In this document: positions 1 to 49,081 of the stretch, in pieces
How positions within the stretch are numbered: position 1 is the stretch's first letter
How the letters are laid out: each line of letters begins with the position of its first letter
Virus record (IMG/VR): IMGVR_UViG_3300017763_000028
Coordinates: 1 to 49,081 of that record
DNA length: 49,081 nt
Strand: one strand, 5' to 3'
Source of the DNA: a virus
The notes under the pieces: generated by a model
Told to the model about the DNA's origin: nothing
Seen by the model: only the letters and a program-made list of their open reading frames with translations
The model's database searches: none
Made by a program: the position numbers and the translations under genes

Positions 1-1
1 A

Positions 2-418
2 TTTGCAGACGTATCTGCAAGTGGTAACCTTGTAGTTACAGGTAACTTAACAGTAAATGGAGATACAGTAACAAATAGTTCAACTAACACAACTATCGAA
101 GATTCGTTGATTGAATTAGGAACAGGGACAACTGGTTCTCCATCGGGAGACGCAGGTATTGTCATTGAGAGAGGTGATGAAAGTAACGTGTTTATGGGTT
201 GGGACGATAGTGCATCAAGTTTTGCATTCGGAACAACTACTGCAACAGGTGCTTCAACTGGTGCATTATCAGTAACACCAGCAGCGGTATCCACAGGTGC
301 ATTAACAATAACGAATGCATCTAACAGTGGTGGAACTGCAAGAAATGTTTACCAATCAACTTCTGCACCTGGCGGTTCAGATGGAGCGGTTGGTGATATG
401 TGGATTCTTTACTCCTAA
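2..418 (+). CDS. Tail-fibre-like structural protein, C-terminal fragment
   Basis: The frame is open from base 2, so the start lies outside the window; 138 codons remain, ending at a TAA. The visible part is rich in Gly, Ser, Thr and Asn, with a repetitive beta-type pattern (GNLTVNGDTVTN, then an acidic VIERGDESNVFMGWDDS stretch) and a short C-terminal cap ending in MWILYS. From memory, the 'GNLTVNGDTV' and 'IERG' patterns recur in large tail-fibre or baseplate-associated proteins of marine T4-like phages. It sits directly upstream of two repeat proteins behind a late promoter, which fits a virion adhesion module. The exact fibre it belongs to cannot be told from this fragment. Confidence 0.6.
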   Translation, partial: FADVSASGNLVVTGNLTVNGDTVTNSSTNTTIEDSLIELGTGTTGSPSGDAGIVIERGDESNVFMGWDDSASSFAFGTTTATGASTGALSVTPAAVSTGALTITNASNSGGTARNVYQSTSAPGGSDGAVGDMWILYS

Positions 419-436
419 TCTAGGAGTTTAGGATTC

Positions 437-445
437 TAATAAATA
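437..445 (+). promoter_or_regulatory. Late promoter box (TAATAAATA)
   Basis: The intergenic box contains ATAAATA, which matches the T4-type late promoter core read by the gp55 sigma factor encoded in this window. It lies 25 bases before the ATG of the first octapeptide-repeat gene. Confidence 0.55.
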
Positions 446-469
446 ACAGTATTATTAATGGATAACTAA

Positions 470-2227
470 ATGGCAACAGGTTCACAAAAGGTCAAAACAC
501 CAGCAGGTTGGAATTCAACTCAAGGTGCATGGGTAAAAACAGCTAGTTCCACATGGAAAGCAGTTGACCAAATCTACATTAAAACCCCTACAGGATGGAA
601 TAACGCATCGGGGCAGACTGCGACTCAAGTTCCTTATCCATACATTGCAAATGGACAAGAACCCAATATAAGAAACAAACAGAATCCGTATCCTTATATT
701 GCAAATGCACAAGAGCCTAACATAAGGAACCAACAGAATCCGTATCCTTATATTGCAAATGCACAAGAACCTAATATAAGAGACCAACAACAGCCGTATC
801 CTTATATAGCACAAGCAAGACAACCTAGTACATACCAACATAGAAGTCCATTTACATATGCTAGACAAGGTCAAACACCAACGACTTATCAACATAGGTC
901 ACCGTTTACATATCAAAACCCTGTAAATGCACAAGAACCAAACATAAGGAATGCACAGACACCGTTCACTTACAGAAATCCAGTGAATGGACAAGAACCT
1001 AATATTAGAGATGCAAGACAGCCTGCAACTTATCAACATAGAAGTCCTTTAACGTATAGTCATAGGTCTCCATTTACGTATCAACATAGGTCACCGTTTA
1101 CATATAGGAATCCAGTGAATGGACAAGCACCATTTATTAGAGATGCAAGACAACCTTCTACGTATCAACATAGGTCACCGTTAACATATTCACATAGGTC
1201 GCCTTTGACATATAATCATAGGTCTCCATTCGAGTACAGAAATCCAGTGAATGGACAAGAACCTAATATTAGAGAAGCAAGACAACCTAGTACATACCAA
1301 CATAGAAGTCCTTTGACATATTCTCACAGGTCACCATTTACCTATCAACATAGGTCTCCATTCACTTACAGAAATCCAGTGAATGGACAAGAACCTAATA
1401 TTAGAGATGCAAGACAGCCTGCAACTTATCAACATAGGTCACCGTTAACATATTCACATAGGTCGCCTTTGGAATATTCTCATAGGTCTCCATTTACATA
1501 TAGAAGTCCTGTATCTGCACAAGAGCCTAACATAAGAGAAGCAAGACAACCTAGTACATACCAACATAGAAGTCCTTTGACATATAATCATAGGTCTCCA
1601 TTTACGTATCAACATAGGTCACCGTTCACATATAGGAACCCTGTGTCTGCTCAAGAACCTAATATTCGTTCTGCACAACAACCGTATCCTTATATTGCAA
1701 ATGCACAAGAACCAAATATTAGGTCACAACAAGAACCAAATATTAGGTCACAACAAGAACCTAATATTAGAAATAATCAGGCAGCGTTTACTTATAACCA
1801 TAGGTCTCCGTTTACATATAGGAATCCTGTATCTGCACAAGAACCTAATATTCGTTCTGCACAACAACCTAACATTAGAGATGCAAGGAGTCCATTCACG
1901 TATGATGCAAGGTATCCAGCGAATGCACAGCAACCTTTTACATTCCAAGCACCATTTACGTACAGGAACCCTACTAATGCAAGGCAACCTAACGATGCAA
2001 GGAACCCATTCACATATAGACAACCTTATATAGCGAATGCAAGACAACCAAATAGTGCAAGAAACCCATTTACATATAGAGTGCCTTACATTGCAAACGC
2101 AAGAACTGGTGCAAACTCTAGGGCCCCAAGTATTGCACAACAACCCATAACGTACCAACACAGAAGTCCGTTTACATACTACTTCACTTTTGGTGGTGGT
2201 AATCCACCTAATGTCATGGAGCCGTAA
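470..2227 (+). CDS. Octapeptide-repeat virion/adhesin-like protein A
   Basis: This 585-residue protein has a short non-repetitive head (about residues 1-55, with two 'KTPAGW/KTPTGW' units). From about residue 56 it is built almost wholly of 8-residue units of two kinds, [QSN]HRSP[FL]TY and [NS][AG]QEPNIR, often joined by a four-residue RNPV spacer. One Pro per unit, abundant Tyr, Arg, Asn and Gln, almost no Lys and no Cys in the repeats point to an extended fibrous protein. There is no signal peptide or membrane segment. It follows a tail-fibre-like gene and precedes a second copy of the same design, so a virion surface or fibre role is likely but unproven. I do not recognise a named family. 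Confidence 0.6.
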   Translation: MATGSQKVKTPAGWNSTQGAWVKTASSTWKAVDQIYIKTPTGWNNASGQTATQVPYPYIANGQEPNIRNKQNPYPYIANAQEPNIRNQQNPYPYIANAQEPNIRDQQQPYPYIAQARQPSTYQHRSPFTYARQGQTPTTYQHRSPFTYQNPVNAQEPNIRNAQTPFTYRNPVNGQEPNIRDARQPATYQHRSPLTYSHRSPFTYQHRSPFTYRNPVNGQAPFIRDARQPSTYQHRSPLTYSHRSPLTYNHRSPFEYRNPVNGQEPNIREARQPSTYQHRSPLTYSHRSPFTYQHRSPFTYRNPVNGQEPNIRDARQPATYQHRSPLTYSHRSPLEYSHRSPFTYRSPVSAQEPNIREARQPSTYQHRSPLTYNHRSPFTYQHRSPFTYRNPVSAQEPNIRSAQQPYPYIANAQEPNIRSQQEPNIRSQQEPNIRNNQAAFTYNHRSPFTYRNPVSAQEPNIRSAQQPNIRDARSPFTYDARYPANAQQPFTFQAPFTYRNPTNARQPNDARNPFTYRQPYIANARQPNSARNPFTYRVPYIANARTGANSRAPSIAQQPITYQHRSPFTYYFTFGGGNPPNVMEP

Positions 2228-3834
2228 GCAAATGAGAAATATTAATATAACAGGAACAATCTAAAATGCCAATAGGTCAAAGACAACAACCGACTATCAA
2301 AAACGGACAAGTGTCCGTTGATGTACAGACGCCTTCGATTGTTCAACAACCATTTACGTATAGTGCAAGGTATCCAGCGAATGCACAGCAACCGTTCACA
2401 TTCCAAGCACCATTTACGTATAATGCTAGGTATCCAGCGAATGGTCAACAACCGTTCACATTCCAAGCACCATTTACATATAGGAACCCTACTAACGCAA
2501 GACAACCTAATAATGCAAGGAATCCGTTTACATACAGAGTACCTTACATTGCTAATGCAAGACAACCGTTTACTTATAACCATAGGTCTCCGTTTACATA
2601 TAATCATAGGTCACCATTTACATATAGAAGTCCTGTATCTGCACAACAACCTAACATAAGAGAAGCAAGACAACCGAGTTCATATCAACATAGGTCACCT
2701 TTAACGTATTCACATAGGTCACCGTTAACGTATTCTCATAGGTCACCATTTACATATGCAAGACAGGGTCAAACACCGTTTACTTATAACCACAGGTCTC
2801 CATTTACATATAGAAGTCCTGTAAATGGACAAGAACCTAATATACGTTCGGCACAAGAACCTAATATTAGAAGTCAACAAGAACCTAATATTAGAAATGC
2901 ACAAGCAGCGTTTACTTATAACCATAGGTCTCCGTTTACATACAGAAATCCTGTAAATGGACAAGAGCCTAATATTAGAAACCAACAAGAACCGAACATT
3001 AGGTCACAACAAGAACCAAACATAAGAAACAATCAGACACCGTTTACGTATAGTCATAGGTCACCGTTTACTTATCAGAATCCTAGTAATGGACAAGAAC
3101 CTAATATTAGAAACATACAACAACCGAACATTAGGTCACAACAAGAACCTAATATTAGAAACAATCAGGCAGCGTTTACCTATAGTCATAGGTCACCGTT
3201 TACTTATCAGAATCCTAGTAATGCACAAGAGCCTAATATTAGAAACCAACAAGAACCAAATATAAGGTCACAACAAGAACCTAATATTAGAAACGCACAA
3301 ACACCGTTTACGTATAGTCATAGGTCACCATTTACATATAGAAGTCCTGTATCTGCACAGGAACCTAATATTAGAGATGCACAACAACCTAATATTAGAA
3401 GTCAACAAGAACCTAATATTAGAAACAATCAGACACCGTTTACGTATAGTCATAGGTCACCGTTTACTTATCAGAATCCTAGTAATGCACGTCAACCTTC
3501 TACGTATCAACATAGGTCACCGTTCACTTATAGGAATCCTGTAAATGCACAAGAACCCAATATAAGAAACAAACAGAATCCGTATCCTTATATTGCAGCT
3601 GCTCAAGAACCAAACATAAGGAATGCACAGACACCGTTTACGTATCAAAGAACTGGTCAAACAACTGTAACATATTCTCACAGGTCACCGTTTACGTATG
3701 CTAGACAAGGTCAGACACCAACGACTTATAACCATAGAAGTCCGTTTACATATCAAAGAACAGGTCAGACACCAACGACTTATCAGCATAGAAGTCCATT
3801 CACCTATTCAAGACAAGGGAGAACACCCGAAGCA
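632..3834 (+). repeat. Long array of 24-nt degenerate coding repeats across two genes
   Basis: The DNA encoding the octapeptides repeats with a 24-base period, interrupted by 12-base RNPV-type spacers. Larger blocks of several units recur nearly verbatim within and between the two genes, for example CATAGGTCACCGTTTAC and AAGAACCTAATATTAGA many times over. Such tracts are good substrates for recombination between repeats. Units differ at third codon positions, so the array is not a recent clean expansion. Confidence 0.85.
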
Positions 3835-3888
3835 AGATGGGATGGAGTGGTATCACAACAATGGCCTGCAACACCAATCACATCATAG
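2266..3888 (+). CDS. Octapeptide-repeat virion/adhesin-like protein B
   Basis: This 540-residue tandem paralogue of the preceding gene lies 38 bases downstream. It has a short unique head (about 25 residues: MPIGQRQQPTIKNGQVSVDV) and then the same octapeptide vocabulary (NHRSPFTY, SAQEPNIR, SQQEPNIR, NAQQPFTF). The relative share of EPNIR units is higher than in protein A. The C-terminus leaves the repeat at about residue 520 with a distinct tail (EARWDGVVSQQWPATPITS). The heads differ while the repeats match, suggesting that each head anchors the fibre at a different site. No clear late box lies in front of it, so it is probably co-transcribed with protein A; a strong terminator follows. Confidence 0.6.
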   Translation: MPIGQRQQPTIKNGQVSVDVQTPSIVQQPFTYSARYPANAQQPFTFQAPFTYNARYPANGQQPFTFQAPFTYRNPTNARQPNNARNPFTYRVPYIANARQPFTYNHRSPFTYNHRSPFTYRSPVSAQQPNIREARQPSSYQHRSPLTYSHRSPLTYSHRSPFTYARQGQTPFTYNHRSPFTYRSPVNGQEPNIRSAQEPNIRSQQEPNIRNAQAAFTYNHRSPFTYRNPVNGQEPNIRNQQEPNIRSQQEPNIRNNQTPFTYSHRSPFTYQNPSNGQEPNIRNIQQPNIRSQQEPNIRNNQAAFTYSHRSPFTYQNPSNAQEPNIRNQQEPNIRSQQEPNIRNAQTPFTYSHRSPFTYRSPVSAQEPNIRDAQQPNIRSQQEPNIRNNQTPFTYSHRSPFTYQNPSNARQPSTYQHRSPFTYRNPVNAQEPNIRNKQNPYPYIAAAQEPNIRNAQTPFTYQRTGQTTVTYSHRSPFTYARQGQTPTTYNHRSPFTYQRTGQTPTTYQHRSPFTYSRQGRTPEARWDGVVSQQWPATPITS

Positions 3889-3910
3889 GAACCTACCCGA
3901 CAGTGAACAA

Positions 3911-3938
3911 AGACCCCTCGAAAGAGGGGTTTTTTTTA
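3911..3938 (+). terminator. Rho-independent terminator after repeat genes
   Basis: A CCCCTC/GAGGGG stem (3914-3919 with 3924-3929) closes a GAAA loop and is followed by a run of nine T. It ends the adhesion transcript. The same stem is used again after gp23. Confidence 0.9.
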
Positions 3939-3943
3939 TCTTA

Positions 3944-3950
3944 CTAAATA
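3944..3950 (+). promoter_or_regulatory. Late promoter box (CTAAATA)
   Basis: A CTAAATA box directly follows the terminator. It starts the next unit, whose ATG at 3975 has a GGAGA ribosome-binding site at 3966-3970. Confidence 0.5.
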
Positions 3951-3974
3951 TAGGACAGATATTATGGAGATACC

Positions 3975-5552
3975 ATGCAGAAAATTGAAACCCTAGAACA
4001 AGCAAAAGAATTAATAAAACCTTATGACCCTAAGATAACCTCACAAGAAAGACAGGCCATTGGTAATTTTCATCTTGGTGCATTTAATATAGAACCAGGC
4101 TATTCAAAAACTTCAGAAACCTATAAAATACTTGAGTGGATGTTCAAAGAAATTCTACCACCAGTAAAGATTGCAAAGTGGAAAGACTTTGAATATCTAA
4201 GAAAAGAAAACAGATTTGGTGGGTTCAATGGATTAAGAAATGAGTCAGTAACTTATCACAAGTTTTTACCAGTTGGTTATGCAGAGAAACCTAGAAAGGT
4301 AATTCCAGGCGTAGCAGGTATGGACATGAAAGATTCTAATGGATATGTAGATATAGATACATTAATCGATTGGGACACAGTTGAAAACAGAGACCAACAT
4401 GCAGAGGGTTCATTGTTGTCTATGTATTATCACGGTGCAAAAGCACACTGGCTAATTCAAAGTATCCAAGAGGAAGGTTTAAGAGCTCCTATTCAAGGAT
4501 ATGTTGTAGATAATGGTGTCACTGGTATGAATACTGAATCTACTTACACATTTAGAATACACCCAGGCTCTATTCGTTCGGGTGTCTTTGAAGAGATGCA
4601 AGACAACGATATGGAAATTATGGTAATAGATAATTTTGATGTTGTGAAAGTTGAACCGACAAGCCTTGACAGCGTATTAGAGATGTGGTATACTAAGTTA
4701 AAGAGATTAGACAAGCAATACCATTGTTCATTCACATATGTGGATGGTTGTATTGAATATAATACTGCATTAATGGACTTAGATTTCAGAGATGAAGTAC
4801 ATGCATTTAACAAACAGGTCTATGAACTTGCAAAAGGTAAACCCCTAACAATCTATATTGGACATGATAGTAGACATGGAGATTTGTCTAAGTGTTCTAA
4901 GTTTGCAATCCTAGAAAGTATTAAAAACGGATTTGGTAGAGGTTGGATGCATGACCAAGTTAAATGGGAACCCGAAGTTAAAATACTTGACATTTCTAAG
5001 ATTCCCGAGTATACTAGAGAGTATGCAAATCAAAGTACTGAATTTACATACAGTAGATTCCTAATACCTTACTTAGAGAACTACGAAGGATTTAGTATCT
5101 TTATTGATGATGACTTCATCTTTAATAAAAGTATACTACCAATGTTTTACTACTTAAACCCTAATGATGCTGTTGCATGTATACAATATCCACAATACAA
5201 ACATGATGAAACAAAGTTTGATGGTGAAGTTAATATAGATTACCCTAAGAAGCTTTGGTCTAGTATGATGGTATTCAATAATGGACATGAAGACTGTAAG
5301 AAGCTAACACCCGAAGTTGTTAACACTTGGACAGGAAAACAGCTACATCAATTTGAGTGGACAGATAAAATCTCTAAAATACCCGAACATTATATCTTTG
5401 TAGAAGGATATGATAACCATGAAGAAAAGTACAACTACAGTGGTATACATTATACACGTGGTGGCCCATGGGTAAAAGGGATGGATTATTCAACCATAAA
5501 TAATCTTGAAGACTTTTTAAAAGTGAAAAGAAGATTGCCAATTGGCGATTAG
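3975..5552 (+). CDS. Two-domain protein with C-terminal GT-A-type glycosyltransferase
   Basis: The protein has 525 residues. Residues from about 288 to the end read as a nucleotide-sugar-dependent glycosyltransferase: LTIYIGHDSR opens the fold, STEFTYSRFLIPYL follows, and IFIDDD (residues 375-380) is the DxD-type metal and sugar-nucleotide site. The rest carries further acidic and aromatic stretches usual for this fold. The first 230 residues are a separate domain. Its segment around 158-205 (WLIQSIQEEGLRAPI, later RIHPGSIRSGVF) resembles a ParB/sulfiredoxin-like fold, but this is only a suggestion. Its position between fibre-like genes and a fibre-assembly-like gene suggests glycosylation of a virion protein; host surface glycan is the alternative. 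Confidence 0.65.
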   Translation: MQKIETLEQAKELIKPYDPKITSQERQAIGNFHLGAFNIEPGYSKTSETYKILEWMFKEILPPVKIAKWKDFEYLRKENRFGGFNGLRNESVTYHKFLPVGYAEKPRKVIPGVAGMDMKDSNGYVDIDTLIDWDTVENRDQHAEGSLLSMYYHGAKAHWLIQSIQEEGLRAPIQGYVVDNGVTGMNTESTYTFRIHPGSIRSGVFEEMQDNDMEIMVIDNFDVVKVEPTSLDSVLEMWYTKLKRLDKQYHCSFTYVDGCIEYNTALMDLDFRDEVHAFNKQVYELAKGKPLTIYIGHDSRHGDLSKCSKFAILESIKNGFGRGWMHDQVKWEPEVKILDISKIPEYTREYANQSTEFTYSRFLIPYLENYEGFSIFIDDDFIFNKSILPMFYYLNPNDAVACIQYPQYKHDETKFDGEVNIDYPKKLWSSMMVFNNGHEDCKKLTPEVVNTWTGKQLHQFEWTDKISKIPEHYIFVEGYDNHEEKYNYSGIHYTRGGPWVKGMDYSTINNLEDFLKVKRRLPIGD

Positions 5553-5563
5553 TATGTTATAAT
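5535..5563 (+). promoter_or_regulatory. Sigma70-type promoter
   Basis: TTGCCA (5535-5540) and TATAAT (5558-5563) are separated by 17 bases, inside the end of the glycosyltransferase gene. They point at the gene starting at 5583, which has a GAGGAA ribosome-binding site. Confidence 0.65.
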
Positions 5564-5582
5564 ATTACCGAGGAACTAAATT

Positions 5583-6140
5583 ATGAACGCATTTATATAT
5601 GACAGTGAAGGAACTTTATTCATCCGTAAACCTAACGGACTTGAATACAATTACGATTCTGTAGACAAACCAGCTTTTGATTTTGAGTTTGATGTTATCA
5701 TCTATGATGATATAGAAGTTAAAATATTAAACTGGGAAGAAGGTCTAGCTTTTGACCGACAACAAAAAACTGCACTCTCAAAAGAAGAGTGTGAAATGAT
5801 TGAACAATACATTGAGAATAGTGAACCACCTATAGGTCACAGTCTCAATATGCAATTTATCAATACTCTTTATAGTACAACTAAAGATTACATCGACCAA
5901 GAATGTAAACAGTATAACTTTGATAATCTATCTGAAGTTACTTATGCTGGTAGAGAAGGTTCGAATCATCCACATAGAAATAACGCTAGAAGAGCAATGG
6001 AATTTGCAGATGCAGTTAACTCTGTTTTAGACCAACTAGTTCAAGAAATCCAATCTACTAGAGAAGACTTCTTAAAAGACTATGACGCTTATCAGAGTGA
6101 ATTACCTAGTCCATATACGCCAGAAGATACTAGGCCGTAG
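5583..6140 (+). CDS. Tail-fibre-assembly-like protein
   Basis: The protein has 185 residues with no membrane segment. The N-terminal half (NAFIYDSEGTLFIRKPNG, DFDVIIYDD) is a small beta-rich domain. The C-terminal part (about 120-175: YAGREGSNHPHRNNARRAMEFADAVNSVLDQ) resembles the helical tail of phage fibre-assembly chaperones of the DUF4376 type, where a residue-rich helix precedes 'WRDAVW'. That match is by pattern only. Its place behind fibre and glycosyltransferase genes fits a fibre chaperone. It has its own sigma70-like promoter and a good GAGGAA site. Confidence 0.4.
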   Translation: MNAFIYDSEGTLFIRKPNGLEYNYDSVDKPAFDFEFDVIIYDDIEVKILNWEEGLAFDRQQKTALSKEECEMIEQYIENSEPPIGHSLNMQFINTLYSTTKDYIDQECKQYNFDNLSEVTYAGREGSNHPHRNNARRAMEFADAVNSVLDQLVQEIQSTREDFLKDYDAYQSELPSPYTPEDTRP

Positions 6141-6143
6141 TCA

Positions 6144-6848
6144 ATGGGGTTTAACGTTGAGTTAGAGTTCATTAAAGAACCTTTCCATATCAAAGATATG
6201 CCTTTGCAAAAGGTATACGTTTTAGATGATTACTTATCTACAACGATGCATCATTGTATTGATGATAGGATAACTAGAAATTCTTATTGGGCAAAAACTA
6301 ATCAAGTAAACTCAGACAGCCCTACAGGACTACCACACCATAGTTTTTGGGGTGTTGGATTCTTTAGAGGTGAGAACCAAGAAATAGAACGTGGTATGGA
6401 ACCTAAAGATACATATCTTATGAATTGGTTCAATAGAAAGTTACAAACAGACTTCGGATTTATGTGGGAGAGATTTCAATACTTTGGTTTGAATTCTCAG
6501 ACTCAAGGACTAGAGGGAACAACACATGCAGATTGTGAGCCTCAAGATGATTGGAATCTTTCATTTTTATATTATCCAAATAAGTTTTGGAATGATTCTT
6601 GGGGTGGTTCTTTAAGAATGTATGATAAAATGCAACAAGGAATACATGGAAGAGAAGACCATATTAAAAATCATCAAGTTGCAGAAGTGTATTTTAAACC
6701 CAATAGATTATTAATATTTGATGGAAGAATACCACATGGTGCAGATGCACCAAAACCAGCTGCAAGGTATATGGATAGACGTTCTTTGGTTATAAGAGGA
6801 GATGAAATTAGTCTAAAGACTTTATGGGGTGAAGATGCCTACGATTGA
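6144..6848 (+). CDS. Fe(II)/2-oxoglutarate-dependent oxygenase
   Basis: This 234-residue protein matches the double-stranded beta-helix oxygenases. H128 and D130 (THADCE) form the HxD pair, followed by WNLSFLYYPN and WGGSLRMYD strands. H198 (GRIPHGAD) is the distal iron ligand, and an Arg in ARYMDRRSLVI would bind 2-oxoglutarate. Such enzymes hydroxylate proteins, nucleic acids or small molecules. It starts three bases after the previous stop and overlaps the next gene by 20 bases, so it is translated as part of an operon. The nearby proline-rich repeat proteins are possible substrates (inference). Confidence 0.75.
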   Translation: MGFNVELEFIKEPFHIKDMPLQKVYVLDDYLSTTMHHCIDDRITRNSYWAKTNQVNSDSPTGLPHHSFWGVGFFRGENQEIERGMEPKDTYLMNWFNRKLQTDFGFMWERFQYFGLNSQTQGLEGTTHADCEPQDDWNLSFLYYPNKFWNDSWGGSLRMYDKMQQGIHGREDHIKNHQVAEVYFKPNRLLIFDGRIPHGADAPKPAARYMDRRSLVIRGDEISLKTLWGEDAYD

Positions 6849-7734
6849 ATTTACATGTTATGATAAACAAACCACGGAGAATTGGAGACCAGTTCTAGCA
6901 AAGAAAGTAGTTCCCGATTGGTGGAAGACTATGAAGGTTCAAGAGAATGTTCGTGGTCACAAAACTCAGACTATAAGGTCATGTCCTGCTATGGATGACT
7001 GGTTAAAGACTGGATGGTTAATTTGTGCAAAGAAAGACATGCAAGTATTTGTAAGTGAACATTCTAGTAATTCAAGAACAGACCCACAGGACAGACTTTC
7101 ATCACCAACACATCCAGCTGGACAAGCAGGTCATCAATTTACTTACTTATCTAAAGAAGATGCACCAACAAAAGATGCATTCAAAATGAAAGCACCATGG
7201 AATATTATTACTCCGCCAGGCTATTCTTGTCTATACTTAGACCCATTTCTATTTCAAAATAAGTATTTTGCAACATGGCAAGGTATGATTGATACAGATG
7301 CATTTAATGTTAATATGGATAACTCTCAAATTATCTTCTATCCTAAAACAAATAAAGATTTTATAATCAAAGCTGGAACACCATTAGTTCAAATCATCCC
7401 TTACAGAAGAGAGACTTGGAATGCATCCTATATAACATACGACAATCAATCGTGGCAAGAGAACAGGTCAGTTAGAACTACCCATAGAGTGGGTGAAGAT
7501 GGTGGTAAACTAAAAACAATGGATGAATGGAATAGGTCACCCGAACTTAGAGAAGAGAAAAGACATATTGAAGGAATGGCTGGTGCCTATAGAAGAATTA
7601 AGTATTGGAATGAGAAGGGAAGAATGTTTAAAGAAGATAATCCACCACCCGAGTGTCCTATGCATAATCCCGATTTAGTAGAAAAAAATGCAGAAGTACA
7701 ATTAGATTTATTCGGAGATACAGATGACAATTAG
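6829..7734 (+). CDS. Conserved marine-phage protein, DUF6065-like
   Basis: The protein has 301 residues. Key segments are VVPDWWKTMK, TIRSCPAMDDWLKTGW, ITPPGYSCLYLDPF, MIDTDAFNVNMDN and IIKAGTPLVQIIPYRRE. From memory this order matches a family of unknown function common in marine T4-like phages (annotated DUF6065), with the 'PPGYSC' and 'GTPxxQxIP' signatures of a compact beta fold. The start ATG at 6829 is two codons before a second in-frame ATG at 6835, and both overlap the oxygenase gene. It lies between two 2OG oxygenases and overlaps the second by 11 bases, suggesting a shared job, but no function is known to me. Confidence 0.6.
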   Translation: MKMPTIEFTCYDKQTTENWRPVLAKKVVPDWWKTMKVQENVRGHKTQTIRSCPAMDDWLKTGWLICAKKDMQVFVSEHSSNSRTDPQDRLSSPTHPAGQAGHQFTYLSKEDAPTKDAFKMKAPWNIITPPGYSCLYLDPFLFQNKYFATWQGMIDTDAFNVNMDNSQIIFYPKTNKDFIIKAGTPLVQIIPYRRETWNASYITYDNQSWQENRSVRTTHRVGEDGGKLKTMDEWNRSPELREEKRHIEGMAGAYRRIKYWNEKGRMFKEDNPPPECPMHNPDLVEKNAEVQLDLFGDTDDN

Positions 7735-8434
7735 ATTAGCATTCCCAACATTCATATTTGAAAGAAATTTATTAGACCAAGAGAAGTATGGTAAAGATGC
7801 TGTCTCCAAAGAATATATAATGACTCTTAAAAAAGAAATGGATGCATGGAGAAAAAGAGACCCCAAGGGTAGACAAATATCAAACAGGTACACTGGTTGG
7901 CAGTCTCAAGATGGGGTAGAACAACATCCAGCCTTTGCAAAGATTGTTAGATGTATTGAAACTGCATTGAGAGATGAAGTACAACAATTCTTCAGAGTTC
8001 ATCCCGACGATGCACAAGTTAAAATAGACAATACATGGGCAAATATAAATGATAAAGGTGCATGGAATACACCACATTTACATAATGGTTGTTGGTATAG
8101 TGGAGTTTTTTATATACATGGAGACGGTGATGAAGGTGACCTACAACTAATCAATACAGACCCAAAGGTAGTCGCAGACCATCCTACCAATGCTAGAATG
8201 CACGAGAGTATAGGATATCATCCTGTCACTGGAAGACTTATAATGTTTCCTAGTGGTGCAATGCATATGGTAGAACCCAATCCTACAGACAAAGAAAGAT
8301 ACTCAATTTCGTTCAATTGTAGAGTACATCAAATTTCAGCTTCCCCAAGTAGAAGAGACCCTCAAGGGACACCACCCAATGAGAATGAATTTACTTTTGA
8401 ATTAGATGAAATAGGTAACCCCATACTGAACTGA
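7724..8434 (+). CDS. Putative 2OG-Fe(II) oxygenase (PF13759-like)
   Basis: This 236-residue protein carries the pattern of the small phage oxygenases: a head with LAFPTFIFERNLL, a central TPHLHNGCWYSGVFYIH (H118 and H120), then MFPSGAMHMVEPN with H181 as distal ligand, and an Arg (R192 or R200 in ERYSISFNCR) for 2-oxoglutarate. The family is frequent in marine phages and its substrate is generally unknown. It overlaps the preceding gene by 11 bases. Together with the upstream oxygenase it forms a hydroxylation pair in the adhesion module. Confidence 0.75.
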   Translation: MTIRLAFPTFIFERNLLDQEKYGKDAVSKEYIMTLKKEMDAWRKRDPKGRQISNRYTGWQSQDGVEQHPAFAKIVRCIETALRDEVQQFFRVHPDDAQVKIDNTWANINDKGAWNTPHLHNGCWYSGVFYIHGDGDEGDLQLINTDPKVVADHPTNARMHESIGYHPVTGRLIMFPSGAMHMVEPNPTDKERYSISFNCRVHQISASPSRRDPQGTPPNENEFTFELDEIGNPILN

Positions 8435-8439
8435 TTATT

Positions 8440-8446
8440 CTAAATA
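8440..8446 (+). promoter_or_regulatory. Late promoter box with leaderless geometry
   Basis: CTAAATA ends six bases before the A of the ATG at 8452. With T4 late spacing the transcript would begin at that A. Confidence 0.5.
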
Positions 8447-8451
8447 GTAGT

Positions 8452-8712
8452 ATGGAAATTACTATCACACCTTATATCCTATGGAATATAATTACAGTCT
8501 TTGTTATTGTACCTATAGGTTTCTTACTTAGGAATACACTACAAGAGGTATCACGCCAAGGGATTCTTCTCAATAAGACACGTGAAGAGATAGCCAAAGA
8601 TTATGTCACACGTGAAGAAATTGAGAAAGATATGTCTAAACTATTAGACCAAATGAACCGTATCTCTGATAAAATCGATAAACTTACTACTAAGACTTAT
8701 TTCCAAGAATAA
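8452..8712 (+). CDS. Small one-TM coiled-coil protein
   Basis: The protein has 86 residues. Residues 6-26 form a hydrophobic helix (ILWNIITVFVIVPIGFLL). The rest is a charged heptad-like helix (REEIAKDYVTREEIEKDM, then LLDQMNRISDKIDKL), giving a membrane-anchored coiled coil. I recognise no family. Its start is set by the late box six bases upstream and has no ribosome-binding site, which suggests a leaderless message. It stands just before gp13, so a role in late infection such as holin accessory or virion assembly is possible. Confidence 0.55.
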   Translation: MEITITPYILWNIITVFVIVPIGFLLRNTLQEVSRQGILLNKTREEIAKDYVTREEIEKDMSKLLDQMNRISDKIDKLTTKTYFQE

Positions 8713-8718
8713 AAAACG

Positions 8719-8726
8719 CATAAATA
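8719..8726 (+). promoter_or_regulatory. Late promoter box (CATAAATA) for neck genes
   Basis: CATAAATA lies 22 bases before the gp13 ATG, which has an ACAGGA ribosome-binding site at 8734-8739. This is a conventional leadered late unit. Confidence 0.65.
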
Positions 8727-8747
8727 GTATTAAACAGGAATACTATT

Positions 8748-9563
8748 ATGGCACAACCAAATTCAAAAGCAACCCTCAAGGAGTACGTTAAGAGAAAACT
8801 AGGCGCACCTGTGTTGGAAATCAACGTAGATGATGACCAGTTTGATGATAGACTTGATGAAGGTCTACAATACTTTAGAGAATACTGCTATGATGGTAGT
8901 ATTAAGTGTTATTTAAAACACCAACTTACACAAAGTCAGTTAGATTCATTCAAGACAGATGAATCACATTCAGCTGCAACAGCAGGTGGTCATGCAGTAA
9001 GTAATCAAACATATAAAGAACAACAAAACTATCTTACTCTACCCGAACATGTGTTATCTGTTTTAAACATTTTACCATTCAATGACAAACATAATCTAAA
9101 CATGTTTGATTTAAGATATCAATTAAGACTAAATGACTTATATGATTTAACTTCAACTAACGTTCTGTATTATGAAATGGTACAGCAGAATATAACAATG
9201 ATGGATAACATCCTAGTTGGAAGAACACCTATTAGATACAACATGCATTCTAATAGATTGTATCTAGATTTAGATGCAGATAGTTTAACAGCTGGTGAAT
9301 ATCTAATCATTGAATGTTACAGAAAGATTGACCCAACCGATATGACAGATGTCTATGACGATATATGGTTAAAGAAATATTGTACTGCATTAGTTAAGTA
9401 TCAGTGGGGTGAAAACCTATCTAAGTTTTCGGGAATTGCATTGCCTGGCGGAGTCACATTAGACGCTGCACAGATGAAGTCCGAAGCACAAGAGGAAATT
9501 ACAAGATTAGAAGAAGAGTCTAGACTGAATTTTGAAATGCCAGTCATGGACTTAATGGGATAA
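8748..9563 (+). CDS. 13: Neck protein gp13 (head completion)
   Basis: The protein has 271 residues, against about 309 in T4. The start TLKEYVKRKLGAPVLEINVDDDQFDDRLDEGLQ is the signature of gp13 in marine T4-like phages, followed by YFREYCYDGS and the C-terminal YCTALVKYQWGENLSKF region. gp13 joins the portal vertex to the tail after DNA packaging, together with gp14, the next gene. It follows a late promoter and is spaced four bases from gp14. Confidence 0.9.
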   Translation: MAQPNSKATLKEYVKRKLGAPVLEINVDDDQFDDRLDEGLQYFREYCYDGSIKCYLKHQLTQSQLDSFKTDESHSAATAGGHAVSNQTYKEQQNYLTLPEHVLSVLNILPFNDKHNLNMFDLRYQLRLNDLYDLTSTNVLYYEMVQQNITMMDNILVGRTPIRYNMHSNRLYLDLDADSLTAGEYLIIECYRKIDPTDMTDVYDDIWLKKYCTALVKYQWGENLSKFSGIALPGGVTLDAAQMKSEAQEEITRLEEESRLNFEMPVMDLMG

Positions 9564-9567
9564 AAAC

Positions 9568-10431
9568 ATGCCAACAAACGTATTTTTTAACCATGCAGTT
9601 AATACTGAACAGATGCTATATGAAGACATCGTTGTTGAGTCACTTAGAATGTATGGACACGAAACATTTTACCTACCTAGAGAAATTGTAGAAGAGGATA
9701 CTATCCTTGGTGAAGATGTACAATCCAAATTTGGAGATGCATACTCAGTAGAAATGTATCTAGAAAATACAGATGGGTTTGAAGGTGATGGAGATTTAAT
9801 GTCTAAGTTTGGTGTCTCAGTTAGGGATACTGCAACCTTTGTAATATCATTAAGAACATGGGAAAGATTCATTTCTTTAGATTCAAATCTCACCACATCA
9901 TTAAGACCTAACGAGGGAGATTTAATTTACTTCCCTATGAGTGGTTCAATGTTTGAAATCAAATTTGTAGAACATGAGAACCCATTCTATCAAGTCGGAA
10001 AACTATTTGTATTCAAATTACAATGTGAGTTGTTCGAATACAGTGGAGAGGATTTCGATACTGGAACAGTAGTAGACTTAGTAGAAAACGAACAGGCATA
10101 CACAATCGAAATGGTTGTTTCAAATACAAGTGGAGAATTTACAATTCAAGAAGTTATAAATTACAGTGGAGCTGCAACTGGTGAAGTTATTGGTTGGACG
10201 CCAGGCGCATCAGACGAGATACGTAAACTTACTATCAAGGATGTTACAAGAACCCTTGCAGTTGGTGATACCTTGGTTGGTGCATCAAGTGGTAAGACAG
10301 TGGTCATAGAATCCATTACAGACGTTCTAACGTTTGCAAATGATGGTGATGCACAGAATAAAGACTTCGAAGATAAAGCAGATGGATACCTAGACTTCTC
10401 AGAAACAAACCCATTTGGTGAGGTTACATAA
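9568..10431 (+). CDS. 14: Neck protein gp14
   Basis: The protein has 287 residues, close to T4 gp14 (256). NVFFNHAVNTEQMLYEDIVVESLRMYGHETFYLPRE is the hallmark N-terminus, followed by TFVISLRTWERF and FPMSGSMFEIKFVEHENPFYQVG. gp14 caps the head-tail connector with gp13. The C-terminal 100 residues (from about 190) are a Gly, Asp and Thr rich extension that may hold an added beta domain. Its last base is shared with the ATG of the acyl carrier protein gene (ATAATGA), so the two are translationally coupled. Confidence 0.9.
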   Translation: MPTNVFFNHAVNTEQMLYEDIVVESLRMYGHETFYLPREIVEEDTILGEDVQSKFGDAYSVEMYLENTDGFEGDGDLMSKFGVSVRDTATFVISLRTWERFISLDSNLTTSLRPNEGDLIYFPMSGSMFEIKFVEHENPFYQVGKLFVFKLQCELFEYSGEDFDTGTVVDLVENEQAYTIEMVVSNTSGEFTIQEVINYSGAATGEVIGWTPGASDEIRKLTIKDVTRTLAVGDTLVGASSGKTVVIESITDVLTFANDGDAQNKDFEDKADGYLDFSETNPFGEVT

Positions 10432-10646
10432 TGATAGAAAAAATATTAGCAGATAGATTAAATGTAGATATATCTACAATCACAGATGAGTCACATATTG
10501 TTGATGACTTAAATGCAGATTCGTTATCAGTAGTTGAAGTAATTATGGACATTGAGTCCAGTTATGATATTAAAATAGCAGATGAAGATGCAGAAAACCT
10601 ATTTACAGTTGCAGAAATAAAACAGTATATAGAGGACTATTCATAA
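10431..10646 (+). CDS. acpP: Acyl carrier protein
   Basis: This 71-residue protein is a complete acyl carrier protein in length and helix pattern: an acidic four-helix plan with the DSLSVVEV motif, in which S31 would take the 4'-phosphopantetheine arm, and a second acidic helix (IADEDAENLF). In bacteria ACP carries acyl chains in fatty acid and lipid A synthesis. No synthase, acyltransferase or phosphopantetheinyl transferase gene is visible in the window, so it would rely on host enzymes. It overlaps gp14 by one base and gp15 by one base, wholly inside the neck/tail operon, so it is a late product. Lipidation of a protein or capture of host acyl chains are both possible. Confidence 0.85.
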   Translation: MIEKILADRLNVDISTITDESHIVDDLNADSLSVVEVIMDIESSYDIKIADEDAENLFTVAEIKQYIEDYS

Positions 10647-11722
10647 TGTTTGGTACCTATTTTTATAATGAAACAATGAAGAGAGCTGTATCAATTTTTG
10701 GTACTCTTTTTAATAACATTACAATCAAGAAAGTAAAATCAGACGGTACGGTACTCACGGAACAAAAAGTACCCATAAGTTATGGGCCAAAACAAAAGTT
10801 CTTACAAAGATTAGCAGAAGATGCCAACCTTGGTGATGGTATGAGAACTGCAATCAGTATGCCTAGACTTGCATTCGAACTTACAGGGTTCGAATATGAT
10901 GCAACTAGACAACAAAACAAACTAATTAGGAGTTCTAAATCACAGTTAGAGACTGCAGACACAGGTAAAAGAGGATTCCAATATCAACCAGCACCATACA
11001 ATTTAACATTTAGTCTATCGATTCTTGCAAAGAACATGAACGATGCACTACAAATAGTAGAACAAATCCTACCATATTTCCAACCCGAATACACAGTTAC
11101 AATGAAGATGATTGACTCTATGGTCGATTACAGAGACGTACCTATCATTCTAGGTTCTGTAACAATGGAAGACCAATACGAAGGTTCATTCGAAGAAAGA
11201 CGTGTGATTGAGTACACATTAGAGTTTACTATGAAGTTATATTTCTTCGGCCCAGTATATACTGGTGAAGTTATTAAGAATGTTATTGAAAGAACATACA
11301 TATCAGACGGAGTGCAAGGTCAAGTTAAGACTGCAAGTGGTTTATTCACTACCAGTGAGATAGACGGTAGTGGATTGGTTAAAGAAGTTAAACATTACGA
11401 ACCAGCATTTGCAGAAACAACCTCAACTGCAGTAAATAACTCCACCACAGTATCATTTGCAACGGCTATAAATACTAAGATAAGTGCAAACGATGAAGTA
11501 TTCGGTACCAATTTAGGAACGAATCCAACAATCTCAAGTATTGCAAACGATAAATTAAGTATAGTTGTATCAAGTGCAGTGACATTAGATGCAAAAACTA
11601 AACTTAAGTTTGTTGGTTCAGTTGACCCAACTGATACATTCGTTGTTGCAGAAACGGTAACATTTTATGATGATGGTTCTACAAGAAGCTTTGCAGATGA
11701 TAGGACTACAGATGCGAGTTAA
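10646..11722 (+). CDS. 15: Tail sheath terminator/stabiliser gp15
   Basis: The protein has 358 residues (T4 gp15 has 272). MFGTYFYNETMKRAVSIFGTLFNNI and ISYGPKQKFLQRL are the standard opening, and PRLAFELTGFEYDATRQ, YNLTFSLSILAKNMNDALQIVEQILPYF and DVPIILGSVTMEDQYEGSFEERR follow as in the family. gp15 caps the completed tail and contacts the neck. About 110 residues beyond the conserved core (from about 245) form a Thr and Ser rich tail not present in T4. Confidence 0.9.
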   Translation: MFGTYFYNETMKRAVSIFGTLFNNITIKKVKSDGTVLTEQKVPISYGPKQKFLQRLAEDANLGDGMRTAISMPRLAFELTGFEYDATRQQNKLIRSSKSQLETADTGKRGFQYQPAPYNLTFSLSILAKNMNDALQIVEQILPYFQPEYTVTMKMIDSMVDYRDVPIILGSVTMEDQYEGSFEERRVIEYTLEFTMKLYFFGPVYTGEVIKNVIERTYISDGVQGQVKTASGLFTTSEIDGSGLVKEVKHYEPAFAETTSTAVNNSTTVSFATAINTKISANDEVFGTNLGTNPTISSIANDKLSIVVSSAVTLDAKTKLKFVGSVDPTDTFVVAETVTFYDDGSTRSFADDRTTDAS

Positions 11723-11724
11723 TA

Positions 11725-12141
11725 ATGACAAAAGACACGATAGATAAACAGTTAGATGATGTCTTAGACATTCACACTGAAATCAAAGCAGAAGTAGAAA
11801 TACTTCCCAAAAAATTACCTACTGTTAAAGACAGAGGTGAATCAATAGTAAACGACTACAAATATGCAAGAGAAAATCTCTATGGTCTTGTAGAGCGTGG
11901 GCAAGATGCAATCGAAGGTATCTTAGATGTTGCAAAGGAAACAGAACATCCTCGTGCATATGAAGTTGCTGGACAATTGCTTAAAACGGTTGGTGATACT
12001 GCAGAAAAATTATTAGACGTGCAGAAGAAATTAAAGGAATTAGAAAAGGACGACGAAGAGAAACGGATTGGAACACAACACAATCATCTATATGTCGGTT
12101 CAACATCCGAGTTACAGAAATTTCTAAAGAAGAATAAGTAA
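11725..12141 (+). CDS. 16: Terminase small subunit gp16
   Basis: The protein has 138 residues, shorter than T4 gp16 (164), and is almost wholly helical. DYKYARENLYGLVERGQDAIEGILDVAKETEHPRAYEVAGQL is the conserved central coiled coil of the T4-type small terminase that regulates gp17 and selects DNA. It is placed directly before gp17 and shares its last base with the gp17 ATG. Confidence 0.9.
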   Translation: MTKDTIDKQLDDVLDIHTEIKAEVEILPKKLPTVKDRGESIVNDYKYARENLYGLVERGQDAIEGILDVAKETEHPRAYEVAGQLLKTVGDTAEKLLDVQKKLKELEKDDEEKRIGTQHNHLYVGSTSELQKFLKKNK

Positions 12142-13730
12142 TGGTACAACCTACAAACGAGGGATACTTAGGTAACAACCTCATCAAACGTTCGGGTATA
12201 GAACATCAATATACCGAAAAAGAGCTTGCAGAATACATGAAGTGTTCTGAAGACCCATGTCATTTCATTGAAAATTACACACAAATTATATCACTAGATG
12301 AAGGTATGGTACCTTTTAAGCTTCGTGGATATCAAGATAAACTTATAAAACATTACGATAGTAATCGTTTTAATGTAGTACTTGCATCAAGACAGAGTGG
12401 TAAATCCATCACTTCTTGTGCATACTTATTATGGTTCTTAGTGTTTCATCCCGAAGTAACTGTAGCCGTTCTTGCAAACAAAGGTGCAATTGCAAGGGAG
12501 ATGATTGCACGTATTGTTACTATGTTAGAATCGGTTCCGTTCTTTTTACAGCCCGGCGTTAAGATTCTAAACAAAGGTTCTATCGAATTTGCAAATGATT
12601 CGAAGGTAGTTGCAGCTGCAACGTCATCATCATCAATTCGTGGTATGTCTATCAATCTACTATACTTGGATGAGTTTGCATTCGTAGAAGACGCTGCAAC
12701 GTTCTATACTGCAACATATCCAGTTGTTACCTCGGGTAAAGATTCGAAGGTTATAATCACCTCTACTGCAAACGGTGTAGGTAATATGTTTCATAAGATA
12801 TATGAAAGTGCAGTACATGGACAATCAGAGTATAAAGACTTTCTTATTAACTGGTTTGATGTGCCAGGCAGAGATGAAGAGTGGAAACAACAGACTATTG
12901 CAAACACATCTGAAGCACAGTTCGAACAGGAATATGGTAACAGTTTCTTAGGAACTGGTAATACTCTTATCAATAGTAACACACTATTAGAAATGAAAGC
13001 AGTAGAAGGAGAGTATGAGAAAGATGGTTTCGTTATGTATGATAGACCAGTAGAAGGTCACGAATACATATGTACAGTTGATGTTGCAAAGGGTAGAGGA
13101 ATGGACTGGTCGACGTTTAGTATCTTCGATGTGTCGGTTCAACCCTTTAAACAAGTGGCTGTGTACAGAGATAACATGATAAGTCCCCTTCTCTTCCCCG
13201 ATATTATAAATAAGTTTGTAACACCTTACAATAAACCAATTGTAATAATTGAGAATAATAACGAAGGTGCTATGGTGGCCAATCAATTGCACTATGATAT
13301 AGAGTACGAAAACGTCTTTACTCAAGGGTTTGCAAAAGCAGAAGACATTGGAGTTACAATGTCGAGAAAGATTAAACGTATCGGATGTTCTACAATGAAA
13401 GAATTGTTGGAAGAACACAGATTAGAGTTAGTAGATAGACCTACAATCACGGAGCTCATGACCTTCATAAATAAAGGTACTAGTTTCGAGGCTGATAGAG
13501 GATATCATGACGACATGGTAATGAATGTTGTCATGTTTAGTTGGTTTATCACCACGGAATACTTTTATCACTTGACAGATACACAGGTCAAAGACTTGTT
13601 GTATGCTGAACAACAGAAGATAATTCAAGACGACTTGCTACCAGCAGGAGTCTTTGGAGATGTTTCACAACAGGAAACATCATTTGTTGATAATCAAGGT
13701 GACAGATGGTATCACAAAAACATGGAATAG
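12141..13730 (+). CDS. 17: Terminase large subunit gp17 (packaging ATPase and nuclease)
   Basis: The protein has 529 residues. The ATPase domain has Walker A SRQSGKS (83-89), Walker B LLYLDEFA (173-180) and a coupling motif IITSTANG near 206-213. The nuclease half has the acidic residue in TVDVAKGRG (D314), IENNNEG near 375 and a C-terminal HDDMVMN. It powers DNA packaging at the portal and cuts concatemers. It is slightly shorter than T4 gp17 (610 residues) and lacks much of the T4 C-terminal tail. The gene ends 79 bases before the sheath gene, with a late promoter in the gap. Confidence 0.95.
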   Translation: MVQPTNEGYLGNNLIKRSGIEHQYTEKELAEYMKCSEDPCHFIENYTQIISLDEGMVPFKLRGYQDKLIKHYDSNRFNVVLASRQSGKSITSCAYLLWFLVFHPEVTVAVLANKGAIAREMIARIVTMLESVPFFLQPGVKILNKGSIEFANDSKVVAAATSSSSIRGMSINLLYLDEFAFVEDAATFYTATYPVVTSGKDSKVIITSTANGVGNMFHKIYESAVHGQSEYKDFLINWFDVPGRDEEWKQQTIANTSEAQFEQEYGNSFLGTGNTLINSNTLLEMKAVEGEYEKDGFVMYDRPVEGHEYICTVDVAKGRGMDWSTFSIFDVSVQPFKQVAVYRDNMISPLLFPDIINKFVTPYNKPIVIIENNNEGAMVANQLHYDIEYENVFTQGFAKAEDIGVTMSRKIKRIGCSTMKELLEEHRLELVDRPTITELMTFINKGTSFEADRGYHDDMVMNVVMFSWFITTEYFYHLTDTQVKDLLYAEQQKIIQDDLLPAGVFGDVSQQETSFVDNQGDRWYHKNME

Positions 13731-13762
13731 TAATAAAGCTATTAAGTTAGGAAATTAAAAGT

Positions 13763-13770
13763 TATAAATA
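13763..13770 (+). promoter_or_regulatory. Late promoter box (TATAAATA) for tail sheath
   Basis: A perfect TATAAATA lies 40 bases before the gp18 ATG, with an AACAGGAG ribosome-binding site just upstream of the start. It is the best match to the T4 consensus in this part of the window. Confidence 0.8.
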
Positions 13771-13809
13771 AAACAGTAAACAACTTTTTACATTAACAGG
13801 AGAAAAAGT

Positions 13810-15810
13810 ATGGCATTTCAAGTATCACCAGGCGTACAGGTCAAAGAGGTAGACCTTACAAATGTTGTACCAGCAGTATCAAGCACAACTGGTGCTTTCG
13901 CTGGTTCATTCCAATGGGGCCCTGTTGATGAAGTTAAGACAGTTTCAGATACAAAGGGTTTAGTCGATGAGTTTTATGAACCAGCTAATACTAATGCTGG
14001 AGCAGAAGACTTTTATTCAGCAGAAGCATTTTTAAGATATGGTTCATCTCTTAGAGTGGTTAGAATTAACACTACAGGTTTGTTTAGTGCAAACGGTGGT
14101 GGTTCTTCTTCTTCACTTCTAAAAAATCATGAAGAATATGTTCAATCATACGAGAGTGGAGCTCTCGGTGGAACAGTAGGTAAATGGATTGCAAGATGCC
14201 CTGGCGTCTTAGGTAATTCATTGAAAGTTTCTGTATGTGCATCCTCAGATGCATATTACAATGATGCAGCGACAACAACAGGTGCCGAAGAGGCAGCTGG
14301 TCAAACCGTTATAACACTTGCGAGTGGTGGCGGTGCATTAGTACAAGTCAGAGACATCATCACATTTGGTTCAACAACTCAACAATACAGAGTTCTAGCA
14401 ATCAACACAAACGATATCACAATCGAAGCATTAGGACAACCAACAGGAACAGGTCTAGTAGCAACCGTTGCAAACGGAACTGCAGTTAATAGATACTGGG
14501 AATTCTATGCATCATTCGATAAAGCTCCAGGCAAGTCTGCATCAGCAACAACAGCTAATGGAACAACAGACGAAATTCACGTAGTCGTAGTAGACGAAGA
14601 CGGTGCAATCACAGGAGTTCCACACTCAATGTTAGAGACTTATGGATTTGTTTCTCTTGCGTCAGACGCAAAAGATTCAAGTGGTGAGTCTAACTACTAC
14701 AGAAATGTAATAGGAAACAGTTCAGAGTGGGTATATTGGGGACAACATTCAACTGCAATGGTTAACACTGCAAATGAACACAGAACACACGCAGTATCAG
14801 CTACTTCGGGTAAAGCATTCTTAAGACCAACATTGGCAGAAGTTACATCCCTAGCAAACGGTGCAAATGGAAGAACTCCAACTGCAGCGCAGAAGTACGG
14901 TACATGGGATATGCATTTTAAAGATGGTGAAACATCTGATATATCTTTCTTAATCGTAGGTTCTTCAAGAACTGATAACGGAAGTGGTACAGACCAAGAT
15001 ATTCTTGCAGACTGGACTACTCTTTCTAATCAAGCAGTTTTAATTGCAGAAGGTAGAAAAGATTGTATCGCAATCATGTCTCCAAGACGTGCAGACGTTG
15101 TTGGTGTTACTTCAGAGTCATCACAAGCAGCGAACGTTATCACAACTGCAAACACTATGTCATCAAGTTCATATGCCGTAATTGACAGCGGTTGGACATA
15201 TCAATATGACAGATACAACGATAAGTACTGTTACGTACCTGCTAACGGACATACAGCAGGCGTTATGGCAAGGTCAGACCTTCTTAGAGATGCATGGTTC
15301 TCACCAGCAGGATTCTCTAGAGGACAATACCTAGGAATTACTAAACTTGCATTTAACCCTTCACAAGCATCTAGAGATGACTTATACCGTGCAAGAGTTA
15401 ATCCAGTAGTAACATTCCCAGGCCAAGGTACAATTCTTTACGGTGATAAGACTGCATTAACAAGTCCTTCTGCATTCGACAGAATCAACGTAAGAAGACT
15501 ATTCATCGTACTAGAAAAGGCAATATCAACTGCAGCTAAATCACAACTCTTTGAATTCAACGATGCATTCACAAGAGCTCAGTTTAGAGCTGCAATAGAA
15601 CCTTTCCTAAGAGACGTAAAAAACAGAAGAGGACTAGTAGATTTCTCAGTAGTTTGTGACGAAACAAACAACACTGATTCAGTCATCGATAGAAACGAAT
15701 TTGTATGTTCTATCTTTGTGAAACCTTCTAGAAGTATTAACTTTATCACTCTTAACTTCGTGGCTGCAAGGTCGGGTGTTGAGTTTAGTGAAATTTATGG
15801 TGCAGTTTAA
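13810..15810 (+). CDS. 18: Tail sheath protein gp18
   Basis: The 666-residue length matches T4 gp18 (659). FQVSPGVQVKEVDLTNVVPAVSSTTGAFAGSFQWGPVDE is the typical sheath N-terminus. The C-terminal region has the conserved DRYNDKYCYVPANGHTAGVMARSD, AWFSPAGFSRG, LYRARVNPVVTFPGQGTILYGDKTA and INVRRLFIVLEK segments that form the contractile core. It is the main contractile tube of the tail. The variable middle part (about 90-300) is Ser, Thr, Ala and Asp rich and likely exposed. Confidence 0.95.
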   Translation: MAFQVSPGVQVKEVDLTNVVPAVSSTTGAFAGSFQWGPVDEVKTVSDTKGLVDEFYEPANTNAGAEDFYSAEAFLRYGSSLRVVRINTTGLFSANGGGSSSSLLKNHEEYVQSYESGALGGTVGKWIARCPGVLGNSLKVSVCASSDAYYNDAATTTGAEEAAGQTVITLASGGGALVQVRDIITFGSTTQQYRVLAINTNDITIEALGQPTGTGLVATVANGTAVNRYWEFYASFDKAPGKSASATTANGTTDEIHVVVVDEDGAITGVPHSMLETYGFVSLASDAKDSSGESNYYRNVIGNSSEWVYWGQHSTAMVNTANEHRTHAVSATSGKAFLRPTLAEVTSLANGANGRTPTAAQKYGTWDMHFKDGETSDISFLIVGSSRTDNGSGTDQDILADWTTLSNQAVLIAEGRKDCIAIMSPRRADVVGVTSESSQAANVITTANTMSSSSYAVIDSGWTYQYDRYNDKYCYVPANGHTAGVMARSDLLRDAWFSPAGFSRGQYLGITKLAFNPSQASRDDLYRARVNPVVTFPGQGTILYGDKTALTSPSAFDRINVRRLFIVLEKAISTAAKSQLFEFNDAFTRAQFRAAIEPFLRDVKNRRGLVDFSVVCDETNNTDSVIDRNEFVCSIFVKPSRSINFITLNFVAARSGVEFSEIYGAV

Positions 15811-15822
15811 GGAGTATAAAAC

Positions 15823-16320
15823 ATGGCAACAATAGACCAATTTAAAGCACAACTAATCGGTGGTGGCCCAAGAGCAAACCGTTTTAGAGTATTCTTACCA
15901 AGAGCTGGAAACAATATCGAGTTCATGTGTAAAGGTGCAAACATCCCAGCTGCAACGTTAAGTGAAGTTGTAATACCTTTTAGAGGAGCAAACTTAAAGT
16001 TAGCAGGGGAACGTTCTTTTGCAGACTGGTCAGTTACTATCATCAATGATATGGAATTTTCAGCAAGAACTGCTTTAGAAGCATGGCAGATGGAAATCCA
16101 AGCAATGGATAGTGGTGAAGGGTCTACTACACTTGATTACTTATTATCAAGAGGATTTGTAGAACAGTTAAACAAAGACGACTCTGTACTAGCGAGATAT
16201 GAGTTCTTCAACATGTTCCCTAAAAACATCGGTGAAATAGCATTAAGCTACGAAACAGTCGATGCATTAGAAGAATTTACAGTTGATTTAACTTTCTCTC
16301 ACTGGGAAAGAGTTCTTTAA
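15823..16320 (+). CDS. 19: Tail tube protein gp19
   Basis: The 165-residue length matches T4 gp19 (163). RANRFRVFLPRAGNNIEFMCKGANIPAATLSEVVIPFRGANLKLAGERSFADW is the tube-subunit signature, and FPKNIGEIALSYETVDALEEFTVDLTFSHW closes the fold. It forms the inner tube through which DNA passes. It lies 12 bases after the sheath gene with an AAGGAG site and shares the late transcript. Confidence 0.95.
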   Translation: MATIDQFKAQLIGGGPRANRFRVFLPRAGNNIEFMCKGANIPAATLSEVVIPFRGANLKLAGERSFADWSVTIINDMEFSARTALEAWQMEIQAMDSGEGSTTLDYLLSRGFVEQLNKDDSVLARYEFFNMFPKNIGEIALSYETVDALEEFTVDLTFSHWERVL

Positions 16321-16333
16321 GAACAGTGAAACA

Positions 16334-16350
16334 GACCACCTTAGCGTGGT
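16334..16350 (+). other. Small hairpin ahead of the portal promoter
   Basis: ACCAC and GTGGT pair around a six-base loop immediately before a TATAAATA box. There is no T run, so it is not a standard terminator. It could slow transcription or protect the end of the tail-tube message. Confidence 0.35.
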
Positions 16351-16357
16351 ATAAATA
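16350..16357 (+). promoter_or_regulatory. Late promoter box (TATAAATA), leaderless geometry
   Basis: A perfect TATAAATA ends exactly six bases before the A of the portal ATG at 16363. No Shine-Dalgarno sequence is present. Confidence 0.7.
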
Positions 16358-16362
16358 TTAGT

Positions 16363-17898
16363 ATGGAAATTTTAGGATTTGAAATATCCCGTAAGAAGGA
16401 TGACTTAAGAGCAAAGGAGTTGCCGAAGGCACCTTCTTTTGTTCCACCAGTTGATGATGACGGTACACCAGTCATACAACAACAAAGTGGATTCATAGGT
16501 GGCGGAGCATATGGTGCTTACGTCGATATGGAAGGTGGTATCAAGAATGAGGCAGAACTCATTCGTAGATATCGTGAGGTATCTTTGGTGCCAGAATGTG
16601 ATTCTGCAATTGAAGATATAGTTAATGAGTGTATCACATCGGATAGTTCTGATAGGATAGTCACACTCGACCTCAGAGATGTTAAGCTCTCTGATAGTAT
16701 CAAAGGTAAGATACAAGACGAGTTTTACAACATCCTATCAATGATGAAGTTCAATCAGAACTCTCATGAATTATTCAGAAAATGGTACGTAGATGGAAGA
16801 GTATACTTCCATAAAGTCGTCGACGCTAAAAATGTTAAAAGAGGCATAGTAGACTTAAGAAACATTGACCCAATTAAGATTAAGAAGGTCAGAAACATTG
16901 AAAAGGAAAGAGACCCTAAGACTAAAATCGAAAGGATTTCAAAGATAGAAGAGTTCTATGTTTTCAATGATAAAGGGTTTGATAAATCCAGTGCAGCTGA
17001 AGGAAGCACTGTACGAATTGCACCCGAGGCAGTAACATATACGACTTCGGGATTACTTGACTACACTAAGAACGTAGTCATCGGGTATCTGCACAAGGCA
17101 TTGAAGACTGCAAATCAGTTATCAATGATGGAAGATGCACTTGTTATCTATAGGATTTCAAGAGCTCCCGAGAGAAGAATATTCTACATCGACGTAGGTA
17201 ACCTTCCAAAAGCAAAAGCAGAACAGTATCTTGCTGATGTAATGAACCGATACAAGAATAAGTTGGTTTACAATGCAGATACAGGTGAAATCAAAGATGA
17301 TAGAAAACATATGAGTATGTTAGAAGATTTTTGGTTACCTAGAAGAGAAGGTGGTAGAGGAACAGAGATTACTACATTGCCAGGCGGACAAAACCTAGCA
17401 GATATAGATGATATCGAATACTTCAAGAAGAAGTTATATCAGTCTCTAAATGTACCTTCATCTAGAATGGAAGCAGACAATGGGTTTAACATGGGTCGTG
17501 CTTCTGAGATTTCTAGAGACGAACTTAAATTTAATAAGTTCACTAATAGACTTCAGAAGAAGTTTGGAAGAGTTTTTACAGACATCCTTAAGACACAATT
17601 AGTACTAAAGGAAGTCGTAACAGGTGAAGAGTTTGATAAAATAAAGGACTTTTTCCTGTATGATTATGCAACAGACAACCACTTTACAGAGTTGAAAGAT
17701 GCAGAAATTTTAAGAGAGAGATTAGATACTCTCAGTCAGGCAGCTGATTATGTTGGTAAATACTATTCAGATGAATATATCAGAAAGTATGTACTAAGAC
17801 AAACAGAAGAAGACATAAAAATAATTGATGCCCAAATCAAGAAAGAAGGAAGTGATGAGGGTGGAGATGATAACGAAGATGACTTCGGTGGATTTTAG
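16363..17898 (+). CDS. 20: Portal vertex protein gp20
   Basis: The protein has 511 residues (T4 gp20 has 524). GGIKNEAELIRRYREVSLVPECDSAIEDIVNECI, VIYRISRAPERRIFYIDVGNLPKAKAEQYL and LPGGQNLADIDDIEYFKKKLYQSLNVPSSRM are diagnostic for T4-type portals. The dodecameric ring is the DNA channel and the start point of capsid assembly. The C-terminus is a Gly, Asp and Glu rich tail. The ATG lies six bases after a late box and has no ribosome-binding site, so this message may be leaderless. Confidence 0.95.
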   Translation: MEILGFEISRKKDDLRAKELPKAPSFVPPVDDDGTPVIQQQSGFIGGGAYGAYVDMEGGIKNEAELIRRYREVSLVPECDSAIEDIVNECITSDSSDRIVTLDLRDVKLSDSIKGKIQDEFYNILSMMKFNQNSHELFRKWYVDGRVYFHKVVDAKNVKRGIVDLRNIDPIKIKKVRNIEKERDPKTKIERISKIEEFYVFNDKGFDKSSAAEGSTVRIAPEAVTYTTSGLLDYTKNVVIGYLHKALKTANQLSMMEDALVIYRISRAPERRIFYIDVGNLPKAKAEQYLADVMNRYKNKLVYNADTGEIKDDRKHMSMLEDFWLPRREGGRGTEITTLPGGQNLADIDDIEYFKKKLYQSLNVPSSRMEADNGFNMGRASEISRDELKFNKFTNRLQKKFGRVFTDILKTQLVLKEVVTGEEFDKIKDFFLYDYATDNHFTELKDAEILRERLDTLSQAADYVGKYYSDEYIRKYVLRQTEEDIKIIDAQIKKEGSDEGGDDNEDDFGGF

Positions 17899-17907
17899 GA
17901 GTAAATT

Positions 17908-18084
17908 ATGAGTAGCGAAATAGCAAAACAAATCGTTGACCAAATAGAAGCAGGTCAACTTGAAGCTGCAAAAGGTTCTATCGGTGATGGAATTAAGAAA
18001 GCAGCTGCTGATGCAGTAGACATGAAGAGAGTTAATGCTCAAGTCGACTGGATGGAAACACCACAGGAACCTACAGGAGAGTAG
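17908..18084 (+). CDS. 67: Prohead core protein gp67-like
   Basis: This 58-residue acidic and Ala-rich protein sits at the T4 gp67 position between portal gp20 and gp68. The sequence (MSSEIAKQIVDQIEAGQLEA, then DGIKKAAADAVDMKRVNAQVDW) predicts two helices. The family is a small scaffold-core component processed by the gp21 protease. An AGGAGT site at 17897-17902 precedes the ATG. Identification rests on position, size and composition rather than on strong motifs. Confidence 0.65.
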   Translation: MSSEIAKQIVDQIEAGQLEAAKGSIGDGIKKAAADAVDMKRVNAQVDWMETPQEPTGE

Positions 18085-18085
18085 A

Positions 18086-18388
18086 GTGAAGTCCTTTAAG
18101 ACAGTACAACTAGAACTTAACGAGGCAAAAATTAAATTGCCAAGTGGTTCCAAAGAACTTAAAGTTGATGTCGCAAAGGTTGGTGGTAAGAAGATATCTG
18201 TATCTTATGTTCAGAACAAAAGAAATAAGGTAGATGTATATCTAGATGGTAATCTCTTTAGTGGAGATTCACCATATAAAGATTTAAAAGCTGCAGAGAA
18301 AGAAATGAAAGACATTAAAAAAATAATGCAAAACATGTCCGAAGAAGGTATAAACATAGAGGAAATTATAAATGAAATTAATATCTGA
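18086..18388 (+). CDS. 68: Prohead core protein gp68-like
   Basis: The protein has 100 residues, starting at a GTG that follows an AGGAGA stretch. The frame is open further upstream, but those codons lie inside the gp67-like gene. Composition is Lys-rich and helical (SFKTVQLELNEAKIKLP, DLKAAEKEMKDIKKIMQNM). By position between gp67 and gp21 it is the counterpart of T4 gp68, a scaffold core protein. It overlaps the start of gp21 by 17 bases, implying translational coupling. Confidence 0.6.
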   Translation: MKSFKTVQLELNEAKIKLPSGSKELKVDVAKVGGKKISVSYVQNKRNKVDVYLDGNLFSGDSPYKDLKAAEKEMKDIKKIMQNMSEEGINIEEIINEINI

Positions 18389-19025
18389 ATATAATGACTA
18401 TCAAATGTCACCAGTAATCATTGAAGCAAATGAGAAAGGACAGAAGGAATACTTCATTGAAGGAGTGTTCATGCAGTCAGAAATTAAAAACCGTAACGGT
18501 AGAGTTTATCCTAAAGAGATAATGGAAAAAGAAGTTAACCGTTATAGAAAAGAATTCGTTGAGAAGGATAGAGCATTTGGAGAACTCGGACATCCCGAAG
18601 GCCCAACTATTAATCTTGACAAAGTGTCACACTTAATCACATCTTTAGAAGAAGATGGTAACAATTATGTGGGACGTGCAAAAATTTTGAGCACACCAAA
18701 CGGTCAAATCGTAAGAAATTTAATCGATGACGGTGCCAAATTAGGAGTATCATCTAGAGGATTAGGTTCCTTGGAAGAAAAAGGTGGCGCTCAATACGTA
18801 AAAGGTGACTTCCAACTGGCAACAGCAGCCGATATAGTCGCAGACCCATCTGCCCCCGAGGCCTTCGTTGAAGGTATATACGAGGGTGTAGAGTGGATTA
18901 TGTCTAACGGTATATTGAAAGCAGTTGATTCAGAGTCAATGAGAACCCAATTAAGGGGTGCTAAATTGAATAAATTGGAAGAAACTAAGTTAAATCTATG
19001 GAAAAGGTTTGTTGAAAGCCTATAA
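18372..19025 (+). CDS. 21: Prohead protease gp21
   Basis: The protein has 217 residues (T4 gp21 has 212). The family's catalytic residues are visible: His74 in FGELGHPEGP and Ser127/128 in LGVSSRGLGS, with the NRNGRVYPKEIMEKEVNRY segment typical of T4-type and herpes-like serine proteases. It digests the scaffold and trims the capsid and core proteins before packaging. It overlaps the gp68-like gene by 17 bases and is followed by a late promoter for gp22. Confidence 0.95.
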   Translation: MKLISEYNDYQMSPVIIEANEKGQKEYFIEGVFMQSEIKNRNGRVYPKEIMEKEVNRYRKEFVEKDRAFGELGHPEGPTINLDKVSHLITSLEEDGNNYVGRAKILSTPNGQIVRNLIDDGAKLGVSSRGLGSLEEKGGAQYVKGDFQLATAADIVADPSAPEAFVEGIYEGVEWIMSNGILKAVDSESMRTQLRGAKLNKLEETKLNLWKRFVESL

Positions 19026-19027
19026 CA

Positions 19028-19035
19028 TATAAATA
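19028..19035 (+). promoter_or_regulatory. Late promoter box (TATAAATA) for scaffold and capsid
   Basis: TATAAATA lies 29 bases before the gp22 ATG, with an ACAGGAGA ribosome-binding site. It drives gp22 and gp23, the most abundantly needed head proteins. Confidence 0.8.
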
Positions 19036-19063
19036 AAAAAGTAAACTCAAACAGGAGAAAAAC

Positions 19064-20404
19064 ATGGCAGAGTTAGAAAATAACCTAGAAAGTACAGAAG
19101 TAGAAGTTTCTGAAGAGAAGCAACCTACAGACGGTGCTCAAAAAGGTGACGCGAAACCTGTTAAGCAAGGTTCATCAGATGCCGAGAAAATCGAAAGCGG
19201 TAAAGCTGAAGTCGTCAAACCCGAAGAAAATCCTGTTGACAAAGCAGTTGATGCACAGAAGAAAGCAGAAAATGTGAAACCAGTTAGTGGTGATGCACAT
19301 CAAAAGAATGCTGGAAAAGGTGACAGTCAACCTAAACTTGCAAAAGTTTCAGAAGAAGAAGAGTCTAAAGATGTTGTTAAGGCAACAAAAATGGAATCAA
19401 TCAAAGCTATCGTCAACAACATGAAGGAAATGACTAAGGAAGAACTTCAAACTAGATTCAGTTCTATATCAGAAGAAGAAGTTGACGAAACCTTGACTAA
19501 AGCAGAAGTAGCTAGAAAAATTGTTGAATCACTAAAGTCTATGGACGAAGAAGCAGTATCAGATATTGCTGAGAAGTGGTCTAAGGAAGAAGAAGAGGAA
19601 GAAGAAGTCAAAGAGGAAATCGTTGACGAAGAAACTTCTGCAGAGCTCGAAGCAAATCTAGTCGAGATTGAAGTAGAAGACGACCTATCTAAAATCTCAG
19701 AAGCACTAGATATCTCAGAAGAGAATCAAGAGAAAGCAAAAACTATCTTCAAGGCTGCAGTCTCATCTAAAGTAGAAGAGATTAAAGAGTCTTTAGAAAA
19801 TCAATATTCAGAAGAATTAAAATCCTCAGTAGAAAAAGTCAAAGCCGACCTCGCAGAAGGCGTTGACAAATATCTTTCTTATGTTGCAGAAGAGTGGACG
19901 AAAGAAAACGAACTTGCAATTGAAAGAGGATTGAGAGCAGAGATGACTGAAAACTTCATCGACGGATTGAAAACATTGTTCGTAGAACATTATGTTGACG
20001 TTCCCGAAGATAAGTATAACGTAATCGATGAACTCGCAAATCGTCTCGACGAGATGGAACAGAAACTTGATGGTGAAGTCAGTAAAAATATTGACATTAC
20101 AGAAGAGTTAGATGCCCTCAAGAGAAGTAACGTGGTAAAGACTGCTGGTAACAGTTTGTCTGAGTCACAAAAAGAGAAGCTAGAATCATTATCAAATGGT
20201 GTAGACTTCAAAGATGAAGCAGACTTCGCTGAGAAGATTGCAGAAATCGCTGAAGCTTACTTCCCAAGTGATGTTGATAAACTAGTTGAGGATACTATTG
20301 TAGAAGAAGGAACAGGGGAAATTTCTGAAGAGAAAGAACCAGTACTTGCTCCCGATATGCAACAGTACACTCAAGCAATAACTAAACTAAATCCATTAGG
20401 ATAA
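19064..20404 (+). CDS. 22: Prohead scaffold protein gp22
   Basis: The protein has 446 residues, far longer than T4 gp22 (269). It is strongly acidic and helical, with long Glu and Lys tracts (KEEEEEEEVKEE near 180), a Gly, Asp and Lys rich N-terminal third, and the conserved scaffold end (ELDALKRSNVVKTAGNSLSESQKEK, then PDMQQYTQAITKL). It forms the inner core on which gp23 assembles and is degraded by gp21. The extra length is mostly the low-complexity N-terminal region. Confidence 0.85.
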   Translation: MAELENNLESTEVEVSEEKQPTDGAQKGDAKPVKQGSSDAEKIESGKAEVVKPEENPVDKAVDAQKKAENVKPVSGDAHQKNAGKGDSQPKLAKVSEEEESKDVVKATKMESIKAIVNNMKEMTKEELQTRFSSISEEEVDETLTKAEVARKIVESLKSMDEEAVSDIAEKWSKEEEEEEEVKEEIVDEETSAELEANLVEIEVEDDLSKISEALDISEENQEKAKTIFKAAVSSKVEEIKESLENQYSEELKSSVEKVKADLAEGVDKYLSYVAEEWTKENELAIERGLRAEMTENFIDGLKTLFVEHYVDVPEDKYNVIDELANRLDEMEQKLDGEVSKNIDITEELDALKRSNVVKTAGNSLSESQKEKLESLSNGVDFKDEADFAEKIAEIAEAYFPSDVDKLVEDTIVEEGTGEISEEKEPVLAPDMQQYTQAITKLNPLG

Positions 20405-20421
20405 TTTAAAGGAAAAATAAA

Positions 20422-21732
20422 ATGTTTTTATCAGAAAACTTACAAGAGAAGTGGCAACCGATTCTAGAACACTCCGATTTACCAAAAATCGAAGATAACT
20501 ACAAGCGTGCTGTTACTGCTGTAATCCTTGAAAACCAAGAGAAGGCCCTTTTCGAAGAAGGTCAAGCTCTTGAGGAAGCAGCACCTTTAAATGCTACTGG
20601 AAGTTCTGCAGTTGCTAACTGGAATCCAATCTTGATTTCATTAGTACGTAGAGCTATGCCAAATCTCGTTGCATACGACATTTGTGGTGTTCAGCCTATG
20701 ACAGGCCCAACAGGACTTATATTTGCTATGAAAGCAAGATATAATGACTATCCATCTGTAGGAAGAGAAGGTAAAACTGAAGCATTACATGCTGAAGCAG
20801 ATACTAAATATTCCAATGACAACCAAGTTGTCGCAGACGGCCCTTTAGCAGCACGTAATAATGACCCATTCAATGGTTCATATGCGACTGATACAGGTGC
20901 GGGAATGTCAACAGCAAGTGCAGAAGCACTTGGTGACGTTGAAGCATCAAACGGTTTCGCTCAAATGGCATTCACCATTGAGAAAGCAACTGTTACTGCA
21001 AAATCCAGAGCATTAAAAGCTGAGTACACACTCGAATTAGCACAAGACCTCAAAGCAATCCACGGTCTTGACGCAGAATCAGAACTAGCAAATATTCTTT
21101 CATCAGAAATTCTTGCTGAAATCAACCGTGAAGTTATCAGAAATGTTAACATCCAAGCAAAAACTGGTGCAGCTGCAACAGCTTCTGCTGGTACGTTCAA
21201 CCTTGACGTTGACGCAAACGGAAGATGGTCAGTTGAGAAATTCAAAGGATTATTGTTCCAAATAGAAAGAGAAAGTAACTTCATCGCTAAAGATACACGT
21301 AGAGGAAAAGGTAACTTTATCCTATGTTCATCTGATGTAGCTTCTGCTCTATCTATGGCAGGTGTATTAGATTACGCTCCTGCTCTTAACACTAACTTAA
21401 ACGTTGACGACACAGGCAATACATTTGCTGGTATCTTAAACGGAAGAGTTAAAGTATATGTTGACCCATATGCTGGTGTTGACTACTTAACAGTAGGTTA
21501 TAGAGGAACTAACCCTTATGATGCTGGTATGTTCTATTGCCCATACGTTCCATTACAAATGGTTCGTGCAGTTGGTGAGAACACATTCCAACCAAAAATT
21601 GGTTTCAAAACAAGATACGGCATGGTTTCAAACCCATTCGTTGACACTGGCAACATGTCAGGCCGTGATGGTCTAGCAACTGCTGGTACTAACCAATACT
21701 ACAGAAAATTTGCAGTGTCAAACATTCTGTAA
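20422..21732 (+). CDS. 23: Major capsid protein gp23
   Basis: The protein has 436 residues (T4 gp23 has 521). NWNPILISLVRRAMPNLVAYDICGVQPMTGPTGLIFAMKARY is the classic gp23 signature, with ARALKAEYTLELAQDLKAIHGLDAESELANILS-type helix and C-terminal FVDTGNMSGRDGLA. A gp21 cleavage site of the (L/I)xE type is visible at LEE/AAP (after E52), so the mature subunit would start at A53. It follows gp22 by 17 bases with an AAAGGA site and ends before a strong terminator. No gp24-like vertex gene follows. Confidence 0.95.
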   Translation: MFLSENLQEKWQPILEHSDLPKIEDNYKRAVTAVILENQEKALFEEGQALEEAAPLNATGSSAVANWNPILISLVRRAMPNLVAYDICGVQPMTGPTGLIFAMKARYNDYPSVGREGKTEALHAEADTKYSNDNQVVADGPLAARNNDPFNGSYATDTGAGMSTASAEALGDVEASNGFAQMAFTIEKATVTAKSRALKAEYTLELAQDLKAIHGLDAESELANILSSEILAEINREVIRNVNIQAKTGAAATASAGTFNLDVDANGRWSVEKFKGLLFQIERESNFIAKDTRRGKGNFILCSSDVASALSMAGVLDYAPALNTNLNVDDTGNTFAGILNGRVKVYVDPYAGVDYLTVGYRGTNPYDAGMFYCPYVPLQMVRAVGENTFQPKIGFKTRYGMVSNPFVDTGNMSGRDGLATAGTNQYYRKFAVSNIL

Positions 21733-21765
21733 GGAACTTAGGTTCTCATTCCTTAATTGGAATAC

Positions 21766-21797
21766 TAAAAACCCCTCTTTCGAGGGGTTTTTTTTAG
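21766..21797 (+). terminator. Bidirectional rho-independent terminator
   Basis: CCCCTC (21772-21777) and GAGGGG (21782-21787) pair around TTTC. Eight T follow on the + strand and five A precede, so the hairpin also ends minus-strand transcription with a run of five U. It stops the capsid transcript and the converging antisense RNA. Confidence 0.9.
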
Positions 21798-22083
21798 CAT
21801 GACTGAATCGTTCAATGTCTTGGGTATGAACCCAATTCTTTACACCGTGTCCTTCTAGTGAGGCCTTACCCCAATTTTATCTAGGTCAATAGGTATTGAC
21901 CATACGGAAGTTCGTTTACCGTCCCTATCCCAACTCGTCAAGAATTTCTAGAGCTTCTCTGTTCGGATTCTATCCACACCTCACGATTATATGCCACGTC
22001 TTAATTGACTTTAACAGTGTGGAACACCTTGTCTATACGGAACAACCTCTCACAACCATCTATCTTCCGTCTCGACTTCCTAC
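21766..22083 (-). ncRNA. Structured minus-strand non-coding RNA (unidentified)
   Basis: The roughly 417 bases between gp23 and the methyltransferase gene hold no convincing protein. On the minus strand they have a sigma70-type promoter (22119-22090), a predicted start near 22083 and the terminator hairpin at the far end, giving an RNA of about 315 nt. Several stems are exact in the DNA: GGTCAAT/ATTGACC (21884-21890 with 21895-21901), TCCACAC/GTGTGGA (21973-21979 with 22017-22023), ACGGAA/TTCCGT (22037-22042 with 22065-22070, with flanking GTC/GAC) and TTGGG/CCCAA (21820-21824 with 21831-21835). I could not match it to tRNA, tmRNA, RNase P RNA or 6S RNA. It is the only minus-strand gene I support here. 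Confidence 0.6.
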
Positions 22084-22089
22084 CTTACA

Positions 22090-22119
22090 AGTATACCAAA
22101 ATACGATATGCATTGTCAA
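22090..22119 (-). promoter_or_regulatory. Minus-strand sigma70-type promoter for the ncRNA
   Basis: Read on the minus strand, TTGACA (22119-22114) and TATACT (22095-22090) are 18 bases apart. The -35 part sits in GCCTTGACAATGC, the same extended element found before the genes at 34211, 34436 and 37165. Confidence 0.75.
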
Positions 22120-22125
22120 GGCATA

Positions 22126-22133
22126 TATTTATA
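22126..22133 (-). promoter_or_regulatory. Minus-strand late promoter box (TATAAATA)
   Basis: A perfect TATAAATA read leftward lies upstream of the ncRNA sigma70 promoter and three bases from the divergent late box for the methyltransferase. It could keep the ncRNA transcribed late in infection. Confidence 0.5.
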
Positions 22134-22136
22134 CGC

Positions 22137-22144
22137 GATAAATA
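22137..22144 (+). promoter_or_regulatory. Late promoter box (GATAAATA), leaderless geometry
   Basis: GATAAATA ends exactly six bases before the A of the ATG at 22150. There is no Shine-Dalgarno sequence between them. Confidence 0.65.
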
Positions 22145-22149
22145 AGTAT

Positions 22150-22953
22150 ATGAAGATGATAAAGTATGGTGAAGGGTTGGAAGGTTTCTTTAAATGGAAG
22201 AATGAAACTACAGGTCAAATAGATACAATGTACCTACCAACAGAAAAAAGAGTTAAAAAAGTTATTGATTGTAAAGGTGAAGACTGGTTTGATGGGAAGA
22301 CTATCCTAGAACTAGGAACTGCACATGGACTAGTTGGTAGACACTTTGAGAAACTAGGTGCAACAGTTTCCTATGCAGATGCAAGACAAGAACTATTGGA
22401 TGGTATAGACACAGACTCAGAGAAGTTGTGTATCAATCATAATGAAGAGTGGTCATTTGATAGGAAGTGGGATTTAATTATACACTTTGGTACTCTATAT
22501 CATGTTCAAAATATTTACGATGATTTAAGAAGAGCATTCAATCATACAGACGAAATGTTTTTAGAAACTGCAGTCAATACAAAACCAACAGCTGAACCAT
22601 GGATGAGACAAGAAGAAGTGACCGAATGGGATTATATACCAGGCCAATCAAAACACCAAAGAAAAAATAGTAGAGTCTTCAATGGGTTTGATAATTGGGA
22701 AGCTTTCTTTAATGATAAACATGTAGAAGATTACTTAGATGAGATAGGTAAGACTTATACAAGGTATGATGATGAAGATTTGAATACCGACTTCGGTGTT
22801 ATTGTAGAAAATGAACTCTATAGAAGAGATGTATACAGTTGGACAACAGAAGATTTACACCCTACGAATCCTAATAAACCAGTTAAGTTTGGTACCATAC
22901 CGCCTAATTATGTTCACTTCCGTAGGTTCTGGCATATCCAAACACCTAAATAG
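22150..22953 (+). CDS. Class I SAM-dependent methyltransferase
   Basis: The protein has 267 residues. ILELGTAHGLVG (about residues 52-63) is the SAM-binding motif I of class I methyltransferases, SYADAR follows as the acidic end of strand 2, and WDLIIHFGTLYHVQN is the motif IV region. No DNA-methylase catalytic motif (DPPY or PCQ) is visible, so a small-molecule, protein or glycan target is more likely. I chose the ATG at 22150 because it lies at the predicted late start; the frame is open 14 codons further upstream, but those codons cross the promoter. It is the first gene after the capsid block. Confidence 0.7.
   Translation: MKMIKYGEGLEGFFKWKNETTGQIDTMYLPTEKRVKKVIDCKGEDWFDGKTILELGTAHGLVGRHFEKLGATVSYADARQELLDGIDTDSEKLCINHNEEWSFDRKWDLIIHFGTLYHVQNIYDDLRRAFNHTDEMFLETAVNTKPTAEPWMRQEEVTEWDYIPGQSKHQRKNSRVFNGFDNWEAFFNDKHVEDYLDEIGKTYTRYDDEDLNTDFGVIVENELYRRDVYSWTTEDLHPTNPNKPVKFGTIPPNYVHFRRFWHIQTPK
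22945..22952 (+). promoter_or_regulatory. Late promoter box (CCTAAATA)
   Basis: The box overlaps the last codons of the methyltransferase and lies 21 bases before the ATG at 22973, which has a CGGAGAA ribosome-binding site at 22961-22967. Confidence 0.55.
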
Positions 22954-22972
22954 ATATATACGGAGAAATATT

Positions 22973-23185
22973 ATGTATGATAAACAAATCAATGTGAAAG
23001 AAGGGCCATGGGAGAAATCTGTTTTTCCTAATGGAGTTGAAACAACAAATGTATTGAGTCGTAAGACCATTACAACTTATATTCAAGACGGTTATCTTTG
23101 TGAAGAGACAACCTTAAGAGAGTATAGAGGTGATGACTATCATGATATCACTTCAAACAAAAGGATAACTAAAGTACATGGTTGA
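22973..23185 (+). CDS. Small hypothetical protein
   Basis: The protein has 70 residues (MYDKQINVKEGPWEKSVFPN, then GVETTNVLSRKTITTYIQDG). The upstream open part of this frame belongs to the methyltransferase region, so I place the start at 22973, where a GGAGAA site and a late box precede it. It is soluble, beta-rich by pattern (YLCEETTLREYRGDD) and unrelated to families I know. It overlaps the next gene by eight bases. Confidence 0.6.
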   Translation: MYDKQINVKEGPWEKSVFPNGVETTNVLSRKTITTYIQDGYLCEETTLREYRGDDYHDITSNKRITKVHG

Positions 23186-23714
23186 TATTAATAAGTCCAT
23201 TCTCAATAAGAATAATTTTAGACTTCTTATTGATAAGATACCCACAACAGAATACTATATTAAGAAGTGTAATATTCCTGGCGTGCAGTTTACAGAAATT
23301 GCACAGGGTGCTGGTGTTGGATTGGACGCATATTTTCCAGGCGACAAGGTTACGTTTGAAAATCTCTCGGTAGATTTCTTAGTCGATGAAGACTTAGGAA
23401 ACTTTAAAGAAGTATACGATTGGATGAATGCAATCGTACCAATCAAAGACCCATCTGATTATGCATCTTATGTTGGTAGTAAACAAACTACAACTGGTAC
23501 ATCTGCATCTCTAGGTGGAACTGATAAAGAAATGTCAGACATAACTTTGATTACAACAACCAACAAAAATATTCCCAATAAATACTTTAGATTCCATGAC
23601 TGTTTCCCAATCAGTTTGAGTGGATTAGAGTTTGAATCGGGTGCAGACGGAGAGGCTGTAGTAGCCACTATAGAGTTTAAATTTACTTACTACGACATAG
23701 AAACCACTAGTTAA
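23178..23714 (+). CDS. Tail-tube-like / baseplate tube-initiator-like protein
   Basis: The protein has 178 residues. NNFRLLIDKIPTTEYYIKKCNIPGVQF opens like tail-tube subunits, followed by FPGDKVTFENLSVDFLVDEDLGNFKEVYDWMNAI and a closing LSGLEFESGADGEAVVATIEFKFTYYDIE. This is the gp19/gp54-type tube fold seen in T4-like phages, here as a second copy remote from gp19. A role as the first tube ring on the baseplate or as a tube-like completion protein is likely; which T4 gene it equals is uncertain. Confidence 0.6.
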   Translation: MVDINKSILNKNNFRLLIDKIPTTEYYIKKCNIPGVQFTEIAQGAGVGLDAYFPGDKVTFENLSVDFLVDEDLGNFKEVYDWMNAIVPIKDPSDYASYVGSKQTTTGTSASLGGTDKEMSDITLITTTNKNIPNKYFRFHDCFPISLSGLEFESGADGEAVVATIEFKFTYYDIETTS

Positions 23715-23730
23715 TATCACACATTTGTGG

Positions 23731-23736
23731 TATAAT
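23731..23736 (+). promoter_or_regulatory. -10 element (TATAAT) before uvsY
   Basis: TATAAT lies eight bases before the uvsY ATG and follows a small palindrome (CACACATTTGTGG). No good -35 is seen, so the promoter is tentative. Its spacing would give a nearly leaderless message. Confidence 0.35.
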
Positions 23737-23743
23737 ATATATT

Positions 23744-24187
23744 ATGACTTTAGATGATTTAAAAGCCCAATGGGCAAGTGACTGTGAAATAGATGATATA
23801 GAATTGGATACGGCATCGTTAGATGTTCCAAAACTTCATGCAAAATATCAAGACTTACTAACCAGTAAGATTCTAGTCCTTAAAAAATACCAAGAAAACT
23901 ATAACTCTTTACTTAAAGATAAATGGTTGTGGTTCAATGGAAAAATGGATGACGATAGAATTAAAGAACTAGGTTGGGAACCCGACCCATTCAATGGTCT
24001 AAAAATAATGAAGAACGATATGAGTATCTTCTTCAATGCAGATAAAGATTTACAAGAACTCAATGCAAAAATTGAGTACCTCAAGGTTACTGTAGACTTT
24101 CTTAAAGAGTGTATGCAGAACATAACATGGAGACACCAAACGATTAAGAACACTATCGATTGGAGAAAGTTTATGGCTGGACAATAA
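23744..24187 (+). CDS. uvsY: Recombination mediator UvsY
   Basis: The protein has 147 residues (T4 UvsY has 137). MTLDDLKAQWASDCEIDDIEL and SLDVPKLHAKYQDLL match the N-terminal signature of phage UvsY proteins. The rest is helical (LKKYQENYNSLLKDKWLWFNG, then IEYLKVTVDFLKECMQNI). UvsY loads the UvsX recombinase onto gp32-coated single strands. It is followed by a one-base overlap with the next ATG and then by uvsW, as in many marine T4-like phages. Confidence 0.9.
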   Translation: MTLDDLKAQWASDCEIDDIELDTASLDVPKLHAKYQDLLTSKILVLKKYQENYNSLLKDKWLWFNGKMDDDRIKELGWEPDPFNGLKIMKNDMSIFFNADKDLQELNAKIEYLKVTVDFLKECMQNITWRHQTIKNTIDWRKFMAGQ

Positions 24188-24900
24188 TGAATCTAAAAAA
24201 TTACTTATGGACATATCCCGAACTATTAACTTCTGAAGAAGTTGAATTTATTAATGGTAAGGCAATGGAGTTTCCTCTAGAAACAGCTGCAGTTGGTCAA
24301 GGTGGAAGATTAGACTTAGACCCCGATGGAGAAGACAGAGGTAAAGAAAGAGCAGCTGGTGGAGACGGTGGTCAAATTGTAGATAAGGTTAGAGCATCTG
24401 ATATTAGATGGATTTACGGTGATGCACAGAAAAACTTAGGTGATGTTTGGACAAAGGTTGAAGACGCAGTTGCAATGGGAATGAAACAATGTGGTTGGAA
24501 TGTCGACATAGAAAAAGTAGAACCACTACAACATACAGTCTATCATGCAAAACAAGGTTCACGTGGTGGGTTCTATACATGGCATACAGATGCTAGTGAT
24601 GAACCATATGCAAATAGTGGTATGATTAGAAAACTAAGTTTCTCTATTCAGTTAACAGACCCCGATGAATATGAAGGTGGTAACTTTCAGTGGATAGAAG
24701 ATATCCGTTCAAAGGATACACTTACACCTAATGATTATACGAGAGACATGAGAGATTGGTATAGACAGATTCCAAATTCTGCAAAACAAAAGGGTTCATT
24801 AGTATTGTTCCCTTCATTTGTACACCATCAAGTTACACCAGTCACACGAGGATGTAGAACTTCCCTAGTGGGATGGTTCGTAGGATATCCATACAAGTAA
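24187..24900 (+). CDS. Fe(II)/2OG dioxygenase, prolyl-hydroxylase-like
   Basis: The protein has 237 residues from the ATG at 24187, which overlaps the uvsY stop by one base; the frame is open nine codons further up inside uvsY. H133 and D135 (TWHTDASDE) are the HxD pair, RKLSFSIQLTDPDEYEGGNFQW is the typical following strand set, H213/H214 (SFVHHQVTPV) includes the distal iron ligand and R224 (GCRTSLVGW) is the 2OG contact. The layout is that of the PKHD/prolyl-4-hydroxylase group. It sits between uvsY and uvsW, an odd place for it. The substrate is unknown. Confidence 0.75.
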   Translation: MNLKNYLWTYPELLTSEEVEFINGKAMEFPLETAAVGQGGRLDLDPDGEDRGKERAAGGDGGQIVDKVRASDIRWIYGDAQKNLGDVWTKVEDAVAMGMKQCGWNVDIEKVEPLQHTVYHAKQGSRGGFYTWHTDASDEPYANSGMIRKLSFSIQLTDPDEYEGGNFQWIEDIRSKDTLTPNDYTRDMRDWYRQIPNSAKQKGSLVLFPSFVHHQVTPVTRGCRTSLVGWFVGYPYK

Positions 24901-24901
24901 A

Positions 24902-26302
24902 ATGAAAGTCACAGTCTCGAAGGTAGATGAATGTTTCATGAGGGTAGACTGTGATGATGGTTTAGCCAAAGACCTACATGATTACTTTTCCTTTACCGTA
25001 CCAAACGCAAAATTCATGCCAAGTTATAAGAACAAATGGTGGGATGGTAAGGTATATCTTTTCTCAATCAAAACACACAAAATTTATATTGGATTACTAC
25101 CATACGTAGATGAGTTCTGTAGAGAAAGAGGATATGCATTTGCTGGTATTGGTGATGTCATTGGACATAAACACAAATTAAAAGATTGGAACATCAAAGA
25201 TTTAAACTTACCTTTTGAACCTAGAGACTATCAGATAGAAGCATTTGAATCCACAATTAAATATGGTAGACAGCTTTTGTTGTCACCCACTGCAAGTGGT
25301 AAGTCTCTTATCATTTATATGTTGGCCAGATACTATAACATGAAAACAATAATAATTGTTCCTACTACATCATTAGTGGAACAGATGGCAGGAGACTTTA
25401 AGGAGTATGGATATGATAAAGAGATATGTAAAATTTATAGTGGTAAACCTGTTTTCCCTTCTGACATTACGATATCAACATGGCAAAGTTTTAGTAAAGC
25501 ACCTAAAGAAGTCATGCAATCGTTTGATGTAGTTATAGGAGACGAAGCACATCTATTTAAAGCAAACGTATTGAAAGGTATTCTTGAGAAGATGAAGACT
25601 ACTGCAGTACGAATTGGTTGTACTGGTACACTAGACGGAACAGAAGTACATAGACTACAACTAGAGGGTTTGTTTGGCCCAGTCAAGAAAGTCATATCAA
25701 CAAAAGAATTAATGGACAAAGGTACGATTGCAAATTTATCTATTGATTGTGTCATACTCCGTCATACTAAACAAAAGAAAATGACATACCAAGAAGAAAT
25801 GGATTACCTTGTATCGAATGATAAACGAAATGAATTTTTATGTAACCTTGTCTATTCCCTTAAGGGGAACACTCTAGTATTGTTTCAGTTTGTAGAGAAA
25901 CATGGAACTGTTCTTCATGCAAAAATGCAGAAGAGACTAGAAGACAAACTACATTACGTATATGGTGGAACGGATGTTGATGACCGTGAAGCTGTAAGAG
26001 AGTATGTCGAGAACTCAAATGAAAATGTCATACTAGCATCATACGGCACCTTCTCTACAGGTGTTAATATAAAACGTATAGACAATATTGTCTTTGCATC
26101 ACCATCAAAAAGTCGAATAAGAAACCTTCAATCTATAGGTAGAGGACTTCGTAAGGCTGAGGGTAAAACTAAAATGAAATTATTTGATATATCAGATGAC
26201 TTACAATATGAAAATCATACTCTCAATCACCTTAAAGAACGTATAAATATATACAACGAAGAAAACTTTAACTACGAGATAAGGCAGTTCGACTTAAAAT
26301 GA
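24902..26302 (+). CDS. uvsW: UvsW helicase (recombination and replication restart)
   Basis: The protein has 466 residues (T4 UvsW has 503). An N-terminal DNA-binding region with KWWDGKVYLF is followed by superfamily 2 motifs: FEPRDYQIEA (Q-like), SPTASGKS Walker A (129-136), DEAH box GDEAH (213-217), and IGRGLRKAEGK motif VI near 415. UvsW unwinds R-loops and branched DNA, ending origin initiation and allowing recombination-dependent replication. Its start overlaps the preceding stop by one base. Confidence 0.95.
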   Translation: MKVTVSKVDECFMRVDCDDGLAKDLHDYFSFTVPNAKFMPSYKNKWWDGKVYLFSIKTHKIYIGLLPYVDEFCRERGYAFAGIGDVIGHKHKLKDWNIKDLNLPFEPRDYQIEAFESTIKYGRQLLLSPTASGKSLIIYMLARYYNMKTIIIVPTTSLVEQMAGDFKEYGYDKEICKIYSGKPVFPSDITISTWQSFSKAPKEVMQSFDVVIGDEAHLFKANVLKGILEKMKTTAVRIGCTGTLDGTEVHRLQLEGLFGPVKKVISTKELMDKGTIANLSIDCVILRHTKQKKMTYQEEMDYLVSNDKRNEFLCNLVYSLKGNTLVLFQFVEKHGTVLHAKMQKRLEDKLHYVYGGTDVDDREAVREYVENSNENVILASYGTFSTGVNIKRIDNIVFASPSKSRIRNLQSIGRGLRKAEGKTKMKLFDISDDLQYENHTLNHLKERINIYNEENFNYEIRQFDLK

Positions 26303-26760
26303 CATCACCACAAGATTTAACAAACAGAAAGTACGAGGTTGTAAAACTGAAGACTGGTAGTGAGATTGTGGGTATGGTAAGAGATACAAACAACGGTGTT
26401 GAAATAACTTTACCTATGATATGTCAACTAACTGTTCAAGACAAACTCAATACACTTGCTACGTTTTATCCGTATGCACCCTTGAGTGAAGACCCAATTA
26501 TTATGTTACCAGTAGACCAAGTGTTATATAGAAGTGTAATGAACCAACAATTCATTCCCTTTTATGATGAAGCTTCTTCTAGATGGTTAGAGATGGTTGA
26601 AACACAATCAATCCCTTTAACTAATCAAAAGATAACCGCAGAAGATGTAAGACGTGATTACTTGAATAAAGTAATGGAGTCTTTAATCCCCGAAGACTTA
26701 GAGATGATTGAAGAGGAATTCGATGTAGAAGACCTTGACCCTAAGAAAACAATTCATTAG
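26299..26760 (+). CDS. Small conserved phage protein with Sm-like N-terminus
   Basis: The protein has 153 residues. YEVVKLKTGSEIVGMVRDTNNGVEITLPMICQL resembles an Sm-like beta barrel strand order, though without the full Sm signatures. The C-terminal half is acidic and helical (VRRDYLNKVMESLIPEDLEMIEEEF). Proteins of this kind sit next to uvsW in marine T4-like phages. It overlaps uvsW by four bases. An RNA- or protein-binding role is only a guess. Confidence 0.5.
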   Translation: MTSPQDLTNRKYEVVKLKTGSEIVGMVRDTNNGVEITLPMICQLTVQDKLNTLATFYPYAPLSEDPIIMLPVDQVLYRSVMNQQFIPFYDEASSRWLEMVETQSIPLTNQKITAEDVRRDYLNKVMESLIPEDLEMIEEEFDVEDLDPKKTIH

Positions 26761-26772
26761 GTTTTTAATTTG

Positions 26773-26780
26773 TCTAAATA
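26773..26780 (+). promoter_or_regulatory. Late-type box (TCTAAATA) and nearby TATAAT
   Basis: TCTAAATA is followed by TATAAT (26787-26792). Both lie upstream of the small membrane-protein cassette. A good -35 for the TATAAT is not visible. Confidence 0.45.
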
Positions 26781-26846
26781 AGTGCGTATAATCCATGGTT
26801 ATAACAGGATATACAAAATTTTTATAACTTAACTAATAGGAAAACC

Positions 26847-27014
26847 ATGTCCACAGCAACCTACATTGCGAAGAGCATGGTGCGAAAAGCTAGAGAAGTC
26901 GCAGAATCACCACAAGTGTGTACAATCTGTGACACTATCGAATTTCTAGTGCTGATGACTCTTCCTTTTGCTCTACCATTTATGGTAATGTTTATGTCCT
27001 ACAAAGGATATTAA
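26847..27014 (+). CDS. Small one-TM protein with CxxC
   Basis: The protein has 55 residues (MSTATYIAKSMVRKAREVAE, then SPQVCTICDTIEFLVLMTLP, and a hydrophobic end). The ATG follows AATAGGAAAA. A CTIC pair lies at the start of the membrane segment (about residues 30-50) and could bind a metal or form a disulfide. Its stop overlaps the next ATG (TAATG). It is the first gene of a chain of overlapping short membrane genes that leads into a cytochrome c gene, so a link to the respiratory chain is possible. Confidence 0.55.
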   Translation: MSTATYIAKSMVRKAREVAESPQVCTICDTIEFLVLMTLPFALPFMVMFMSYKGY

Positions 27015-27115
27015 TGTTTGAGAGAAACAAAAATAAACTACGAGAACAGGCAGAGGTGATAGGCCTCTGTCTGATTTTCTGTGCATCTATATTTGGATTG
27101 ATTCCAAATGTCTGA
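27014..27115 (+). CDS. Tiny one-TM protein
   Basis: The protein has 33 residues: a charged head (MFERNKNKLREQAEV) and a hydrophobic tail (IGLCLIFCASIFGLIP). Start and stop both overlap the neighbouring short genes by 1-8 bases, in the manner of translational coupling. The regular head-plus-TM layout supports it as real, but the length makes it uncertain. Confidence 0.45.
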   Translation: MFERNKNKLREQAEVIGLCLIFCASIFGLIPNV

Positions 27116-27191
27116 TATAGGTTTCTTAGTCAGCGGACTATCCTTACAAGTAATAATACTAATAGCGATTTATATATACAACCCAAAATGA
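27108..27191 (+). CDS. Tiny membrane peptide
   Basis: The peptide has 27 residues, almost wholly hydrophobic (GFLVSGLSLQVIILIAIYIY). It starts inside the end of the previous gene and shares ATGA with the next one. It resembles the single-helix subunits that accompany respiratory oxidases (for example CcoQ- or CydX-sized peptides) in size only. Confidence 0.4.
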   Translation: MSDIGFLVSGLSLQVIILIAIYIYNPK

Positions 27192-27307
27192 AATATCCAT
27201 TTATTTTTATACTCTTAACATCATGGGTCTTTATGGACAGAGAGCCTGGAGCTTTAAGAGCAGTTAGAGATTTGGAAAGATTCAAACAACACATTCAAAT
27301 GTTATGA
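27188..27307 (+). CDS. Small membrane-anchored protein
   Basis: The protein has 39 residues: an N-terminal hydrophobic helix (YPFIFILLTSWVFM) and a charged C-terminal helix (LRAVRDLERFKQHIQ). Both ends overlap neighbours by four bases (ATGA), the last with the cytochrome c gene. No family is recognised. Confidence 0.45.
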   Translation: MKYPFIFILLTSWVFMDREPGALRAVRDLERFKQHIQML

Positions 27308-27747
27308 AAGAATTAGGAATGACACTAGTAGGATGCATGGTAATATTTGCATTCTTTTCACTTAAAATTTACCCTAATCTAGAGTACACAGGATATAGCA
27401 GTAATCAGTCTTGCACTGGTATGTGTTATGCAGAGTATGTGGAACTAAACGGAACTGTGGTAGAACAGTTACAAGCAAAACAAGCTCTTGCAAACTTAGA
27501 TGAGTTTAGTCAAATCAGAAGTTTATGGAGTGGTTGTGCAGCTTGTCATGGTCAAGAAGGTCAAGGTATGGCAGTCTTCCCAAAACTTGCTGGTCAATCT
27601 GCAGATTACATAGTTGACAGACTTAACACTTATAAGAATAGAGGTGAGGTCGGTGCAATGAGTTCCACGATGTGGGCTCAAGCAGGTATGTTGTCAGATG
27701 CAGATATCAATATGATTGGTAAATTTATTGAGGTTGAACTTAAGTGA
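27304..27747 (+). CDS. Membrane-anchored c-type cytochrome
   Basis: The protein has 147 residues. Residues 5-21 form an uncleaved or signal-type hydrophobic helix. C78-A-A-C81-H82 is the covalent haem c site. The context CAACHGQEGQGMAVFPKLAGQ, then YKNRGEVGAMSSTMW (M119 or M123 as axial ligand) and a closing DADINMIGKFIE matches the monohaem c4/c553-like fold. A second Cys pair (C37 and C41, CTGMC) lacks the His and is not a haem site. The protein would face the periplasm and carry electrons in respiration, matured by host Ccm proteins. It overlaps both neighbours by four bases. Confidence 0.85.
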   Translation: MKELGMTLVGCMVIFAFFSLKIYPNLEYTGYSSNQSCTGMCYAEYVELNGTVVEQLQAKQALANLDEFSQIRSLWSGCAACHGQEGQGMAVFPKLAGQSADYIVDRLNTYKNRGEVGAMSSTMWAQAGMLSDADINMIGKFIEVELK

Positions 27748-28007
27748 AGCACGACTCTTGGAAGAGACCCGTAGTCAGACAATCAGTATACGACTTGACA
27801 TCTTTAAAACAGGGTGAATTAACCTTACTAAATAATACTGTGAAGGAAGCAACGAACGAAGAATTAGAAACATGGTATGAAGAAGACTTCTTTATGAAGG
27901 GTGACTTTTCTGCAATGCAATTATTCGTCGTCGTACCAGCAGTTATACAGGTGACTGTATTCTTTATGATGCTGGGTATGTTTTTTATAAATGAAAAATT
28001 ATTTTAA
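27744..28007 (+). CDS. Small one-TM protein downstream of cytochrome c
   Basis: The protein has 87 residues. A soluble head (MKHDSWKRPVVRQSVYDLTS, then LLNNTVKEATNEELETWYEED) is followed by a hydrophobic C-terminal helix (LFVVVPAVIQVTVFFMMLGMFF). The layout resembles single-helix accessory subunits of respiratory complexes, but I find no diagnostic motif. It overlaps the cytochrome gene by four bases and the next gene by 17, and probably acts with the cytochrome. Confidence 0.55.
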   Translation: MKHDSWKRPVVRQSVYDLTSLKQGELTLLNNTVKEATNEELETWYEEDFFMKGDFSAMQLFVVVPAVIQVTVFFMMLGMFFINEKLF

Positions 28008-28158
28008 GATTGTCGCGAAGCTATTATTAGGTCTAGGTAAAGAGGAAAAGGTCGACCTAAATCCCCTCGACATTATGTTCATCTGCATTTTCCTCGGGAT
28101 TTCATTCTTTGTAGTAATCGGGACGTTACAATTCATACTCGTTCTATTGATTAGCTAA
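27991..28158 (+). CDS. Small one-TM protein
   Basis: The protein has 55 residues: an amphipathic N-terminus (MKNYFKIVAKLLLGLGKEEK) and a hydrophobic C-terminal helix (IMFICIFLGISFFVVIGTLQFILVL). It begins inside the previous gene and is the last of the chain. It may belong to the same membrane assembly as the cytochrome c. Confidence 0.5.
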   Translation: MKNYFKIVAKLLLGLGKEEKVDLNPLDIMFICIFLGISFFVVIGTLQFILVLLIS

Positions 28159-28218
28159 GTATATCCCCCTTGGGACATATTCATTTTATCACACATTTTT
28201 CATTTGTCTATAGGCTTT

Positions 28219-28226
28219 TATAAATA
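28219..28226 (+). promoter_or_regulatory. Late promoter box (TATAAATA) before gp55
   Basis: A perfect TATAAATA lies 56 bases before the gp55 ATG. It would let the late sigma factor feed its own synthesis. An AAGAGGT stretch at 28264-28270 would serve as the ribosome-binding site on this longer message. Confidence 0.6.
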
Positions 28227-28247
28227 AATTTTAATTTAAAAAGCCCC

Positions 28248-28275
28248 TTACAATACTACGATAAAGAGGTATAAT
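28248..28275 (+). promoter_or_regulatory. Sigma70-type promoter for gp55
   Basis: TTACAA (28248-28253) and TATAAT (28270-28275) are 16 bases apart. The predicted start coincides with the ATG at 28282, so an early message would be leaderless. Confidence 0.55.
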
Positions 28276-28281
28276 GTATAC

Positions 28282-28839
28282 ATGACTACAAAAAAAGACC
28301 CCAAAAAAGCAGAACATTACGTCAATAACAAGGAGTTTACAGCTGCAGTTGCAGAGTTTAATACTTTAGTTAAAGAAGCAAATGATGCTGGGAAACAACC
28401 CCCTCGAATGACTGAATACATTGGTGAATGCATCTATAAGATTGCAACCCGATTATCCACTCGACCTAATTTCATCAACTATACTTACCGTGACGAAATG
28501 ATTTGTGATGCAATCGAAAATTGTATCCAATACATTGGTAACTTTAACGTTGAAAAATCAAACAATGCATTTGCATATGTCACTCAGATTTGTTATTACG
28601 CTTTCTTAAGAAGGATTCAGAAGGAAAAGAAACAAGTCTACATCAAACAAAAACAAATCATGGAATCATCTATTACTATGGATTCATTTGCAACTATCGA
28701 TGGTCAACATGACCCATCACTAGTCAACTCTAACGTAGAGTGGATGCAAGAGAATATGAATCGTGTAGAGTATGAACCACGTAAATCAAAAAATAAGAAA
28801 AAGAAAGCTAATAAAAATTTAGAAAACTTTACTGAATGA
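28282..28839 (+). CDS. 55: Late-transcription sigma factor gp55
   Basis: The 185-residue length matches T4 gp55 (185). The region RDEMICDAIENCIQYIGNFNVEKSNNAFAYVTQICYYAFLRRIQKEKKQ is the sigma region 2-like core that defines the family. gp55 with the sliding clamp and co-activator directs host RNA polymerase to TATAAATA-type late promoters, of which about 16 candidates are seen in this window. No gp33 co-activator gene is evident here. The basic C-terminus overlaps the gp47 start by four bases. Confidence 0.92.
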   Translation: MTTKKDPKKAEHYVNNKEFTAAVAEFNTLVKEANDAGKQPPRMTEYIGECIYKIATRLSTRPNFINYTYRDEMICDAIENCIQYIGNFNVEKSNNAFAYVTQICYYAFLRRIQKEKKQVYIKQKQIMESSITMDSFATIDGQHDPSLVNSNVEWMQENMNRVEYEPRKSKNKKKKANKNLENFTE

Positions 28840-29906
28840 AGATAGCAATATTAAATGATACCCACTGTGGTGTCCGTTCAGATATGGTTGAAATGTCCAA
28901 GTACCAAGGACGTTTTTATGAAGAGATATTCTTCCCATATCTAGATGAACATAACATCAAACAGATTATCCATATGGGTGATTACTTTGATAGACGTAAG
29001 TATGTAAACTTTGCATCTATGAAAGCAAACATCGAACACTTTGTAGACCCACTCAATGAGAGAGGAATCAAGATGGACTTGATTCTAGGTAACCATGATA
29101 CATATTATAAGAATACGAATGATGTTAATTCACCCGAGTTACTTCTTTATAATCAACCTAATATTACCGTATATGCCGACCCTATTGTAAAAGAATACGA
29201 TGACTTTCCAATTGCATTAGTACCATGGATTAACAATGATAACTATGCAGACATGGTAGAGTTCATGCAGACTGCAGCTGCAACTCACTGTATGGGACAC
29301 TTCGAGATAGAAGGTGCATTACTATTACCTAACATGACATGTCAACATGGACTAGACATATCATATCTTAAAAGATTTGAACAAGTATACAGTGGTCATT
29401 TCCATCACAAATCAGAAGTGAAGAATGTTAGATACTTAGGTTCACAAATGGAATTTACTTGGTCAGATTATAATGATAAAAAGTACTTCCATATTTTTGA
29501 TACAGAAACAAAAGAACTTACCCCAGTACATAATCCTTTGACTATGTTTGAGAAAGGATATTATGATGATGGTAAGATAGAAAATTTCGAGGCCTTGCAA
29601 GAGATTGACTACTCAAGATTTGAGGGTAAGTTTGTAAAGGTTATTGTTGTTAATAAAGATAATCCTTACTGGTTTGATTCATTCCTAGACAAGGTACATG
29701 CATCTAACCCTTTACATGTTGCAGTCGTAGATGATAATAAACATATGGATTTCTTTGACGATGATGAAATCGAAGGAGTTGATGATACCCTAACCATATT
29801 ATCCAAGTATGTTGATGGGTTGGAGATACAAGGTAAGAAAGAAAAACTCGACGAGATTATGAAGACCTTATATAATGAAGCATTGGACGAACACACTTAC
29901 TTATGA
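28836..29906 (+). CDS. 47: Recombination nuclease subunit gp47 (SbcD/Mre11-like)
   Basis: The protein has 356 residues (T4 gp47 has 339). The metallophosphatase motifs are in order: NDTHCG (D8, H10), MGDYFDRR (47-54), GNHD (85-88), and later GHFH-type GHFHHKSE near 188. With gp46 it resects DNA ends for recombination-dependent replication. The start overlaps gp55 by four bases and the end overlaps gp46 by four. Confidence 0.95.
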   Translation: MKIAILNDTHCGVRSDMVEMSKYQGRFYEEIFFPYLDEHNIKQIIHMGDYFDRRKYVNFASMKANIEHFVDPLNERGIKMDLILGNHDTYYKNTNDVNSPELLLYNQPNITVYADPIVKEYDDFPIALVPWINNDNYADMVEFMQTAAATHCMGHFEIEGALLLPNMTCQHGLDISYLKRFEQVYSGHFHHKSEVKNVRYLGSQMEFTWSDYNDKKYFHIFDTETKELTPVHNPLTMFEKGYYDDGKIENFEALQEIDYSRFEGKFVKVIVVNKDNPYWFDSFLDKVHASNPLHVAVVDDNKHMDFFDDDEIEGVDDTLTILSKYVDGLEIQGKKEKLDEIMKTLYNEALDEHTYL

Positions 29907-31618
29907 TAAATTTCACAAAGGTAAGATGGAAGAATTTACTTTCATCGGGAAACAAATTTACTGAAATAGAATTAGATACACATCAAACCACTCTTATCCT
30001 TGGAGAGAATGGTGCTGGTAAATCTACACTATTAGATGCATTGTGTTTCGGATTATACGGACGTGGATTTAGAAATCTAAAAAAAGAATTACTTATTAAT
30101 AGTATCAATGAGAAAGCTCTAGTCGTTGAGATAGAGTTTTATATCGGTAAAAAAGAATACAAAATAATCCGTGGCGCAAAACCAAATATTTTTGAACTCT
30201 ATGTTGATGACATACTTGTTAACCAAGATGCAACAGTAAGAGACTATCAAGACCATCTTGAAAAACATATTCTTAAAATGTCTTATCGTTCATTCACACA
30301 GGTTGCAATTCTTGGTTCTGCTAACTTCACACCCTTCATGCAACTTAGAGCAAAAGACCGAAGAAAATTGGTAGAAGATTTACTGGATATCAATATCTTC
30401 ACAACAATGATGCAGCTTCTTAGAAAGAAAAAGGCTGCACATATAATTGAAGTTAAAGATACACAACATGCAGTTGAAATCTTAGAAGAGAGACTCAATG
30501 GTTTGAACGAACAAGTAAAAGTCATGACAGAAAATAGAATGGCAAAGATTACTCAGTTCGAAAAAACAGTAGTAGATACTAACATTCATATAGGTGAGCT
30601 GTTAGAAGTTATAGATACTAACAGTGAAGAGATTGCAACTATACAGTTAACAATTTCCGATAAAGATTCCGTTACTAAAAAGTTAAAAGACTTAGAAGAA
30701 ATGGATAAACAACTTACTACTGCAAGAAAGAAAGCATTAAAAGAAGTTGAGTTCTATGAAGAGAATGATGAATGTCCAACATGTAAACAAGGATTAGATG
30801 AGGAACACAAGAAAGAACATCTCGAATCAAAGAATAAGAAGGCAACGGAGATTGCACTCGCACTCCAACAGATTGAAGATGGAGTTTCCAGTGCCTCAAA
30901 AAGAATCCTCGAAATCAGTGACATCCAGTCACAAATCGACGACATCCAAAGACAAGTAGGATTACATCAAACAGAAATCCTATCCAATCAAAAATATATC
31001 CAAAAAATTAATGGTGAAATAGAAACCTTAAAAATTGAATCCGATGGTGGTACAGATGTACATGAAAGAATCACCAAAGGTGAAGATGAATTAGATGTTC
31101 TACATACCAAACATAAATCTCTTATAGACAGAACACACTACTATGAGATTGCAACTATGTTACTTAGAGACCAAGGTGTTAAAGAAAAGATTATTAAACA
31201 GTATGTTCCTATCATGAACAAGCTTATTAATAAGTATCTTGCACAATTAGAATTCTATGTTGGATTTGAGTTGGATGAATCATTCGATGAAACAATTAAA
31301 TCAAGATTCCGTGACGTATTCAAATACGAAAACTTTTCACAAGGTGAGAAAATGAGAATCGACCTTGCACTTCTATTCACATGGAGAAGTGTTGCAAGAA
31401 TGAAGAATAGTGTGAACACTAACCTATTAATTCTAGACGAAGTCTTTGACTCATCTTTAGATGTTGCTGGTACAGATGAATTCTTAAAGCTGTTAAACAC
31501 CTTGACAGATGGAGTAAATGCATTTATCATTAGTCATAAAGGTGATACATTATATGATAAGTTCAGTAATGTGTTAAGATTTGAGAAGTACAAAAACTTC
31601 TCTAGACTAGCAGAATAG
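29903..31618 (+). CDS. 46: Recombination ATPase subunit gp46 (SbcC/Rad50-like)
   Basis: The protein has 571 residues (T4 gp46 has 560). LGENGAGKST (33-42) is Walker A. A long coiled coil carries a zinc hook CPTC near 291-294. FSQGEKMRIDLALLF is the ABC signature, and LLILDEVFDSSLD (near 512) is Walker B with the D-loop. It is the ATP-driven partner of gp47. Confidence 0.95.
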   Translation: MINFTKVRWKNLLSSGNKFTEIELDTHQTTLILGENGAGKSTLLDALCFGLYGRGFRNLKKELLINSINEKALVVEIEFYIGKKEYKIIRGAKPNIFELYVDDILVNQDATVRDYQDHLEKHILKMSYRSFTQVAILGSANFTPFMQLRAKDRRKLVEDLLDINIFTTMMQLLRKKKAAHIIEVKDTQHAVEILEERLNGLNEQVKVMTENRMAKITQFEKTVVDTNIHIGELLEVIDTNSEEIATIQLTISDKDSVTKKLKDLEEMDKQLTTARKKALKEVEFYEENDECPTCKQGLDEEHKKEHLESKNKKATEIALALQQIEDGVSSASKRILEISDIQSQIDDIQRQVGLHQTEILSNQKYIQKINGEIETLKIESDGGTDVHERITKGEDELDVLHTKHKSLIDRTHYYEIATMLLRDQGVKEKIIKQYVPIMNKLINKYLAQLEFYVGFELDESFDETIKSRFRDVFKYENFSQGEKMRIDLALLFTWRSVARMKNSVNTNLLILDEVFDSSLDVAGTDEFLKLLNTLTDGVNAFIISHKGDTLYDKFSNVLRFEKYKNFSRLAE

Positions 31619-31626
31619 GATAAATA
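31619..31626 (+). promoter_or_regulatory. Late promoter box (GATAAATA), leaderless geometry
   Basis: The box straddles the end of the gp46 gene and ends exactly six bases before the A of the ATG at 31632. Confidence 0.65.
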
Positions 31627-31631
31627 GTATT

Positions 31632-32975
31632 ATGAAAACATTCGAACAATTACTCGAACCTAAGCTTGAGGATATCAGACTTGATATTCCTACACTCGAT
31701 GAATCATTAGAAGTTAAAGACTTACCTTCTGAAGTAACCGATGGACTAACAATTGAGAAACATAAAAAGTCTAACAGTAGGACTACAGTTTTTGTCGTTA
31801 AGACACAAGACAGAGACGGAGATAGAGACGATGTAGAAAAGAAATTAAGGAATGCAGATATCTCTGCAGAAGTTAAAGGAAGTTCTCTATCAAGTTTTGA
31901 CCCTATCTTTATTCCATCAATCAATGGAGACCGTGCAATCATCATGTTTAAACCCAAGAGTGGTGGCATGAATGAGACAACACTAAACTCAAGTATCACA
32001 GAACTATTCCCTTGCATTGCATGGGAGAAAAATTACAAACCTAAATCAGTATCATCATTCTATGATTGGATACTTACACAGGATGTAGACAAGTTAAAAT
32101 GTGTAGGCAGTGTAGACAAACAGGCTGCAAAGGATTTCATTGCACAGGCAGAAGAGTCATCCAAGTTCCAAGAGAAAGTAGAGAATGCAATAGGTATTAC
32201 AAAGTATATCTATGACGAAATGAAAGCAAAGTCAATCAAGAATGTTTATTGGGGATACCGTGCAAAACCATCTGGCGTTCCACCCAAACATCCAGGCGAC
32301 ATCTTTCTACAGTTTACAGATGGTGCAATCTTAGGAACCTCTCTCAAAGCAGGTGGTAAGAAAACTTCTGAACCTAAACTCAACACATATGTTAACCCAA
32401 TCTTTCAAGCATTTAAAGAAGGAAACAATGTACCTAAGTTATCTCAGAAGTTACATAAAGAAGTATACTCTAAGATTGAAGGTATGCCTTCTGCAAAAAC
32501 ATATGATAGTAAAGACCGAAAGGTTACAGCACAAGTTTTAAAAGATTTTGATAAGACTAACAACACCAAGTATGAACAGTATTATAATGAACACTTAGAG
32601 ATAGTCAGACAAGCATTGATAGACCTATTCAATAAGAATGGTAAAATGGGTGGCAAAGCATTTGACTATATAAAGACAGAGATTTTACGTGAAGCTCCAG
32701 GCGTTCCAACTAAAGTTATTAAAGGAATTGGTTCCACGTATGAACAGGTTACAGATGATGATGAACTCGGAGTATTCTTACCAGTAGTTAAGTTTATCAA
32801 AGCAGAAGCTTCAAAGTCATCAAAACAGAATTGGTTCCTACACCTTGCATCGAAAGATACAACGTACACCATGCAGATGTCAGTGAGGACTAACAAGGCA
32901 GGTCATGCTGGACTTAAGAAACTCGGACAATTTTATAACCTTGCCGTAAAATATAACGGTCTACTAAAGAAATAA
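31632..32975 (+). CDS. Conserved hypothetical protein, possible nuclease-like fold
   Basis: The protein has 447 residues with no signal or membrane segment. The middle has YWGYRAKPSGVPPKHPGDIFLQ, followed by FTDGAILGTSLKAGGKKT. The GDIFLQF...GTSLKAG order looks like the acid...xxK arrangement of PD-(D/E)XK-type enzymes, but it lacks the clear D...ExK triad, so this is weak. The Lys-rich C-terminal third (SKQNWFLHLASKDTTYTMQ) suggests nucleic acid contact. From memory, proteins with this central segment occur in other marine myophages. A late box six bases before the ATG suggests late expression. Confidence 0.5.
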   Translation: MKTFEQLLEPKLEDIRLDIPTLDESLEVKDLPSEVTDGLTIEKHKKSNSRTTVFVVKTQDRDGDRDDVEKKLRNADISAEVKGSSLSSFDPIFIPSINGDRAIIMFKPKSGGMNETTLNSSITELFPCIAWEKNYKPKSVSSFYDWILTQDVDKLKCVGSVDKQAAKDFIAQAEESSKFQEKVENAIGITKYIYDEMKAKSIKNVYWGYRAKPSGVPPKHPGDIFLQFTDGAILGTSLKAGGKKTSEPKLNTYVNPIFQAFKEGNNVPKLSQKLHKEVYSKIEGMPSAKTYDSKDRKVTAQVLKDFDKTNNTKYEQYYNEHLEIVRQALIDLFNKNGKMGGKAFDYIKTEILREAPGVPTKVIKGIGSTYEQVTDDDELGVFLPVVKFIKAEASKSSKQNWFLHLASKDTTYTMQMSVRTNKAGHAGLKKLGQFYNLAVKYNGLLKK

Positions 32976-32977
32976 TT

Positions 32978-33592
32978 ATGTATCAATTGATAGAAGAAGC
33001 CTCTAAGGTTTTAAGAACACCCCCACAACTATTCAACTTTGAAGAAAGAAAGGATGCAGAAGAAATAGAAACTGCACTTAGTGAAGCAATGGATAGATTT
33101 GGTGGAATAGGTTTGAGTGCAAACCAAGTAGGATTGGATGCAAGAGTTTTTGTAATGAAATCTCAAGACCAAGGAAATGTTTGTTTCTTTAATCCCGAGA
33201 TAACAAAGGTATCACAAGAAACAGATTTAATGAAAGAAGGTTGCTTATCGTTTCCCGATATGTACCTTATGATTAAACGTGCAAAAATGATAGAACTAAA
33301 ATATCAAACTGCACAAGGTGAAGAAAAAGTTATAAGTCTAGATGGACTTGCATCAAGATGTGTTCAACATGAAGTCGACCATCTTAATGGTATCATCTTC
33401 TTACAACGTGCTTCAAAATTGAAATTAGACCGTGCATTAAAATCACGACCTAAAGAAAGAGCTAAGAGAATAGAGTATGAGAAACGACAAGCACTTGCAA
33501 AATACATACAAAGTGTATCAGCCGATAACAATTCAGAACATACTGAGTCCGATGGACTGCCAGAGTCTGATAAAGTATCATCTAACGCATAA
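32978..33592 (+). CDS. def: Peptide deformylase
   Basis: The protein has 204 residues. The three deformylase motifs are intact: GIGLSANQ (43-50), EGCLS (87-91, with the metal Cys89) and QHEVDH (130-135, His131, Glu132, His135). It removes formyl groups from new proteins. Phage copies are common in marine T4-like phages. The C-terminal 50 residues are a charged extension beyond the core (about 155) that overlaps the next gene for 116 bases in another frame. It begins two bases after the previous stop. Confidence 0.95.
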   Translation: MYQLIEEASKVLRTPPQLFNFEERKDAEEIETALSEAMDRFGGIGLSANQVGLDARVFVMKSQDQGNVCFFNPEITKVSQETDLMKEGCLSFPDMYLMIKRAKMIELKYQTAQGEEKVISLDGLASRCVQHEVDHLNGIIFLQRASKLKLDRALKSRPKERAKRIEYEKRQALAKYIQSVSADNNSEHTESDGLPESDKVSSNA

Positions 33593-34145
33593 ACATTTAA
33601 GAACAGTTGGTGACGGTACAGACTATCGTGCCATAGATTTCTGTCACATAAGAACATCTTGGGTACGTGATTGTTTTAGACGTGCAGCTCAAATTTGCAC
33701 ATCACATATATTCAATGAAACTGGACAACATTTCTATCCCGAAATGATGGCACTAAACGAATGGGACATAGGTGGAGTTCAAATCCCACACTTTGATACC
33801 TATTCTAACTCAGAAATTAACGAAGATGCAGTTCCCGAGACAGGAAATTCAAGAGAATGGACATGCATTTTATATCTAAATGATAACTTTAGAGGTGGTG
33901 AAACCTACTTCCCACCCAGTGAAACCTATCCAATAGGCCATACGCATCCCATAGAGACCGCTGGTGGTCTTCTTTTTCAAGGTCTTTACCTCGAACATGG
34001 CGTTAGTGCTGTAAGGAGAGGCCCTAGACATACTATTTCAATGTGGTTTACAGACATCGAAGACAAAATGATTATCGATGAGAGAATAAACCTAGACGAA
34101 AACCAACACCAAATCCACAGAAAAAACTCCTACATCCCACGCTAA
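33477..34145 (+). CDS. Prolyl-4-hydroxylase-like 2OG oxygenase
   Basis: The protein has 222 residues if it starts at the ATG at 33477; a later in-frame ATG at 33552 would give 197. IPHFDTYSN (H105 and D107), WTCILYLNDNFRGGETYFP, LYLEHGVSAV (H174) and RRGPRHTISMWF (R184) are the complete P4H-type motif set. I prefer the longer form because ITIQNILSPMDCQSLIKYHL resembles the usual N-terminal helix of these enzymes. This means a 116-base overlap with the deformylase tail. Substrate unknown; prolyl residues of phage proteins are possible. Confidence 0.8.
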   Translation: MRNDKHLQNTYKVYQPITIQNILSPMDCQSLIKYHLTHKHLRTVGDGTDYRAIDFCHIRTSWVRDCFRRAAQICTSHIFNETGQHFYPEMMALNEWDIGGVQIPHFDTYSNSEINEDAVPETGNSREWTCILYLNDNFRGGETYFPPSETYPIGHTHPIETAGGLLFQGLYLEHGVSAVRRGPRHTISMWFTDIEDKMIIDERINLDENQHQIHRKNSYIPR

Positions 34146-34152
34146 TCTTGCC

Positions 34153-34182
34153 TTGACTATGCCTCAAGCTTTTTGATATACT
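34153..34182 (+). promoter_or_regulatory. Sigma70-type promoter (extended CTTGAC family)
   Basis: TTGACT (34153-34158) and TATACT (34177-34182) are 18 bases apart, inside GCCTTGACTATGCC. It serves the gene at 34211, which has an AAGGATGAGGA ribosome-binding region. Confidence 0.7.
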
Positions 34183-34210
34183 ATGTGTATATTATGAAAA
34201 AGGATGAGGA

Positions 34211-34396
34211 ATGAAATACCTAAAAGAGATTACAGACTGGTCTGACTCCAAAGTCAATGTACCAAATCATACCTACATGGTCAATGATGGTGGACATCTA
34301 GTTGGATATATCAAGACTGGAACCAAAGAAGAAATCATCTTCAAAACCCCAATGAAACAATTCTCTAAATCAAGGAGAAAATTTATTACGCTCTAG
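34211..34396 (+). CDS. Small hypothetical protein, early
   Basis: The protein has 61 residues (MKYLKEITDWSDSKVNVPNH, then TYMVNDGGHLVGYIKTGTKE). It is basic at the C-terminus (KQFSKSRRKF) and soluble. A TTGACT/TATACT promoter and a clear ribosome-binding region support expression early in infection. I recognise no family; early phage proteins of this size often act on host machinery. Confidence 0.6.
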   Translation: MKYLKEITDWSDSKVNVPNHTYMVNDGGHLVGYIKTGTKEEIIFKTPMKQFSKSRRKFITL

Positions 34397-34399
34397 GCC

Positions 34400-34434
34400 T
34401 TGACAATGCCATGCAGCTAATGATAGCATATACT
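34400..34434 (+). promoter_or_regulatory. Early-promoter element, imperfect spacing
   Basis: TTGACA (34400-34405) lies in GCCTTGACAATGCCATG, almost identical to the element at 37098. The TATACT at 34429-34434 is 23 bases away, too far, and a weaker -10 near 34422-34428 would put the start at the ATG at 34436. The same family is clear but this copy is degenerate. Confidence 0.4.
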
Positions 34435-34435
34435 T

Positions 34436-36826
34436 ATGACTGAGACAAAAAGAAACCAAAAAGACCAACTTGCCAAACTAATGGCAACTGAGAACATTAC
34501 TATTGTTCATAAACCAATACCAACTGCATACTTCGATGTAAAGAATAGGATACTTGCTTGTCCTACTTTCAAAGATGATATCAGTGACGAACTCTATGAC
34601 TTGTTCATGGGTCACGAAGTTGGACATGCATTGAATACACCTTACGAGGGTCTTCATAATGCATTGACAAAAAACAAAACACTTAAAGGATATCTTAATG
34701 TTGTTGAAGACGTTAGGATTGAGAAAGCAATCAAGAACAAATTCCAAGGATTGAGAAAATCTTTCTACACTGCATACAATGAGTTGATGGAAAAGGATTT
34801 CTTTGGTCTTAAAGGAAGAGACTTGAACACACTTTCATGCATTGACAAAATCAACTTGATTACTAAGTGTGGTTCAAGAGTTCAAATTGAATTGACAGAA
34901 CAAGAACAAGAATTCTTAGACATGGCAGAGGCTTGTACTTCTTGGGAAGAAGTTGAAGTTTGTGCTGAAGCAATCTACAACTGGTCAAAAGAAAATGAGA
35001 CTAGGGATGAGAGTGACGAATCAATTGTTCCTAAAATGTTCGACCTTGGTGACGAAGAAGAAGGTGACGAAGAAGAGAATGAGTTCCAAGATGGTGAAGG
35101 TGGTGATGACCAATATGATGATGATACTTCAGATGGTGAAGAAGATTCAGATGAAGATGGTGAAGAGGAAGACAAACTTCCCGAAGCTCCCGAGTATGGT
35201 GATGGTGACCAAGACGAAGATGGTGAAGAAGACGATGTAGAAGGTGAGACAGAGAAAAAAACTACTGGTACTTCTAAAGAAGGTGGTGTTGCAAGTCCCG
35301 AAGATTACGATGGTGAGAATGGTGCTAGAGAATCTATCACTGAACATCATGCACATAACAATGAAGAAATGTTCCTTGATGACAAACCAGCATGGAGAGA
35401 ACAAATCAATTTGAGAGAGAGATTCAAAAACGCTGAGTCAACTGATATTATCATTGGTCACAATCAAGTTCTTACAGATTGGAATGACTACTGGACTGAA
35501 GAAGGAAAAATCAGAGGTCACAATGCTGAGAAAAATTATAAGAAGTCAGTCTTCACTGGAAAGAAATTGATTGATAGAAACAAAAAGATTGTTGCTCACA
35601 TGGTGAAAGAATTTGAAATGAAGCAGACTGCACAAAGAAGTGTTAAAGCTTTCAGTGGTAAAACTGGTAAGTTAGATATGAACAAACTTGCAAAATACCA
35701 AATCGTTGATGATGTTTTCAAAAGAGTTACTTACTTGCCTGATGGACAAAATCATGGTCTAAATGTTTTACTTGATTGGAGTGGTTCAATTGCAAACAGT
35801 TGTGCTGAGTTATTAGAACAAGCAGTTATTCTTTCAGAGTTCTGCAGAAAAGCAAACATCCCTCACAGAGTTTATCTCTTCAGTGATGCATACTCTAAGA
35901 ATAGTGATGACTACTATACTCATGATGATGGATACCTTGTTGAATTATTCTCAAATGAAATGAACAATAAGAAGTATCAAGAAATGATGACTAACATCGG
36001 GGCTCTTTGGATGAATCATTTCCTAGGAAAGTTCGGTTGGAGAAGCACTCCAAAAATGGAGAAGGCTCACAATAGTTTTTACGATGGTGAGTATGCAATC
36101 AGTTATGAAGATGACCCTTACTTCTACTTCGATACTAATGTCAGACCAATGAGTTACAGATTAGGTGGTACACCTCTTGACCATTGTTTAGTTGTCATGA
36201 GAAAATTACTTCCCGAGTTCAACAGAGCTTATGGAATTGAGAAGTCAATCCTAACAGTAATAACAGATGGATTCTCACATAGAAGTTCTTTACTCAATGT
36301 TGATTCTTCAGAAAAGAATGCATGGGCAAGAGGAGAAGGTATTGACCCTTGGGATATTTCTGAAGTAACTGAGATACTTGACCCATTCGATAATAAAGTT
36401 TTCCCTCTAAAGAACATTAACAATAGTAGATATAACAGATACGATGACTCTTTCAAAAAAACTCAGAACCTATTGTCTTGGTTATCTAAAACTTGTAACG
36501 TCACTGTGACTGGTTACTTTGTTCTTGATAAGAAAAGAGACATGCATGACATCATGGAATACACTTCTATGAAAGATACATGGTGGGATAATGACAGACA
36601 AATCTGGGCTGAGATTAGGAAGAATGGATTGGTTGTCGACTGTCACGGTTACAACAAAATGTTCTTGACTGCAACTTCTTCACTTGGTGTTGATGGTTCA
36701 GACGAATTAGATGATGACTTGGTCGATGCCAAGAAGTCTAGAGTGTTGGCTGCTTTCAAAAAGAATCAGAAAGCAAAAACAACTTCAAGGTTTTTAACAA
36801 ATGAATTTATTAAGGAGATATCATGA
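34436..36826 (+). CDS. CobT-like protein: zinc-peptidase-like domain plus VWA domain
   Basis: The protein has 796 residues. MGHEVGHAL (H60, E61, H64) is an HExxH metal site, followed by VVEDVRIEK, where a Glu could be the third ligand. Residues about 190-295 are an extreme Asp, Glu and Gly rich linker. The VWA part has VLLDWSGSIANS (MIDAS DxSxS, near residue 446), VITDGFSH and GGTPLDHC. This is the layout of CobT-type partners of AAA+ ATPases in MoxR-like systems, and a CobS-like ATPase gene lies just downstream. It is probably a remodelling or metal-insertion machine rather than cobalamin synthesis, since no other such genes are present. Confidence 0.7.
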   Translation: MTETKRNQKDQLAKLMATENITIVHKPIPTAYFDVKNRILACPTFKDDISDELYDLFMGHEVGHALNTPYEGLHNALTKNKTLKGYLNVVEDVRIEKAIKNKFQGLRKSFYTAYNELMEKDFFGLKGRDLNTLSCIDKINLITKCGSRVQIELTEQEQEFLDMAEACTSWEEVEVCAEAIYNWSKENETRDESDESIVPKMFDLGDEEEGDEEENEFQDGEGGDDQYDDDTSDGEEDSDEDGEEEDKLPEAPEYGDGDQDEDGEEDDVEGETEKKTTGTSKEGGVASPEDYDGENGARESITEHHAHNNEEMFLDDKPAWREQINLRERFKNAESTDIIIGHNQVLTDWNDYWTEEGKIRGHNAEKNYKKSVFTGKKLIDRNKKIVAHMVKEFEMKQTAQRSVKAFSGKTGKLDMNKLAKYQIVDDVFKRVTYLPDGQNHGLNVLLDWSGSIANSCAELLEQAVILSEFCRKANIPHRVYLFSDAYSKNSDDYYTHDDGYLVELFSNEMNNKKYQEMMTNIGALWMNHFLGKFGWRSTPKMEKAHNSFYDGEYAISYEDDPYFYFDTNVRPMSYRLGGTPLDHCLVVMRKLLPEFNRAYGIEKSILTVITDGFSHRSSLLNVDSSEKNAWARGEGIDPWDISEVTEILDPFDNKVFPLKNINNSRYNRYDDSFKKTQNLLSWLSKTCNVTVTGYFVLDKKRDMHDIMEYTSMKDTWWDNDRQIWAEIRKNGLVVDCHGYNKMFLTATSSLGVDGSDELDDDLVDAKKSRVLAAFKKNQKAKTTSRFLTNEFIKEIS

Positions 36827-37092
36827 GAGACCCATTAAGAGTAGACGAAGCATATTACATTAATCATCAAACTGATTATTCAAAGTTTGCAGATGCAGTT
36901 ATGGATGTTGGGCCTGCCCCATGCACCTTCCATAATTGTCCAAAGATACAGGAATGTAAAACTGAAGCAAAAGAATGTTTTGCATTTAGGATATGGGTCA
37001 ATAAAGGTGAGAACTATTTGACTGAGAAAAATAAAAAAGGTGTAGTAAAATGCCTAGAGAAGATGGGAACTAGATTTGAAGAGCTTAAATAA
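36823..37092 (+). CDS. Small Cys-rich protein between CobT- and CobS-like genes
   Basis: The protein has 89 residues. C34, C39, C45 and C52 (CTFHNC, ECKTEAKEC) are spaced like a metal-binding knuckle or an iron-sulfur ligand set. The C-terminus is basic (GVVKCLEKMGTRFEELK). It overlaps the preceding gene by four bases. Its place suggests a third partner of the ATPase/VWA pair, possibly an adaptor. Confidence 0.5.
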   Translation: MRDPLRVDEAYYINHQTDYSKFADAVMDVGPAPCTFHNCPKIQECKTEAKECFAFRIWVNKGENYLTEKNKKGVVKCLEKMGTRFEELK

Positions 37093-37097
37093 CAGCC

Positions 37098-37127
37098 TTG
37101 ACAATGCCATCAGCTTTTTAGTATACT
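37098..37127 (+). promoter_or_regulatory. Sigma70-type promoter (extended CTTGAC family)
   Basis: TTGACA (37098-37103) and TATACT (37122-37127) are 18 bases apart. The promoter drives the CobS-like gene, with its start near 37134 and a ribosome-binding site (CGGAG) before the ATG at 37165. Confidence 0.8.
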
Positions 37128-37164
37128 ATAAAAGATGAGAAAACAAATTGAAAACGGAGACTAT

Positions 37165-38403
37165 ATGACAAATTCAATTGATGTAAACGGTAAGAAATTT
37201 TCTTACACACCCGACAGGGCGGAGTTTTTGGGAGAACTCGTTTCTAAATTCCCTAACCAAACGTCCTTTGGAAGGAAAGAAATCAAAGATGCCTTTGATG
37301 GTTATTTCCCTTCATGGATAAAATCCTCGAAGTATAACTTCAAAGAAGCTCAAGAGACTGGGCCTTTGTTGTACAACCTTCAGGCTGTTATTACTGGTTA
37401 CAATGGTGGGTATTCAGATGATGCCACTCCTGTTCCAGTTAAACCCGCTCCAATTGCAGCTGTTGCTTCCCCAAGTAACATGCCAGTTGCAGCTCAAACA
37501 GAGTCAGTCAATCTACTTGACGATGGTGTAAAAATCATTCCCGAGAAGATGTCTAACTATGTTCCTTTCGGACATTTCAAAGATGTCAAGAATATTATTA
37601 AATCCAAAATCTTTTTTCCAGTATTCGTTACTGGTCTGAGTGGTAATGGTAAAACTCTTATGATTGAACAAACGTGTGCTCAATTGAAGAGAGAACTCTA
37701 CAGGGTTAACATCACCATCGAGACAGATGAAGATGACCTAATGGGTGGTCACACTTTAGTAAACGGTAACGTTGTCTTCAGAGAAGGGCCAGTTATCAAA
37801 GCAATGAGAAAAGGTGCTGTACTTCTATTAGATGAAGTCGACCTTGGTTCAAACAAGTTGATGTGTCTACAATCAGTTCTTGAAGGTAAAGGATACCTAA
37901 TCAAGAAAACTGGTGAGTGGGTTTCACCTAAACAGGGTTTCACAATCCTTGCGACTGCAAACACTAAAGGACAAGGTTCCGATGATGGAAAGTTCATAGG
38001 AACTCAAATCATGAACGAAGCCATGTTGGAAAGATTTGCAATCACAATGCAACAAGAATATCCACCAGTGAAAACTGAGAAGTCAATCCTTTCAAAAGAA
38101 ATGGAATTGACTGGTGACGTTGATGCAGACTTCGTTGAGAAGCTTGTTGACTGGGCTGACATTATCAGAAAAACATATTACGAAGGTGGTATTGATGATG
38201 TTGTTACGACTAGAAGATTGGTTCACATTGTCAATGCATTCAGAATGTTCAATGACAAACTCAAGTCAATCACTATGTGTATTTCAAGGTTCGACGAAGA
38301 GACTAGAAATAGTATCCTCGACCTCTATTCCAAGATTGATGCTGGGATAGATTTGAATGCTGAAGAAATTTCAGAAAACCCTGTTGACGAAACAGGGTAC
38401 TAG
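37165..38403 (+). CDS. cobS: CobS/MoxR-like AAA+ ATPase
   Basis: The protein has 412 residues from the ATG at 37165, chosen because the promoter puts the RNA start near 37134 and CGGAG precedes this ATG; the frame is open from 37135. An N-terminal helical domain (FSYTPDRAEFLGELVSKF) and a Pro/Ala-rich linker precede the AAA+ core: GLSGNGKTLM Walker A (near residue 161), VLLLDEVDLGS Walker B (near 220), TILATANTKGQG sensor 1 and a TTRRLVHIVNAF region. Annotated as CobS in many marine phages, but the context with a VWA protein points to a MoxR-type machine. Confidence 0.85.
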   Translation: MTNSIDVNGKKFSYTPDRAEFLGELVSKFPNQTSFGRKEIKDAFDGYFPSWIKSSKYNFKEAQETGPLLYNLQAVITGYNGGYSDDATPVPVKPAPIAAVASPSNMPVAAQTESVNLLDDGVKIIPEKMSNYVPFGHFKDVKNIIKSKIFFPVFVTGLSGNGKTLMIEQTCAQLKRELYRVNITIETDEDDLMGGHTLVNGNVVFREGPVIKAMRKGAVLLLDEVDLGSNKLMCLQSVLEGKGYLIKKTGEWVSPKQGFTILATANTKGQGSDDGKFIGTQIMNEAMLERFAITMQQEYPPVKTEKSILSKEMELTGDVDADFVEKLVDWADIIRKTYYEGGIDDVVTTRRLVHIVNAFRMFNDKLKSITMCISRFDEETRNSILDLYSKIDAGIDLNAEEISENPVDETGY

Positions 38404-38418
38404 GAGTATACTGGTATC

Positions 38419-38715
38419 ATGTTTGGTAAAAAAGTTCAAACAATAGACTACAAATACAATGAGCAAGAACTCCTCAAGGAGTTCAAGCTCTACGTAGACA
38501 AAACATACGGTGAACATTATTCCAAAGATAAGTTTCAGGCAACTGAGTTTATTATGGATGGTGGTCACGGTGAAGGATTTTGTATCGGGAACGTGATGAA
38601 ATATGCACAACGATACGGTAAGAAGGGTGGTTATAATCGTGCTGACCTTCTCAAGGTAATTCATTATGGATTCCTTGCTTTGTACAACCACGATAATTAT
38701 AAGGAGACTAACTAG
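38419..38715 (+). CDS. DUF3310-like phage protein
   Basis: The protein has 98 residues. GFCIGNVMKYAQRYGKKGGYNRADLLKVIHYGF is the DUF3310 signature, in which a GNxxKYxxR segment is followed by DLxKxxxY. The family is widespread in phages; function unknown, with a nucleotide-related role sometimes proposed. It lies between the CobS-like gene and the sliding clamp, and its stop overlaps the start of the clamp gene. Confidence 0.75.
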   Translation: MFGKKVQTIDYKYNEQELLKEFKLYVDKTYGEHYSKDKFQATEFIMDGGHGEGFCIGNVMKYAQRYGKKGGYNRADLLKVIHYGFLALYNHDNYKETN

Positions 38716-38717
38716 TG

Positions 38718-39383
38718 ATGAAAATTAGTAATGATACGAAAGATGTTCTAAAGAACTTCTCTACAATCAACTCGGGCATTCGAGTCAAAACAGGCAACAA
38801 ACTGGAAACTATTTCCAATATGAAAAACATTCTTGCAGTAGCAACTGTGGCTGAGGACTTCCCTCAAGACTTCAGTATCTACAACCTGCCAGAATTCTTA
38901 GGTGCAACATCCTTAATGGATGACCCCGACTTCCAATTCAATGATTCCTCATTGTCTGTGGCAGATAACAATTCCTCATTGTCATATTTCTATGCAGCTG
39001 AAGGAATGGTAACTGCACCCGAAAAAATGATAACTATGCCAGAGGCAGAGATAGAATTCAAAGTAACGTCAACATTATTGACCGACCTTAAGAAAGCTGC
39101 AGCTGTCCTAGGTGTTAATGATTTGATTCTCAAATCAGATGGTACTAATGTGACATTGATTGTCACAGACAAGAAGAGTGATACCTCTAATACATTCTCA
39201 AGAATCGTAGGTGAAGGTGATGGAACTTCTTATGAAATGAATTTCAAGATGGAGAATCTTAAAATTCTAGATGGTAACTATGATGTTCAAGTATCATCAA
39301 AAGGTATATCTCATTTCAACAATGCAGATGTAGAGTTGGAATACTTTATTGCACTGGAGCCTGACAGCAAATACAATGCCTAA
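38718..39383 (+). CDS. 45: Sliding clamp gp45
   Basis: The protein has 221 residues (T4 gp45 has 228). ISNDTKDVLKNFSTINSGIRVKTGNKLETISNMKNILAVATV is the T4-type clamp N-terminus, and the two-domain beta pattern ends in FIALEPDS. It tethers DNA polymerase and, with gp55, activates late promoters. The frame also opens with GTG at 38715 directly on the previous stop; I chose the ATG at 38718, with AAGGAG at 38701-38706. Confidence 0.95.
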   Translation: MKISNDTKDVLKNFSTINSGIRVKTGNKLETISNMKNILAVATVAEDFPQDFSIYNLPEFLGATSLMDDPDFQFNDSSLSVADNNSSLSYFYAAEGMVTAPEKMITMPEAEIEFKVTSTLLTDLKKAAAVLGVNDLILKSDGTNVTLIVTDKKSDTSNTFSRIVGEGDGTSYEMNFKMENLKILDGNYDVQVSSKGISHFNNADVELEYFIALEPDSKYNA

Positions 39384-39494
39384 CCTATATAATAATAGTG
39401 TGAATATTGTGCCAGTCTCTGCAATATACGCGGGAGTAGTCCTCACTCATCATTGGGTGGACTGCACTGCAAACTCGGTGGGGGGTTTGCTCTC
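39384..39494 (+). promoter_or_regulatory. Structured leader before the clamp-loader gene
   Basis: The 111 bases between gp45 and gp44 are richer in G and C than the surroundings. GCAAAC (39469-39474) pairs with GTTTGC (39485-39490) right before the ATG, and AGTCCTCAC (about 39438-39446) pairs with GTGGACT (39457-39463) with a bulge. No Shine-Dalgarno is visible. It looks like a translational control element; RegA, encoded 1.6 kb on, is a candidate regulator. Confidence 0.5.
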
Positions 39495-40433
39495 ATGAAT
39501 GAATTTCTCTATGTAGAAAAGTATCGTCCTCAGACTATTGATGATACGATACTTCCAAAAGAACTTAAAGAAACCTTTAAGGAATTTGTAAAGAATGGAG
39601 AAGTACCTAATCTATTGTTGTGTGGGTCAGCAGGTGTTGGTAAAACAACAGTTGCAAAAGCATTGTGTAACGAACTCGATGCAGACTTTATAGTAATCAA
39701 TGGTTCCGACGAAGGACGTTTGATTGACACACTCAGAACAAAGATTAAAAACTTTGCATCAACGGTTTCATTATCGGGTGGTGCAAAGGTTGTAATCTTA
39801 GATGAAGCAGATTACATATCTGCAGATTCAGTTCAACCAGCTTTGAGAAACTTCATAGAAGAGTTCTCATCCAACTGTAGATTTATCTTTACATGTAATT
39901 ATAAGAATAGAATTATTCCACCATTACATTCTAGAACTACAGTAATCGATTTTAGTATTACACCAAAACAAAAACCACAACTTGCACAACAGATGTTACT
40001 CAGATGTAAAAACATTTGTGAGATTGAAAAGATTGATGCAGATGAAAGGGTACTTGCAGAACTTATAATGAAGTTCTTCCCCGACTTCCGAAGATGTCTG
40101 AATGAGATTCAGAGATATGGTGTCAGTGGTGTAATTGATAGTGGATTGATTTCAACACTATCCGAAGAAAAGTTAACCCCTTTGATAAATAATATTAAAG
40201 AGAAGAACTGGTCTGCCATGAGAAAGTGGGTCGGGACTAATTCTGATAATGATTTTAATTCATTATTCAGAAAGGTTTTCAATGCACTGGAATTACAATT
40301 GGAACCCCAATCAATTCCAGCGTGTGTGTTAATTATTGCAGACTATCAATACAAGTCTGCATTTGCAATGGATTCAGAGATAAACTTTGTTGCTTGTCTA
40401 ACTGAAATCATGGGAGAATGTAAGTTCAAATGA
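39495..40433 (+). CDS. 44: Clamp loader large subunit gp44
   Basis: The protein has 312 residues (T4 gp44 has 319), taking the ATG at 39495 where MNEFLYVEKYRPQTIDDTILP begins; the frame is open 14 codons further up, inside the structured leader. CGSAGVGKTT (43-52) is Walker A, VVILDEAD (99-106) Walker B, FIFTCNYKNRIIPPLHSR holds sensor 1 and the SRC-like Arg. It loads gp45 onto DNA with gp62. Confidence 0.95.
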   Translation: MNEFLYVEKYRPQTIDDTILPKELKETFKEFVKNGEVPNLLLCGSAGVGKTTVAKALCNELDADFIVINGSDEGRLIDTLRTKIKNFASTVSLSGGAKVVILDEADYISADSVQPALRNFIEEFSSNCRFIFTCNYKNRIIPPLHSRTTVIDFSITPKQKPQLAQQMLLRCKNICEIEKIDADERVLAELIMKFFPDFRRCLNEIQRYGVSGVIDSGLISTLSEEKLTPLINNIKEKNWSAMRKWVGTNSDNDFNSLFRKVFNALELQLEPQSIPACVLIIADYQYKSAFAMDSEINFVACLTEIMGECKFK

Positions 40434-40690
40434 CAGAATATAATGAAACAGTAGAACGACAAAGACTGCTACTAGAAGCTGAGAAATGGTCACAGGGTGT
40501 TAAATCACTTCATGCACATTCCTTTACTTCAATGTGGTACGACACAAGAGGTAACGATGGTTCAGTGATGGACATTGAATATAACAACGGTGTTGTGAAA
40601 AGAGAGATAAAGTCAACAGGTGAAACTGTATACTTTGGTAAAGCTCTAACTGGTCAAGCACTACTAGATTCTTACATAAGAAATACATAA
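40430..40690 (+). CDS. Small hypothetical protein between gp44 and gp62
   Basis: The protein has 86 residues (MTEYNETVERQRLLLEAEKW, then SFTSMWYDTRGNDGSVMDIE). It is soluble, overlaps gp44 by four bases and abuts the gp62 GTG. The coupling into the replication operon suggests a function at the fork, but I know no family for it. Confidence 0.55.
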   Translation: MTEYNETVERQRLLLEAEKWSQGVKSLHAHSFTSMWYDTRGNDGSVMDIEYNNGVVKREIKSTGETVYFGKALTGQALLDSYIRNT

Positions 40691-41083
40691 GTGGCAAAAC
40701 GAAATCCATTCGATTTTGTCAAGTCGGTCTCTTCCGATAAGACTGATATCATGGTTGATGATATCGAAGAGAAAGCATATCAACCATTCTTAATAAACAA
40801 ATCTTTGTCTTACCACCAAGATTCTGTTTTCTTTACTAACGAAATGAACTGTCGACACGGTCTAGACAACCGTCTTCAATATGTGTTTTTCCTAAATACT
40901 TTACGAAAACGACAAAGATTTTCAAAGTGGTCTAAACCATATGTTAGTAAAAAACTCGATGTCGTAAAACAATATTATCAGATGTCAACAAGAGAGGCCA
41001 AAGATTTATACACTCTCTTATCTGATAAAGAGTTACGTGAGTTGAAAGACAGAATGAATATTGGTGGTAATAACAATGGATGA
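40691..41083 (+). CDS. 62: Clamp loader small subunit gp62
   Basis: The protein has 130 residues, shorter than T4 gp62 (187). It starts with a GTG. NPFDFVKSVSSDK, YQPFLINKSLSYHQDSVFFTNEMN and LDNRLQYVFFLNTLRKRQRF match gp62, and position between gp44 and regA agrees with T4. It completes the gp44/62 clamp loader. Confidence 0.85.
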   Translation: MAKRNPFDFVKSVSSDKTDIMVDDIEEKAYQPFLINKSLSYHQDSVFFTNEMNCRHGLDNRLQYVFFLNTLRKRQRFSKWSKPYVSKKLDVVKQYYQMSTREAKDLYTLLSDKELRELKDRMNIGGNNNG

Positions 41084-41486
41084 TGCACAAGATAAAATAG
41101 TACAAGACCTCGTAGAGGTAACCTTCCCCGAAAAAGATGACTTCCTTAAGATAAGGGAAACACTATCACGCATAGGAGTTGCATCAAGAAGAGAACAAGA
41201 ACTATTTCAATCTTGTCACATACTACACAAACGTGGTAAGTATTACATCACTCACTTCAAAGAACTATTCAAACTAGATGGTAAACCTACCAACATAGAT
41301 GAGTCAGATATCGGTAGAAGAAACACTATCTGTAAGCTGCTAGCACAGTGGAAACTCGTAACTTTAGTCGACCCTTCTAAGATAGAAGAACCGAACGCAC
41401 CCCTCTCTCAAATCAAAATCATACCATACAAAGAGAAATCCAACTGGAAATTAACCACTAAATACTCTATTGGTGGTTCCAAATAG
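41076..41486 (+). CDS. regA: RegA translational repressor
   Basis: The protein has 136 residues (T4 RegA has 122). VEVTFPEKDDFLKIRETLSRIGVASR and KRGKYYITHFKELFKLDG are the family core, and IDESDIGRRNTICKLLAQWKLV follows. RegA binds start regions of early mRNAs and blocks their translation. I took the ATG at 41076; the frame is open from a TTG at 41061 inside gp62. It overlaps gp62 by eight bases. Confidence 0.9.
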   Translation: MDDAQDKIVQDLVEVTFPEKDDFLKIRETLSRIGVASRREQELFQSCHILHKRGKYYITHFKELFKLDGKPTNIDESDIGRRNTICKLLAQWKLVTLVDPSKIEEPNAPLSQIKIIPYKEKSNWKLTTKYSIGGSK

Positions 41487-41493
41487 ATAAATA
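41486..41493 (+). promoter_or_regulatory. Late promoter box (GATAAATA)
   Basis: The box begins at the regA stop and lies 31 bases before the ATG at 41524, which has an AGGAGA site. Confidence 0.6.
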
Positions 41494-41523
41494 CTTCTGT
41501 TAAACTTTAATAGGAGATAACAT

Positions 41524-41718
41524 ATGTGGGACTTTATAAGTAGTGTATGGGCATTTATGTCAGCCATTCCAGCAATCATTTCGATTTGTTCAGTGATTGT
41601 TATGCTTACAGATACACCTAAAGACGATGCTCTTTGGGCAAAATGCTATAAATACATAGAAGTCTTTGCTCTAGCAATAGGAAAAGCAAAGGATAAAAAT
41701 CCATTATTGGATAAGTAA
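41524..41718 (+). CDS. Small membrane protein
   Basis: The protein has 64 residues. A hydrophobic helix spans about residues 8-29 (VWAFMSAIPAIISICSVIVML), and the C-terminus is charged (AIGKAKDKNPLLDK). With a late box and a good ribosome-binding site it is a late membrane protein. A holin-type role is possible, but small size alone does not show it. Confidence 0.5.
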   Translation: MWDFISSVWAFMSAIPAIISICSVIVMLTDTPKDDALWAKCYKYIEVFALAIGKAKDKNPLLDK

Positions 41719-41735
41719 ATAATTAGGAGAACATT

Positions 41736-41987
41736 ATGGACAGTACAACAGGGATAGTATTACTACTCGTATTGGCGGTCGTGTTTTTCGTTGTTAAAGG
41801 AAAAGATAAAAAGGTTAAACCTAAATCTGTTCCTTCCAAAGCAAAGCCTAAAGCACCTACAGTTGCAGAGTTGAAGAAACTCACAAAGAATCAACTAGTA
41901 GAACTTGCAGAAAAGAAGAACCTTAAGGTTAAAAAATCTGGCGCAAAGGCTGCAGTTATCAGCGAAATTCGTGAACAATTGAAGTAA
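41736..41987 (+). CDS. Membrane-anchored SAP/HeH-like domain protein
   Basis: The protein has 83 residues. Residues 5-20 are a hydrophobic anchor (TGIVLLLVLAVVFFVV), then a Lys/Pro-rich linker, then KKLTKNQLVELAEKKNLKVKKSGAKAAVISEIREQL, which has the two-helix pattern of SAP or HeH DNA-binding motifs. It could tether DNA to the membrane. The start has an AGGAGA site. It is followed by a terminator. Confidence 0.55.
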   Translation: MDSTTGIVLLLVLAVVFFVVKGKDKKVKPKSVPSKAKPKAPTVAELKKLTKNQLVELAEKKNLKVKKSGAKAAVISEIREQLK

Positions 41988-42010
41988 CTCTTAACAGAGT
42001 TTGAAAAAGA

Positions 42011-42034
42011 GGGACGTTTATCGTCCCTTTTTTG
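42011..42034 (+). terminator. Rho-independent terminator
   Basis: GGGACG pairs with CGTCCC around TTTAT and is followed by six T. It separates the replication/regA block from the curli-like operon. Confidence 0.9.
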
Positions 42035-42056
42035 CGCTTACAAGAAAGTAAAAAGA

Positions 42057-42063
42057 ATAAATA
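42057..42063 (+). promoter_or_regulatory. Late promoter box (ATAAATA) for the curli-like operon
   Basis: The box lies right after the terminator and ends exactly six bases before the A of the ATG at 42069. It is the only clear promoter I see for the next 6.9 kb. Confidence 0.65.
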
Positions 42064-42068
42064 ATTGC

Positions 42069-42365
42069 ATGAATGAGATATTTGAGTTGATAGGTGAAGT
42101 GGGAGCCCCAATTGCTGGAAGCATAGTCATGGGATTCTTTATCTTTACTGTTATCAAACAAATCCTTGAGGGTGTTGTTGACGATATAAAAACGTTAACG
42201 ATGTTCTGCAAGTCCTTAGAAAACCGTGCGAGAACAATGTCAAATGAAATGATTAAGATTGACATGTTAGTTTCATCAGCACTTGAATTGAGACCCGACA
42301 TAGAACGTATTGCACGTGCAGAAAACTTTATAGAAGACGGTAAGCTCGACGTAAGAAGAGATTAA
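42069..42365 (+). CDS. One-TM protein, first gene of the curli-like operon
   Basis: The protein has 98 residues. A hydrophobic segment spans about residues 11-33 (VGAPIAGSIVMGFFIFTVIKQIL), followed by a charged helix (VDDIKTLTMFCKSLENRARTM, then IERIARAENFIEDG). The message would be leaderless. The next gene has the same TM-then-coiled-coil plan, so the two may work as a pair in the inner membrane. No family is recognised. Confidence 0.55.
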   Translation: MNEIFELIGEVGAPIAGSIVMGFFIFTVIKQILEGVVDDIKTLTMFCKSLENRARTMSNEMIKIDMLVSSALELRPDIERIARAENFIEDGKLDVRRD

Positions 42366-42366
42366 C

Positions 42367-42684
42367 ATGGAAACTGAAGTTGTTGAAGTTGTAGCAAATA
42401 CAGACCCCACGTTAGTTACTCTACTGAATGAATATGGTTTTCCTATTGTCATGATGGTTGGCCTGGGATATTTCATTTATTATATTTGGTGGTTTGTAGG
42501 TGAAAAACTAGAACCCGAAATAGAGAAACAGCATTTTGCACTTATCAAAGTTATTGACCAAGTGAGAATGTTAGACCAAGATTTAATTCGTTTACAACAA
42601 AAGGTAGACGTAGTTCTTGAATATAAAGAGAACGCAAAAAAGAAAGAGGTTAAGAATGCAGAAAATAGCAGCGATAATAATTAG
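42367..42684 (+). CDS. One-TM coiled-coil protein
   Basis: The protein has 105 residues. YGFPIVMMVGLGYFIYYIWWFVG (about 23-45) is the membrane helix, with Trp pairs at its end. A heptad-like helix (HFALIKVIDQVRMLDQDLIRLQQKVDVVLEY) follows. Its end overlaps the CsgF start by 29 bases. Its position suggests a partner in curli-like export or in lysis. Confidence 0.55.
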   Translation: METEVVEVVANTDPTLVTLLNEYGFPIVMMVGLGYFIYYIWWFVGEKLEPEIEKQHFALIKVIDQVRMLDQDLIRLQQKVDVVLEYKENAKKKEVKNAENSSDNN

Positions 42685-43117
42685 TATTTCTTTTGCACTT
42701 AGTGTAAGTGCAGATGAAATTGTTCACAAATTTAAAAGTCCAAGCTTCAGTGGAATAGGAATATCTGCACATTATCTTACAATTGAAAATCAAGAGAAGT
42801 CAAGACGTGATAAAATAAAGCAAGACTTGGAAGATGCAATTGCAAAAGCAGATAGGGAAGCTCAGAATACAACGCTTGCCAAATTTTTAAGGAACGTAGA
42901 GAGTAGAATCTACGCTCAGTTAGCAAAACAGTTAGTTGAAAATATGTTCTCAAATGGAACTGCAGCTAATTATGGTACATTTGTAATGGAAGGAAACACT
43001 GTTACATATGAAAGAATGACTGGGGAAGATGGTGTCGATTTCATAAGATTAACAATTGTTACTGAAGATGGAACAACAACAGTTTTAGATATACCAGTAG
43101 GAACAGGAAGCTTCTAA
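42656..43117 (+). CDS. csgF: CsgF-like curli assembly factor
   Basis: The protein has 153 residues from the ATG at 42656, where a signal peptide begins (MQKIAAIIISISFALSVSA, cleaved before DEIV); the frame is open further up inside the previous gene. The mature part starts with the F-x-NP-F-like FKSPSFSG, has a helical insert rich in Lys and Asp, then AQLAKQLVENMFSNG, FVMEGNTVTYER and a C-terminal DGTTTVLDIPVG. This order fits CsgF, which plugs the CsgG pore to make a second constriction and exposes the nucleator outside. It lies four bases before csgG, the order seen in bacteria. Confidence 0.8.
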   Translation: MQKIAAIIISISFALSVSADEIVHKFKSPSFSGIGISAHYLTIENQEKSRRDKIKQDLEDAIAKADREAQNTTLAKFLRNVESRIYAQLAKQLVENMFSNGTAANYGTFVMEGNTVTYERMTGEDGVDFIRLTIVTEDGTTTVLDIPVGTGSF

Positions 43118-43120
43118 ACA

Positions 43121-44029
43121 ATGAAAAATATACTAACAGTAGGACTACTAGTTCTACTCATGAGTGGGTGTGCTAGTATTCCCAGCATGACAGACTCATG
43201 TTCTTCCATTGTGATGGAAAGGTTAGGTACATGCGTTGAAGAAGCAGAAGTGGTAAATATACCTACTTATCAAGAGTTGTCTGATTTACCAGCAGCGGAT
43301 ACGATGCCAGTAGTTGCAGTATACGCTTTTCAAGATAAGACAGGACAACGTAAGAGTAAAGATGGAATTGCATCTTTCTCTACTGCAGTAACCCAAGGTG
43401 CAGAATCATTTTTGATTGATGCCTTGAAGACTGCTGGAAAAGGTAAATGGTTTAGAGTTGTAGAAAGAACAAACTTAGATGCACTAATAAGAGAGCGTCA
43501 AATAGTTCGTTCTGCAAGAGAAGACTTTGCAAACCAAGATGGAAATGAGAATGCTCCAACAGGTATTCAACCATTGCTGTTTGCTGGTATCCTGCTTGAC
43601 GGTGGGATAGTTGGTTATGATACTAACATTGAAAGCGGTGGTAGAGGCGCAAGATACTTAGGTATTGGTTCAAGTGCTTCCTATCGTAGGGATGTTGTCA
43701 CCATATCGTTGAGAGGAATATCAACTTTAACAGGTGAAATTTTGCTGAATGTACAGACTCAGAAAACGATTCTTAGTACAGGTGGTGGTTATGATGTATT
43801 CCGCTTCGTTGATATGGATACGAAGTTAGTGGAAATGGAAGATGGCGTCGCAGCCAATGAGGGAGTTACAAAAGCAACTCGTTCAGCGATAGAACTTGCC
43901 GTCTTGGAACTAATATACCAAGGTCATGATAGAGACTTTTGGATAATAAAGGATGGACATCGACACCCACATGGAACTCATGGAAGGAACGAGAAACATT
44001 CAACAGAGGAAATAACAGATGAAGAATAA
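43121..44029 (+). CDS. csgG: CsgG-like curli secretion lipoprotein pore
   Basis: The protein has 302 residues (E. coli CsgG has 277). MKNILTVGLLVLLMSGC is a lipoprotein signal with the acylated Cys at 17. The core VVAVYAFQDKTGQRK, FSTAVTQGAESFLIDALK, VVERTNLDALIRERQIVRSA, GGIVGYDTNIESGGRGARYLGIG, STLTGEIL, KTILS and FRFVD follows the CsgG family very closely. CsgG forms the nonameric outer membrane channel for curli subunits. The C-terminal 30 residues are a His/Asp-rich tail (HRHPHGTHGRNEK) beyond the usual end. It overlaps the next gene by 11 bases. Confidence 0.93.
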   Translation: MKNILTVGLLVLLMSGCASIPSMTDSCSSIVMERLGTCVEEAEVVNIPTYQELSDLPAADTMPVVAVYAFQDKTGQRKSKDGIASFSTAVTQGAESFLIDALKTAGKGKWFRVVERTNLDALIRERQIVRSAREDFANQDGNENAPTGIQPLLFAGILLDGGIVGYDTNIESGGRGARYLGIGSSASYRRDVVTISLRGISTLTGEILLNVQTQKTILSTGGGYDVFRFVDMDTKLVEMEDGVAANEGVTKATRSAIELAVLELIYQGHDRDFWIIKDGHRHPHGTHGRNEKHSTEEITDEE

Positions 44030-44747
44030 AATATTACTCATGATGTTAACATTAGGAGCGTCAACTTTAGCATTTGCTGGAGCAGACGATAATGAAGTTT
44101 GGTTACAACAATCGGGTACTGCGCTTACTTTAAACATAACACAAAAAGGTTATGGTAACAAAGTTGGTGGTGATGACTTTAGTGGTACGTCAATAGATAT
44201 GTTATTGACTGGTGCTACCAATAGTTTAACACTAGTACAATTCGGTGACAGTAACAAACTATACGGCCCATTCATTGCAGATAGTTCAACAGTAAATTTA
44301 ACTTTTACTGGTGATTCAAACTCAATGGATTGGAACGTTGGTTATCAAGGTTCAGCAGATAACTTAAATATGTTAGGAGCTGTTACAGGTTCATCTAACA
44401 CATTTGATATTGATGTTGGATACGACCAGTCTGCAGAATACTTAAACTGGGACTTAGTAGTAGGTGGTTCAAGTAATGTATTCACAACAAAGATAGATAG
44501 TGACAATGCTGTTTGGAACTGGACTGTTACAGGTTCAACAAATGACATTAATACTATTCAGGCAGACGCAACAGATAATAAAATTACTGCAGTCTTAACT
44601 GGTTCAGGCAATGATATAGATATCATTCAAAAATCGGGTTCAGATACAGGTTGTCCAAGTGGTCAGTCATGTAGTGGTATTATTGATGTGAGCTTCGTGA
44701 CTTCTAATGCAAATATTGACATCGTTCAAAAAGACGATAACGATTAA
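44019..44747 (+). CDS. Curlin-like repeat protein 1
   Basis: The protein has 242 residues with a signal peptide (MKNKILLMMLTLGASTLAFA). The mature protein is built of strand-turn units such as LTLNITQKGYGNKV, SLTLVQFGDSNKL and VNLTFTGDSNSM, which resemble the Ser-x5-Gln-x-Gly-x-x-Asn spacing of curlin repeats. It is Asn, Asp, Gly and Ser rich, almost without Lys, and has one Cys pair (C206 and C212 region) near the end. It ends with IDIVQKDDND. The neighbouring CsgG/CsgF pair is the natural exporter. Whether it forms amyloid is untested. Confidence 0.75.
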   Translation: MKNKILLMMLTLGASTLAFAGADDNEVWLQQSGTALTLNITQKGYGNKVGGDDFSGTSIDMLLTGATNSLTLVQFGDSNKLYGPFIADSSTVNLTFTGDSNSMDWNVGYQGSADNLNMLGAVTGSSNTFDIDVGYDQSAEYLNWDLVVGGSSNVFTTKIDSDNAVWNWTVTGSTNDINTIQADATDNKITAVLTGSGNDIDIIQKSGSDTGCPSGQSCSGIIDVSFVTSNANIDIVQKDDND

Positions 44748-45846
44748 TTTTCTTCTGATTGGTTCACTTGCAATTGCAGCTGAACCAATTGGTGAAATAG
44801 TCGAACAGAAAGGATACGCGGGTTTACAGAGAGACGGTTCAGAAACCATTCTCTCTGCATCCGAGTTACCCGATGTGCTGATGTATGATACAGCACAAAC
44901 CGTAAACGGTAGAATGAAAATCCAGTTCAAAGGAACTGAAGAGTTGGATTTAACAGAACATACCAAGGTTTGGATAGACGAGGTTTATTATGACCCCGAC
45001 CCATCCAAGTCCAAAATGGCCATAAGAATGGCACAAGGCACCGCCCGATTTGCTTCGGGTTTTGGTGGAAAAATTAAGAAAGCTAACATAAATATAACTA
45101 CCCCGACTGCACAGATAACAGTCAACGGCACCGACTTCACTACAAGTATTGATGAAATCGGAAGGTCACTTGTTATATTGCTGCCTGATAAATGGGGAGC
45201 TCCTTCGGGAAGTATTTTAGTTAGTAATGCAGGCGGTGAAGTATTATTAGATGAGGCCTATCAAGCAACTATGGTTTCTACATATGACTCATCACCAACT
45301 AAACCAGTAGTGGTTAATGGGATTACACCCAGTTTAATTGACAACTTATTCATTGTCAGTCCACCCGACGAGGTGAATGAACAAGTTGCAGAAGAACAAA
45401 GAAGTAACGAGAATGATAGTAACAATGTTCTTGATGTAGATTTCTTAGAGTTCAATGACCTAGAAGAAAATTACTTTGAGGATGATGAATTAGAATACAC
45501 GGAACTCGACAGAGATTTATTAGATGTCGATTTCCTACAGGATTTACTAGATGTTGTCTTGGATATTGACCGTAAGGTTGGTATTGATAGAGAAGTATCT
45601 AATGCCTTCGGAGTGGTTCGTATTGACGGAACTCTGCCAGGCTTTGATAAAGACACTCAATACAATACAATTGTAGACAAGGGTCTTGGTCAGATATGGT
45701 TCTACAGGGAAGTGAATGGAATTATTTCTATTAGACTCCCTATATATGCTCAAGCAAATATTAGAACTGTAACAGACGAAAAGGAGTCACTAATAAGGGT
45801 GGGTGATGGTTCGTCTCTAAATATCACCATCACACAAACAAACTAG
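44707..45846 (+). CDS. FecR-domain exported protein
   Basis: The protein has 379 residues, opening with a signal peptide (ITINFLLIGSLAIAA, cut before EPIG). The first 180 residues have FecR-type features: NGRMKIQFKGTEELDLTEHTKVWID, MAIRMAQGTARFASG, INITTPTAQITVNGTDFTT and SILVSNAGGEVLLDE. The middle (220-290) is very acidic (NDLEENYFEDDELEYTELD). The last residues SLNITITQ resemble half a curlin repeat. It overlaps the end of curlin-like protein 1 by 41 bases. Such exported FecR-like proteins often bind or sense surface structures. Confidence 0.75.
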   Translation: MQILTSFKKTITINFLLIGSLAIAAEPIGEIVEQKGYAGLQRDGSETILSASELPDVLMYDTAQTVNGRMKIQFKGTEELDLTEHTKVWIDEVYYDPDPSKSKMAIRMAQGTARFASGFGGKIKKANINITTPTAQITVNGTDFTTSIDEIGRSLVILLPDKWGAPSGSILVSNAGGEVLLDEAYQATMVSTYDSSPTKPVVVNGITPSLIDNLFIVSPPDEVNEQVAEEQRSNENDSNNVLDVDFLEFNDLEENYFEDDELEYTELDRDLLDVDFLQDLLDVVLDIDRKVGIDREVSNAFGVVRIDGTLPGFDKDTQYNTIVDKGLGQIWFYREVNGIISIRLPIYAQANIRTVTDEKESLIRVGDGSSLNITITQTN

Positions 45847-45854
45847 GAGAATAT

Positions 45855-46001
45855 ATGAATATCATAGAAAAGTTCCGCTCATGGCATGAAAAACAAATCT
45901 TTGGATTTCAAGAAGCAATGAGACTAGATGACTACCACATGATGTGGTTGGCATTCGGTGAGGGAGTTGTCTTATGTTTATTATTTCAATGGTTATTCTA
46001 A
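45855..46001 (+). CDS. Small one-TM protein
   Basis: The protein has 48 residues (MNIIEKFRSWHEKQIFGFQE, then AMRLDDYHMMWLAFGEGVVL, and a hydrophobic end). The ATG has a TAGGAGA site. The layout, amphipathic head and C-terminal TM, recurs in the other short gene at 46651. Function unknown. Confidence 0.5.
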   Translation: MNIIEKFRSWHEKQIFGFQEAMRLDDYHMMWLAFGEGVVLCLLFQWLF

Positions 46002-46008
46002 AAAGAAT

Positions 46009-46650
46009 ATGAAAAGAATTTTATTATTAATTTTATTGACACCTGTAGCATGGGCTGGGGACAACCACGTCCATGTCGAACAGGTTGCAAGCGGTGATGG
46101 GACAGACCTTAACATATCCCAAGTTGGTTTTGATAACACAATCAACTTCACATTTGCACACGCAAACAATACCTTCAACTTATCACAACAAGGAAGTGGT
46201 AATTCTATTTCTTGGGTATCCTATTGGGGCTCTGGAAAAAGTTGGGGTGGTGATGTAGATGGAACAAACAATACAGAATCAGTTCAACAACTAGGTGGTG
46301 CAACATATGGTAGACACATATGGGGTAATAGTAATACAGTAAATGTATATCAGAGTGGTACACATACACACAACCTAGACATTCATGCAGATAGTGTAGA
46401 CCATGATTTACATCAATCGGGTAGTGGAAGTCACTACAACCATACATATTTTTATGGTAATACAGATGGTTCTGATACTAACATATCTCAAACAGGGAGT
46501 GCAAATCATAACTCTCAAATCAGATTACAAGGTTCATATAAAACAGACTTGAATCTAACTCAGACTGGTTCTACAGCAAAGTCATACAATCTTACACAAA
46601 ATTGTGTAACTGCTGGTGGATGTACAATAAGTATTACACAGAGTGACTAA
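46009..46650 (+). CDS. Curlin-like repeat protein 2
   Basis: The protein has 213 residues. MKRILLLILLTPVAWA is the signal peptide, and I place the start at 46009 for that reason, since the frame is open a further 17 codons upstream. At least seven curlin-type units are visible: LNISQVGFDN, FNLSQQGSGNS, VQQLGGATYG, VNVYQSGTH, DLHQSGSGSH, NISQTGSAN and LNLTQTGST. It is His- and Asn-rich, and ends with TISITQSD, like protein 1 and the FecR protein. It is likely the main fibre subunit, with protein 1 as partner. Confidence 0.8.
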   Translation: MKRILLLILLTPVAWAGDNHVHVEQVASGDGTDLNISQVGFDNTINFTFAHANNTFNLSQQGSGNSISWVSYWGSGKSWGGDVDGTNNTESVQQLGGATYGRHIWGNSNTVNVYQSGTHTHNLDIHADSVDHDLHQSGSGSHYNHTYFYGNTDGSDTNISQTGSANHNSQIRLQGSYKTDLNLTQTGSTAKSYNLTQNCVTAGGCTISITQSD

Positions 46651-46815
46651 ATGAAACAGTGGTTATTTAACAAGATGGTTCCATATGCCATCCAATTCAG
46701 AGAGTGGTCAAAGGGGAAAACATGGATACAAATCCCATTGTGGATTTTTATATTATGGATGTTAGGATTTGCTAATCCTTACTGGTGTGTTTATCCCGTC
46801 TGCTGGATTCAGTAG
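46651..46815 (+). CDS. Small Trp-rich one-TM protein
   Basis: The protein has 54 residues (MKQWLFNKMVPYAIQFREWS). A hydrophobic stretch IPLWIFILWMLGFANPYW is followed by CVYPVCW, with a possible disulfide. It is unusually rich in Trp. Its stop overlaps the GTG chosen for the cyclase gene (TAGTG), which would couple their translation. Confidence 0.45.
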   Translation: MKQWLFNKMVPYAIQFREWSKGKTWIQIPLWIFILWMLGFANPYWCVYPVCWIQ

Positions 46816-48656
46816 TGTACAGCTGGAAGACAGTATTAGTAACAATAGGTTTACTATTTACACTTAAGATTTGGAACCCATACTTCATAGAGAATATCTC
46901 TTGGACATGGTTCGATTACTTACATCAACAACAAGGAGAATTTTATGTGGATGACATCGTTCTTGTCGACATCGACGAGAAGTCTCTTGAAACTTTTGGA
47001 CAATATCCTATACGTCGTGGTATTTACCGTGACCTTCTTCTTGATACCCATTATAGCAATACTCATATTTTTGGTATGCTATTTTCTAAACCCGACAGAG
47101 ACCCAACTCAAGACCCGATATTTGCAGAGGGATTAGTCAACCGTCTCACAATCCTTGGAGCTGCTCCAACATCACAAATTCAAAAAGGTTCTGCACCATT
47201 TGTAGGTAATTCAACATTTGGTGGTGGTAATCCAAAAGATTTTCTTTGGAACTTCGATGGAATCGTCTCACCCATCTCAATACTGATGGAAAATACTTAT
47301 GGGGTTGGAGTTGTGACGGCTACTCCAGCTGTCACTGGAACACCAAATTTTGATGGTACTACGCGGTCTGTACCCCTATTGGTTACGGCAAACGATGAAG
47401 TATACCCATCACTAATGTTAGAAGCTTTAAGAGCTCTTAAAGGTGAACCTAGTTATCAGACAAAGATTACACCCGAAACTGGTGTAGAGTGGGTACGGAT
47501 GGGAAGAGACAAACCGATAACCACCACTCCAACCAGTGATGTAATGGTATCCTACTGGAATAAATTCCATAGAATTTCTGCTGTAGATTTACCCGAATCT
47601 AATTTCGAAAATAAGATTCTCGTGTGGGGTCTGACTGCAGAGGGTTTGAATAATCCAGTTTCAACCCCAATGGGAGTAATGTATCCCCATGAAGTGCAAG
47701 CGAACCTGCTCCAAACCGTTTTGACAGGAGTTCAAATACAACAATCCTACTATCTTGAATCCTTAGAGTCTGTTCTTCTTCTGATAGTCCTACTAATGAT
47801 ATTGGGTTTGGTCTACAAAGCTCCCACACTTCTTTCGGGGGTAGGGAGTCTATTGCTTGTAGTATGCCAGATTGGCGGGAGTTATTATATTTGGACTTCA
47901 GAGCTCGTTCTTTTCGATACCTTCTTTTCATCGTTGGCCTCCTTAGTTGTTTTTGGACATGCATCATTTAACAAATACTATGTAACTTTCCAAGAAAAGC
48001 AACAAATCAAGAAGCAGTTCCAAAAGTATTTATCACCCGACATGATTGAAGAGCTTCAAAAACATCCCGAAAAATTGAAACTTGGTGGAGATAGAAGGGA
48101 GATGACCTTCATGTTTATGGACATATGTGGGTTCACCCCCATAAGCGAAGCGTTCATGAAGAATGATGACCCCGAAGGATTAGTTGAATTAATTAATAAA
48201 TTCCTAGACTTACAGACAAAAATTATTCTAAATAATGGTGGAACTATAGATAAATACATGGGCGACTGTATTATGAGTTTTTGGAATGCTCCCATGGATT
48301 GTCCCGACCATGCCGAGATGGCAGTGAAGTCTGCAGAAGAAATATTAATTGCAACCAAGGAACTCAATGAAGAACTTAAACCACTTAATCTCCCGCCTAT
48401 CAATGTCGGCATTGGTATTAATACTGGGGAGTGCATCGTTGGAAACATGGGGTCAGAACTTAGATTTGACTATTCCGTCATTGGAGATGCAGTTAACCTC
48501 GGAGCTAGACTCGAAAGCCAAACACGAAATTATGATGGGGTGGACGTGTTGTTGGGCGAAGCAACATATAGACAGTGTCCATCTAGAGCATTCTCAGAAG
48601 TTGATAGAATTACAGTTAAAGGAAAATCAGTTCCAGTCACAGTTTACACCATCTGA
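46815..48656 (+). CDS. CHASE2-domain class III nucleotide cyclase
   Basis: The protein has 613 residues from the GTG at 46815, which overlaps the preceding stop; a GTG at 46785 in the same frame would add ten. TM1 (about 5-18) is followed by an extracytoplasmic CHASE2 domain (DDIVLVDIDEKSL, RRGIYRDLL, then PHEVQANLLQTVL), then two or three TM helices (about 315-385) and a linker. The catalytic domain has FMFMDICGFT (metal Asp436), DKYMGDCIM (Lys480, Asp484) and IGDAVNLGARLE (Asn561, Arg565). These are the residues of an active adenylate cyclase-type enzyme. It would sense something outside the inner membrane and make cyclic AMP or GMP. Confidence 0.9.
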   Translation: MYSWKTVLVTIGLLFTLKIWNPYFIENISWTWFDYLHQQQGEFYVDDIVLVDIDEKSLETFGQYPIRRGIYRDLLLDTHYSNTHIFGMLFSKPDRDPTQDPIFAEGLVNRLTILGAAPTSQIQKGSAPFVGNSTFGGGNPKDFLWNFDGIVSPISILMENTYGVGVVTATPAVTGTPNFDGTTRSVPLLVTANDEVYPSLMLEALRALKGEPSYQTKITPETGVEWVRMGRDKPITTTPTSDVMVSYWNKFHRISAVDLPESNFENKILVWGLTAEGLNNPVSTPMGVMYPHEVQANLLQTVLTGVQIQQSYYLESLESVLLLIVLLMILGLVYKAPTLLSGVGSLLLVVCQIGGSYYIWTSELVLFDTFFSSLASLVVFGHASFNKYYVTFQEKQQIKKQFQKYLSPDMIEELQKHPEKLKLGGDRREMTFMFMDICGFTPISEAFMKNDDPEGLVELINKFLDLQTKIILNNGGTIDKYMGDCIMSFWNAPMDCPDHAEMAVKSAEEILIATKELNEELKPLNLPPINVGIGINTGECIVGNMGSELRFDYSVIGDAVNLGARLESQTRNYDGVDVLLGEATYRQCPSRAFSEVDRITVKGKSVPVTVYTI

Positions 48657-48963
48657 ACCAATCTCAACTAAGCAGTGGGCTACATTTCTCACATTACAAC
48701 TTGCAGATATCTATACAACTTATCGTGGACTTAAATACAATTGTGTTTATGAAATGAATCCGATTATTGGTGAACAACCATCAGTACCACAAATGTTTCT
48801 TGTTAAAACAATCGTTCTCTTGCCTGCAATCGAATCTGATATAAAACGAGAGTCTCTAACTCCACAAACTATGGATAATATAAATCTTTTAATGGCATTA
48901 GTTGTAGGTAATAACTATAATGTCTGGCATGGTGCAGAAAGAAATTGTTCAAAAAGGTCTTGA
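48601..48963 (+). CDS. DUF5658-like membrane protein
   Basis: The likely protein has about 120 residues. LADIYTTYRGLKYNCVYEMNPIIGE is close to the DxxTT...E-NP signature of a small membrane family (DUF5658-like). It is followed by QMFLVKTIVLLPAIES and a hydrophobic MALVVGNNYN segment. No ATG or GTG is well placed. The in-frame TTG at 48601 overlaps the cyclase gene end by 56 bases, and other choices are possible. It closes the curli/cyclase operon. Function unknown. Confidence 0.5.
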   Translation: MIELQLKENQFQSQFTPSEPISTKQWATFLTLQLADIYTTYRGLKYNCVYEMNPIIGEQPSVPQMFLVKTIVLLPAIESDIKRESLTPQTMDNINLLMALVVGNNYNVWHGAERNCSKRS

Positions 48964-49027
48964 AATTTTAGAAAAAGTCCTTATAATAGTAGTATGGTGT
49001 TATAAATACCATTGTAAGAGAACTTAA
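48920..49027 (+). CDS. Possible tiny membrane protein
   Basis: A 35-codon frame (MSGMVQKEIVQKGLEILEKV, then LIIVVWCYKYHC) starts inside the end of the preceding gene. It has one short hydrophobic helix and no clear ribosome-binding site. The late box at 49001 lies inside it. I list it with low certainty. Confidence 0.25.
   Translation: MSGMVQKEIVQKGLEILEKVLIIVVWCYKYHCKRT
49001..49008 (+). promoter_or_regulatory. Late promoter box (TATAAATA) near window end
   Basis: A perfect TATAAATA precedes a gene that must begin near or beyond the right end. The last 50 bases show no further complete feature. Confidence 0.55.
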
Positions 49028-49081
49028 AAAGAGCTCGGATTTGGAACTTGGATTGGGCAACGCCGACATCAAGTGACCCCA

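Follow-up and report, generated by a model that had tools for sequence, protein, structure and literature searches.

A viral stretch of 49,081 nucleotides (IMGVR_UViG_3300017763_000028, here called the window) carries, at positions 42,056–48,656, a tight operon behind an intrinsic terminator and a T4-type late box. The operon encodes, in order, two paralogous one-TM proteins, CsgF, CsgG, curlin 1, a FecR-domain protein, a small TM protein, curlin 2 and a CHASE2 cyclase (Table 1), and this gene order recurs in ∼80 viral contigs. Every operon gene tested is under purifying selection (dN/dS), both curlin substrates included. We propose that this is a marine-phage curli (type VIII secretion) module: a late operon in which the CsgG/CsgF pore would export two curlins and the FecR-domain protein, FecR would act as tether, the cyclase would act as sensor, and infected cells would become sticky. 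In all its parts together, we consider this proposal evenly balanced between right and wrong.

An earlier note on this DNA had read it as a curli-type secretion operon that the phage encodes, together with substrates, and expresses late; the profiles, the late box and the conserved order support that reading. In Pfam searches CsgF, CsgG, FecR, CHASE2 and Guanylate_cyc were all matched, so that the family assignments made in that note for the pore, the exported FecR-domain protein and the cyclase stand.

Table 1. Features of the curli-type operon and its borders in the window
Feature	Position	Strand	Evidence and remarks
Intrinsic terminator	42010..42033	+	AGGGACG-loop-CGTCCCT, then T run, read directly; closes the upstream replication/regA unit
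T4-type late promoter box	42056..42063	+	AATAAATA; directly behind the intrinsic terminator; relatives have TATAAATA
One-TM protein 1	42069..42365	+	98 aa; phrog_18771 3.7e-24; dN/dS 0–0.04; published as 'histidine kinase'
One-TM protein 2	42367..42684	+	105 aa; paralogue of one-TM protein 1; phrog_18771 9.9e-25; dN/dS 0.02–0.14
CsgF homologue	42656..43117	+	PF10614 3.5e-13 over 142 aa, above cut-off; signal peptide; ATG start
CsgG outer-membrane lipoprotein pore	43121..44029	+	PF03783 1.9e-49; lipobox LMSGC
Curlin-like substrate 1 (cur1)	44019..44747	+	Signal peptide; predicted beta-solenoid; ends IDIVQ (44715–44729) plus seven-residue tail
Exported FecR-domain protein (export predicted)	44707..45846	+	PF04773 8.5e-9; signal peptide
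Small one-TM protein	45855..46001	+	48 aa; 55 phmmer hits; dN/dS 0.11–0.19
Curlin-like substrate 2 (cur2)	46009..46650	+	His-rich; signal peptide; ends ISITQ (46627–46641); Curlin_rpt E=0.025
Short ORF, doubtful gene	46651..46815	+	Confined to the window and loci L005 and L006
CHASE2 sensor and class III adenylate cyclase	46848..48656	+	602 aa from ATG; CHASE2 1.3e-29, Guanylate_cyc 3.1e-16
DUF5658-like ORF	48349..48963	+	PF18902 1.4e-4, below cut-off; overlaps cyclase end by ∼300 nt; start and membership uncertain
Next late box	49001..49008	+	TATAAATA; sequence scan; just 3′ of the unit

The Operon Is Phage-Borne and Stands Behind a Conserved Late Promoter

The flanks are T4-like (terminase, sheath, portal, major capsid, gp44/gp62 clamp loader and regA). 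With such genes standing upstream, the operon is therefore not a bacterial contaminant flanked by host genes, a reading that the earlier note had raised against itself and that we reject. By major capsid, the nearest cultured phages are Melnitz (67%) and HTVC008M (65%). An Rfam scan of the window gave no match.

The late promoter that had been claimed ahead of the operon is conserved among relatives. Of 40 distinct upstream sequences, 29 have TAAATA exactly 11 nt 5′ of the first gene, and 34 have it within 45 nt of that gene. Upstream of the interior genes it was found in 0–1 of 33–41 sequences, the exception being the cyclase gene (4/29). The same kind of terminator precedes the operon in most loci inspected. 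The operon would be switched on late, alongside the structural genes.

A CsgG/CsgF Pore With Two Curlin-Like Substrates

Window CsgG aligned with the solved E. coli CsgG over 232 aa (E=7e-46), and its lipobox cysteine (Cys17) is invariant. It is 42–47% identical to the HTVC008M and Melnitz proteins and, in a tree of phage CsgG, sits on a different branch from theirs. The CsgF gene overlaps the upstream one-TM gene by 29 nt. No homologue of CsgC, CsgD or CsgE was recognised in the operon.

The two curlin-like proteins with signal peptides, also named in the earlier note, were confirmed at the level of family profiles: compared with curlins encoded beside bacterial csgG, the cur1 family gave an hhalign probability of 98.1% (E=1.4e-13) and the cur2 family 97.3% (E=1.8e-11), scores that a repetitive composition can inflate. 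Both proteins have an excess of the curlin motif, which for cur1 was reached in 0 of 5000 shuffles. The Pfam Curlin_rpt cut-off is reached by neither window protein (no match for cur1), and is exceeded by the HTVC008M and Melnitz homologues. The AF2 model of cur1 (pLDDT 81, pTM 0.76) matched beta-helices with Z up to 17.6 in VIA-align, all general beta-helix folds; neither CsgA nor CsgB is among the matches listed, and either may stand further down. A Foldseek search with cur1 returned nothing below E 0.001. By family profile cur1 and cur2 belong with the curlin-type substrates, and they are predicted to be exported. Through the CsgG/CsgF pore in the outer membrane, these beta-solenoid proteins would reach the surface of infected cells, as would the FecR-domain protein.

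The FecR-Domain Protein Ends in a Curlin-Type Strand

The FecR-domain protein consists of a FecR beta domain (residues ∼29–190), an acidic linker (∼200–302) and a C-terminal beta domain (303–379), modelled by AF2 as folded–linker–folded, and it ends in ITITQ (45823–45837). Among the 58 ORFs of the window, a C-terminal [VIL]x[VIL]xQ motif is present on exactly cur1, FecR and cur2. It is found in 68/68 FecR orthologues, 54/54 cur2 orthologues (relaxed motif) and 59/76 cur1 orthologues, and in 2/708 background ORFs. The whole C-terminal domain could not be aligned with the curlins (hhalign probability <2%); this domain is not taken to be a curlin, and our claim is limited to its last strand.

Because an anti-sigma domain is absent in 15/15 FecR orthologues (FecR domain only, with the signal peptide directly ahead of it) and the curlin-type C-terminal strand of FecR is shared with both curlins, we read FecR as a fibre tether or nucleator. 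Its published label as a regulator is possibly a misreading, and the protein may instead anchor the fibre. Another explanation of the shared motif, which we think possible though improbable, is that it forms an export signal read by CsgG, with FecR as a third secreted cargo. CsgF apart, the motif does mark the exported proteins, all three of them and no others, but it equals the internal strand motif of the curlins, and the segment for targeting to CsgG in E. coli is N-terminal. The published label, under which FecR would regulate the operon as an iron-responsive anti-sigma protein, fits the FecR-family periplasmic fold, and the FecR domain model matches the PupR signalling domain (Z 15.6), but this reading is largely refuted by the missing anti-sigma domain, runs against the Sec-type signal peptide, the T4-type late promoter of the unit and the conserved curlin-type C terminus, and is so improbable that we reject it.

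As a tether or nucleator, FecR would dock on the fibre by its C-terminal strand, the folded FecR domain would stay periplasmic and the long acidic linker would run through the pore. In 29/29 open frames sampled from bacteria, including many very large ones, the FecR domain lies at the N terminus. Our literature search found no paper linking 'FecR domain' with 'curlin', and nothing useful on FecR as an adhesin retention domain.

Cyclase and Small Membrane Proteins

The last protein of the operon belongs, by its domains and residues, to the class III adenylate cyclases with a CHASE2 sensor, and it is predicted to make cAMP. The two metal Asp, the Lys/Asp purine pair and the Asn/Arg transition-state pair are all there (D425, D473, K469, D547, N550 and R554), and TM segments lie at 305–371. 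The transition-state N is replaced by S in Melnitz and at two further loci (L080 and L084). From the inner membrane, the cyclase would read the periplasmic state of the curli system and convert it into cAMP.

From their position, we equate the two one-TM genes at the head of the operon with the genes published as 'HK'. No HisKA or HATPase kinase domain was matched among 23 family members scanned, which are ∼100 aa long with one TM segment, and the histidine kinase label is not supported. Where the earlier note counted four or more one-TM proteins, three (starting at 42069, 42367 and 45855) show both conservation and selection. The fourth (46651–46815) is not upheld, being weakly hydrophobic and restricted to the window and two near-identical loci. 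Other phages have different cargo at that position. The small TM gene at 45855 was not found in the Melnitz or HTVC008M loci. ORFs related to the DUF5658-like frame occupy the same place in ∼20 loci.

Phage and Bacterial Relatives

Wittmers et al. (2022; PMC9599517) described HK(1–2)-CsgF-CsgG-CsgA/B-FecR-CsgA/B-AC in podo- and myo-pelagiphages and reported curli modules to be widespread in ocean phages, and a CsgF/CsgG cluster had been reported in marine phages (Zaragoza-Solas et al., 2020; PMC7029224). The order of small protein(s), CsgF, CsgG, curlin, FecR, curlin and cyclase is that of the window, and the carriers are T4-like and podoviral marine phages; the published labels 'HK' and 'iron regulator', by contrast, are unsupported for the window proteins. 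The Melnitz (Methylophilales phage) and HTVC008M (Pelagibacter phage) loci share the gene order, with the difference that the second curlin of HTVC008M has a PA14 domain, compatible with binding. In GenBank MZ577097 (Melnitz), two curlin repeat proteins, FecR and cyclase are annotated in the window's order. The earlier note was thus mistaken that no account placed phage-borne substrates, FecR and cyclase together, and the system is not a new kind; the functions proposed there (lysis, aggregation, shielding) were also largely in print.

Our additions are (i) that the one-TM proteins show no sign of a histidine kinase; (ii) the reading of the FecR C-terminal strand; (iii) a bacterial FecR–cyclase pairing and a Hyphomonas cluster; and (iv) the conserved late promoter. 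The words 'Promoter' and 'C-terminal' are absent from the main text of PMC9599517.

FecR and CHASE2 cyclase genes adjoin across Alphaproteobacteria (21 of 115 observed, against 0.35 expected). On one chromosomal contig of Hyphomonas sp. TMED17, csgF, csgG, curlin, FecR and CHASE2 cyclase stand in the order of the window, and these genes branch beside the phage ones. This cluster is contrary to a published statement on the module. It differs from the window in its bacterial flanks, in having neither the one-TM pair nor a second curlin, and in a FecR without the terminal Q motif. In the alphaproteobacterial curli operons of Roseovarius, Pseudovibrio, Sphingomonas and Methylobacterium, CsgF, CsgG and curlins also lie together, but no window-type FecR or CHASE2 cyclase was seen in the flanks examined. 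The E. coli csgBAC/csgDEFG system shares the CsgG pore and the CsgF family; unlike it, the window has additional FecR, cyclase and one-TM proteins and no recognised CsgC, CsgD or CsgE, and its substrate repeats are much degenerated.

Discussion

The module would most likely serve to make infected cells adhere or aggregate. Around lysis, the fibres would make infected cells sticky, binding nearby host cells, or virions that have been released, to one another. To our knowledge, neither fibres nor secretion nor cAMP have been reported for a module of this kind. Against our proposal stand the absence of clumping in Melnitz-infected cultures (PMC9004378), curlins below the Pfam cut-off, a FecR C-terminal domain that as a whole does not align with curlins, the Hyphomonas FecR without the Q motif and the lack of a recognised CsgE.

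Other purposes have been proposed. Fibres or an altered surface could guard infected cells against further phages (PMC9599517), in keeping with products directed to the surface, but late expression would protect in the last part of infection only, which makes a superinfection shield rather unlikely. Exclusion genes are usually early. The late promoter would also suit a role in lysis timing, with CsgG/CsgF forming a pore, akin to a pinholin or secretin, whose depolarisation of the envelope sets off lysis, as proposed for Melnitz (PMC9004378), and a faint match to holin was seen for one-TM protein 1 (phrog_4898, E=0.0073). Yet two conserved, selected substrates, FecR and cyclase would be left unexplained, and the statement that Melnitz is without csgA/B conflicts with the phage's GenBank record and with Pfam matches above cut-off; we consider this role unlikely. 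Nutrient uptake through an ungated CsgG pore that admits large molecules to the periplasm during infection (PMC7029224; PMC9599517) agrees with the unrecognised CsgE gate and is quite improbable, since late timing, conserved substrates and CsgF speak against a bare pore.

Returning to adhesion, we tentatively suggest, as a doubtful extension, that FecR is a tether through the CsgG pore, with a periplasmic plug, the linker in the channel and an outer curlin-type strand that starts and holds the fibre, and that the CHASE2 cyclase senses the plug and signals to the cell by cAMP. Phages would have acquired such a self-anchored, self-sensing amyloid export system from marine Alphaproteobacteria, where a wider, undescribed pair of FecR surface protein and CHASE2 cyclase may exist.

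Its late promoter suggests that the module acts close to lysis. FecR as a putative fibre part, and one-TM proteins that are probably not histidine kinases, change what experiments should look for, and the Hyphomonas locus together with the FecR–CHASE2 cyclase pairing offers a cellular system in which the module may be studied without the phage.

Conservation of the module and its genomic setting

The window, a 49-kb virus record, derives from a T4-like phage, whose nearest cultured relatives by major capsid protein are Melnitz (67%) and HTVC008M (65%). The operon is preceded by genes for terminase, tail sheath, portal and major head protein, as well as for recombination, peptide deformylase, the clamp loader and RegA. 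Pfam unambiguously assigns the CsgF, CsgG, FecR, CHASE2 and cyclase domains. Viral contigs found by CsgG share the order two one-TM proteins, csgF, csgG, curlin, FecR, second curlin and cyclase, often with the 48-aa TM protein between FecR and the second curlin. All genes tested in the window versus its relatives are under purifying selection (dN/dS 0 to 0.21). The module is real, well conserved and already described, and the window contributes one further member.

Larger viral contigs, of 217-251 kb (L084, L081), also carry the module, and their cyclases are longer; the catalytic Asn of the cyclase is replaced by Ser in L080 and L084. In some phages (L034, L042, L044) an ORF inserted into the operon between curlin 2 and the cyclase resembles, as read from sequence, a NifU/IscU-type iron-sulfur scaffold.

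A late promoter precedes the operon

Of 40 distinct upstream sequences, 29 have TAAATA 11 nt 5′ of the first gene and 34 have it within 45 nt. Only 0-1 of 33-41 sequences carry it before interior genes, the cyclase gene (4/29) being the exception. Because the motif is kept at a fixed place before the first gene and is nearly absent before interior genes, the T4-type late promoter proposed in the earlier note is real; the window's box is one base off consensus. Genes within the operon overlap (tm2/csgF by 29 nt, csgG/cur1 by 11 nt and cur1/fecR by 41 nt).

Features of the window and of related genomes
Feature	Coordinates	Remarks
regA and two small ORFs		5′ of terminator and operon
Intrinsic terminator	42010-42033	between small ORFs and late box
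Late box AATAAATA	42056-42063	directly after terminator, before operon
Curlin 2	46009-46650	
HTVC008M gp018 (second curlin)	L002:10579-11904	annotated only as hypothetical protein
Hyphomonas sp. TMED17 cluster	L092:9483-15506, NHBW01000006.1	chromosome-like contig

Curlin-like substrates and a C-terminal strand shared with FecR

Both curlins of the window score below the Pfam Curlin_rpt cut-off, which is passed by both Melnitz homologues and the second curlin of HTVC008M. The curlin strand motif b-x-b-x-Q is enriched in the two proteins (7 vs. 0.92 and 5 vs. 0.76 expected from shuffles), and profile comparison matches both to curlins encoded beside bacterial csgG. The AlphaFold model of curlin 1 is all-beta (pLDDT 81, pTM 0.76) and can be aligned with beta-helix proteins across the entire mature chain. 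Melnitz was said to lack csgA/csgB (PMC9004378), a statement contradicted by its own GenBank record. HTVC008M gp018 combines a PA14 domain (E=2.7e-6) with curlin repeats (5.2e-8). Curlin 2 of the window is strikingly His-rich (THTHNLDIH, VDHDLHQ, GSHYNHTYF) and perhaps binds metal.

In the window's FecR protein, the signal peptide is followed by a FecR-family beta domain matching the PupR signalling domain (Z 15.6), an acidic low-confidence stretch of ∼100 residues and, at the C-terminus, a beta domain that ends ITITQ; there is no anti-sigma domain. Among 58 non-overlapping window ORFs, [VIL]x[VIL]xQ occurs within the last residues of three, namely curlin 1, FecR and curlin 2. The motif is present in 68/68 FecR orthologues, 54/54 curlin-2 (relaxed form) and 59/76 curlin-1 proteins compared with 2/708 background ORFs, although the loci include many close relatives, so that the counts are not independent events. 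The Ile and Gln are also kept in HTVC008M and Melnitz despite 33-36% overall identity. We take the motif as the terminal strand of the curlin solenoid; a strand common to FecR and the curlins would allow FecR to dock on the fibre. The main alternative is that it is an export signal for CsgG. Profile comparison was negative for the whole FecR C-terminal domain as a curlin. In Alphaproteobacteria, the best FecR matches fall in open frames of 247-6679 residues and lie close to the N-terminus (29/29 in the first third), consistent with a role in envelope anchoring rather than in regulation.

FecR and the CHASE2 cyclase form a bacterial pairing

The window cyclase resembles solved adenylate cyclases and retains both metal aspartates, the Lys/Asp purine pair and the Asn/Arg pair. 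In an alphaproteobacterial genome sample, 21 of 115 CHASE2-type cyclase matches have a FecR match within 3 kb among the FecR matches listed (0.35 expected); the fraction is approximate and covers all but the weakest cyclase matches. The phage module thus shares with bacteria the pairing of FecR and CHASE2 cyclase. Gene maps cover loci picked for this adjacency. In Alphaproteobacteria (L226-L243), FecR-domain surface proteins adjoin CHASE2 adenylate cyclases far above chance, with or without curli genes, and may represent an undescribed sensory pair.

Bacterial relatives and origin

The closest cellular relative found in this analysis is on a 705-kb metagenome-bin contig assigned to Hyphomonas sp. 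TMED17 (L092), where csgF, csgG, curlin, FecR and CHASE2 cyclase genes lie in this order amid ordinary bacterial genes; unlike the phage module, this cluster lacks the one-TM pair. In the cyclase tree, L092 is placed between the phages and the remaining alphaproteobacterial cyclases, with a 100/100 branch around the others and 90/62 for its own attachment to either side. Its CsgG, although on a long branch, groups with the phage proteins (99/97). The best fit is a donor lineage, and phage-to-bacterium transfer fits less well.

Phage-type modules in contigs binned with Synechococcus, Flavobacteriales, Planctomycetes and Rhodobacteraceae MAGs (L085-L091, L093-L095, L097, L099, L100, L102) are probably misbinned phage DNA. 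The CsgG gene of a 1.5-kb 'Salmonella phage' clone (L004, OR851715.1) sits on a long branch together with a Balneolaceae sequence and is probably bacterial carry-over in a phage sample.

Implications

The additions worth keeping are (i) the late promoter; (ii) the C-terminal strand common to FecR and the curlins, with what it implies for FecR; (iii) the missing kinase domain; and (iv) the bacterial relatives. No clumping was seen in Melnitz cultures, which argues against adhesion or aggregation near lysis, an idea termed 'sibling capture' (PMC7029224). Given the late timing, the surface-directed putative substrates, the possible tether and the PA14 domain on the second curlin of HTVC008M, we nevertheless favour this putative function ahead of uptake or early exclusion.

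Follow-up and report, generated by a model that had tools for sequence, protein, structure and literature searches.

The closest described relatives of the locus analysed here are the type VIII secretion (curli) modules of pelagiphages, and the module itself, its lack of CsgE and the ideas of an open pore and of a role in lysis were published between 2020 and 2022 (PMC7029224; PMC9004378; PMC9599517). In one of these studies, CsgE was described as absent and an open pore was listed as one option (PMC9599517). In Escherichia coli, the constriction of the CsgG channel is formed by Tyr66, Asn70 and Phe71, and the N-terminal 27 residues of CsgF line the upper part of the CsgG lumen (PMC7304575), while among bacterial curli systems CsgE was reported to be absent from all Alphaproteobacteria (Dueholm et al., 2012; PMC3521004). 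That pelagiphages would equip curli-free ocean bacteria with a machine for fibre secretion is a puzzle, which is addressed here for one further viral locus.

Gene order, conservation and expression signals

The window, by which the whole stretch of DNA that was analysed is meant, is a viral record of 49,081 bases, corresponding to approximately one third of the 141–147 kb of its relatives. It is thus a fragment of its own genome, and the remaining two thirds were therefore judged by way of relatives, among them the complete genomes of HTVC008M and Melnitz. Terminase, tail sheath, portal and head scaffold genes were recognised in the window, which identify a T4-like marine phage, and its portal is closest to those of Pelagibacter phage Mosig, Methylophilales phage Melnitz and cyanophages (54–56% identity); no tRNA genes that could serve for host assignment were found. 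For comparison, approximately 80 IMG/VR loci were picked by CsgG similarity (55–100%), many of which are near-copies, and the bacterial sets comprised 66 csgG loci, 34 alphaproteobacterial csgG-carrying genomes and 197 Pelagibacterales genomes.

At least eight genes, all on the + strand, form a block in the order TM1-TM2-CsgF-CsgG-curlin-FecR-curlin-CHASE2/cyclase, which is the order of the pelagiphage type VIII systems (small gene(s)-csgF-csgG-curlin-FecR-curlin-cyclase), and the same block is found in HTVC008M and Melnitz. TM1 (42069..42365; phrog_18771, E=3.7e-24) and its paralogue TM2 (42367..42684; phrog_18771, E=9.9e-25) are followed by CsgF (42656..43117, from an ATG at 42656 to a stop at 43117; Pfam CsgF, E=3.5e-13), the outer-membrane pore lipoprotein CsgG (43121..44029; Pfam CsgG, E=1.9e-49), curlin-like protein 1 (44019..44747; NCBIfam CsgA, E=8e-4), a FecR-domain protein with a signal-peptide-like start (44707..45846; Pfam FecR, E=8.5e-9), curlin-like protein 2 (46009..46650; NCBIfam CsgA, E=5.4e-5; Pfam Curlin_rpt, E=0.025) and a protein with CHASE2 and adenylate/guanylate cyclase domains (46785..48656; Pfam CHASE2, E=1.3e-29; cyclase, E=3.1e-16). 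From TM1 through the FecR gene, adjacent genes abut or overlap. The preliminary description had placed a CsgF–CsgG pair at 42656–44029, and these coordinates are exact, with both proteins above the curated Pfam cut-offs (50.3 vs 25.8 bits for CsgF, PF10614; 168 vs 20.8 bits for CsgG, PF03783); it had omitted the neighbours in the same block, that is, the two curlin-like genes, the FecR-domain gene, the CHASE2-cyclase gene and the two small membrane-protein genes. A DUF5658-like ORF (48349–48963) that is conserved in part of the related loci lies after the cyclase gene, and its start is provisional because the ORF overlaps that gene.

In loci with sufficient room, every component was present on the expected side (TM1 in 72/72, TM2 in 77/77, CsgF in 78/78, curlin 1 in 74/74, FecR in 61/61 and the cyclase in 29/29), except for curlin 2, which was found in 50 of 51 viral loci, one locus being without a second curlin. 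These counts do not represent independent events, since the loci were selected by CsgG and include near-copies, but HTVC008M and Melnitz agree with them at 42–47% CsgG identity. The median dN/dS lies between 0.04 and 0.20 for every gene of the block, both curlins included, indicating purifying selection.

A terminator-like hairpin with a T-run (42010..42034), seen in the sequence and by a scan, separates the block from the upstream genes, and a T-run of at least five residues is located upstream of the block in 29 of 40 distinct related loci. Downstream of it, the T4-late-promoter-like motif AATAAATA (42056..42063) ends 5 nt before the first ATG. In 33 of 40 distinct upstream regions, the pattern NTAAATA, which we take to resemble T4 late promoters, is found no more than 20 nt from the start of TM1, compared to an expectation of ~1.2% per 20 nt. 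The exact sequence TATAAATA also occurs ahead of three virion genes of the window, those for tail sheath, portal and scaffold; at the start of the block in HTVC008M or Melnitz, no such motif is present. By its resemblance to T4 late promoters the pattern supports late expression, which had been suggested before and is plausible for the block. The spacing of 5 nt between motif and ATG is the same at the block (42056–42069) and at the portal gene (16350–16363); with a T4-like start site, the leader would be next to absent.

The CsgG–CsgF pair and the absence of CsgE and CsgD

Residues 47–278 of CsgG align with solved E. coli CsgG chains (E=7e-46), and the lipobox, stated to be kept in the preliminary description, is present as LMSGC, with C17 invariant in 12 aligned phage CsgG sequences. 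The constriction loop TGQRKSKDGIASFSTAVTQ (43340..43396) was located by alignment and a loop survey. Within it (TGQRKSKDGIASFSTAV), the constriction residues are conserved in part, as the counterpart of E. coli Phe71 is kept and Tyr66 and Asn70 are replaced; alphaproteobacterial CsgG loops are similar in length to the phage loop and likewise lack Tyr and Asn at these positions. The His-rich tail (43958..43999; HRHPH) is restricted to some clades and occurs in 23 of 49 distinct phage CsgG proteins, the remainder having other or shorter tails. As it is replaced or deleted in relatives that are ~80% identical, it is not a core gating part, and the earlier proposal that it signals altered gating was rejected. 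In the linker past the lipid anchor, CsgG carries two additional cysteines, C27 and C38 (43199–43234; residues 27–38), which are kept in most of the window's clade and are missing from HTVC008M and Melnitz.

In CsgF, the motif SPSFSG (42737..42754) corresponds to NPNFGG of the E. coli protein, a segment lining the CsgG pore. All 44 distinct phage CsgF proteins contain [NSG]P[SAN]F[SGN]G, and P29, F31 and G33 are invariant across the phage and bacterial rows of the alignment, so that SPSFSG is a putative N-terminal CsgG-binding, NPxFGG-like segment through which CsgF would contact CsgG. That this segment is retained argues against a published proposal in which the phage CsgF has lost its binding to CsgG. 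A low-confidence structural model of CsgF (pLDDT 65, pTM 0.30) suggests a signal-peptide-like start, the pore-binding motif, helices at residues 37–70 and 73–98 and a four-stranded sheet. The first long helix (42764..42865; model residues 37–70) corresponds to the helical insert from which altered gating had also been proposed. It is indeed longer than in E. coli, yet it is common to all 44 phage CsgF proteins and to a cellular relative (locus L091, see below), and some Methylobacterium CsgF proteins have an insert of similar length, which rules out a phage invention and does not favour altered gating. Compared to solved structures, the CsgF sequence of the window gave chance matches only, and no CsgF entry was among the hits of a structural search with the weak model (Z≤6.1), a result that excludes nothing.

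The window gave no CsgE match at a threshold as permissive as E≤10, a search in which the E. coli control was detected, nor did 12 other phage records at E≤1, including the complete HTVC008M and Melnitz. Likewise, the GerE (LuxR-type) domain, the DNA-binding part of CsgD, is absent from the window, HTVC008M and Melnitz, in agreement with the earlier observation that neither protein is seen. CsgE is also lacking from all 197 Pelagibacterales genomes and, as judged by the Pfam model, from all 34 alphaproteobacterial genomes that carry csgG. The block therefore differs from E. coli-type curli, for which CsgE is diagnostic, and conforms to the alphaproteobacterial type, in which csgF, csgG and curlin are present and CsgE and a CsgD-type domain are absent. 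The absence of CsgE is the norm for the alphaproteobacterial branch of curli systems, and since the lack belongs to the curli type, it offers no particular information on gating in the phage. The view that the missing CsgE betrays a broken or altered gate was hence abandoned, and so was a toxic open pore as the default reading, as numerous bacteria use csgG in the absence of CsgE, and cargo genes were never missing.

Cargo, phage-specific membrane proteins and bacterial relatives

In 50 of 66 bacterial loci, profiles built solely from phage curlins match curlin-like ORFs in the vicinity of csgG, with E values as low as 2e-13 where the locus is clearly cellular, and both phage proteins give a weak match to the NCBIfam CsgA family. 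With the Pfam Curlin_rpt model they score 12.7 and 15.0 bits, below the curated cut-off of 20.7, and their repeats are degenerate; this model misses 12% of known CsgA/B (Dueholm et al., 2012; PMC3521004), and among CsgA proteins a class whose repeats are degenerate has been described (PMC10192328), in keeping with the phage curlins. The strict curlin kernel motif is not enriched over shuffled sequences, while its looser parts N.....Q and Q.G..N are. An AF2 model of curlin-like protein 1 is an all-beta repeat (pLDDT 81, pTM 0.78), whose best fold matches among viral models are named 'Curlin associated'; Foldseek returned no match to solved structures at E≤0.001. On the strength of the matches in bacterial loci, the CsgA matches and the beta-repeat model, the phage pore most likely has its cargo in these two neighbours, and since curlin-like genes adjoin the pore gene in every locus with room, a pore acting alone is unlikely. 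Both curlins have a cysteine pair near the C-terminus. For Melnitz, missing csgA/B had been argued to point towards a role in lysis (Buchholz et al.; PMC9004378), but the GenBank record of this phage annotates two curlin repeat proteins, which weakens the premise of missing cargo, and curlins had already been found in other pelagiphages (PMC9599517).

The TM1 (98 aa) and TM2 (105 aa) proteins are related to each other, as the profile of each gene matches the other, and TM1 apparently consists of one membrane helix followed by a charged helical tail. The gene(s) before csgF have been labelled histidine kinase (PMC9599517), a label that does not hold for these two paralogues of ~100 aa, in which no Pfam or NCBIfam family was matched up to E=1 and no HisKA/HATPase domain was found. 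In the collection of sequenced phages, TM1 occurs only in curli-bearing phages, and neither TM1 nor TM2 was found in any of the 66 bacterial curli loci. The FecR-domain protein matches the FecR domain only, its weak NCBIfam match being the surface adhesin Lsa33, and together with the signal-peptide-like start this suggests that the protein is exported and is not the iron regulator FecR of the membrane.

A single one of the 66 bacterial loci, L091 (7483–13506 of a 705 kb contig labelled Hyphomonas sp. TMED17), carries the genes in the order of the phages, CsgF-CsgG-curlin-FecR-CHASE2-cyclase. Its surroundings look chromosomal and, as read from the translations, include TonB-receptor-like and oxidase-like genes. 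The L091 block has the long CsgF helix and lacks TM1 and TM2. According to PMC9599517, FecR and the cyclase do not occur within bacterial type VIII operons, a statement to which L091 is at least one exception. The CsgG of L091 lies among phage CsgG proteins on a long branch (96/84), which fits transfer in either direction; L091 was not accepted as the cellular donor, and it could be related to the donor or have taken up the block from a phage at a later time. Phage-type curli blocks were also seen on MAG contigs labelled Synechococcus, Saprospirales, Sphingobacteriales, Pelagibacter and others (L084–L090, L092–L094, L096, L098, L099 and L101), which are probably misbinned phage sequence.

Proposed function and comparison with described systems

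Taken together, the block is probably a curli (type VIII) secretion module like those of pelagimyophages, compact and of the CsgE-less alphaproteobacterial type, that is expressed late and places fibres on the infected cell. It would probably be turned on at a late stage along with the virion genes and rely on the Sec system of the host for export of the subunits; CsgG would form the outer-membrane pore, with the N-terminal segment of CsgF plugging its outer mouth and the helical and sheet part displayed outside, and the two curlin-like proteins would pass through as cargo and assemble into fibres. The FecR-domain protein and the CHASE2-cyclase may be accessory or signalling parts, and TM1 and TM2 may be phage-specific membrane parts. 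A benefit could lie in holding sibling cells together or in blocking superinfection. Against fibres stands the infection of OM43 with Melnitz, a phage with the same gene set, in which neither cytometry nor electron microscopy revealed clumping of the cells (PMC9004378), as do the degenerate curlin repeats, the lack of a match to solved structures and the weak CsgF model.

CsgG, with or without CsgF, might instead be a stand-alone pore that times lysis in a pinholin- or secretin-like manner or damages the cell, the curlins being incidental, as Buchholz et al. proposed for Melnitz (PMC9004378). The missing CsgE cap, the late-like promoter motif and a weak holin-like match of TM1 (phrog_4898, E=0.007) are consistent with this, but the curlin genes, which evolve under purifying selection, adjoin csgG wherever this could be examined, live bacteria with CsgG and without CsgE are common, and the premise of missing cargo is weakened by the Melnitz record. 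Moreover, an outer-membrane pore, unlike pinholins, does not depolarise the inner membrane, and a lysis pore is considered rather unlikely. That TM1 and TM2 replace the missing gate, or link the pore to the inner membrane or to the timing of lysis, is doubtful. Import of larger nutrients or cofactors during infection, as suggested for pelagimyophages (PMC7029224; PMC9599517), would be compatible with passive flux through an ungated pore, but leaves the conserved CsgF and two curlins unexplained, and the CsgE-less bacterial systems show that the lack of CsgE is no sign of import, which makes it improbable. A recently captured, functionless host fragment is hardly conceivable: in its favour, SAR11 genomes are without curli genes (CsgF was found in 1 of 197 Pelagibacterales genomes, on a 3 kb contig resembling phage loci), so that there is no host pathway to join, but the gene order is fixed across CsgG proteins down to 42–47% identity and dN/dS values of 0.04–0.20 contradict a loss of function.

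With this analysis, the absent CsgE is removed as a misleading clue and the clue of missing cargo is weakened, which brings the phage-specific features, TM1/TM2 and late expression, to the fore and narrows the question to fibre display versus a lysis pore.

Among described systems, the pelagiphage modules of the HTVC008M/Melnitz/HTVC023P type are closest, with the same gene order, two small genes before csgF and no CsgE, CsgC or CsgD reported (PMC7029224; PMC9004378; PMC9599517). The CsgG of the window is 47% identical to that of HTVC008M and 42% to that of Melnitz, and unlike these phages, the window has a clade-specific His-rich CsgG tail and a clear late-like motif at the start of the block. 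Alphaproteobacterial curli (PMC3521004) share CsgF-CsgG-curlin without CsgD and CsgE and a similar length of the constriction loop, whereas the phage blocks add TM1/TM2, FecR and the CHASE2-cyclase. With the E. coli CsgG-CsgF-CsgE system the phage has in common a homologous CsgG (residues 47–278), the N-terminal motif of CsgF and, according to the low-confidence model, the general plan of CsgF as presently understood (PMC7304575), i.e., a disordered N-terminus, helices and a four-stranded sheet; it differs in the absence of CsgE and CsgD, in the longer CsgF helix and in the replacement of Tyr66 and Asn70. To the published descriptions the present analysis adds, from sequence comparison, a conserved candidate late promoter, a conserved putative CsgG-binding motif in CsgF and the apparent lack of a kinase domain in TM1 and TM2.
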